DNA of 27,392 nt from a virus, in the IMG/VR virus record IMGVR_UViG_3300000563_000018, positions 1 through 27,392 of that record; one strand, 5' to 3'. Of this stretch, positions 1-27,392 are shown one piece after another. Each line of letters opens with the position of its first letter. Positions within the stretch are counted from its first letter, which is position 1. A program made the position numbers and the translations under genes. The notes under the pieces were generated by a model. It did not search any database and had not been told where the DNA came from. It worked only from the letters and a program-made list of their open reading frames with translations.

Positions 1-183
1 CAATCTATAGGAAGATGCATGCGGAAAAACAAAAATAAAGAATTTGCATATTATTTTGATTTTTGTGATCGTGGAATTAAATATTTTGAATCTGCATCTA
101 AACAAAGACAACAGATTTTAAAAGAATTTGGGCACGAAATTATAATAAAAAAAGAAAATGAGGTAGAACAAAATGATTTATAA
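1..183 (+). CDS. SF2 helicase, C-terminal end (5' partial)
   Basis: The reading frame is open from the first base to a TAA stop at 181-183, giving the last 60 residues of a protein that starts outside the window. It opens with QSIGRCMR, which matches motif VI (QxxGRxxR) of superfamily 2 helicases; the arginines of this motif contact ATP during hydrolysis. The tail that follows (FDFCDRGIKYFESASKQR) has the form seen after motif VI in phage T4 UvsW-type helicases, which remodel branched DNA and recombination intermediates. UvsW-like is therefore a reasonable guess but rests on one motif. The gene overlaps the next one by 11 bases, so they are in one operon. Family is fairly sure; subfamily is not. 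Confidence 0.75.
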   Translation, partial: QSIGRCMRKNKNKEFAYYFDFCDRGIKYFESASKQRQQILKEFGHEIIIKKENEVEQNDL

Positions 184-802
184 AGATATAATAGAAGAAC
201 AAAGTATAGAAGGAATAGAAAGAGAATTTAATGAAATAAATGAAAGATTAATAAAAAAAATAAATGATTTATTAATAAACAATAAAAATATGATATTAAT
301 CATAGAAGGTTGTGATGGAGTTGGAAAGGGATATCTAATAGAAAAATTATCAAAAAAACTACACAATTCATTAATTATGAAAAATTTAGATAGACCAATA
401 GATGGTTCTATTACAGAAAGAACAAAGATAAAAGAAAGATATATTTCAATGTTAAGTTGTTTAAATTTATTTGATAATATATATTTTATTTTTGATAGAT
501 ATCATGCATCAGAAATGATATATGGATTTAAGAGAGGATATGAAGCTAAAGATGATATTTTTTTTAAAAAATTAGAAGAAAAAATAAAAAAATATCCTCA
601 TTTATTAATTTTAATAGATCGAAATGAAGATGAAATAAAAGATGTTTTTAGAAATAGAGGAGATGATTTTATAAATGAAAGTGAAATAGAAGATATAAGA
701 AAAAGATATTATGATTTTTATAATCATTCTATTTTAAATAAAATTATAATTAATAGTTCAGAATTGGACAAATTAATAAAAAAAATAAAAGAGGTTGAAT
801 AG
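173..802 (+). CDS. Deoxynucleoside monophosphate (thymidylate-like) kinase
   Basis: This 209-residue protein has a P-loop GCDGVGKG at residues 46-53, close to the GxDGxGKS/T of thymidylate kinases, and a FDRYHASE segment at 107-114 that matches the DR[YFH] motif of that family. It should transfer phosphate from ATP to a dNMP in the cytoplasm, the step between dNMP production and polymerase substrate. About 40 extra residues precede the P-loop. The P-loop ends KGY where KST or KTT is usual, so it departs from cellular Tmk. The start has GAGG nine bases upstream and lies inside the end of the helicase gene. Because the next genes are a dUTPase/dCTPase and a thymidylate-synthase-like enzyme, its substrate could be dTMP or a modified dCMP; the sequence does not decide. 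Confidence 0.78.
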   Translation: MIYKDIIEEQSIEGIEREFNEINERLIKKINDLLINNKNMILIIEGCDGVGKGYLIEKLSKKLHNSLIMKNLDRPIDGSITERTKIKERYISMLSCLNLFDNIYFIFDRYHASEMIYGFKRGYEAKDDIFFKKLEEKIKKYPHLLILIDRNEDEIKDVFRNRGDDFINESEIEDIRKRYYDFYNHSILNKIIINSSELDKLIKKIKEVE

Positions 803-804
803 AT

Positions 805-1461
805 ATGGTAAATATAAATGAAATGAAAGATGTTGGAGAAGTTCCCAAGAATATTTTAGAAGCTATGTTCAATAAACAATATGAATTAGCTATGAAATAT
901 GTAGATATAGAAAAAATGGGAGATTTATTTGAAAAGACAAAAACAAATCTAGATACTCTTGAAGGTCAAATATGGCTTAAAGATTTTATATATAGAACAA
1001 TAGAAGAAGTTGGTGAATCTTTTGAAATAATATATATAAACAAAGATTGGTCTAAAGTATCAGATATTGATAAATTACATTATTCAGAAGAATTAATAGA
1101 TGCATTACATTTTTATATGGAATTATGTTTAATTGCAGGTTATAATTCAAGTGATTTTAAACAACTTAATGAATATGGACAAATAACAGGAATAGAAACA
1201 TCTCTTGAATATATATATTTTAAAATTAGACATTGGAATATTGTTCAATATTTAACTTTAGCAGGAAACAAATTAAGAAATAAAAAATGGAAACAAACAC
1301 AAGTATTAACAGATAGAAATATATTTTTTGAATATCTAGAAAAAGCACTTGATGAATTAATTAGAGCTTTAAGAAGTGTTGGATTAACAGATGAAGATAT
1401 TTATAACATGTATTTTAAAAAGAATCAGGTAAATAAATTTAGACAAAGAAGTAAATATTAG
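805..1461 (+). CDS. All-alpha dimeric dUTPase / dCTPase family protein
   Basis: A 218-residue helical protein of the dUTPase_2 (MazG-related) family. The metal-binding acids show as EEVGE (residues 67-71) and EELID (95-99), and the C-terminus carries YFKKNQVNKFRQRSKY (203-218), matching the YxxKNxxNxxRQxxGY nucleotide-binding signature, with Gly replaced by Lys near the end. Members hydrolyse dUTP and dUDP, or in T4 gp56 dCTP and dUTP, to the monophosphate and pyrophosphate. This keeps uracil, or plain cytosine, out of viral DNA and feeds dUMP or dCMP to the next enzyme. About 80 residues between the EELID helix and the C-terminal motif form an extended insert. The GAGG upstream lies within the end of the kinase gene, so the two are coupled. 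The choice between dUTP and dCTP is open. Confidence 0.85.
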   Translation: MVNINEMKDVGEVPKNILEAMFNKQYELAMKYVDIEKMGDLFEKTKTNLDTLEGQIWLKDFIYRTIEEVGESFEIIYINKDWSKVSDIDKLHYSEELIDALHFYMELCLIAGYNSSDFKQLNEYGQITGIETSLEYIYFKIRHWNIVQYLTLAGNKLRNKKWKQTQVLTDRNIFFEYLEKALDELIRALRSVGLTDEDIYNMYFKKNQVNKFRQRSKY

Positions 1462-1472
1462 GAGGAATTTAA

Positions 1473-2177
1473 ATGAGAATATATAAAAATTGTAAGGAAG
1501 CTATTAGTGAAATAGAAAGAGATTTATTTGAAATGGGAATTGAAGCCCATAGTAAATCTATGCAGAATAAAATTGTAGAAGATGACGAAGGATATAAAAC
1601 AAAAGAACTACAAGGATATTCTTTTACAATATTAAATTCTGAAGATAAAGATGAAATGGTTGGAGAATGTTTAAATTGGTGTAATTCTGAATTTAAAGAA
1701 AGAATTGCTGGATGGAATAATCCTAAAGAACATATATCTCTTAATCCAGGAGAAGCATATAAACTTAGAGAGAATGTTTGGAATGAATTTTTAGTAAATG
1801 GAAAATTTGAATATACATATAATGAAAGAATGTATTGGCAAATAAACGTTTTAATCGAAGAATTAAAAAGAAATCCAGAATCTAGACAAACAATAATTCA
1901 ATTTCATGATAGAAATATTGACCAAGATAGAATGGGAGGAAAAGCACGTGTACCATGTTCTATGTTTTATCAGTTGATGATAAGAGAAGGTAAACTTGAT
2001 ATTGTTTATATTATGAGAAGTACAGATTTTTATACACATTTTAAAAATGATATATGGCATGCAATTACATTTAGAGATTGGATTTCAAAGCAAATAAATG
2101 TTCCAGTAGGAAAATATATTATGTTTGCTTCTAGTTTACATGCATATAAAAAGGATTTTCCAGAGGGTGTGTATTAA
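1473..2177 (+). CDS. Thymidylate synthase-fold pyrimidine methylase or hydroxymethylase (dCMP hydroxymethylase candidate)
   Basis: The 234-residue protein has the ThyA core: the nucleophile Cys162 in RVPCSMFYQ, the phosphate-binding Arg in NPESRQTI (135-142), RSTD (182-185) and SSLHAY (220-225). These enzymes methylate or hydroxymethylate C5 of dUMP or dCMP using methylene-tetrahydrofolate. The residue equivalent to E. coli TS Asn177, counted 11 residues after the Arg of RSxD, is Asp193, in FKNDIWHA. In T4 dCMP hydroxymethylase the same position is Asp in a similar FRND segment, and Asp there favours cytosine over uracil. I therefore lean towards dCMP hydroxymethylase, but only specificity residues support it. 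A strong AGGAGG site precedes the ATG. It lies between a dUTPase/dCTPase gene and a small unknown gene. Confidence 0.82.
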   Translation: MRIYKNCKEAISEIERDLFEMGIEAHSKSMQNKIVEDDEGYKTKELQGYSFTILNSEDKDEMVGECLNWCNSEFKERIAGWNNPKEHISLNPGEAYKLRENVWNEFLVNGKFEYTYNERMYWQINVLIEELKRNPESRQTIIQFHDRNIDQDRMGGKARVPCSMFYQLMIREGKLDIVYIMRSTDFYTHFKNDIWHAITFRDWISKQINVPVGKYIMFASSLHAYKKDFPEGVY

Positions 2178-2402
2178 ATGCAATTTACACAAAAAAAAGA
2201 TATAAAAAAATTAAATGTTTGGTCTCCAATTTTAGAAGCAAAAATTGCAATATTTTGTTATGAAAATTATGAAGGAGAAAAAGAAATTATAAAAGAAATA
2301 AACGAAATGAATTATAAAATATTAAGAAAAAACAAAACAAAAACAAACAAAAGCTTATATACAGCAACACCATTACAAAGATTGTTAATAAATAAAAAAT
2401 GA
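2178..2402 (+). CDS. Hypothetical protein, 74 residues
   Basis: The ATG follows the stop of the thymidylate-synthase-like gene directly, with GAGGG upstream inside that gene, so translation is probably coupled. The product is Lys-rich, with one hydrophobic strand or helix (ILEAKIAIFCYENY, about residues 18-31) and a charged tail. No family is recognised and no signal peptide or clear membrane segment is seen. Its place between a nucleotide-modifying enzyme and a methyltransferase suggests a role in the same module, but this is only context. Confidence 0.6.
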   Translation: MQFTQKKDIKKLNVWSPILEAKIAIFCYENYEGEKEIIKEINEMNYKILRKNKTKTNKSLYTATPLQRLLINKK

Positions 2403-2408
2403 TTTTGA

Positions 2409-3272
2409 ATGAATGAAATAAATGAAAAAATAAATGTTGAATATTCTAATAAATTTCCAGATGATTATCATACAGATGTTTTAGAAGAATATTATAAAGG
2501 AGAATTGAAAAGAAAAGATGGGACATATTATAAACAAATAGAAAGAAAAAAATATTATACTACAAAAGAGAAACATTTATGTCCTGGTCATTGGCAAGGA
2601 TATAGGTTTGTTATTCAGAATTATTCTCCAAAAAATGGAAATGTTTTCGATCCATGCTTAGGTTCAGGAACTACAATTGTTGAATCTATAAATAATAATA
2701 GAAATGGATATGGAATAGAATTGGAATATTCTCACATTGCAAAAAAGAATGTAGAAGATCAGAATTCAAAAATGAAATATAAAATATATGATGGAGATAT
2801 GAGAAATATAAATGAAATTATTTTAGAAGATATATCATTTGATTTAATAGTTACTGGAACTCCATATATGGGAGTTTCTGATTCTCCACAAAGACCCAAT
2901 ACAAACTTAAAAAATAAATTTAATCACGAAAGAAGTTTTTATTATAATAAAGAATTACCTAATTTTGCATGGTTATCAGAAAAAGAATATTATAAAGAAA
3001 TAAAAAAAACATATGAAAAAATATTAAAATATTTAAAAAAGAATGGATATTTTTCAATTATAATAAAAGATACAATGAAAAATAAAAAACCATATTTATT
3101 ACATTATAATTTAACAAATGAAATTTTAAAAATTCCTGGAATTAAATTAGATAGTATTTATTTACATAAACATTTACCAAAAACACTATTTATGAATACT
3201 TATCCTAAACGATATCCAGGTATAAAAATTCCATTATATCAAACAATTGTAATATTTAAAAAGGTGAAATAA
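2409..3272 (+). CDS. DNA methyltransferase-like protein (N4/N6 amino type)
   Basis: This 287-residue protein binds S-adenosylmethionine. Motif I is DPCLGSGTT at residues 81-89, preceded by a helix as in the usual LDPFxGSGTT of amino-methyltransferases, and GIELEYSHI (102-110) is the following motif II strand. Motif IV appears as TGTPYMG at 149-155, where the usual form is [DNS]PP[YFW]; here the first two positions are Gly-Thr. The motif I before motif IV order and the single compact domain without a large recognition domain are notable. It could modify viral DNA, for example against host restriction. A tRNA guanine methyltransferase is an alternative but less likely from context. No good ribosome site precedes the ATG; the previous gene ends 6 bases upstream. 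Confidence 0.72.
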   Translation: MNEINEKINVEYSNKFPDDYHTDVLEEYYKGELKRKDGTYYKQIERKKYYTTKEKHLCPGHWQGYRFVIQNYSPKNGNVFDPCLGSGTTIVESINNNRNGYGIELEYSHIAKKNVEDQNSKMKYKIYDGDMRNINEIILEDISFDLIVTGTPYMGVSDSPQRPNTNLKNKFNHERSFYYNKELPNFAWLSEKEYYKEIKKTYEKILKYLKKNGYFSIIIKDTMKNKKPYLLHYNLTNEILKIPGIKLDSIYLHKHLPKTLFMNTYPKRYPGIKIPLYQTIVIFKKVK

Positions 3273-3276
3273 TAAT

Positions 3277-4782
3277 ATGTGTGGAATCTGGGGAATAACA
3301 ACAGGATATGAATATAAAAAAGCTATATTTGCAGAAAAACAACTCAAAAATAGAGGTCCTGATTATTCAGGTTTTTATTTTGATGATAATATATCCCTAG
3401 TTCATACAAGATTATCAATTATAGATTTATCAGAAAAATCAAATCAACCATTTAAAAGTTCAAAAACAATTATATCTTTTAACGGAGAAATTTATAACTA
3501 TAAAAAAATAAAAAAAGAACTAATAAATAAACACAAATATAAATTCAAAACAACAGGAGATACAGAAGTTATAGTTGCTTTATATGAAACACTTGGAATT
3601 GATGGGTTTAAAAAATTAAATGGAATGTTTGCATTTATTATTTATGATAAATTAAAAAATAAAACATATTTTCTAAGAGATCCAACAGGAATAAAACCAC
3701 TATATTACTATAAACATAAACATGGTATTATAGAAGCATCTAGTTTGATGAGTGCAATGTCTATTAAAAAAGAGACCAATTTAGATGCATTAAATGAGTT
3801 GTTATCTCTAGGGTATTCAAGAGTTTCTTTATATAAAAATTATGAAGAATTTGAACCAGGAATAATATATGATGAAAATTTAAAAAAAACGAAAATAAAA
3901 TTTATAACTACAAAAAAAACATTCAAAAAAAGTATAATAGAACATTTTTTAACATCTGATGTTCCTGTTGGAATTACATTAAGTGGAGGAATTGATTCCT
4001 CTTATATTACTTATATTTGTTCTAAGATAAAAAGGATTCATACATTTACAATAGGATTTGATAAAAACGAACCCGATATAATAGCCTCTAGAAATTTAGC
4101 AAAAAAACTTAAAACTATACATCATGAAATAATATTAAATAAACAAAAAGCTTTAAAAGAATATAAAAAAGCTATTGATATATTAGAAATCCCAATGGAT
4201 ATGGGAAGTACTTTACAGACTTATTTATTAGGTCGAGAGATTAAAAAATTTGGTATTAAGGTTATTTTAATTGGAGAAGGTTCTGATGAAATAAATGGTG
4301 GATATAGGAGACACCAAGAAGTATTATTTAAAGAATTTAATAAAAATCCATTAAAATTTTACAAAAATAGAATAATTAAATTCAACAAAAAAAATAGAAA
4401 TGAAATATTAAATCATAATTTTAAAAAAGATATTAATATTAATTTAAATAAAAAGTTGGGTTTAAATGCAATATTAGATTGGGATTTAAATAATGAAATT
4501 AGATTTTATCATCTAAAACGTATAGACCATATAATAAGTAATTTTGGAATAGAGGCTAGAGTTCCATATCTTGATTATAGTTGTATTAAAAGTTGTATGG
4601 AAATGGATTATTTAAAAAAAGTTAAGTTAAATAGAAACAAAATAATTTTAAGAAATGAAGCTAAAAAAGAAGGATTATTTAATGAATATGTTGAAATGCC
4701 AAAAAGACCTTTAAAAATATTTAAAGATATGAGGGATATAATTGAAAAAAATGTGAGGAGTTTTTTATATGAAAAAAAATAA
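3277..4782 (+). CDS. Glutamine-hydrolysing asparagine synthetase-like amidotransferase
   Basis: The 501-residue protein starts MCGIWGI, so Cys2 becomes the N-terminal glutaminase nucleophile after Met removal; this also fixes the start, which has AAGGTG upstream. RGPDYSG, NGEIYNY and TGDTE complete the class II glutaminase domain (about 1-190). The synthetase domain has the pyrophosphatase loop SGGIDSS (236-242), GEGSDE (333-338) and EARVPYLD. The family moves ammonia from glutamine onto an adenylated carboxylate, normally aspartate. All key residues seem present, so it should be active, though it is about 50 residues shorter than E. coli AsnB. It sits between a DNA methyltransferase and a dCMP deaminase and overlaps the latter by 14 bases. 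A role in building an amide-bearing modified base or surface group is possible but unproven. Confidence 0.9.
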   Translation: MCGIWGITTGYEYKKAIFAEKQLKNRGPDYSGFYFDDNISLVHTRLSIIDLSEKSNQPFKSSKTIISFNGEIYNYKKIKKELINKHKYKFKTTGDTEVIVALYETLGIDGFKKLNGMFAFIIYDKLKNKTYFLRDPTGIKPLYYYKHKHGIIEASSLMSAMSIKKETNLDALNELLSLGYSRVSLYKNYEEFEPGIIYDENLKKTKIKFITTKKTFKKSIIEHFLTSDVPVGITLSGGIDSSYITYICSKIKRIHTFTIGFDKNEPDIIASRNLAKKLKTIHHEIILNKQKALKEYKKAIDILEIPMDMGSTLQTYLLGREIKKFGIKVILIGEGSDEINGGYRRHQEVLFKEFNKNPLKFYKNRIIKFNKKNRNEILNHNFKKDININLNKKLGLNAILDWDLNNEIRFYHLKRIDHIISNFGIEARVPYLDYSCIKSCMEMDYLKKVKLNRNKIILRNEAKKEGLFNEYVEMPKRPLKIFKDMRDIIEKNVRSFLYEKK

Positions 4783-5200
4783 AATTGAATATTTTAAATC
4801 TATTGCTTTAAGAACAGCAGATTTAAGTACTTGTGTTAGTAAACACGTTGGAACCATTTTGGTTAAGGATTTACGAATTGTTGGAATGGGATACAATGGA
4901 ACATTACCAGGAAAAAAACACTGTAATAAAATCTTTAAAAAACAATTTGATAGAGAAAAACACCACGAATGGAGTTTATATAATGAATTACATGCTGAAC
5001 AAAATATGTTGAGTTTTTGTGCAAAAAATGGAATACCAACAAAGGATACAAGTTTATTTGTAACAATATCACCATGTATTAATTGTGCGAAGATTATAAT
5101 TGCTTCCGGAATAAAAAATGTTTATTATATTGAAAAATATGATAAAGAATGTGGATTGGATCTATTGAAAAAAAGTAAAATAAAATGTTATAAAATTTGA
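4769..5200 (+). CDS. dCMP deaminase
   Basis: A 143-residue zinc enzyme with the cytidine/deoxycytidylate deaminase signature: HAE at residues 75-77 (His75 zinc ligand, Glu77 proton shuttle) and SPCINC at 101-106 (Cys103 and Cys106 zinc ligands). It converts dCMP to dUMP, the substrate of thymidylate synthase, and so balances dCTP and dTTP. The length matches phage and ComEB-type dCMP deaminases. The start has GAGGAG nine bases upstream and lies 14 bases inside the end of the asparagine synthetase-like gene. It joins the kinase, dUTPase/dCTPase and TS-like genes in the nucleotide module. If the TS-like enzyme really uses dCMP, the two enzymes would compete for the same substrate. Confidence 0.92.
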   Translation: MKKNKIEYFKSIALRTADLSTCVSKHVGTILVKDLRIVGMGYNGTLPGKKHCNKIFKKQFDREKHHEWSLYNELHAEQNMLSFCAKNGIPTKDTSLFVTISPCINCAKIIIASGIKNVYYIEKYDKECGLDLLKKSKIKCYKI

Positions 5201-5205
5201 TTGTA

Positions 5206-7074
5206 ATGAAAGAATTAGAAAATCAAAAAATTTTAATATATGATATAGAAACAGCTTCTGTAGAAGAAAAAGCAAACCCCTATAAAGATAAACTAAGATT
5301 TTTTGGATGCTATTCATATTATACAAATGAATATTATTATCTAACAAAGATAGATGATATAAAGAAAATAATTAATATTCATGATTATCTTGTTGGATTT
5401 AATACTTTAAAATATGATAATATAGTTTTATTTAATAATGGATTTTCTGATATAATTTTCAAGAATGAAAACACAGAGCATTATAAAATGAAATATAAAA
5501 CCAATATTGATTTATATAAAATATTTAAAGATCGATCTACTATTATTAAAACTAAAAAGGGTCTAATGAAAGATTTATTATTATCTTATTCATTAGATTA
5601 TATTACTAAAATGTTAGATTTAGTAGATGATGAGTCAGGAAAGATAAAAGATTTTGATTATAATATATTAAAAAAAGAAACATTTACAAAAGATGAAATG
5701 ATATATATTTTTAAATATTTAAAAAGAGATATAGACATCACAAAAAAACTATATGAATGGTTGGAATCTTATTTTTATGTATTTAAAGATTTTTTATATA
5801 AAAAAGATATAAAAAATAAAAGTTATTTAAATAGTACAACAGCAGTTTTTTCATATAAAGCAATATGTAAAGCATTAGATATTAAAGAGGAATATTCTAA
5901 TATAAAAACACATAGTACATATGGTGGAGGATATGTTAGTTATCCTGCAGCTGAACATTTTGAAGGTGATATATATTGTCTGGACTACAACTCGCTGTAC
6001 CCAAATATAATTGTTCAGTGTAATATATTTTCGAGAAATAAAGAAAATAATGAAGGATGGAATGGTAATAATTTTTTTAAAGTTGAAGGATATTATAATG
6101 ATAAAACACAGGGAAAGATTGAAAAATTAATTAAAAAATGGTATGAAGATAGGATTATTTTCAAAAAAAATAAAGACCCAAAAGAACATACAATAAAAAT
6201 TATATTAAATACTATGTATGGAATTTTGGGGAATGAATCATTTAAAACATTAGCCGATAATGTTTGTGTTGCTGATGTAACAAGATTAGCACGTCAATGG
6301 ATAAAATTAGCAAGAAAAATATTTAAAGATAAAGGATATAAAATTATATATTCAGATACAGATTCTATATATATATTAGATGAATATAATAATAAAGATA
6401 AAATTATAGAAATAAAAGATGAAGTTATAAATATAATAAAATCAAATGTTCCATTTCCATATACTGGTTTTGATATGGGTATAGATGATGAAATATCACA
6501 TATGTGGTTTTTTAAATCTAATAATAAAATAACAATAAAAAAATCAGATGATGAAATGGATGAAGACGATTATATTAATAAACCAAAAGGATTATTAAAA
6601 AAAAATTATATATATTTAACAAAAGATAATAAAATTGTTGTTAAAGATGCTGGTATTAAAAAGAAATCTACAAGTTTAATAGTTAGAAAGATTTTTTGGG
6701 ATTATATGGTTCCAAGAATAAAAGAAGAAAAGAAAATAAAATTTGAAAAAAAATGGTTTGAAGAAATTATAAGTAATTTGTTAAATGAAGATTTATCTTT
6801 AATTTCAAAAAGATATTCAGTAAATAATAAAGTATTTTATAAAAACAATTCACAATTACAATATCAAATTTCAAACAAATATGGAGAGGGAATTCATTTT
6901 TTAATTCCTAATAAAATAATGGGTGTAGGAAAAGGTAAAAAATACTGCACAATAGAAGAGTTTAAAAAAAATAATTTAACAATTAATGATATAGATTTTA
7001 AAAATATTTGGAGAGAACTCGAATTTTTTATTGAAGAAAAAAATAAACAATATAAGTTGTTTGATTTTGTTTAG
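5206..7074 (+). CDS. Family B DNA polymerase
   Basis: The 622-residue protein has both polymerase and proofreading domains. The exonuclease motifs are DIET (13-16), FNTLKYD and YLKRDID (Exo I-III, all with their acidic residues). The polymerase motifs are DYNSLYPNI (A, from residue 260), KIILNTMYG (B, about 331) and YSDTDS (C, 382-387). KKNYIYL is a KxY-type motif further on. It should be the viral replicase. It is shorter than T4 or archaeal PolB (near 800-900 residues). I saw no clear protein-priming insertions but cannot exclude them. The ATG at 5206 lacks a clear ribosome site; a TTG at 5197 would overlap the dCMP deaminase stop by 4 bases and is an alternative start. Codons at 5980-6000 differ sharply from the rest. 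Confidence 0.93.
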   Translation: MKELENQKILIYDIETASVEEKANPYKDKLRFFGCYSYYTNEYYYLTKIDDIKKIINIHDYLVGFNTLKYDNIVLFNNGFSDIIFKNENTEHYKMKYKTNIDLYKIFKDRSTIIKTKKGLMKDLLLSYSLDYITKMLDLVDDESGKIKDFDYNILKKETFTKDEMIYIFKYLKRDIDITKKLYEWLESYFYVFKDFLYKKDIKNKSYLNSTTAVFSYKAICKALDIKEEYSNIKTHSTYGGGYVSYPAAEHFEGDIYCLDYNSLYPNIIVQCNIFSRNKENNEGWNGNNFFKVEGYYNDKTQGKIEKLIKKWYEDRIIFKKNKDPKEHTIKIILNTMYGILGNESFKTLADNVCVADVTRLARQWIKLARKIFKDKGYKIIYSDTDSIYILDEYNNKDKIIEIKDEVINIIKSNVPFPYTGFDMGIDDEISHMWFFKSNNKITIKKSDDEMDEDDYINKPKGLLKKNYIYLTKDNKIVVKDAGIKKKSTSLIVRKIFWDYMVPRIKEEKKIKFEKKWFEEIISNLLNEDLSLISKRYSVNNKVFYKNNSQLQYQISNKYGEGIHFLIPNKIMGVGKGKKYCTIEEFKKNNLTINDIDFKNIWRELEFFIEEKNKQYKLFDFV

Positions 7075-7085
7075 GAGGAATTTAT

Positions 7086-7382
7086 ATGGAACTACAAACA
7101 ATAAATGAGAAGTTGAAAACATATTTCGACTTGAAGAAGGATATAGATAGTTTGACAGAGATTAAAGATGCGATCCGGAAGGAGTTAGAGTCTCATTTGA
7201 AGACCGAGGGAATTGATTCTTTGAAGACTGGATTAGGCACGATATCTTATGTTAAGAAAGAATATGAGAGTTTAGATAAGAATAAGATAAAGGAATTTTT
7301 GGATGAAGAGCAATTGAAGCAAATAATTACATTGAAAGAGAGCGCATATATCAAGATTTCTGAAGCAAAAAAGGTGGAGTGA
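7086..7382 (+). CDS. Hypothetical coiled-coil protein, 98 residues
   Basis: A strong AGGAGG site lies just before the ATG. The product is almost wholly helical and charged. The first half (about residues 5-40) has a heptad-like pattern, and the second (about 48-98) holds GLGTISYVKKEYESLD, a pattern common in small phage early proteins, then more helix. No catalytic motif is seen. Codon use differs from upstream genes: AAG, GAG and TTG are common, and GCG, CGG, ACC and GGC appear, whereas neighbours use almost only AAA, GAA and TTA. That suggests a different origin or higher expression. It lies directly between the polymerase and a tRNA gene. Function unknown; a small DNA-metabolism accessory is a guess. 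Confidence 0.7.
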   Translation: MELQTINEKLKTYFDLKKDIDSLTEIKDAIRKELESHLKTEGIDSLKTGLGTISYVKKEYESLDKNKIKEFLDEEQLKQIITLKESAYIKISEAKKVE

Positions 7383-7391
7383 TATGATTAT

Positions 7392-7465
7392 GGTTGTATG
7401 GCGCAATTGGGAACGCACCACCCTTACAAGGTGGAGGATTGCTGGTTCAAGTCCAGCTACAACCA
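7392..7465 (+). tRNA. tRNA-Val (anticodon UAC)
   Basis: The 74 bases fold as a full cloverleaf. The acceptor stem GGTTGTA (7392-7398) pairs with TACAACC (7458-7464), followed by discriminator A. The anticodon stem CCACC/GGTGG encloses the loop CTTACAA, with anticodon TAC at 7425-7427, reading GUA and probably other Val codons. The T arm is GCTGG/CCAGC with loop TTCAAGT. The D stem is short (GCG/CGC) with a GGG-containing loop. No intron and no encoded CCA are seen, so the CCA must be added after transcription. It sits in the replication operon 9 bases after the 98-residue gene and could support translation of AT-rich viral Val codons. Confidence 0.95.
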
Positions 7466-7489
7466 TATCAAATGTTGGAGGAATAAAAA

Positions 7490-7636
7490 ATGAATAATAA
7501 AATGTTTTGTAGCAAGTGTAAGATTGAGATTAGAAGAGCAGCATTTAATATAGGCAATGATTTTTTCTGTTGTAAAAACTGCTTTGAAAGATTTAAAAAA
7601 ATAAATGAAGAGAAAAACAAAAATAAAAAGGAATAA
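7490..7636 (+). CDS. Small zinc-finger protein, 48 residues
   Basis: A short open frame with GGAGG eight bases before its ATG. The protein holds two Cys pairs, FCSKCK near residues 6-11 and FFCCKNCFERF near 25-35, the spacing of a treble-clef or TRASH/MYM-like zinc finger. A highly basic tail of Lys, Asn and Glu follows. It probably folds around one zinc and may bind nucleic acid or protein. It starts 24 bases after the tRNA and ends one base before the next gene's start, so it belongs to the same operon. Related small CxxC proteins are common in phage early regions, but I cannot name a family. Confidence 0.72.
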   Translation: MNNKMFCSKCKIEIRRAAFNIGNDFFCCKNCFERFKKINEEKNKNKKE

Positions 7637-7637
7637 T

Positions 7638-8096
7638 ATGAAGAAACAACATATTGAAGGTGTTTTATCAAAAAGCCTGAAAAAATACAATAAAGAAAAT
7701 ACACCGATATGGTATCTTAAACTCCATAATAATCCTCTTACACATAAAACAACGCCAGCAGACTTCTTAATACTTACAGAAAACCATAATTATCTAGTTG
7801 AATGTAAAGAAACAAAATCCAAAACCTTTACATTAGATAGAATGACACAAAAAGATGATTTACAACATTTTAAAGATAAATTTAATAAAAACTTTTCATT
7901 GTTATTATTATGTTTTTGGAAAGGCACAATCAAAAAATCAGAAATATATTTGGTTGACATCAATCATTTCTTGAATACTTTAACATTTCTAAAAAAGAAA
8001 TCTATTAATATAAATGATGCGCGTGATTTTTTTAAATGCAATTTATTATATGCAGAAAAAGGCGGAGAAATAAATTTGCGTGGGTGTTTTATATGA
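7638..8096 (+). CDS. RecU-like Holliday junction resolvase (PD-(D/E)XK nuclease)
   Basis: A 152-residue protein. PADFLIL (40-46) and LVECKETKSKTFTL (53-66) supply Asp42, Glu55 and Lys57, the D-ExK metal site of PD-(D/E)XK nucleases. The wording ECKETKSKTFTL followed by a Gln at 71 and DLQHF closely follows RecU (FEAKETKS..FPL, then HQ.xHL). RecU cuts four-way DNA junctions symmetrically, so this would resolve replication or recombination intermediates before packaging. An in-frame ATG upstream at 7605 lies inside the zinc-finger gene; the ATG at 7638 has AAGGA seven bases upstream and is preferred. The protein is shorter than Bacillus RecU (about 200 residues). The next gene overlaps its stop by 4 bases. 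Confidence 0.78.
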   Translation: MKKQHIEGVLSKSLKKYNKENTPIWYLKLHNNPLTHKTTPADFLILTENHNYLVECKETKSKTFTLDRMTQKDDLQHFKDKFNKNFSLLLLCFWKGTIKKSEIYLVDINHFLNTLTFLKKKSININDARDFFKCNLLYAEKGGEINLRGCFI

Positions 8097-8392
8097 TTAA
8101 TATTATTTGTATTTTCGACAAATATGATGAAAGAGCAAACAAGCAGGAAAAAATATTATATGACTTGAAAAAAAACAATATAATAAATGATGTTATAATA
8201 CTTGATAATTTAAGGCAAAAAAATCTTGCAAGTTTTTATATGGCAATATCACAACAAATACCACAAATTATATTTCTTGATAATAAAAATATTATAGAAA
8301 AATATTTTGTATTTTTAACAAAACAACAAATAATTGAAATTATAAACGAAATAAAAAAAGTTAAAAATATTATAGATAACGAATTATATTAA
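8093..8392 (+). CDS. Thioredoxin-fold-like protein lacking the CxxC motif
   Basis: The 99-residue protein starts within an ATGA overlap with the RecU-like stop. An upstream ATG at 8036 is inside that gene and not supported. The layout is strand (NIICIFDKY), helix (ANKQEKILYDLKK), strand (DVIILDN), helix (LASFYMAIS), then QIPQIIFLDNK, and a last helix. This order, with a Pro in the IPQIIF strand where thioredoxins and glutaredoxins place the cis-Pro, suggests a glutaredoxin-like fold. The active-site Cys pair is missing: the expected position reads YDERANK. If the fold is right, it is not a dithiol redox enzyme. It is the last gene of the rightward operon. The fold is an inference from pattern only. 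Confidence 0.55.
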   Translation: MINIICIFDKYDERANKQEKILYDLKKNNIINDVIILDNLRQKNLASFYMAISQQIPQIIFLDNKNIIEKYFVFLTKQQIIEIINEIKKVKNIIDNELY

Positions 8393-8408
8393 TAATAAAA
8401 AAAAAGAA

Positions 8409-8445
8409 AAACACACAATATTTAAACTATAAATATAGCGTGTTT
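8409..8445. terminator. Hairpin between the two converging operons
   Basis: Inner arms ATATTTA (8418-8424) and TAAATAT (8430-8436) pair perfectly around a 5-base loop. Outer arms AAACAC (8409-8414) and GTGTTT (8440-8445) also pair, with a 3-base internal loop between. It lies 17 bases after the last rightward stop and about 50 bases from the last leftward stop, so it may end transcription both ways. GC content is low and the T-run is weak, so efficiency is doubtful. The rest of the gap (8446-8494) shows CCTAGG and no gene. Confidence 0.5.
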
Positions 8446-8494
8446 AACCTAGGGTATTTCACTGATATATAGTAACTTAAACCACGTGTTTTCA

Positions 8495-8671
8495 TTATTT
8501 TATTGTTTTTTTTGGTTTGAAAATCCTTGTTTTTTCGAAGGGTCTTTTTCTCCGTTTTTCTTTATATTTACATTTGTGTTTTTTTGTTTTGCTAAAAAAT
8601 AAAGACTTGATAACACGCACAACCAAAATGTTCAATACATTTTTCAAAAATCTTCCTAACTTAAATTTCAT
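8495..8671 (-). CDS. Very basic small protein with N-terminal hydrophobic helix, 58 residues
   Basis: The start ATG overlaps the stop of the upstream Cys-rich gene (ATGA), which supports translation. Residues 1-26 form a hydrophobic or amphipathic helix (FLKNVLNILVVRVIKSLFF) with basic residues on one face. Residues 28-58 are dominated by Lys and Arg (KTKKHKCKYKEKRRKRP). No family is recognised. It could sit at the membrane with its basic tail inside, or bind DNA or RNA. It is the last gene of the leftward block, ending about 50 bases from the convergent hairpin. It is too small for many gene finders and is called from coupling and position. Confidence 0.55.
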   Translation of the reverse strand: MKFKLGRFLKNVLNILVVRVIKSLFFSKTKKHKCKYKEKRRKRPFEKTRIFKPKKTIK

Positions 8672-8838
8672 TTTATATCATCTCCATAATTTGTTCTCAA
8701 CATTTTTTTGAATTGTTCTCTATTCATAACAACTCTACCACTATAATCATCAGTAATTTCAACAATATCGTGGGTGTTGTTAATACTAACAACTGGACAG
8801 CGTTGATCGTGATTGCAACACATAACATATTTCATCAT
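8668..8838 (-). CDS. Cys-rich small protein, 56 residues
   Basis: The ATG at 8838 has GGAG five bases upstream, inside the end of the glycyl-radical gene, and the stop overlaps the next start. Near the N-terminus it reads VMCCNHDQRCPVVSI, giving Cys7, Cys8, His10 and Cys14, which could bind one metal ion. A strand-rich part (HDIVEITDDYSGRVVM) and a short basic helix follow. No named family is recognised. It sits directly after a glycyl-radical domain that lacks the zinc-binding Cys pairs normally found beside it in NrdD, so a metal-site partner role is conceivable but is only a guess from order. Confidence 0.6.
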   Translation of the reverse strand: MMKYVMCCNHDQRCPVVSINNTHDIVEITDDYSGRVVMNREQFKKMLRTNYGDDIK

Positions 8839-8840
8839 TT

Positions 8841-8996
8841 TCACTCCATTTTAAATAATTTTCTATCTTTGAATTCTTCTTGTTTGCCAAGATTCCAAGC
8901 GCTAACTGGTCTTATGTATCCAACGATTCGTGAATACACTTGACACTTTGTTCTTTTCATTTTTTTATCATCTATTTCGTTTTGTTGTGCTATCAT
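8841..8996 (-). CDS. Stand-alone glycyl-radical domain of the NrdD type, 51 residues
   Basis: Residues 18-48 match the last part of class III (anaerobic) ribonucleotide reductase NrdD: CQVYSRIVGYIRPVSAW then GKQEEFKDRK. In NrdD the Gly of the RxxGY segment (here Gly26) holds the radical made by the activase NrdG and is needed to reduce ribonucleotides without oxygen. Here this part exists alone, with no 600-residue catalytic barrel in the frame or nearby. A strong GGGAGGA site precedes the ATG, and the start overlaps the acetyltransferase stop by 4 bases, so it is a real gene and not a decayed end. It may work like the spare-part protein GrcA (YfiD), replacing a damaged glycyl-radical loop of a host or viral enzyme. 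Short NrdD-like genes are known in databases, but their role is unclear to me. Confidence 0.85.
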   Translation of the reverse strand: MIAQQNEIDDKKMKRTKCQVYSRIVGYIRPVSAWNLGKQEEFKDRKLFKME

Positions 8997-9532
8997 TCTA
9001 AATCCTCCCTCATAATACTATATGATTGGATATCTCTTAATTGTTTTTTATAGCATCTTCTTTTTCTTAAAGTACCTTCAAAAATAAAACCTGATTTTTG
9101 TACCATTTTATTAGATTGTATATTTTCTTTAGTTGCTAGACAAAAGATGTTTTGAATATTACATTCTATCAAACAAAATTTGATAAAAGCTTTGAGTATT
9201 TCTTGTCCATATTTTTGATTTCTAAATGGTTTTGCTATCCACATTAAACATTCATATGATTTTTCATTACAAGATGGTTTTAAATAAATATATCCAATTT
9301 GTTGGTTTGTGTCGTGTTTGCAAATACAAAACGCAAATAATTTTCTAGTTGTATGTGGTAATAAGTTAGAAATGAATCCACGACAATATTGTAATGTCAT
9401 TGGATATTTAAAATTCATAAATTCGTTGTCTTCTTCATTTTTCATATATTGAAAAAACACATCTGCATCTAATATATCTATCTTTCTTAAATATAATCTA
9501 TTTGTCGTGACGATTTTTTTGATATCAGACAT
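8993..9532 (-). CDS. GNAT family N-acetyltransferase (RimJ/RimL-like)
   Basis: A 179-residue protein with the RimJ/RimL layout: TNRLYLRKIDILDADVFF near residues 10-27, a QIGYIYL strand, RNQKYGQEIL (a form of the R/QxxGxG/A acetyl-CoA pyrophosphate loop), and the end NIQSNKMVQKSGFIFEGTLRKR, typical of this subfamily. It should move an acetyl group from acetyl-CoA to an amine on a protein or small molecule; the target is unknown. A GTG at 9544 has been considered, but the ATG at 9532 has AGGTGG eight bases upstream. The start lies one base after the second membrane peptide's stop. The gene is followed by the glycyl-radical domain with a 4-base overlap. Confidence 0.85.
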   Translation of the reverse strand: MSDIKKIVTTNRLYLRKIDILDADVFFQYMKNEEDNEFMNFKYPMTLQYCRGFISNLLPHTTRKLFAFCICKHDTNQQIGYIYLKPSCNEKSYECLMWIAKPFRNQKYGQEILKAFIKFCLIECNIQNIFCLATKENIQSNKMVQKSGFIFEGTLRKRRCYKKQLRDIQSYSIMREDLE

Positions 9533-9533
9533 T

Positions 9534-9635
9534 TTAAAATCCACCTAGCAATAAGATTGCTAATAATACTAAATAACATATGATTGCATAATATATTGCG
9601 AATTCTATAAAAGATGCTTCTTTTAATAATCGCAT
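9534..9635 (-). CDS. Single-span membrane peptide 2, 33 residues
   Basis: A short frame whose start lies 6 bases after the stop of the preceding membrane peptide and whose stop lies one base before the GNAT start. The peptide has a short charged N-terminus (MRLLKEASFIEF) and then a hydrophobic run of about 20 residues (IYYAIICYLVLLAILLLGGF) reaching the C-terminus. That is one membrane span. No ribosome site is obvious, so translation would rely on coupling. It could act in lysis or membrane modification; nothing in the sequence decides this. Confidence 0.5.
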   Translation of the reverse strand: MRLLKEASFIEFAIYYAIICYLVLLAILLLGGF

Positions 9636-9641
9636 ATGTTA

Positions 9642-9740
9642 TCAATATACAATGACTTTTGTAAAGATGATTGCTAATATCATCATCAATACAATTATCA
9701 AAAGATCAATGATTTTCCAATCTATATTTTTTAATTTCAT
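9642..9740 (-). CDS. Single-span membrane peptide 1, 32 residues
   Basis: The ATG follows the TGA of the GpI-like gene with no gap, so a terminating ribosome could restart here. The peptide opens with a short polar part (MKLKNIDWK) and has a membrane span (IIDLLIIVLMMILAIIFT), ending KVIVY. No family can be assigned to so short a protein. Two such peptides in tandem after the last tail gene resemble the position of holin or other lysis genes in many phages, but no endolysin is present in the window to support that. Confidence 0.5.
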   Translation of the reverse strand: MKLKNIDWKIIDLLIIVLMMILAIIFTKVIVY

Positions 9741-10715
9741 TCATATCGTGTATGTTAATTCTTTTAAATGTGTGCCAATCGGTTTTATTTTATCAATTAA
9801 TATTTTAATGTCGGGAATTAAACCTAAATCGAAGCCTGATGGTAAATCTAAATGCACTGTAAATAAACAAGAATGTGACCATAATCCTTGCTCTGCCCAA
9901 TCATAATTTGCAGTGGTTGCAGCGGTTGTTCGTGTGAAGATACCAATTGTTTGAATGGATGAAAAATCTGTAGTTGAAAGGTTTGTAAAGTCTTTTTTTA
10001 AAAAAATTAATTCGCCATATTGTGGGTCTGTATCTTGTATTTCAATCGTGTTTTCTGAAGATGGATTCACCAAATCAGATAAAATAAATCTGACATCATC
10101 AATTTTTGTGACATCGTCGAAATAATACCAAACCTTGAATGCGTCTGTATCTTCTTGAAAGGTTGAAGTTAAATTCAAACTTCTATCAAGACTCGCGGTC
10201 ACAACTTCTGCCTCTGTTGCTGTTGCTTGAATGCTTTGTGTTCCTTTATAAAAAATATCTGTATCAGCAGAAATACCGGTGCCATACCATGCGTCTGTTG
10301 CCTCCATTGTAGACATCAAATAAAAACCGCTGAATCTTGAAACCTCAACAATATCAATATCACTTTCATCAATATTAAACTCTATTGAAATTGTTTCTTT
10401 CATGCTTTTTTTAATACCGGCATTCAAAAACAGTTGATAGTGTGCCTTCAATCTTTTTCTATAGTCTTCATCTGTTTCGTTTTCCTTTCTGTTTTTTTTA
10501 AATAAATAACCAAAGTCATCTAAATATTGACCAGTCGCAGAATTTAAAAACAATTCGTTAAAGGTTTTGCTTATGCTTTTAGACATCTCGTGATTTTCAC
10601 CACTGAAACCTCTAATAAGTTGCTCGTTTGTTCCTGCTCTATGCCAGAATCCAGGAATAAATCTATCGAAGGTTTCCTTCACAATTTCATCTATTGTTTT
10701 TATATGTTGTGTCAT
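9741..10715 (-). CDS. Baseplate/tail protein I-like with inserted beta-sandwich domain
   Basis: A 324-residue protein directly downstream of baseplate J, where P2 gpI-type proteins lie; these join baseplate J to tail fibres. The N-terminal part (1-130) is helical and holds LNSATGQYLDDFGYLFKKNR (about 57-76), typical of the start of such proteins. The end DIKILIDKIKPIGTHLKEL (about 302-320) is the usual C-terminus. Between them, about 136-280, lies an all-beta insert beginning STMEATDAWYG that looks like a carbohydrate-binding jelly roll and resembles an insert in the J protein. The ATG at 10715 is preferred to a TTG at 10721. The stop TGA is followed directly by the next ATG. Confidence 0.75.
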   Translation of the reverse strand: MTQHIKTIDEIVKETFDRFIPGFWHRAGTNEQLIRGFSGENHEMSKSISKTFNELFLNSATGQYLDDFGYLFKKNRKENETDEDYRKRLKAHYQLFLNAGIKKSMKETISIEFNIDESDIDIVEVSRFSGFYLMSTMEATDAWYGTGISADTDIFYKGTQSIQATATEAEVVTASLDRSLNLTSTFQEDTDAFKVWYYFDDVTKIDDVRFILSDLVNPSSENTIEIQDTDPQYGELIFLKKDFTNLSTTDFSSIQTIGIFTRTTAATTANYDWAEQGLWSHSCLFTVHLDLPSGFDLGLIPDIKILIDKIKPIGTHLKELTYTI

Positions 10716-10727
10716 ATTCAATCAATC

Positions 10728-12869
10728 CTAACTCACATTAATTGTTCCAGCTTTTATTATTTCCTTTGATGTTACTGCATAATCATCAAATGGTGGAGAG
10801 GTATCTCCATTCCAATCTGTAATTGACACATCTAACACGCCATCAACATTATGTGCAACTTGATAAAACTTGGAGACCTTTACATCTTCATTAATCTCAA
10901 AAGTATTCAACCATTTAATAATTGCATAATATACATTTGTTTTAACGATATCTGTTGAATATCCACTTTCGATATCAACTTCAACCTCACAATCAATATT
11001 GAAATATACAAGTGCTGGTTCTTCCCAAGTAACAGACACACCTAATGCCCTTGTTTCTTCAATCACGTCTTCAATTTCGTTTTTAATATCTGTTGATAAT
11101 GGCAAAAATTCACCTGCGATTAAAACTTCAGTATGTCCTAAATGATTGATTTGATAATTAACATAAAAAATGTCACCTGTAGATGTGGGGGGAGTACCAC
11201 CACTAATCCATTCAACTTGGTTGTCAATATTCAAAAAATAATCAGTGTCATATGTATAATCTGCACTCCCATCATATGTGTCAGTTATTAATATATTTGT
11301 TGGGGTAGTATCATCATCTAAAAATGCAACTTCGTTACTTAATTTGTATATATCAACATTATCATTATAGATATGCGGTTCATTTTCAATATCTTTAACT
11401 GGCAAATCAAATATTGCAACACTGGAAATACCTTCAATATTCATTAATGCGTTTTCTAATGCTGATGCAGTTGCCTTCCCTGGTCCTGCACTCATATTTT
11501 TTATTCTTTCTCTTAATGTATCATCATCTTCTTCATCTAATCCGCCTGTCATTGTTGTATAGTTAATCACAGACTGAGTTTCTGGAAGACTTGTAACTTT
11601 ATATATTATCTGTGCTCTCGACACATTATGATTGCTACCCACTTCGGTTGCTTCACAATCAATATCAATTGTTGCAGGATTCCACCATGTGTTTATTGTT
11701 GTGTCATGATCTGGATAATCAGTGGGGTCATTAAATGAAATTATATTCGCGTCACTATATCTTTTGCCTTCAGCTGCATATATAAAGTCTAATAGCACAT
11801 CACCACTTGTAACTGTTTCAGTTGTAGAATATAATTCGCCTGTGATTTGTACCCATCTAATTTCTTTTATATTAGGAGCACCCACTTTCTTTGACGCACC
11901 AATTCCGGATCCTGTTAGTTTTGGATTTATTACCATTTGAAACCATCTATCAAAAGGAACTGTCCCAGACCAATAGTTTGTTTCAAAATAATTATTGTTA
12001 AAATCCCCTGCTGTGGACCCTATTTTTATTTTCCAATTTTCAAACTTGTTTTGAGTTGCTGAATCAACCAAAAATATATTTAAAAATAATAATTTATTTT
12101 CAATATCAAAAGGAGTCGCAAATTCTTTATGATATCTCATAAAATCTTGAGTTGTGCCATCCTTCCCTAATTGTATTGAATTATCACTTTTAATTCTAAC
12201 AGTTGATTCTAATGCTGGAATAGTTGAATCAGTTGCAGCAACCCAATCAGTTGTTGCTTCACAATCATCTATTTCTTCAAGACCATTTAAATCAGTTACA
12301 ATATATAAATTCGCAGCATAATCAATCGTCCAACCAGGCCATCCTGGATAAGTCCATGTATTGCCAGAGCCACCTTGTGTCCCATGTAAATGACCCATTT
12401 GTCTAACAAATCTTTCATTTAATGGATATTTATTAACTCCATTATAAAAAACAAAGTTGTGATTTATTTCATTTGCAAAAGTTCTATCGCTTGTTGTTTT
12501 ATATTCATATATTTCTGTTAATTCTTGTGGCGTGCTCACAACACTATTTTCTGGTATCACAAAATCTGTGGTTATATAATCGTATTTTCTAAACGTAACC
12601 TTGCCTGTTGCAACTTCTCCCGGATGTCTTTCAGCACCAACTATCACTCCTAAATTATTTAAATCCTCGCCTGTTGCTGTATCTATTTTCGTTCCTTTAT
12701 ATATATTTTCTAATTGTAAATATTGCTCATATATTTGTTGGCCAATCGCTTCAATCAATGTTCTTATCACACTTCCGGGGTTCAAATCATTGATCGCTGT
12801 TACATTTGTAACAATATCAACCATTATATCATTTATAATATCTTGTCTTTCTTTTTTTGTATATACCAT
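10728..12869 (-). CDS. Baseplate J-like protein with inserted beta-sandwich domain
   Basis: This 713-residue protein is a baseplate J family wedge protein, one of the subunits surrounding the tail hub. The N-terminus has LNPGSVIRTLIEAIGQQIYE (30-49) and TGEDLNNLG (67-75), hallmark motifs; GGLDEEDDDTLRERIKNM and the GPGKATASALENALMNIEGI segment mark the middle, and a strand-rich C-terminal part follows. About 200-367 is extra compared with P2 gpJ (about 300 residues): an all-beta stretch starting EEIDDCEATTDW with Trp-rich strands, like a carbohydrate-binding module. A GTG at 12872 is possible; the ATG at 12869 is chosen. It lies between gp25-like and GpI-like genes, the usual baseplate order. 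Confidence 0.9.
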   Translation of the reverse strand: MVYTKKERQDIINDIMVDIVTNVTAINDLNPGSVIRTLIEAIGQQIYEQYLQLENIYKGTKIDTATGEDLNNLGVIVGAERHPGEVATGKVTFRKYDYITTDFVIPENSVVSTPQELTEIYEYKTTSDRTFANEINHNFVFYNGVNKYPLNERFVRQMGHLHGTQGGSGNTWTYPGWPGWTIDYAANLYIVTDLNGLEEIDDCEATTDWVAATDSTIPALESTVRIKSDNSIQLGKDGTTQDFMRYHKEFATPFDIENKLLFLNIFLVDSATQNKFENWKIKIGSTAGDFNNNYFETNYWSGTVPFDRWFQMVINPKLTGSGIGASKKVGAPNIKEIRWVQITGELYSTTETVTSGDVLLDFIYAAEGKRYSDANIISFNDPTDYPDHDTTINTWWNPATIDIDCEATEVGSNHNVSRAQIIYKVTSLPETQSVINYTTMTGGLDEEDDDTLRERIKNMSAGPGKATASALENALMNIEGISSVAIFDLPVKDIENEPHIYNDNVDIYKLSNEVAFLDDDTTPTNILITDTYDGSADYTYDTDYFLNIDNQVEWISGGTPPTSTGDIFYVNYQINHLGHTEVLIAGEFLPLSTDIKNEIEDVIEETRALGVSVTWEEPALVYFNIDCEVEVDIESGYSTDIVKTNVYYAIIKWLNTFEINEDVKVSKFYQVAHNVDGVLDVSITDWNGDTSPPFDDYAVTSKEIIKAGTINVS

Positions 12870-12900
12870 CACATCACATTTTATATATTTTTATTTATAT

Positions 12901-13323
12901 CTATACAAATATTTCATATATCATATTCATTGATTCTGGCGCTTCAATTGGTAACACATCCAATGAAACATTGACCTTCGCTTTATTCACTTCATCAAAT
13001 ATTATTATTATATTTTCTACTTTTCTAATCCGTGGTTCTTGCAATAATGTGAATTCAATTTCGTTTGCAATTTCAATTTTTAAAACATCGCTTCGTGGAA
13101 TACCCATCATCAATTTCAATTTGCTACCATAATTTAAATTAACTCTCATTTCAGTTAATACTGTTTGCAATCTATTTTTTATTGCTTGTGCCAGGTTTTC
13201 TTTATATTTAATAATACTAAAATCATTATTTTGTGCAATCACGATATCATTATTCATCATTTTAATATCTTTACCCAAATTTAATATTGGTTTTTCTAAT
13301 GCTTGATCTAATGTTATTGCCAT
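12901..13323 (-). CDS. gp25/gpW-like baseplate wedge protein
   Basis: A 140-residue protein with the gpW/gp25 (lysozyme-like fold, non-enzymatic) pattern: NNDFSIIKYKENLAQAIKNRL (about 32-52) for the first helix, then LQTVLTEMRVNLNYGSKL, and a C-terminal half with EPRIRKVENIIIIF. The RxxLxTxxGxxxxxxxYG-type core is present as VLTEMRVNLNYG. In T4, P2 and contractile injection systems it forms the inner wedge next to the tube. It lies just before baseplate J. It starts about 70 bases after the spike gene; one copy of the 23-base repeat lies in that gap and may drive transcription. Start ATG is preceded by a weak purine-rich stretch. Confidence 0.82.
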   Translation of the reverse strand: MAITLDQALEKPILNLGKDIKMMNNDIVIAQNNDFSIIKYKENLAQAIKNRLQTVLTEMRVNLNYGSKLKLMMGIPRSDVLKIEIANEIEFTLLQEPRIRKVENIIIIFDEVNKAKVNVSLDVLPIEAPESMNMIYEIFV

Positions 13324-13371
13324 ATTTTTTCATCTTTTTGTTTTTATATAATATATTTAATATAAATTTTG

Positions 13372-13394
13372 TTTATAAATCTATTTAATTTTTT
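13372..13394 (-). promoter_or_regulatory. 23-base repeated element, copy A
   Basis: On the minus strand this reads six A, then TTAAATAG, then ATTTATAAA, followed by C. It lies right after the spike gene stop, about 50 bases before the gp25-like ATG. The same 23 bases occur at 21165-21187 and, with one change, at 23235-23257. TATAAAC resembles the T4 late promoter core (TATAAATA); TTTATAAA would also serve as an archaeal TATA box. Confidence 0.5.
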
Positions 13395-13395
13395 A

Positions 13396-14133
13396 TTATA
13401 CATTTGTTGCAACTAATAACCCATTTTGAAATGTACATATCACTCCATTGAATGTGATTGTTTGTGTGATGCCTGAGTTTCCTTCTTCTGATTTATAGTT
13501 ATTTGCTTTAATACCATCTTCATCAAACACAACTGTTTCTCCAGTGTATTTATGTTCAATAACTATATTGCGTGATGGCCATTCTTTTCCCACCAATATT
13601 TTACTCCCACCACAATCTAATTCAATAGGGCCATTATCATTCAATAATATTTTACAATCTCCTGCTTTTAACAAAATCGACCTATCATCTTTAAAATATA
13701 TAACAGGGCCATCTCCATCTTTTCTTGGCGATAATATCATTTCGTTTTTTTTTATTGGTGGAATATTATCTTGTACATCTGAAAGATAATCGTTCACACT
13801 GCCTAAAATAATCGGAGTATCTTTAGACAACCACCCAACCAATACAAGTTCTCCGTTTTGAATTGGTGTGTATATTCCTTTATAGTTTCCTAATCCGATG
13901 CCTATTATTTTAATATTTTCAAATACATCATCAGAAAACAATCGTTGCACTATCCCTTTATTTGTATTAATTCTATCGGTTTCTTCTTCCCCCACATAAT
14001 TTATAAACTTCATTATTTCCAATGGGTTTTTACCTACATCACTCGCATAATTAATATCATCAATATTATCTCTTTTCTGCATTACATTTTTAATAAAATC
14101 TATCATATTTTTTTGGTTTTCTAACTCGTTCAT
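13396..14133 (-). CDS. Baseplate spike (gpV/gp5-like) protein
   Basis: The 245-residue protein matches phage P2 gpV or T4 gp5 OB-domain proteins that form the membrane-piercing spike. The middle (about 75-120) is an OB-fold-like stretch (IIGIGLGNYKGIYTPIQNGELVLVGWL, read in pieces, then DTPIILGSVNDYL). It is followed by repetitive beta strands typical of a triple-stranded helix: PVIYFKDDRSILLKAGDC, ILLNDNGPIELDCGG, SKILVG, and so on. No lysozyme domain is present. It lies between the hub and the gp25-like gene, the usual place. The stop overlaps the first of three repeated AT-rich elements just downstream. Confidence 0.82.
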   Translation of the reverse strand: MNELENQKNMIDFIKNVMQKRDNIDDINYASDVGKNPLEIMKFINYVGEEETDRINTNKGIVQRLFSDDVFENIKIIGIGLGNYKGIYTPIQNGELVLVGWLSKDTPIILGSVNDYLSDVQDNIPPIKKNEMILSPRKDGDGPVIYFKDDRSILLKAGDCKILLNDNGPIELDCGGSKILVGKEWPSRNIVIEHKYTGETVVFDEDGIKANNYKSEEGNSGITQTITFNGVICTFQNGLLVATNV

Positions 14134-14142
14134 ATTTTATCA

Positions 14143-15816
14143 CTATTGCCAATCATCTACCCAATCTATATTTTTAATTTTTTCTTCCAACCCCAAATGC
14201 AAAACATCCATTACTTGCGGTCTATCTGTAATTAATTTTTCTGGTAATGTGTTTAATATGCTCGTCATCCCTTCTAATGTGCATTCAATATTATTTTTTG
14301 ATAGAGTGTATGATATTTTCGTGCATATAAACAATTCTTTTCCAGTATATCTATCATAATCTACTATTGTTAATGGCATACCAACTCTAAAAAACGGAGA
14401 AAACACGGTTTTAAATGATATTTTATTTTCTTGCTTCAATTTATATAATTCTTCTCTTGCAAGTTTATTCAATGTAAAAACTTCGTTGATGTCTCTTCTA
14501 TAAATCTTCAACATATTTAACGCATATTCATTCGTGTCTGGGTCTGGTTGTATATCTTTCAATGCAATTGATGTCATATCTATTGCTTTACCAATTGCTT
14601 CATATCCGTATACAATCACACCATCATATTCTGTTGTTACTTCTGGATATCTCAAATCAAATATATTTTCGTTTGCATCAAACATCCACACATTTTCAAT
14701 CTCACGAGTGGGTGTATCTGTAATAATTTGTTGCATATCTCCTACAATTCTCAAATATTTCTTTCGTAATAATGCTTCCACAATTATATTTTGAAATGAA
14801 AGTTGGTTCAACATTTCTTTTTGCTGATCCGGTCCTGGTGTTGGTAGTCCAAGTTTATCACTTATAAAAGTACTGACATTCATAATTCCTTTTTTAACGC
14901 CGCCAAGCCCCAGGTTCATCTTTGTGAAAAATGGAGTGTTTAATGTTACTATATCTAAATATGTGCCTGTATATACTGCAAGTTTCGGCAAGGAATTTTT
15001 TAATGCACGAATAAAATCCCCTGTTTTTTCAGCCGCCAAATGTTTACTTTCAATATAATCTTTTGCAAGAGCCCTTATATTAAACTCTTTCACTCTATCA
15101 ATTGGTTCTTTATCTTCTTCGGATTTAAAAGCAAACTTTATATTTTCAGCCTCAACCAAATAATTTGTTAATGTTGTGACTTGAACAATTCCGTCCATAT
15201 TTTCTGTAAAAATAAGCCCAAACTTTTTTCTGAACTCATCAATTGTTTCTTTGCAGTTTTTTTCATTAAAATTGCCGGCAAAAACTCTATCATATATTGT
15301 TGGAATCTTCACATCTAAAGATTCTTCTGGTATTATATCTTTTGGATTCACTCTCGGCATATCATTCCATTGCCCAAATTGCATATTTGCATGCTGCAAA
15401 ATTTTATATGGCATCAACGCAATATTTGTTCCAGAATATAATGTAAACGCGTTAAAATAATTACTTAATGCCAACATTGAATTACAAGTGATTGTATATC
15501 TATGATTTTGTTTTGTTTTCGACAAATTTACAGTTTCAATATAACCATTAAATATTTGAAACCATTCTTCTTTTTTAACGATTCTATCTTTTTCAATCTC
15601 TGCATAATATAAAAACACTTTATCAAACTTTTTTAACCTGCTCATTCGAAAGCTTGGTGTTTGTATTTTTTGATAGTCTGGCTCAAAATATGGTAGATCA
15701 AATGTTAAAGAACCACCAATTGAATCAATATCAAAAGTTGCTTGAAAATTATCACCATCATCAATCTCTAAAATGTCGTCGTCTCTTGATATCAACAATT
15801 TTTTTTTAACAATCAT
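14143..15816 (-). CDS. Baseplate hub protein (gpD/gp27-like)
   Basis: A 557-residue protein located between the GpU-like gene and the spike, where the hub is expected. The first strands (DGDNFQATFDIDSIGGSLTF) and YAEIEKDRIVKKEEWFQIFNGYIETVNL describe the first tube-like barrel of hub proteins, where EWFQIFNGYI fits the usual F.G.I core. The C-terminal third has LAREELYKLKQENKISFKTV and RVGMPLTIVDYDRYTG, also a hub pattern (early strands, then a barrel). The hub links the tail tube to the spike. It is larger than P2 gpD (about 390), with a middle expansion (about 240-390) that I do not recognise. The N-terminus lacks a signal peptide. Confidence 0.75.
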   Translation of the reverse strand: MIVKKKLLISRDDDILEIDDGDNFQATFDIDSIGGSLTFDLPYFEPDYQKIQTPSFRMSRLKKFDKVFLYYAEIEKDRIVKKEEWFQIFNGYIETVNLSKTKQNHRYTITCNSMLALSNYFNAFTLYSGTNIALMPYKILQHANMQFGQWNDMPRVNPKDIIPEESLDVKIPTIYDRVFAGNFNEKNCKETIDEFRKKFGLIFTENMDGIVQVTTLTNYLVEAENIKFAFKSEEDKEPIDRVKEFNIRALAKDYIESKHLAAEKTGDFIRALKNSLPKLAVYTGTYLDIVTLNTPFFTKMNLGLGGVKKGIMNVSTFISDKLGLPTPGPDQQKEMLNQLSFQNIIVEALLRKKYLRIVGDMQQIITDTPTREIENVWMFDANENIFDLRYPEVTTEYDGVIVYGYEAIGKAIDMTSIALKDIQPDPDTNEYALNMLKIYRRDINEVFTLNKLAREELYKLKQENKISFKTVFSPFFRVGMPLTIVDYDRYTGKELFICTKISYTLSKNNIECTLEGMTSILNTLPEKLITDRPQVMDVLHLGLEEKIKNIDWVDDWQ

Positions 15817-15838
15817 ATTTAATCTATTCTATTTTATA

Positions 15839-16456
15839 TTATATTGGTCCTGCCTGCATTGCTTTTGCGATTGCAAGGTTTTGAGTGAATTGCATCACAT
15901 TTTCATTGTTTGCCAAATTAATAGTTTGTTTTCTAACATTTGCTTGTCTATATTCATTCAAGGTGATTGTGAATGTTAAGAAGTTTTGTCCTGAGTTGAG
16001 CCCTGTATTAATATCTGTAATCACCCATTTTCTTAATTTGAAATACATATATGGATGCCCTGCCAATTCACAAGGGATCCCATTATCTTTCAATTCAAAT
16101 AATTGTCTTCTAATATCTGAATAGTTTTCATCAACATCCAATTTTGCCTTGCCATTAATAATTGTTGTTTTATATTTGTTTAATAATCGTCCTGTTAATA
16201 TTAATGATTCAATTCTTCTTCCTGTATTTTTCGTTGCACCACCATCTTCTCCAATGCTTTCATATTGCACAATTCCTTGCGGTGCATTATGTGTAATGCT
16301 TTCCAACAATCTAAAATTAAAATAATTAATATTGCTTAAACGCTGTGTGAGTGGTTTATCTAATATAAATTGACCCTCTTGAAGTAAAGGTTTGAACTCA
16401 TCATATTTCAATTTAAATAATGGTTTTTGTCTAATAATTTTGTCTAATTGTGCCAT
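15839..16456 (-). CDS. GpU-like tail-tip protein
   Basis: The 205-residue protein lies directly between the tape measure and the hub. Its second half, FELKDNGIPCELAGHPYMYF (about 124-143) followed by KLRKWVITDINTGLNSGQNF and LTFTITLNEYRQ, has the pattern of the P2 GpU family (dG.P..L..g....G.wvI..i, then a strand and L.EY), which sits at the tail tip. No enzymatic motif is seen. A LysM domain is not visible. The N-terminal 70 residues are not recognised. The ATG is preceded by GTGAATTAAT. Confidence is moderate for the family and higher for a tail role. Confidence 0.65.
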   Translation of the reverse strand: MAQLDKIIRQKPLFKLKYDEFKPLLQEGQFILDKPLTQRLSNINYFNFRLLESITHNAPQGIVQYESIGEDGGATKNTGRRIESLILTGRLLNKYKTTIINGKAKLDVDENYSDIRRQLFELKDNGIPCELAGHPYMYFKLRKWVITDINTGLNSGQNFLTFTITLNEYRQANVRKQTINLANNENVMQFTQNLAIAKAMQAGPI

Positions 16457-16481
16457 ATTAATTCACATTTTTATTATCTTA

Positions 16482-17351
16482 TCATTCTGTTTTAAGTATA
16501 GAATTCAATATTGATAATTCGTTTGATACAGCTTTCGCATCGCCCACACCCGATCCAGTACCTTGTAAATATACACTATTTTGAACATTATTCACTGTGT
16601 TATCTGTTCTTGTGCCACCACCTTGGTTGCCCATCACTTGATATTCTCGGCCTCCTGCATTAAACCCTACATTCATTGAAAGGTCTTGATTGCCTTTTAT
16701 CAAGTCAACAATTGCTTTAATACCTCTATATATTCCCCATATTGTTACAACTGCTGCGGCAAGCACTATAAATACTGGGTTTGTTGATAGACCCCATAAT
16801 ACTAACCCGAGCCCTACTAACACTCCAATCAATACTTGTATTGGTTTTGGTGCATCTCTAATTGCTTCAACAACCCATGTAAGCATTTGCAATAAATCCA
16901 CAAGAATATTTGTTGTTAAGGTCACAAGTGTTTCAAGCATTGGCGTCATTGCTCTCATTATTTCATTTATCATCATATTAAATTTTCCCCAGAACTCGCC
17001 AAATGCGCCTTGCAATCTAGCAAACGCTGTTGCAATCCCGCCCAAGTTTTGTTGGAATGCTTTGCTTGCAAAAAACAATAAAATACCACCAGCACCAACT
17101 CTACTAATCATTGTTAATGCTTTTAATAATCCACCAGTTTGTATTGTTGTTTGTCTTATGCTTGTTGTAAATGCTGCGAACACATTTTTCCCTTCAGTTC
17201 TTTGTGTTCTATATATTTCTGCGAATGTAGTTTTAACTTTTGTTAATTCTTTTGCTGCATCTTTAGTTTTATTAGTTGCTTTTCCGATACCCGTTATCAT
17301 TGTATCTAGTCCTTTTGCTACAAAGCTAAATACAAAATTTTTACTTCCCAT
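16482..17351 (-). CDS. Tail tape measure protein (short)
   Basis: This 289-residue protein follows the frameshifting tail assembly chaperone and precedes tail-tip genes, the tape measure position. The N-terminal third is helical with Thr, Lys and Ala; residues 89-130 and 160-215 are hydrophobic (ILLFFASKAF, LIGVLVGLGLVLWGL, FIVLAAAVVTIWGIY), as in tape measures that cross the membrane during injection. The C-terminus is Gly- and Asn-rich (GNQGGGTRTDNTVNNVQNSV), another usual feature. Tape measures set tail length. At 289 residues this is far shorter than P2 (815) or most myoviruses, implying a tail of only about 40-45 nm by the usual rule of about 0.15 nm per residue. No other candidate lies nearby. 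Confidence 0.72.
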   Translation of the reverse strand: MGSKNFVFSFVAKGLDTMITGIGKATNKTKDAAKELTKVKTTFAEIYRTQRTEGKNVFAAFTTSIRQTTIQTGGLLKALTMISRVGAGGILLFFASKAFQQNLGGIATAFARLQGAFGEFWGKFNMMINEIMRAMTPMLETLVTLTTNILVDLLQMLTWVVEAIRDAPKPIQVLIGVLVGLGLVLWGLSTNPVFIVLAAAVVTIWGIYRGIKAIVDLIKGNQDLSMNVGFNAGGREYQVMGNQGGGTRTDNTVNNVQNSVYLQGTGSGVGDAKAVSNELSILNSILKTE

Positions 17352-17383
17352 ATCATCACATTATTTTTTCAGTTTTTAAGTTG

Positions 17384-17973
17384 TTAAAACCTTTTCATTC
17401 TTGCTTTTTCTTCTTCTTCTTTTTTTAATTGGTCTTCTTTTTTTATATATGCATACGTTTTCATTATTGTGGACATTTTTTTACTTTCAATTTCATCAGA
17501 TGTTTTATTCATTCTCAAACAAATACTAGAAACAAAAACCTCAAACATATCGCCATCATCAATTTTTGCTTCTATCCTCGTAAAAAACTATCAATATCAT
17601 ATACCAAATTAATTGCGCCTTTCAATCTAAACATATCACTGCTTTTCATCTCGTCCAAATCATCTGATGTAACTTCTGGATATATTATTGCATTTTGAAT
17701 CATTAATTCATCCAATTTTTCCGGCACGGTTTCTCCCTTTGCATTTTTCGATCTATCAATCAAATGTTTTAACTTTCTATAATCCATATCTTCCAAAACA
17801 AAATATTCATATTTTCTTTTTATTTCATTAATCTTTCTCATTTCTATTTTATAATTGCCGTCCGGCAACAATTTTATAAACTTTGGAAATTCAGATATAT
17901 TAACCCCTTCCGGGTTATCTTCATATTTTATATTCTCATTTTCTTTTTCATTCTCGTTTATATTTTCAACCAT
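17384..17973 (-). CDS. Tail assembly chaperone, long form made by -1 frameshift
   Basis: The reading frame following the chaperone ORF has no good start: its first ATG (17548) lies 27 bases from any ribosome site. In the -1 frame it is open through the chaperone's last codons. At the slippery site T TTT TTA the zero-frame codons TTT TTA can shift to TTT TTT, then continue ACG AGG ATA and so on to a TAA at 17384. The fused product has about 196 residues: the 133-residue protein less its last residues, plus about 66 residues rich in Lys and Glu (KKEDQLKKEEEEKARMKRF at the end). This is the G/GT arrangement known in lambda and the E/E+E' of P2, which guides folding of the tape measure next door. 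Confidence 0.78.
17572..17973 (-). CDS. Tail assembly chaperone, short form
   Basis: A 133-residue protein that starts at ATG 17973 with GAGGTG upstream; a GTG at 17982 is in frame but less fitting because the ribosome site lies over it. The first 25 residues are Glu- and Asn-rich and disordered; the rest (FPKFIKLLPDGNYKIEMRK near 27-45, then EDMDYRKLKHLIDRSKNAKG and TSDDLDEMKSSDMFRLKG) has the pattern of XkdN- or gp14-type chaperones that sit after the tail tube gene. These help the tape measure fold and are not in the virion. The stop TAG lies seven bases past the slippery heptamer, as in other viruses of this type. Confidence 0.82.
   Translation of the reverse strand: MVENINENEKENENIKYEDNPEGVNISEFPKFIKLLPDGNYKIEMRKINEIKRKYEYFVLEDMDYRKLKHLIDRSKNAKGETVPEKLDELMIQNAIIYPEVTSDDLDEMKSSDMFRLKGAINLVYDIDSFLRG
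17581..17587 (-). promoter_or_regulatory. Programmed -1 ribosomal frameshift site
   Basis: On the minus strand this reads T TTT TTA, a standard X XXY YYZ heptamer with codons TTT TTA in the zero frame. It lies two codons before the chaperone stop, and the -1 frame stays open for about 66 further codons. Position, phase and missing start of the second frame all fit. No obvious stimulating hairpin was seen downstream. Confidence 0.78.
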
Positions 17974-17978
17974 AGAGT

Positions 17979-18179
17979 TCACCTCTTATTTTTATATTCG
18001 TCATTCCCTTTAAAATAATATTTCTTTATTACAAGATAATTATTCATAAAAGAAATATCGAACGAATAACCGTCATTATGTATCTCTTTCAATTTTTCAA
18101 GCCAATTCCCGGCCAAAAAATCAATAGTGGATATCTCATACACTTCTTTTTGTCTTTCCGTTCTCGCAACTTCTTTCAC
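17979..18179 (-). CDS. Hypothetical protein, 66 residues, between tail tube and chaperone
   Basis: It starts with GTG at 18179, with GGTG eight bases upstream, and its stop lies five bases before the chaperone ATG, so it is probably a real gene in the tail operon. The product is a small mixed helix and strand protein (ISTIDFLAGNWLEKLKEIHNDG, then FDISFMNNYLVIKKYYFKG), with a basic C-terminus. No family is recognised. Small unknown genes at this place in tail operons are common; some aid tail tube or chaperone function. Confidence 0.6.
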   Translation of the reverse strand: MKEVARTERQKEVYEISTIDFLAGNWLEKLKEIHNDGYSFDISFMNNYLVIKKYYFKGNDEYKNKR

Positions 18180-18216
18180 AATTTTTGCACCATTTTATAT
18201 ATTATATTTTATATAT

Positions 18217-18672
18217 TTAATCTGCGAATTTATAACCTGTTGCATTAAATGGTAGATTCTGTGTGGCATAACTATCAACCGTCAAGTTTTGAATGTTTGC
18301 AGAGTTAAATTTTACGCCGTAAATTGTAACATTTCTTTTTGGTGTTTTTGAATTGCTGACTCTCGCTCTTAATGTAAAGCTTGGTTTCAATACAGATTTA
18401 TAACGACCATCTCCTTGCACTGGAAATAATGCTTTTAAAAACGCGTTATTAATCCACGCTCTATCCAAACTACCTTCTATATTAATTTTGCCATCAATTA
18501 TCTCTGCAGGAAAATAACTGCCACCTTCATATGCGACTGTATCATCTGTTGAAAGTGTAACCGATGCTCCTTCTGCACCTGTCAATCTTCCTTTTACCAA
18601 TTCTGTATCTGTTGTTGTTTCGTCCGGCTCTAATAATATATCTATATCTTTCAAATTAATCCTTTGAACCAT
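18217..18672 (-). CDS. Tail tube protein
   Basis: The 151-residue protein follows the sheath gene and has a strong GGAGG site before its ATG. It is rich in beta strands with short loops (LKDIDILLEPDETTTDTEL, VTLSTDDTVAYEGGSYFPAE, NVTIYGVKFNSANIQNL), fitting the beta-sandwich tube fold shared by contractile tails and type VI secretion Hcp. Tube subunits stack in hexameric rings inside the sheath and carry the DNA. The length matches small tube proteins such as PBSX XkdM (about 150). I cannot name a closer family. Its order after sheath and before chaperone is the standard one. Confidence 0.85.
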   Translation of the reverse strand: MVQRINLKDIDILLEPDETTTDTELVKGRLTGAEGASVTLSTDDTVAYEGGSYFPAEIIDGKINIEGSLDRAWINNAFLKALFPVQGDGRYKSVLKPSFTLRARVSNSKTPKRNVTIYGVKFNSANIQNLTVDSYATQNLPFNATGYKFAD

Positions 18673-18719
18673 TATAATTCCTCCATCTTAATCATTTTTT
18701 ATATTGTTGTTTTTAATAT

Positions 18720-20150
18720 TTAAGCAATTGTGATTACCACATCAATAAAGTTTGTACTATATGCTGGTCTAATATTAATTGCAACATTCACAGTATCTAC
18801 GCTTGGACCTTCTGTCACGATTGTTGGCATATATTCGTTAAGTAAACCTCTATTCTGTGCAATTTCCAAAATACCATCAGTAACCCCCTTCATTCTTTCT
18901 CTTGTAATATCTGAATTTGGTTCTCCCAAATAATCTTGCAATGTGTTTTGTATTGTTGTTTTAATATTATCTACAATTCTCATAATATTAATTTCAAAGA
19001 AAATACTTGTAACGTCTGCAATTCGTGTGACACCTCTTGCATATCTTAATGCATTGCTAATTCGTGATGCAACACACACTCTTGAATTTAATAATTGTTC
19101 AATTTCAACATTATCATAATATTTTTTATCTGTTGTTGAATTGATTATCAAATCATTAACAATTACTTCTTTTCGTGTTGGAGAACCACCATCATCATCC
19201 AGGTCACATATTTTGCCTGCTAATGCACACCCTAAATATGTTCCATCAAGTATTATTTTCGAATCATCAATTCGTGAAGTGTAATATATACTTGGCGCAC
19301 ACAATACAAATCTTTCTCCAACTGTGTTTCTTGCTTGTATTGTTGGAATATTTTCGTCTTGTGAAACACCGGTTACATACATTCCATATTTTTTTAATGT
19401 GTCTGCTCTATAATTAATTTTCGCCAACATTGTTGTATGAAATGCGTCTGTATCTTCAAGAGATAATGTTTGATGTGTATTAGGAATCATTAAAATGTCC
19501 CATTCTTCATTTGCAACAATATTATCAAATGCTGTTGTATAATCTTCTGTAACAATATTATCTGCTCCATCATGTCCATCTTCTAATTGTTCATAACTTG
19601 CAATTGAATCAACCAACTCTGCAGAATTAACATCCATACTAACCAATCTACTTCTAGCATTTATTACATCTGCCATTTCTTGGTTTGAAGTGAAACCATT
19701 TACATCTCCTGCATTATCAAACAATTCTACAATATTACCGATTTTAATCCTGATGATTCGTCCTGTTCCTTGTTCATCAATATCTACCATAATATTATTT
19801 CCATATGTTCCTTTTTGCAATGCTTGAATTTTAATCACATTTGCAGCCCCACCACTGTTTCCAGCAAATTGTTTGGATGCAAACTCAACATCATCATTTG
19901 CGATTCTTAATATTTTTAAAATACTACCGCCATTTGCAAAAAACAATTCTGCTGCTTTAATTATTGTTGTGTTATCATCTTTATCTTCTTTATATTCTTG
20001 CAAAACAGTTGTGAAGTTGCTTGTTGTTATTATTTCATTGATACGGCCATATTGTGCTGTACCAATCATAAACCCAACTGCCTCTCCAACACCAGGTATT
20101 AAACTCACTGCTGTTCTAACATCAATATCAATTCTTGGATTTAATGCCAT
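18720..20150 (-). CDS. Tail sheath protein
   Basis: A 476-residue protein of the contractile tail sheath family. The start RIDIDVRTAVSLIPGVGEAVGF and the C-terminal third, with ARGVTRIADVTSIFFEINIMR (about 371-391), then TIQNTLQDYLGEPNSDITRE and the closing strand TVNVAINIRPAYSTNFIDVVI, match the conserved sheath core. YMPTIVTEGPSVDTVN lies just before that strand. The sheath surrounds the tube and contracts to drive it through the cell envelope. The start has AAGGTG upstream. Its 5' neighbour is a 73-residue acidic/basic protein and its 3' neighbour the tube. The central region (about 90-200) is variable among sheaths. Confidence is high from both sequence and order. Confidence 0.92.
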   Translation of the reverse strand: MALNPRIDIDVRTAVSLIPGVGEAVGFMIGTAQYGRINEIITTSNFTTVLQEYKEDKDDNTTIIKAAELFFANGGSILKILRIANDDVEFASKQFAGNSGGAANVIKIQALQKGTYGNNIMVDIDEQGTGRIIRIKIGNIVELFDNAGDVNGFTSNQEMADVINARSRLVSMDVNSAELVDSIASYEQLEDGHDGADNIVTEDYTTAFDNIVANEEWDILMIPNTHQTLSLEDTDAFHTTMLAKINYRADTLKKYGMYVTGVSQDENIPTIQARNTVGERFVLCAPSIYYTSRIDDSKIILDGTYLGCALAGKICDLDDDGGSPTRKEVIVNDLIINSTTDKKYYDNVEIEQLLNSRVCVASRISNALRYARGVTRIADVTSIFFEINIMRIVDNIKTTIQNTLQDYLGEPNSDITRERMKGVTDGILEIAQNRGLLNEYMPTIVTEGPSVDTVNVAINIRPAYSTNFIDVVITIA

Positions 20151-20157
20151 AATTTAT

Positions 20158-20379
20158 TCACCTTCCGTATAATTTTCGTTTCAATTTTTTAAATTGTTCT
20201 TCGTTTAAAAGCTCGCCTTTTTTCGTCCACCATTCAAATATCATCGGGTCAAGTTTTTGTTGTCTTGCCCATTTTTCTGGTGACATTGTTTTCTCAACTT
20301 TTTGTTTTTTTACTTCTTTCACTTCTTTTGTTTCGTTTATTTCTTTTTTTTCGTTTATTTCATCTATTTCTTCTACCAT
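20158..20379 (-). CDS. Lys/Glu-rich small protein, 73 residues
   Basis: The ATG at 20379 has AGTGA upstream and is preferred to a GTG at 20388. The first 35 residues are almost wholly Glu, Lys, Ile and Asn and look disordered or coiled. The second half, SPEKWARQQKLDPMIFEWW, then KKGELLNEEQFKKLKRKLYGR, forms a compact helical domain with several Trp. Its stop lies seven bases before the sheath start, so it is co-translated with it. Proteins of this shape just before the sheath occur in other myovirus-type operons, but I do not know their role. Confidence 0.65.
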   Translation of the reverse strand: MVEEIDEINEKKEINETKEVKEVKKQKVEKTMSPEKWARQQKLDPMIFEWWTKKGELLNEEQFKKLKRKLYGR

Positions 20380-20427
20380 AAAAATCACTTTTATATAGTT
20401 TATTATTAATTATGTTACTTCAACATT

Positions 20428-21066
20428 TTATGTTAATTCAACATTATATGTTTTATTAATTTCTGCTATCAATTCTCCAGTTGTATATGTTTTGTCCCAC
20501 ACATTTGGCAACATTAAATTCATTGTTAAATCACTTGCGATTAATACTTCTGTATCATTATATGCTGGGGACACACCTGTTATATTAAAATCATCAACAT
20601 CATTTTGGTAAAAATAATCTCTATTTTTCAATATTGCTTTTTGCACTTCTCCAAACAAATAAAAATTTAATAATGTGCCACTTGCTAATTGTTTGTCTGT
20701 TTTGCCAGGTAGTATAACTTCAAATTTTTGTTTCTTTTTTGTGAAAACACCAATCGTTAAATGCAATGTTATATAATTCATCAACACATCTGACACTTCG
20801 CCTGTTGTTGGTTCTGTTTGATAACCTGCATGTTGCCCTGATCCAAACTCAGAATAAGTAACACTATCTAGCACAATTGCAATTCGTGGATAATGCAAAG
20901 TTAAATCTTCTGGTGTATATGGAAAAATCCATTGTCTTTCTTTAGAAGTTGGTAATTCTTTTCTCACAGGATTTATATCATCCACCTGTGTTCGAATCAC
21001 ATGTTCTAATATATTATATCCTCGAATGAAAGGATTATTATTTATTTCTAAATCCACAATATACAC
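20428..21066 (-). CDS. Tail terminator / neck protein candidate
   Basis: A 212-residue protein between the gp10-like gene and the sheath group. TPEDLTLHYPRIAIVLDSVTYSEFGSG (about 51-77, read in pieces), then ITLHLTIGVFTKKKQKFEV and KTDKQLASGTLLNFYLFGEVQKAI, have the mixed alpha/beta pattern of tail completion or terminator proteins, which cap the tube and stop tail growth. It starts with GTG at 21066 and has no clear ribosome site; the frame has a stop just upstream. A terminator-like hairpin and the second copy of the 23-base element lie upstream, so it likely opens its own transcript. No named family is certain. Confidence 0.6.
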   Translation of the reverse strand: MYIVDLEINNNPFIRGYNILEHVIRTQVDDINPVRKELPTSKERQWIFPYTPEDLTLHYPRIAIVLDSVTYSEFGSGQHAGYQTEPTTGEVSDVLMNYITLHLTIGVFTKKKQKFEVILPGKTDKQLASGTLLNFYLFGEVQKAILKNRDYFYQNDVDDFNITGVSPAYNDTEVLIASDLTMNLMLPNVWDKTYTTGELIAEINKTYNVELT

Positions 21067-21116
21067 CAGTTTTTAGGTTTTTTACAATGTTCTTTTTTAA
21101 TAAAGGGGGGTTAAAA

Positions 21117-21140
21117 ATAATGCAAGTTATTATGCATTAT
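21117..21140 (-). terminator. Putative factor-independent terminator
   Basis: On the minus strand ATAATGCA and TGCATTAT pair perfectly (8 bp) around an 8-base loop and are followed by TTTTTAA. It lies after the gp10-like gene and before the GTG start of the terminator/neck gene. GC content is low, so it may be partial. A second inverted repeat, AATTTATT/AATAAATT, sits nearby at about 21149-21167. Confidence 0.5.
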
Positions 21141-21164
21141 ATAATATAATTTATTAATAATAAA

Positions 21165-21187
21165 TTTATAAATCTATTTAATTTTTT
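21165..21187 (-). promoter_or_regulatory. 23-base repeated element, copy B
   Basis: The minus strand reads six A, TTAAATAG, then ATTTATAAA, followed by T, matching copy A exactly over 23 bases. It lies just after the gp10-like gene stop and before a 125-base gap that also holds a hairpin and a run of six C (21101-21110 in plus-strand view: AAAGGGGGG). It could be a promoter for the neck and sheath genes or a 3' end signal for the gene before. Confidence 0.5.
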
Positions 21188-21191
21188 AAAA

Positions 21192-21704
21192 CTATGATAT
21201 TAGTTCTGTTTCTTTCATCAATTCTTTTTTCTTTGTATCAATAATATTATCTATATATTTTTCTGTTTTGTTGCTAAACTCTTTCCACAATTCAGCATTC
21301 ACAAACATTTTATGAATGAAGCGTCTCCCTTCAAATCCAGGATGGTTGACCATTTTTGCAAATATATATCCGTCTTTTTCGAATGCAACATTGCCTGGAA
21401 TCTTTTTATATTTAGACTTTCGTTCTGTTGGTTTTTTGAATCTCAAAAACTTCCTTCTATTAGCCTTGATGATTTGTGGCTCAATACCTTCTTCTTGCAT
21501 CTTTATTTGAAAGAAGTTTGGATTGCTAAATTCGAATATTAAAAATTGCGTGGGTTTCAGTTCCCATTCTGCTGCGACTTGTCTTTTTTCCTGTGTGTTT
21601 GTAGTTTTGTATGTATTCTCGATTAGATATGTTAGGTACACGTCTTCAATCACATCTAGCACCGCGTTATTGATTTGTGATTTCGTAATCTTAATTGTGA
21701 CCAT
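21192..21704 (-). CDS. HK97 gp10-like neck/tail component
   Basis: A 170-residue, Lys-rich helical protein. The segment AKMVNHPGFEGRRFIHKMF (about 126-144) is the conserved PG.x.xRPF/RRFI motif of the HK97 gp10 family (tail completion protein). VAAEWELKPTQFLIFEFSN (about 44-62) forms strands before it. The gene sits in the head-tail joining group, upstream of the sheath genes, in the order found in other tailed phages. An AAGGTATT stretch upstream of the ATG is a weak ribosome site. The protein is longer than typical gp10 (about 130-150). Confidence is moderate, as the motif is short. Confidence 0.62.
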   Translation of the reverse strand: MVTIKITKSQINNAVLDVIEDVYLTYLIENTYKTTNTQEKRQVAAEWELKPTQFLIFEFSNPNFFQIKMQEEGIEPQIIKANRRKFLRFKKPTERKSKYKKIPGNVAFEKDGYIFAKMVNHPGFEGRRFIHKMFVNAELWKEFSNKTEKYIDNIIDTKKKELMKETELIS

Positions 21705-21725
21705 AAATATTAATACCTTTTTTTA

Positions 21726-22127
21726 TTATTCTTGATATGGTGGATGTGAGCTATATTCTAGATTGAATTCTTGAAATATTGTATCTCCATTTTTGATACC
21801 ATCTTTTAGATTGTTAATCTTAAAGTATCTACCATCTATATCAATTAGATCAGATGGTAGTAAATGTACATCATGTTTGATATAACATTGCAGTGCTCCT
21901 TTTGGCATCTCGATTCCTTGTCTGAGTCTTTCTATTGAGTCTGGAGTTCCTTGAATGCTAATCTCTGCAATAATCTTCTCAGTAGATTGGTCTCCAGTCT
22001 CATCAAAAAAATCACCACTGCCGGCGTTTGCATATCTAATAATTGTGCAATCTATTTTTTTGTGCATATTAAATATTTTTTCAAAATCCTTCCTCATCTT
22101 CGCAACAGAAATATCTGGTAAAGTCAT
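21726..22127 (-). CDS. Head-closure (neck) protein candidate
   Basis: The 133-residue protein has mixed helix and strand: an N-terminal helix (DISVAKMRKDFEKIFNMHKK, about 4-23), then strands (CTIIRYANAGSGDFF, EKIIAEISIQGTPDS) and a barrel-like end (LLPSDLIDIDGRYFKINNLKDG, then FQEFNLEYSSHPPY). The LPSDLIDIDGRYFKIN part has the shape of SPP1 gp16-type closure proteins, where a loop around GRxYxI is typical. The ATG at 22127 has AGGTGA upstream, formed by the stop of the previous gene (22133), so it is coupled. The role rests on position between connector and gp10-like genes. Confidence 0.6.
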   Translation of the reverse strand: MTLPDISVAKMRKDFEKIFNMHKKIDCTIIRYANAGSGDFFDETGDQSTEKIIAEISIQGTPDSIERLRQGIEMPKGALQCYIKHDVHLLPSDLIDIDGRYFKINNLKDGIKNGDTIFQEFNLEYSSHPPYQE

Positions 22128-22132
22128 AATAA

Positions 22133-22837
22133 TCACCTAGAAATATATCTCCTTCCACCAGGACTCTCAATGGAATATCCCCATTTCCTGACATCATCTC
22201 TATCAAACCCAAGCTTAGTCTTTTCATAAATAACAGGTCTAATAAATTTAATAATTGTATTCATTTCTTGTTTCAAACTCTCTTTGATCTCGACTAGCGA
22301 ATTAGAATCGAAAGTTACACTCACACCATTCAAATTCCAACTGCTAATTCCATCTTGCAAGTATTTAATTGGAATGTTTGTGAATAAACTATCACATGCC
22401 ATCAATGTGTTTAATCGACGCAAGTATGGTTTCATGACCTCATTATCGAACCTAGCGATCATAAAATCGATGATGAGCTTTTTATTATCTTTTGGATACG
22501 AATCATCCATTGTAATCATACCATACTTTGGAACGAATGTTACAACATTACTCTTTCTATCTGTTTCTGGAGTAACATAATCATCTTTATCAAACTCGTA
22601 TATATTAAAATCATCAACTGTGATTTCACCATCACAATCATAGTCTGCGATGTGTCCTTCTAGTTTGAACTTATCATCCGGCTGCGTAAAGGTATAGCTC
22701 TTTTTATAAAACACGAGATGTTTTATCTTCTGAGCCGTCGCAACTAATGCAGTCTCAATATTATGATCGTCTAACGCGATCCCAGTTGCGTTCTTAAAAT
22801 CCAATACGGTCATAAACGCCATTATTCTAGTCATCAT
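22133..22837 (-). CDS. Head-tail connector-type protein with an EF-hand-like loop
   Basis: A 234-residue protein in the neck group. The middle has DYDCDGEITVDDF at residues 65-77, giving acids at loop positions 1, 3, 5 and 12, Gly at 6 and Ile at 8: a full EF-hand or dockerin-type calcium loop. The C-terminal part (about 100-234) is strand- and helix-mixed with a long helix (VEIKESLKQEMNTIIKF), fitting neck or adaptor proteins. I cannot name the family, so the neck role is from gene order. The ATG has AGGTGA two to three bases upstream. Calcium dependence of neck assembly or stability would be the natural reading of the loop. Confidence 0.6.
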   Translation of the reverse strand: MMTRIMAFMTVLDFKNATGIALDDHNIETALVATAQKIKHLVFYKKSYTFTQPDDKFKLEGHIADYDCDGEITVDDFNIYEFDKDDYVTPETDRKSNVVTFVPKYGMITMDDSYPKDNKKLIIDFMIARFDNEVMKPYLRRLNTLMACDSLFTNIPIKYLQDGISSWNLNGVSVTFDSNSLVEIKESLKQEMNTIIKFIRPVIYEKTKLGFDRDDVRKWGYSIESPGGRRYISR

Positions 22838-22864
22838 TTCACCTGTTCTTTCTATGTATATATA

Positions 22865-23143
22865 TTAAAATATAAAATTTAATACGATGTATATCACAAC
22901 CAATGCGCCATATGCTGTTGCGATCACAATATCTGTTTTATTTTGTCTTTTTTCTATCTGCGATAGTTTATCTTCAACATACTTTAGAGCGTATTTTGTT
23001 GATGCGTTCGCGATGAAGGCATTCAAAATAACTTTATGCTCATCTAAACTCTTCTTAATATACTCAACATCTTTTTTTATTCCAGTCATACAAAGCTCCA
23101 ACTCCCTTTGTCTGTTTTCTGCATCATATTCTTTTTGTTCCAT
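22865..23143 (-). CDS. Coiled-coil protein with C-terminal membrane anchor (XhlA-like)
   Basis: The ATG at 23143 has AAAGGTG nine bases upstream; a GTG at 23155 overlaps the site and is less likely. The 92-residue product has a long helix with heptads (ENRQRELELCMTGIKKDVEY, continuing to residue 70) and then a membrane span (IVIATAYGALVVIYIVLNFIF, about 72-92), ending there. This layout resembles the XhlA/hemolysin family of phage PBSX, a membrane protein of the lysis cassette, though a neck or ejection role is possible because it is surrounded by neck genes. It follows an 88-base gap with the third 23-base element. Confidence 0.6.
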   Translation of the reverse strand: MEQKEYDAENRQRELELCMTGIKKDVEYIKKSLDEHKVILNAFIANASTKYALKYVEDKLSQIEKRQNKTDIVIATAYGALVVIYIVLNFIF

Positions 23144-23172
23144 ATTATTATTCACCTTTTACTATTTATGGC

Positions 23173-23184
23173 TAGAATATTCTA
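23173..23184. promoter_or_regulatory. 12-base perfect palindrome, possible operator
   Basis: TAGAATATTCTA reads the same on both strands. It lies in the gap between the GT-B gene and the coiled-coil membrane gene, downstream of the third AT-rich element and about 30 bases before the GTG/ATG starts. Such a site could bind a dimeric regulator. One AT-rich palindrome is weak evidence by itself. Confidence 0.25.
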
Positions 23185-23234
23185 AAATCCTAACTCTGTG
23201 TGAAACATATATAATATAATTTATAAATATTATG

Positions 23235-23257
23235 TTTATAAATTTATTTAATTTTTT
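23235..23257 (-). promoter_or_regulatory. 23-base repeated element, copy C
   Basis: The minus strand reads six A, TTAAATAA, then ATTTATAAA, followed by C. It differs from copies A and B only in one purine (A for G). It overlaps the last codons and stop of the GT-B gene. A second TTTATAAAT lies just downstream (23219-23226 region). The next gene starts about 90 bases further on. Confidence 0.5.
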
Positions 23258-23996
23258 CGAACCAGTTCAAATCTTGAATACCTGTCGTATCATGTTGTGC
23301 TGGCTCACGTTTCTCACCCAATTCTATAATCTCCTTTTTTAATACTTCTTTATCTCGAGTCTTAATCACATACAACCCCAATAACATACTCTTAATAATT
23401 ATCTGAGATAATCCATCATGAATATTCAAACGCAAACAACCGTGATATTGTTTGATTTCATTATTCATCTGCTCCTCTTGAACTCTCCCATGATAAATCA
23501 AATTGCTAGTACTCTCTCCAGAAATACCATATATATGAAATTCTACATCTTTTAAATCCTCGTCACGAGCTAACTCTTTAATAATATTAACACCATACTC
23601 AATCTCTCTTCCATCATGAGCACAAGAAAATAACTTAATAGGTAACGAATGTTTATAACTAACTTCATAATCTTTTTTATAACCGAAAAATAATGGCACG
23701 ATCTCTGCATCAATATACATTTCTTTTAATTCGTCTTGTAATAATTGATTATGACAATAATGCTTTGCTGGATATTTTTTTATTGTTTTTATCCAGTCTT
23801 TATTGTCCATCAATCTTAACACGTCTGATCCATTCCAAAAAACAACTTTATTGCCACGATGTTGTTTATATATATCATAGTCTCCTTTGAAATATAACCC
23901 CAAAAAGAAAGTTGGTTCTTCTTTGTTATTATAATATTTCAATGGTATCTTATCTCCATAAAATTTCATACCATAACAATAGTGTTTTTGTGTCAT
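23244..23996 (-). CDS. Glycosyltransferase, GT-B fold (GT4-like)
   Basis: A 250-residue protein. VEFHIYGISGESTSNLIYHGRV then IKQYHGCLRLNIHDGLSQIIIKSMLLGLYVI is the C-terminal half of GT4-type glycosyltransferases, where the nucleotide-sugar binds (usual form: GxGxxxxxxxxxGxv, then E-A-xxxGxPVI; here the Glu/Ala pair is replaced by SMLLG). The N-terminal half is short (about 110 residues), so this is a compact GT-B. It would transfer a sugar onto a virion or host-surface acceptor. It is the last gene of the four-gene glycan cassette. Donor and acceptor are unknown. Confidence 0.72.
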   Translation of the reverse strand: MTQKHYCYGMKFYGDKIPLKYYNNKEEPTFFLGLYFKGDYDIYKQHRGNKVVFWNGSDVLRLMDNKDWIKTIKKYPAKHYCHNQLLQDELKEMYIDAEIVPLFFGYKKDYEVSYKHSLPIKLFSCAHDGREIEYGVNIIKELARDEDLKDVEFHIYGISGESTSNLIYHGRVQEEQMNNEIKQYHGCLRLNIHDGLSQIIIKSMLLGLYVIKTRDKEVLKKEIIELGEKREPAQHDTTGIQDLNWFEKIK

Positions 23997-24515
23997 TTAA
24001 TCATCTCCATTTTTTTTAATTTGATTCTCTAAATTACCAAGAATGTTAATAAATGCATTCTTATCTGGGTCTCCATTACTGCAACCAGTTTGTTTATTTG
24101 ATTTCATTTTTTCAAATTCTTCTCTGGTTTTCGTTGCGTGCTGAAAGTCAATCAAATATATTTTATTATCTTTTATCAAAATCTCTTCCTTTTTTATATC
24201 ATTATGACTACAACCAATAGTCTTTAAATTTTCAACAATCATCTCTATCTGTTCTCTCCAATCTGCTGGTAAGTTCTTTTTGTTTACATTCTCTCCAACA
24301 TAAGTCATTATTAAATAATCGTCTCCTCTCTCTACTAATTGTGGAGTGTATGTCTCATGGTGCAAATGCTTCAACCAAAATGTTTCGTTCTCAAACAATT
24401 TAATGTGCTTTTTATCACACATAATCTTTTTTACATATACTGGGATATCATCTTTACTTTTTAATTCATTGAAATGCTCATCTAAAAAAATCCTTCTTGA
24501 AGTATTAGACATCAT
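23997..24515 (-). CDS. Small protein kinase-like phosphotransferase (RIO/WaaP-like)
   Basis: The ATG at 24515 overlaps the methyltransferase stop (ATGA) and has GGAG upstream; a longer form from 24539 is less likely. The 172-residue protein is a minimal kinase fold. HNDIKKEEILI (104-114) is the catalytic loop (HxD, Asp106) and LIDFQHA (121-127) stands for the DFG metal loop (Asp123). VYVKKI (26-31) may give the ATP lysine and NETFWLKHL the helix with the partner Glu. This short form is like Bud32, RIO or LPS-kinase families, which phosphorylate proteins or sugars. Flanked by glycosyltransferases, it may phosphorylate a glycan. No Gly-rich loop is clear. Confidence 0.72.
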   Translation of the reverse strand: MMSNTSRRIFLDEHFNELKSKDDIPVYVKKIMCDKKHIKLFENETFWLKHLHHETYTPQLVERGDDYLIMTYVGENVNKKNLPADWREQIEMIVENLKTIGCSHNDIKKEEILIKDNKIYLIDFQHATKTREEFEKMKSNKQTGCSNGDPDKNAFINILGNLENQIKKNGDD

Positions 24516-25129
24516 ACGTCTCCTTTTTTTACACACCATACCAACTTTCTATCGTGCTGTAATTTATCATCTAACGATCGTTCTTCAATAATTTCAACAT
24601 CACAACAAGAAATTAAATAATCTAGTTGCTCTTTTTGATTATGACCATTCGTTTCATATAATATGATATTTGATATATTTAAACAATAATCTATAAGTTC
24701 TTTCCATCTTTTTATCCATTTACCTATAGATAGAATCATGCAAATGTCTATAGTCTGTGGTATGAAATGATTGATATCTTCAAAACTTTCTTTATCAATA
24801 TCGAATGTATAAAAATTTAGATTATGTATGTCGCTAACTTTAGTTAATCTATTTGCAACATTAATATATTTGATATGATTATCAAAGCCAATACCATTGC
24901 GAATAAATGGAGATAGTGTTAATAACATTCCACCAATATTGCAACCAAAATCTAATACATTTTTATCAACGAATCTTTCTATTATTTTTTCTACTCTTTT
25001 TTCACAATTTCTTTGACCATTCAAAATACAACCATTAATATTTAAAGAATAATATCCTTCTTCATACGTGTTATAACTTGCATTCTTTTTCAAATATTGT
25101 ATTAGTTTTTTGAGTTGTGTTTTGTTCAT
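24512..25129 (-). CDS. Class I SAM-dependent methyltransferase
   Basis: The 205-residue protein has motif I VLDFGCNIGG (58-67), followed by an acidic strand end (NGIGFDNHIKYINVA, about 78-92) that binds the SAM ribose, and IDICMILSIGKWIKRWKEL (about 122-140) as the motif IV and V region. No DNA-binding or amino-methyltransferase NPPY motif is present, so a sugar, lipid or protein target is likely. Start and stop overlap neighbours by 4 bases each (ATGA), with GGAG before the ATG. It belongs to the cassette of two glycosyltransferases and a kinase, which suggests methylation of a glycan such as an O-methyl sugar. Confidence 0.85.
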   Translation of the reverse strand: MNKTQLKKLIQYLKKNASYNTYEEGYYSLNINGCILNGQRNCEKRVEKIIERFVDKNVLDFGCNIGGMLLTLSPFIRNGIGFDNHIKYINVANRLTKVSDIHNLNFYTFDIDKESFEDINHFIPQTIDICMILSIGKWIKRWKELIDYCLNISNIILYETNGHNQKEQLDYLISCCDVEIIEERSLDDKLQHDRKLVWCVKKGDV

Positions 25130-26028
25130 TTTTTTTCTCCAGTTTCTGTTCTAACAAACAAGACCCCTTCGTTCGTTGCAGTGTTAGCCCATTCTCTCCA
25201 TCTCTTTGCGTTTCCTGGTCCTGAAATGCTCTCCATGAATAATAAAGCTTCTTTGAAATTTGTGTTCAAAGCAATCGCTTGTAAACAATGCTCACGAGCC
25301 TTAACATAATTATTTATGTTTCTATAACAATATGCTAACATCATATGCGCATCGGCCATCTCTGCACCAAAATACGCAGTTTTTAAATATTCTTCATACC
25401 AAAATATTGCAGTTTTATATTTCTTCCTATACCAATATTCTCTAGCAAGATAGAATTTTTCTCTGACACATTCTGGATTTTCAATAACTACCTTCCCAAG
25501 TATCCTGAAAGCTCTATCTGGATCTTTTTTATGAGCATTTGAATAACCATAATATAATTTAATGTCTGAATTATATCCTGTTCCAACACTCAAATAATTG
25601 TGAATTTTACCATGCCATTTAATTCCTTTATTATTTTTAAATAATCTGATTGAATTATGAACATGCCTGTGATCGTTAATCCCGGTGGTTTTAAAAAAGA
25701 CAGTGTCTTCTTTTAAGTTCTTTATCAACTCTCTTATTTTTTGTATACCATCTTTTTCCAACTCCTCATCAGCATCAATTATCAATATCCAATCTCCTGA
25801 GCATTTTTCAAGAGACTGATTCCTGCTAAATGCAAAGTCATCTCGCCAATCATACTCCTTTCCAAAATATACTTTATCCGTATATTTTTTAACGAGTTCG
25901 ATCGTGTTATCTTCAGACCCAGTGTCTACCACAATAATTTCGTCAGCGTCTTTCACAGACTCTAAACACTTCTCTATACAAGAACTTTCGTTCTTAACAA
26001 TCATTGATATACTAATTCTTTCAGTCAT
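25126..26028 (-). CDS. Family 2 glycosyltransferase with TPR repeats (SunS-like)
   Basis: The first 200 residues of this 300-residue protein form a GT-A domain: ISMIVKNESSCIEKCLESV (7-26), VVDTGSEDNT (33-42), a FAFSRNQSLE stretch and IIDADEE (83-89), where Asp85 and Asp87 are the metal-binding DxD. About 180-290 is a set of helix pairs (REKFYLAREYWYRKKYKTAI, MADAHMMLAYCYRNINNYVKAREHCLQAI, in pieces) of the tetratricopeptide type. This GT2-TPR form is known from SunS-type glycosyltransferases, which glycosylate peptides on Cys, and from cell-wall enzymes. Start ATG at 26028 overlaps the propeller gene end by 8 bases. Donor and target not known; the propeller or tail proteins are possible acceptors. 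Confidence 0.88.
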   Translation of the reverse strand: MTERISISMIVKNESSCIEKCLESVKDADEIIVVDTGSEDNTIELVKKYTDKVYFGKEYDWRDDFAFSRNQSLEKCSGDWILIIDADEELEKDGIQKIRELIKNLKEDTVFFKTTGINDHRHVHNSIRLFKNNKGIKWHGKIHNYLSVGTGYNSDIKLYYGYSNAHKKDPDRAFRILGKVVIENPECVREKFYLAREYWYRKKYKTAIFWYEEYLKTAYFGAEMADAHMMLAYCYRNINNYVKAREHCLQAIALNTNFKEALLFMESISGPGNAKRWREWANTATNEGVLFVRTETGEKK

Positions 26029-27392
26029 TGTTCACACCATTTATTTTTTTACAATCGCAAAATCTCATGCGTCTAAATATTATTCTTTTTGTTCTTTCAT
26101 CCAATGCAATATTATTCGTTTGTATCTTTGAAAATTTGCTAAAATACTTGGCAAAACTTGCCTTGTTTGCTGAGCCACATATCACAAAATCATTATTGAA
26201 ACTCGCCGCAGAAAAAATTGCACCGTCTTCAAAATTAACTTCACCTTCAATCTTCTCCCAAGTAGCACCCTGGTCCAAAGAATATGTTATTAAAGAAAGC
26301 GCTGGATCCGTTTCTGCTCCAACTGCAATCACCATTTGGTATTTTGCAAACGCAACATCATATAAAATACCTGTAGTATCCATCGACATTTCAGTCCATA
26401 ATATTTCTCCATCGGTTGATCTGCTTGCTTTGCCACCCGCACCAACTACAAACCATTTATTTGTCCACCCACCTGTTTTAACACATCTTACTTTTAATGC
26501 GTCTGTTGTTCCAAATTGTATATTTGTTGCCGTCCAATTTAAACCGTTTGATGAATATGCAGCCTTCCCAGCATTACCTACAGCGACCCATTTTTCTCCA
26601 CTCCCAACTTCCCCATTATAATCAATAGAGTTTATAGATGCCCCATCAAATATTGTTTCTAATTCTTCCAAATCATACCAATTAATACCATCGTTCCCAG
26701 AGTATTTTGCAATACCATCTGCTCCAACAAGCACCCAATGCCCAGATTTGTATGCAGAGTCCATAATACTTTCATCGGTGAATCCTGTTGATACAAGTGT
26801 TGACCATGTTATTCCATTATCATGAGAAATCCCAACCTCTGCATCTTCTCCAGTTACAACAATAGTACCGCCATCTAGTTCTTCAAAATAATTAATGCTA
26901 AAACCTTCTCCTGTTGTTACTTGTCCAAGATTCTCCCAATCAATCATGTTATAGGATCGAGAAACTTCTCCAGAACTATCACAAGCCATCCATGTTGTTG
27001 GATCAGAATAACTTGCTTTTCCATTCCATCCAACTGCAACCCATCTTCCATTTCCATATGCAACAGACTCTGCAGTTGATGTACCAAATTTAATGCCTGT
27101 ATATGTTCCTGGCTCTAGGTAATTCCAATTTTCACCATCATCTGACCATGACGCTTTTCCACTGATTCCACCTACAACCCATCTTCTATTTCCGTATGCA
27201 ACAGACCGTGCAGTAGTTGTATCAAATTTGATGCCTGTTTCTTCTCCAGCTGGTAATATTGTCCAAGTTTCACCATTATCATCACTATAACTTGCTTTTC
27301 CAACCCCAGCACTTCCACCCACAACAACCCATCTACCATCACCATATGCGATAGAATATGCATATCTTGTATCAAATTTAATTCCTGTTGTT
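26021..27392 (-). CDS. Tandem-repeat beta-propeller protein, likely tail fibre or receptor-binding (5' partial)
   Basis: The frame is open past the right edge; the GTG at 27322 is an internal codon, so the true start lies outside the window. The visible 456 residues consist of about ten imperfect repeats of 40-50 residues with consensus G.xFxTxxAxSVAYGxGRWVxVGxxGKASYS.D...W. This fits sialidase or YCF48-type propellers (BNR-like D...W ends). The repeats near the right edge are closest in sequence. The last 45 residues (FAKYFSKF, then basic, with RRMRFCDCKK) are not repeated and end the protein. Such propellers in phages bind receptors or decorate the virion. It leads a glycan-modification cassette, so it may be modified by it. 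Confidence 0.75.
   Translation of the reverse strand, partial: TTGIKFDTRYAYSIAYGDGRWVVVGGSAGVGKASYSDDNGETWTILPAGEETGIKFDTTTARSVAYGNRRWVVGGISGKASWSDDGENWNYLEPGTYTGIKFGTSTAESVAYGNGRWVAVGWNGKASYSDPTTWMACDSSGEVSRSYNMIDWENLGQVTTGEGFSINYFEELDGGTIVVTGEDAEVGISHDNGITWSTLVSTGFTDESIMDSAYKSGHWVLVGADGIAKYSGNDGINWYDLEELETIFDGASINSIDYNGEVGSGEKWVAVGNAGKAAYSSNGLNWTATNIQFGTTDALKVRCVKTGGWTNKWFVVGAGGKASRSTDGEILWTEMSMDTTGILYDVAFAKYQMVIAVGAETDPALSLITYSLDQGATWEKIEGEVNFEDGAIFSAASFNNDFVICGSANKASFAKYFSKFSKIQTNNIALDERTKRIIFRRMRFCDCKKINGVNND
27081..27392 (-). repeat. Imperfect tandem DNA repeats coding propeller blades
   Basis: Near-identical starts of successive repeat units occur in plus-strand view as GTACCAAATTTAATGCC at 27081, GTATCAAATTTGATGCC at 27219 and GTATCAAATTTAATTCC at 27369. 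Spacings are 138 and 150 bases, that is 46 and 50 codons, so reading frame is kept. Similarity continues for much of each unit (GGTTGT..ATGG and GGAAAAGCAAG in minus-strand view). It allows unit gain or loss by recombination. Confidence 0.65.

Follow-up and report, generated by a model that had tools for sequence, protein, structure and literature searches.

The 27,392-nucleotide stretch of viral DNA analysed here (hereafter the window), a fragment of a tailed phage, carries at positions 173-5200 an operon that we interpret as a module for cytosine hypermodification, with 5-hydroxymethyl-dC likely (probability of about 0.78) to be further decorated by a glutamine-fed enzyme resembling asparagine synthetase (AsnB), the end product being as yet unshown. 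The evidence is sequence-based only, with no biochemical or mass-spectrometric data. It rests on the linkage of a dCMP-hydroxymethylase-like gene (HMase) to the AsnB-like gene over dozens of divergent environmental phages, and probably reveals that AsnB-type enzymes serve a second route of cytosine hypermodification, separate from the carboxymethylcytosine system. Phage DNA hypermodifications affect restriction and CRISPR resistance and are a source of sequencing enzymes, and the recurring HMase-AsnB pairing suggests a widespread, uncharacterised chemical disguise of viral DNA. It also gives a new reading to viral "asparagine synthetase" genes, which automated pipelines file under amino-acid metabolism, and raises the testable question of whether the amidotransferase acts on hydroxymethylcytosine.

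Organization of the operon

The operon comprises seven co-directional, closely packed plus-strand ORFs, separated by 11 bases at most or overlapping slightly, with the dCMP deaminase starting inside the AsnB-like gene, and lies directly 5' of a family-B DNA polymerase gene (Table 1). The initial annotation had described a tight operon of seven genes, one of them encoding an unknown protein of 74 residues, a claim that held: all seven ORFs are present, and profile matches support the families of all but the 74-residue protein.

Table 1. Genes of the operon and the adjoining polymerase gene, with profile support
Feature	Position	Strand	Support
P-loop deoxynucleoside monophosphate kinase	173..802	+	PF02223 6.8e-8, phrog_761 1.2e-19
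dUTPase_2-family dUTPase/dCTPase (MazG-like)	805..1461	+	PF08761 6.5e-14
dCMP-hydroxymethylase-like, thymidylate synthase (TS) fold	1473..2177	+	TS fold 7.1e-13, phrog_160 3.3e-27
74-aa orphan protein	2178..2402	+	family matches all below cut-off
N6/N4-type methyltransferase-fold protein	2409..3272	+	N6_N4_Mtase PF01555 7.5e-13
Asparagine-synthetase-like glutamine amidotransferase	3277..4782	+	GATase_6 PF13522 1.8e-36, Asn_synthase PF00733 6.9e-50
dCMP deaminase	4769..5200	+	PF00383 1.8e-19, phrog_174 2.5e-46
Family-B DNA polymerase, immediately 3' of operon	5197..7074	+	PF00136 3.6e-14

In a related contig, L005, the same gene set was found again in almost unchanged order, with the polymerase directly 5' of it; its homologues of the kinase and the dUTPase/dCTPase are 37% and 62% identical to those of the window, respectively. 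Precursor-supply genes of the same kind were likewise found across the linked loci. Since the set recurs in L005 and in many divergent contigs, the grouping is not a product of chance. The kinase is probably an hmdCMP/dTMP kinase, its T4 gp1-like role being inferred. A search with the aligned dUTPases of the window and L005 recovered only the contig of L005 itself.

The hydroxymethylase-like enzyme and its target base

The window HMase has a catalytic Cys162 and a specificity residue, Asp193, both kept in 19/19 relatives, and its best PDB match is T4 dCMP hydroxymethylase (1b49, 2.3e-9). Asp193 aligns with the "FRND" of T4 gp42 and occupies the dCMP-selecting position, that of Asn177 in E. coli TS and Asp179 in T4. 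An Asp at this position marks the TS-family enzymes of experimentally cytosine-modified viral contigs (PMC8670742). Because the catalytic Cys is kept and the dCMP-selecting position holds Asp, we regard the enzyme as dCMP-hydroxymethylase-like, with cytosine as its target base; it likely prefers dCMP, the conversion itself being inferred from its sequence.

The AsnB-like amidotransferase

Both the class II glutaminase and the ATP-pyrophosphatase motifs are kept in the window AsnB (C2, R45, N69, E71, D95 and S236-G-G-I-D-S, window numbering), and its model superimposes on E. coli AsnB 1ct9 with Z 39.6 and an rmsd of 2.8 over 424 aligned residues. It scored 329.8 bits against TIGR01536 (asparagine synthase), above the NCBI cut-off of 267.1, and 300 against NF006949, below 499. 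Where E. coli AsnB has TTIRAST, a segment whose Arg is implicated in aspartate binding, the window protein has PMDMGSTL, and so it lacks the aspartate-binding TT(I/V)RAS segment of true asparagine synthetases.

The window AsnB bears two signatures, PMDMGS and KRPLK, whose general forms, P-x-[DE]-x-G-S and K-x-[PAG]-L-[KR], co-occur in 83/83 HMase-linked AsnBs and were never found together in E. coli AsnB, four bacterial-type AsnBs, or the AsnBs of Motura, TurkishDelight and L034. In a tree, the AsnBs of the window, L005 and L020 fall with the HMase-linked clade (support 94/93), and the window AsnB is thus a member of this group. The glutaminase residue Asn74 is altered in many linked AsnBs (Val in 40/83), and ammonia is therefore perhaps not the general nucleophile.

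Linkage of the two genes across phages

A search starting from the HMase recovered 18 contigs, of which 12 carry an AsnB homologue and 6 do not. The reverse search, starting from AsnB and blind to the HMase, covered the best 80 of 290 AsnB relatives and found an HMase at the same locus in 54; after removal of training contigs, the count was 46/72, or 23/27 clusters. Among other viral AsnBs, taken as a control set, an HMase neighbour was found in 0/78 (0/42 clusters). Directly upstream of AsnB, 41 of the 78 usable loci have a P-loop kinase and 23 have the HMase; the neighbours in the HMase-linked clade are nucleotide and replication genes. These data demonstrate that the pairing is common to dozens of unrelated environmental phages and is not local to the window. 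We found no earlier account of it in the literature searched, the coverage of which was incomplete, so that earlier notice is not excluded.

The initial annotation had proposed a possible base hypermodification module, to be examined by comparing the neighbourhoods of viral asparagine synthetase-like genes, and had held that finding the same amidotransferase in surface-sugar settings would count against it. The proposal is supported: scans from either gene recover its partner, the HMase stands beside linked AsnBs and is absent from the 78 others, and no surface-sugar setting emerged in the linked clade. It is also refined, in that the base is likely cytosine, while the methyltransferase proves an optional member and no relative of the 74-residue protein emerged.

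Used as a lone query sequence, the window AsnB retrieved no relatives. Scans of genome contigs with HMase alignments gave no relative either, and so no host was assigned. INPHARED matches to AsnB (Listeria phage LM 4-14-1, LT985590, MT839049) were excluded; L006 and L007 were inspected and read as bacterial DNA, while the Listeria records were set aside without inspection.

The methyltransferase and the 74-residue protein

The window methyltransferase has the SAM motif DPCLGSGTT and a catalytic motif altered to GTPY, and does not meet the [DNS]PP[YFW] catalytic motif of N6/N4 DNA methyltransferases; its model is nearest to Trm11/TrmN (Z 17.7, rmsd 3.0, 178 aligned). Homologues adjoin the HMase in L020, which shares GTPY, and in L021, L023, L025, L027 and L032, which have NPPY. 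In five contigs found by starting from the methyltransferase (L120-L124), AsnB and HMase were absent from the fetched 7-kb flanks, and HMase from the whole contigs. The methyltransferase is thus a frequent yet optional accessory and no strict partner. As for the 74-residue protein, none of the fetched loci held a homologue; other loci do have small ORFs adjoining the HMase, but these show no relationship to it.

Proposed pathway

In the pathway that we propose, the dUTPase_2 enzyme would lower dCTP and dUTP, yielding dCMP and dUMP (step 1), and the HMase would turn dCMP into 5-hydroxymethyl-dCMP using methylene-tetrahydrofolate (step 2). The kinase would then move the modified nucleotide towards the triphosphate, for incorporation, as we infer, of the modified dCTP by the phage polymerase (step 3), while the dCMP deaminase would convert residual dCMP to dUMP, for dTTP (step 4). 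Finally, the N-terminal Cys of the AsnB-like enzyme would hydrolyse glutamine and the ammonia would be channelled to the C5 side chain of cytosine, activated by ATP (adenylated), placing an amide or amine there at the nucleotide or DNA level (step 5). The sequences back the family assignments, a preference for cytosine in step 2 and the linkage of AsnB to the HMase; the chemistry of steps 3-5 and the final nucleoside are inferred, as is the group that the AsnB-like enzyme transfers, whether ammonia or another amine.

Several observations sit uneasily with this pathway. Hydroxymethylcytosine lacks the carboxylate on which AsnB enzymes usually act, and an obvious source of one was not found, neither CmoA nor a carbamoyltransferase being detected in the linked contigs tested. 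The window AsnB, moreover, exceeds the NCBI asparagine synthase cut-off. The six HMase contigs without AsnB and the altered Asn74 of many linked AsnBs also count against it.

A bolder reading, of lower probability, is possible in one of two forms: either AsnB adenylates the 5-hydroxymethyl group and ammonia displaces AMP to give 5-aminomethylcytosine, or the TS-fold enzyme or a methyltransferase-fold protein with an HPEC motif adds a group carrying an acid, which AsnB then amidates. Direct amination might use glutamine-derived ammonia, on nucleotide or DNA, and another amine in those sister clades whose glutaminase is altered. If true, this would be a base-modification chemistry undescribed in the literature searched and spread over many phage groups.

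Alternative explanations

A first alternative is a route of the CmoA-CmoX-CmoY type, the 5-carboxymethylcytosine/5-glycylcarboxymethylcytosine system of Synechococcus phage S-B43, in which the phage AsnB-like CmoY acts on C5-carboxymethylcytosine in DNA (PMC12783734); here, cytosine in DNA would be carboxymethylated and then amidated by the AsnB-like enzyme. In its favour, that system includes phage relatives of AsnB that carry a glutaminase domain (PMC12783734), and a gene of the C5-methyltransferase fold is present in several linked contigs. However, CmoA was found in 0/20 and 1/30 linked contigs (the one match, of 15.8 bits, being negligible) and not in the window record, itself a fragment, whereas the same search gave clear matches in 18/21 control contigs. 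Furthermore, the linked C5-methyltransferase-fold proteins have HPEC or HPDC and not SPPC, which controls have in 45/45, and the window record lacks a PF00145 C5-methyltransferase. CmoX-like methyltransferases adjoin 45/78 control AsnBs; the HMase-linked and Cmo systems are almost mutually exclusive, and the two signatures separate their AsnBs. The route is thus largely disfavoured and very unlikely.

We also consider it very improbable that the AsnB-like gene is an auxiliary metabolic gene supplying asparagine for phage proteins, incidental to a T4-like hydroxymethylcytosine operon. The TIGR01536 score, a fold almost that of E. coli AsnB and the intact glutaminase and PP-loop motifs favour this view; against it stand the replaced TTIRAST segment and the dCMP-HMase linkage over highly divergent phages, absent from the 78 other viral AsnBs and unexpected for a nutritional gene.

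There is similarly little to recommend thymidine hypermodification, in which the TS-like enzyme would make 5-hydroxymethyl-dUMP and the module would decorate hmdU. Known hydroxymethyl-dU pathways do attach amino groups to the base, and the operon has a dCMP deaminase, but the dCMP-specific Asp193 is universal among the relatives, the nearest solved structure is a dCMP HMase, and several linked loci have a ThyX-like gene for dTMP (judged by eye, unscanned).

Lastly, amidation of surface or virion glycans in a coincidental gene neighbourhood can all but be dismissed: bacterial AsnB paralogues amidate sugars and the window has a GT2 glycosyltransferase gene (25126-26028), but this lies 20 kb off on the opposite strand, recurrent glycan genes were not found around linked AsnBs, and the AsnB is translationally packed among nucleotide genes.

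Comparison with known systems

Similar to CmoAXY, the module places a phage AsnB-family ATP-dependent enzyme beside cytosine C5-modifying genes; it differs in that the HMase-linked contigs tested lack CmoA and an SPPC-type CmoX, the C5 carbon would come from a dCMP-HMase, and the AsnB falls into a different clade, marked by two signatures of its own. In Achromobacter phage Motura, an AsnB gene lies between queC and a TGT gene in a 7-deazaguanine cluster, and so there too an AsnB-like gene was drawn into a DNA-base modification cluster; that pathway, however, concerns a purine, and the Motura AsnB lacks both signatures.

The MetaGPA module, in which a dCMP-HMase and a carbamoyltransferase yield 5-carbamoyloxymethylcytosine (PMC8670742), shares the Asp-type TS/HMase, pyrophosphohydrolase, dCMP deaminase and a decorating enzyme, which in HMase-linked contigs is instead AsnB-like; carbamoyltransferase PF16861 was found in 0/20 contigs tested, bearing in mind that these may be fragments. 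With their partner genes missing, the carboxymethylcytosine, carbamoyl and 7-deazaguanine routes were all disfavoured for the HMase-linked clade. The T4 hydroxymethylcytosine pathway (gp42, gp56, gp1, cd) likewise has a dCTPase/dUTPase, dCMP HMase, dNMP kinase and dCMP deaminase, and where T4 has glucosyltransferases, the present module has an AsnB-like enzyme and methyltransferase-fold proteins.

The operon and its gene families

The fragment, an IMG/VR virus record of 27,392 bases, opens on the plus strand with seven ORFs that fill the operon, either spaced by no more than 11 bases or joined by short overlaps, and these are followed by a family-B DNA polymerase. The initial annotation had proposed a possible DNA base hypermodification module here, and its gene calls held for every operon gene in profile searches, which assigned a dNMP kinase, a dUTPase_2, a thymidylate-synthase-fold protein resembling dCMP hydroxymethylase (HMase), an orphan, an N6/N4-type methyltransferase fold, an asparagine-synthetase-like glutamine amidotransferase (AsnB) and a dCMP deaminase. 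No relative of the 74-residue orphan was detectable, including in the fetched loci.

Coordinates of the features discussed, in the window and in fetched contigs
Feature	Source	Positions	Strand
Operon	window	173-5200	plus
Family-B DNA polymerase	window	5197-7074	plus
Baseplate (minus-strand half)	window	10728-13323	minus
Contractile-tail sheath (minus-strand half)	window	18720-20150	minus
Late-strand group: BNR-repeat protein, GT2 glycosyltransferase with TPR, SAM methyltransferase, RIO-like kinase	window	23997-27391	minus
7-deazaguanine cluster stretch holding the AsnB-like gene	L011, Achromobacter phage Motura	7395-12146	
751-aa methyltransferase fusion	L032	4749-7004	
C5-methyltransferase-fold protein	L030	5787-6980	
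Uracil-DNA-glycosylase (UDG)-polymerase fusion	L021	8803-11280	
Separate UDG-family gene	L022	5329-5835	

Linkage of HMase and AsnB

A scan with the HMase alone retrieved L005, 72% identical, whose contig carries, in order, polymerase, kinase, dUTPase_2, HMase, AsnB and dCMP deaminase, and has neither the methyltransferase nor the 74-residue protein. The HMase profile scan yielded 18 contigs in total, and whole-contig searches found an AsnB homologue in 12 of them; as these AsnBs share no more than 23-34% identity with that of the window, the linkage has survived deep divergence. An atypical C5-methyltransferase-fold gene lies between dUTPase and HMase in nine AsnB-bearing contigs.

The reciprocal scan was queried with nine AsnBs from contigs pairing both genes (linked AsnBs), without the HMase, and the best 80 of 290 relatives were kept. 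An HMase was found in the same fetched locus for 54 of these 80, and a dCMP deaminase for 55. Eight of the 80 loci were contigs that had built the query; with such contigs left out, 46/72 loci had an HMase. Clustering of the kept set at 70% identity placed an HMase in 31 of 35 clusters. Of the four clusters lacking one, three come from a jumbo-phage group and the fourth is a contig of 5 kb; the group's single 319-kb contig (that of L092) has an HMase elsewhere, ~100 kb from AsnB. This group (L058-L111) carries a P-loop kinase-AsnB pair amid unrelated genes.

As a control we used a third scan with window-type AsnBs, from which the best 80 of 162 relatives were fetched, giving 78 other viral AsnBs without the double signature described below. 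No HMase was found nearby in any of these 78, or in any of their 42 clusters (Fisher p = 1e-14, linked versus control, independent clusters). This value is indicative only, the contigs being related, and neighbour counts depend on 7-kb flanks of contigs that are fragments. Genome-contig scans with HMase alignments gave no relative, and no host was identified for these phages.

Target base of the HMase

We infer, from sequence alone, that the HMase most likely acts on cytosine, because of its structural kinship with the T4 enzyme, its T4-like residues and a published residue pattern. T4 dCMP hydroxymethylase is its closest solved relative (2.3e-9), Asp193 occupies the position of T4's cytosine-selecting Asp, the catalytic Cys162 is also present, and both residues are invariant in 19/19 aligned HMase proteins. 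At this position most thymidylate-synthase proteins have Asp in contigs with experimentally modified cytosines and Asn in unmodified contigs (MetaGPA, PMC8670742). Human-gut phages (L012-L014) carry an HMase homologue, 36-37% identical, and close to it two more proteins, only weakly similar, that belong to a single family; AsnB was not found in the fetched stretch.

Comparison with the carboxymethylcytosine system

In the contigs compared, the HMase-AsnB pairing and the published phage carboxymethylcytosine route behave as nearly exclusive alternatives. A C5-methyltransferase neighbours 45 of the 78 control AsnBs, with SPPC in 45/45, and CmoA was present in 18 of 21 tested contigs of this kind. 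Among 50 HMase-linked and related contigs, by contrast, CmoA was missing apart from one 15.8-bit match.

The AsnB-like protein and the proposed mechanism

The modelled window AsnB has the asparagine synthetase fold (424 residues aligned to 1ct9, Z 39.6, rmsd 2.8). Its glutaminase residues Cys, Arg, Asn, Glu and Asp are all present, as is the SGGIDS loop, but, unlike asparagine synthetase, it lacks the aspartate-site TTIRAST segment. In its place the linked clade has P-x-[DE]-x-G-S, and K-x-[PAG]-L-[KR] follows the catalytic Lys. Both signatures together occur in 83/83 linked AsnBs versus 0/8 comparison AsnBs, one bacterial member of which matches K-x-[PAG]-L-[KR] alone. These motifs were not the search patterns, yet the set was picked by similarity, and so they mark the clade rather than prove it independently. 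The tree places the AsnBs of the window, L005 and L020 (another fetched contig) together with those of the linked clade, apart from AsnBs of bacteria and of other phages (94/93).

Asn74 is retained in window-type AsnBs and is Val in many distant members, so the amine donor might differ between them, a possibility resting on sequence alone. An extra basic residue lies close to the active site, and AsnB directly adjoins a P-loop kinase in 41/78 loci; together these hint, tentatively, at a nucleotide substrate. The 7-deazaguanine cluster of Achromobacter phage Motura also contains an AsnB-like gene, with queC on one side and a TGT gene on the other.

The enzyme families, the cytosine-type HMase and the conserved HMase-AsnB linkage are shown by sequence; the steps that follow are inferred, no chemistry having been observed. 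In the proposed mechanism, hmdCMP would be made, phosphorylated and incorporated into DNA, and the AsnB-like enzyme would convert the C5 side chain with glutamine nitrogen and ATP, before or after polymerisation. The hmC side chain is a hydroxyl, not a carboxyl, leaving the electrophile step unsolved, and no conserved candidate for adding a carboxylate was found among the neighbours of linked AsnBs. Chiefly because of this gap we leave the AsnB chemistry open, and the gap is also what gives the HMase-AsnB case its interest.

Methyltransferases and accessory genes

A model of the window's methyltransferase comes closest to the guanine-N2 tRNA methyltransferases Trm11/TrmN (Z 17.7, rmsd 3.0, 178 aligned). 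Family members from five linked contigs retain NPPY, but those of the window and L020 have GTPY. Five further contigs carry the family although their fetched flanks hold neither AsnB nor HMase. Where the motif is readable, the C5-methyltransferase-fold proteins of linked contigs have HPEC or HPDC, in contrast to SPPC in CmoX, the C5-methyltransferase of the carboxymethylcytosine system. One such family, in L030 with relatives in L022, L023, L025, L026, L028 and L029, is tied to HMase-AsnB clusters, with DNLP for ENV in several members and a Cys-rich C-terminus. In L032, an HPEC-type protein and a homologue of the N6/N4-type methyltransferase of the window are fused in a single ORF, and the two may therefore act together.

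Near AsnB in L086, L055 and L030 lie small proteins that match DUF1599 (nucleotide modification associated domain 1) only weakly and below the cut-off; such proteins recur adjoining linked AsnB or HMase genes. Finally, L021 encodes a uracil-DNA-glycosylase domain fused to a family-A DNA polymerase, and in its sister contig L022 a separate UDG-family gene directly follows the dUTPase.

Follow-up and report, generated by a model that had tools for sequence, protein, structure and literature searches.

The sequence analyzed here (referred to as the window) covers one IMG/VR virus record in full, 27,392 bp with a GC content of 28.6%. Its minus strand carries a contractile-tail module in which genes for the sheath, the tube, a 66-aa ORF, a putative tail assembly chaperone (TAC) and the tape measure follow one another in that order; 3′ of the tape measure gene lie genes for a Dit-like protein, a 557-aa tail protein, a spike-like protein, a sheath initiator/gp25, baseplate J and a further baseplate protein. 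The features at and around the TAC gene are as follows.

18720 to 20150, minus strand: contractile tail sheath, 476 aa (phrog_23, E 9.9e-13; PF17482 above cut-off)
18217 to 18672, minus strand: tail tube protein, 151 aa (phrog_365, E 0.002; position after the sheath)
17572 to 17973, minus strand: putative short TAC ORF in the zero frame, 133 aa, gpG-like product (ATG start, phrog_1778 match, family HMM, fold)
17581 to 17587, minus strand: candidate slippery heptamer T TTT TTA, encoding Phe130-Leu131, in phase
17575 to 17580, minus strand: spacer CGAGGA, 6 nt, between the heptamer and the hairpin (fold prediction)
17572 to 17574, minus strand: zero-frame stop TAG of the short product
17527 to 17574, minus strand: predicted stimulatory hairpin with a 14-bp outer stem (17574-17561 with 17540-17527) and a weak 4-bp inner stem, the zero-frame stop lying inside it
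17384 to 17581, minus strand: -1-frame extension, 65 codons from ACG (17581-17579) and then TAA (17386-17384), the predicted C-terminal domain of a 196-aa fusion (open frame, coding signature)
16482 to 17351, minus strand: tape measure protein, 289 aa, presumed client of the chaperone (phrog_305, E 1.1e-5, plus further tape-measure families)

Several observations concern the wider genome. The 66-aa ORF between the tube and TAC genes (18179-17979, minus strand) starts with GTG, has no family matches and ends 5 nt before the TAC start. A plus-strand module (173-8392) encodes thymidylate kinase-like, dUTPase, thymidylate synthase/dCMP hydroxymethylase-like and DNA methylase proteins, a putative asparagine synthetase, deaminase-like and Holliday junction resolvase-like proteins and a family B DNA polymerase that is very divergent; it also contains a tRNA-Val (7391-7466). 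Upstream of the presumed head-tail genes, the minus strand from 27322 to 21192 holds a repetitive WSDDG-type protein and glycosyltransferase-like, methyltransferase-like and kinase-like ORFs; three ORFs within it (21192-22837) had no good match to a PHROG family. Many gene starts are preceded by GGTGA or GTGAT and not by AGGAGG, and stop codon usage at this GC content is TGA 13, TAA 13 and TAG 8; the host would be bacterial or archaeal. Tail length usually follows a rule of 0.15 nm per tape measure residue, by which the 289-aa tape measure protein predicts a very short contractile tail of ∼43 nm.

The short ORF begins at an ATG with an SD-like AGAGGTGA upstream. Its product matched phrog_1778 (E 1.5e-4; E 9.9e-7 in a search of the whole record, in which ORF 17973-17572 was the sole match), and an HMM of the family, representing 17 distinct relatives, scored it at 27.9 bits, compared with 11.2 bits for the best of 5,000 shuffles and 4.0 bits for the next best six-frame segment of the window. 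An AlphaFold2 model of the short protein was built from an 18-sequence alignment (mean pLDDT 62; 77 to 93 over residues 61-100), and its best fold match was Bacillus subtilis YqbN (PDB 3klu; Z 9.5, rmsd 2.2 over 81 residues, 10% identity), an XkdN-type TAC of the Pfam family Phage_TAC_5. Further matches were to 5ir0 (Z 6.9), 3fgx (Z 6.1) and the HK97 tail assembly chaperone 2ob9 (Z 5.1), with unrelated entries at Z 2 to 3, and the named matches of the model in BFVD were mostly “Tail assembly chaperone.” A Pfam search with the short protein gave no match to the Phage_TAC_5 model. The tape measure gene, expected from the first-pass annotation to come next after the chaperone gene, does so (17351-16482, minus strand), and the gene order of this tail module is one that we take to resemble XkdK-U of PBSX. 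Identification of the short protein as a TAC is thus supported by the phrog_1778 match, by the order tube-TAC-tape measure and by a predicted fold like those of YqbN and the HK97 chaperone; the results also indicate that phrog_1778, listed as of unknown function, is a TAC family.

At its end the ORF reads AGT TTT TTA CGA GGA TAG in the zero frame. A heptamer phased for tandem -1 slippage had been placed at 17587-17581 (minus strand), two codons 5′ of the TAG at 17574-17572, and these coordinates proved exact; the -1 frame does run open for 66 codons to the TAA at 17386-17384, and the predicted fusion of ∼196 residues comes out from the sequence at 131 + 65 = 196 aa. Because a -1-frame TAG sits immediately 5′ of the heptamer, the shift would be confined to ∼13 nt, within which T TTT TTA is the sole shift-prone motif. 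In-phase heptamers of the form X XXY YYZ are common in the gene set of this AT-rich genome (143 in total), and one of them taken alone is therefore weak evidence. Their number would suit a reading in which a common heptamer happens to be followed by a fortuitously open -1 frame of no function, as would the lack of any match of the extension to a known family. However, only 4 of the 143 heptamers have a -1 frame extending >60 nt beyond the zero-frame stop, and the other three run into the next gene. The 66-codon run (FTRIEAK...KRF) compares with a maximum of 50 codons among 1,036 -1-frame open runs inside genes, and base composition gives odds of 6e-4 for 66 open codons. Codon usage across the extension scores 0.526 bits per codon, which can be set against a mean of 0.42 (sd 0.13) for genes in their own frame and lies above the scores of genes read in the -1 frame (mean -0.02, sd 0.16, max. 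0.38); by this measure the extension looks coding. An AlphaFold2 model of the extension alone (single sequence) consists of a beta hairpin and a long helix (pLDDT 82), and a Foldseek search with it returned no match. Open-run length and coding signature, together with the hairpin and the family-wide layout described below, in which an overlapping second frame likewise fills the gap between TAC and tape measure genes, make a chance open frame highly improbable.

Downstream of the heptamer, the 57 nt on its 3′ side are predicted to fold at -13.9 kcal/mol (z -3.7; 0 of 200 shuffles equally stable), a length that was picked to end near the stem and for which z falls to only -1.0 at 50 nt and is -3.3 at 70 nt. 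This fold ranks second in stability among those following the 139 in-phase heptamers of the window, and ∼3% of 60-nt stretches on the same strand fold equally well. Its predicted spacing of 6 nt from the heptamer is within the range of about 5 to 9 nt expected for a -1 stimulatory structure. An Rfam scan of positions 17300 to 18000 gave no match. The sequence U UUU UUA is the -1 frameshift site of HIV and is reported to be less shifty than A AAA AAG in Escherichia coli (PMC5009743), so a stimulator would make sense here.

The first-pass annotation had also described the second frame as being without a well-placed start. It held in that a start of its own is unlikely, yet an in-frame ATG is present at 17548, ∼23 nt beyond the stop of the short ORF; it is preceded by TGATG and has an anti-SD energy of -4.5 kcal/mol, near the -5.2 kcal/mol of the tape measure start. 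The -1 frame could then be a separate small gene of ∼54 aa, translated by re-initiation after the TAC stop without any frameshift, and such an arrangement has a counterpart in the annotation of Listeria phage B054, where the second frame is listed as its own gene (gp17, the short protein being gp16). However, about one in three start-type codons picked at random inside genes has an anti-SD energy of -4.5 kcal/mol or better, and ATG 17548 would fall inside the predicted hairpin. Furthermore, the point at which the -1 frame opens coincides with a correctly phased heptamer, and the TAC family repeatedly shows this overlapping layout, for which frameshifting is established in lambda and P2. We therefore regard a separate gene as unlikely, and a frameshift remains the preferred explanation of the second frame.

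To place this site in a wider context, 50 relatives were assembled (6 GenBank phages plus 44 contigs from one IMG/VR scan), many of them near-identical prophages, so that ∼17 are distinct. The GenBank phages with a phrog_1778-type protein between tube and tape measure were D6E, Listeria B054, Lactobacillus LBR48, Paenibacillus Pd_22F, Aeribacillus AP45 and Exiguobacterium vB_EauM-23; most of these six records either lack an annotation of the extension, cover it in part or list it as a gene of its own. Examples of short TAC 3′ ends among the relatives labeled L010 to L058 are 1453-1713 in L013 and 2525-2881 in L010. In each of the 50 relatives the short ORF is overlapped by a second frame, which is +1 (equivalently -2) throughout and continues towards the tape measure gene for 148 to 229 nt beyond the short stop. 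For Pd_22F and L017 the -1 frame is open equally far, but the match to the extensions of the other relatives lies in the +1 frame. A zero-frame TTT followed by C was found in the overlap of 48 of the 50, mostly as TTT CTT and usually 3 to 8 codons before the stop (18 in L051). The exceptions are again Pd_22F and L017, in which a +1-frame stop follows TTT and CCC A is a possible alternative slip site. Phe-Leu at the predicted slip site is invariant across 18 aligned sequences, the window included. These patterns suggest a probable +1 shift in the phrog_1778 relatives at a near-invariant TTT C on one Phe codon.

In the window, the homologous Phe codon is part of TTT TTA with a T before it and reads TTT T, not TTT C; the extension is in -1, and the +1 frame ends 13 nt beyond the short stop. 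The extension is of similar length in the window (65 aa) and in relatives (63 to 78 aa). Homology between the window's extension and the second-frame domain of relatives looked plausible by eye against D6E and failed in an HMM search, in hhalign with shuffles and in a six-frame control; we therefore make no claim to it. A downstream structure comparable to that of the window was absent from most relatives tested, and was present in L056 and L058 at other spacings. No close relative of this virus was recovered from viral contig scans with the fusion, the sheath, the DNA polymerase or window-anchored TAC alignments, from genome contig scans, or by tblastn in phages with the TAC, sheath and baseplate J proteins; viral contig scans with polymerase motifs retrieved remote polymerases only, with no sheath among them.

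As the window is a single copy of an IMG/VR contig without reads and all detected relatives are +1, an error of sequence or assembly, or a real one-base indel, has to be considered in the T run at 17587-17582: seven Ts would give a single 196-aa ORF and five would give the +1 layout of the relatives. Five Ts, however, would leave TTT T without the TTT C found in 48 of the 50 relatives, and seven would remove the short form, unlike in any of the 50. Six Ts are thus the most coherent reading of the run. They also yield a canonical phased heptamer followed at the right spacing by a hairpin, a structure missing from most relatives tested, and the neighboring tail genes read through intact. An artefact or indel in this run is, in our judgment, decidedly unlikely.

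The proposal of a programmed -1 frameshift in the TAC gene, made by the first-pass annotation, is supported at the sequence level by TAC homology and fold, a coding-like -1 frame and a predicted hairpin at the classic spacing. We consider it very probable that one TAC gene with one start gives two products, a 133-aa short form and a 196-aa long form, through a -1 slip on T TTT TTA assisted by the hairpin. Most ribosomes would end at the TAG at 17574-17572 and release the short chaperone, and a minority, slowed at T TTT TTA by the hairpin 6 nt downstream, would slip back one base and so produce the 196-aa form. By analogy with lambda G/GT and from membership of the family, the part common to both forms would coat the tape measure protein encoded by the neighboring gene, and tail tube subunits would be recruited by the rare extension. 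As the second frame is +1 in distant relatives, the direction of the shift apparently differs between them and the window (-1) at a homologous Phe-Leu site. On balance we favor a change of direction within one TAC family, with +1 slippage on UUU-C in Gram-positive relatives and -1 slippage on U UUU UUA ahead of a hairpin in the window, both at one conserved Phe-Leu pair; selection would then maintain the slip position and the two products, and not the direction. That -1 programmed frameshifting occurs in phage TAC genes is well known. What is new is the indicated TAC assignment of phrog_1778, the probable and unusually uniform +1 site of its members and the apparently reversed direction of the shift in this virus, and a putative TAC frameshift is added for a very divergent contractile-tailed virus. 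The occurrence of +1 TTT C across the family and of a candidate -1 site at the homologous codon would make the evolution of frameshift direction testable with simple reporters.

Among known systems, the lambda heptamer is G GGA AAG, and the lambda tail is non-contractile whereas the tail module of the window is contractile. The layout of lambda G/GT is nevertheless like that proposed for the window: the -1 shift occurs close to the 3′ end of the chaperone gene, and the tape measure gene comes next (PMC5009743). In the lambda model, binding to the tape measure is assigned to the part common to both forms and contact with tube subunits to the extension (PMC5009743). TAC frameshifting was measured at 6 to 7% in another study (PMC3711429). 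The phrog_1778 family shares with the window a homologous short protein, its position between tube and tape measure, the Phe-Leu slip site and a second frame of similar length; the two differ in the direction of the second frame and in the TTT C site, and their extensions have no detectable similarity. Phage P2 E/E+E′ resembles the window in its contractile tail, in its place between the tube and tape measure genes and, on the reading proposed here, in a short and a long form from one start. Its -1 slip site, TTTTTTG, is one letter from the TTTTTTA of the window, where the predicted shift is also -1; P2 has no predicted downstream hairpin (PMC3091744), unlike the window, in which a predicted 14-bp outer stem starts 6 nt downstream of the heptamer.
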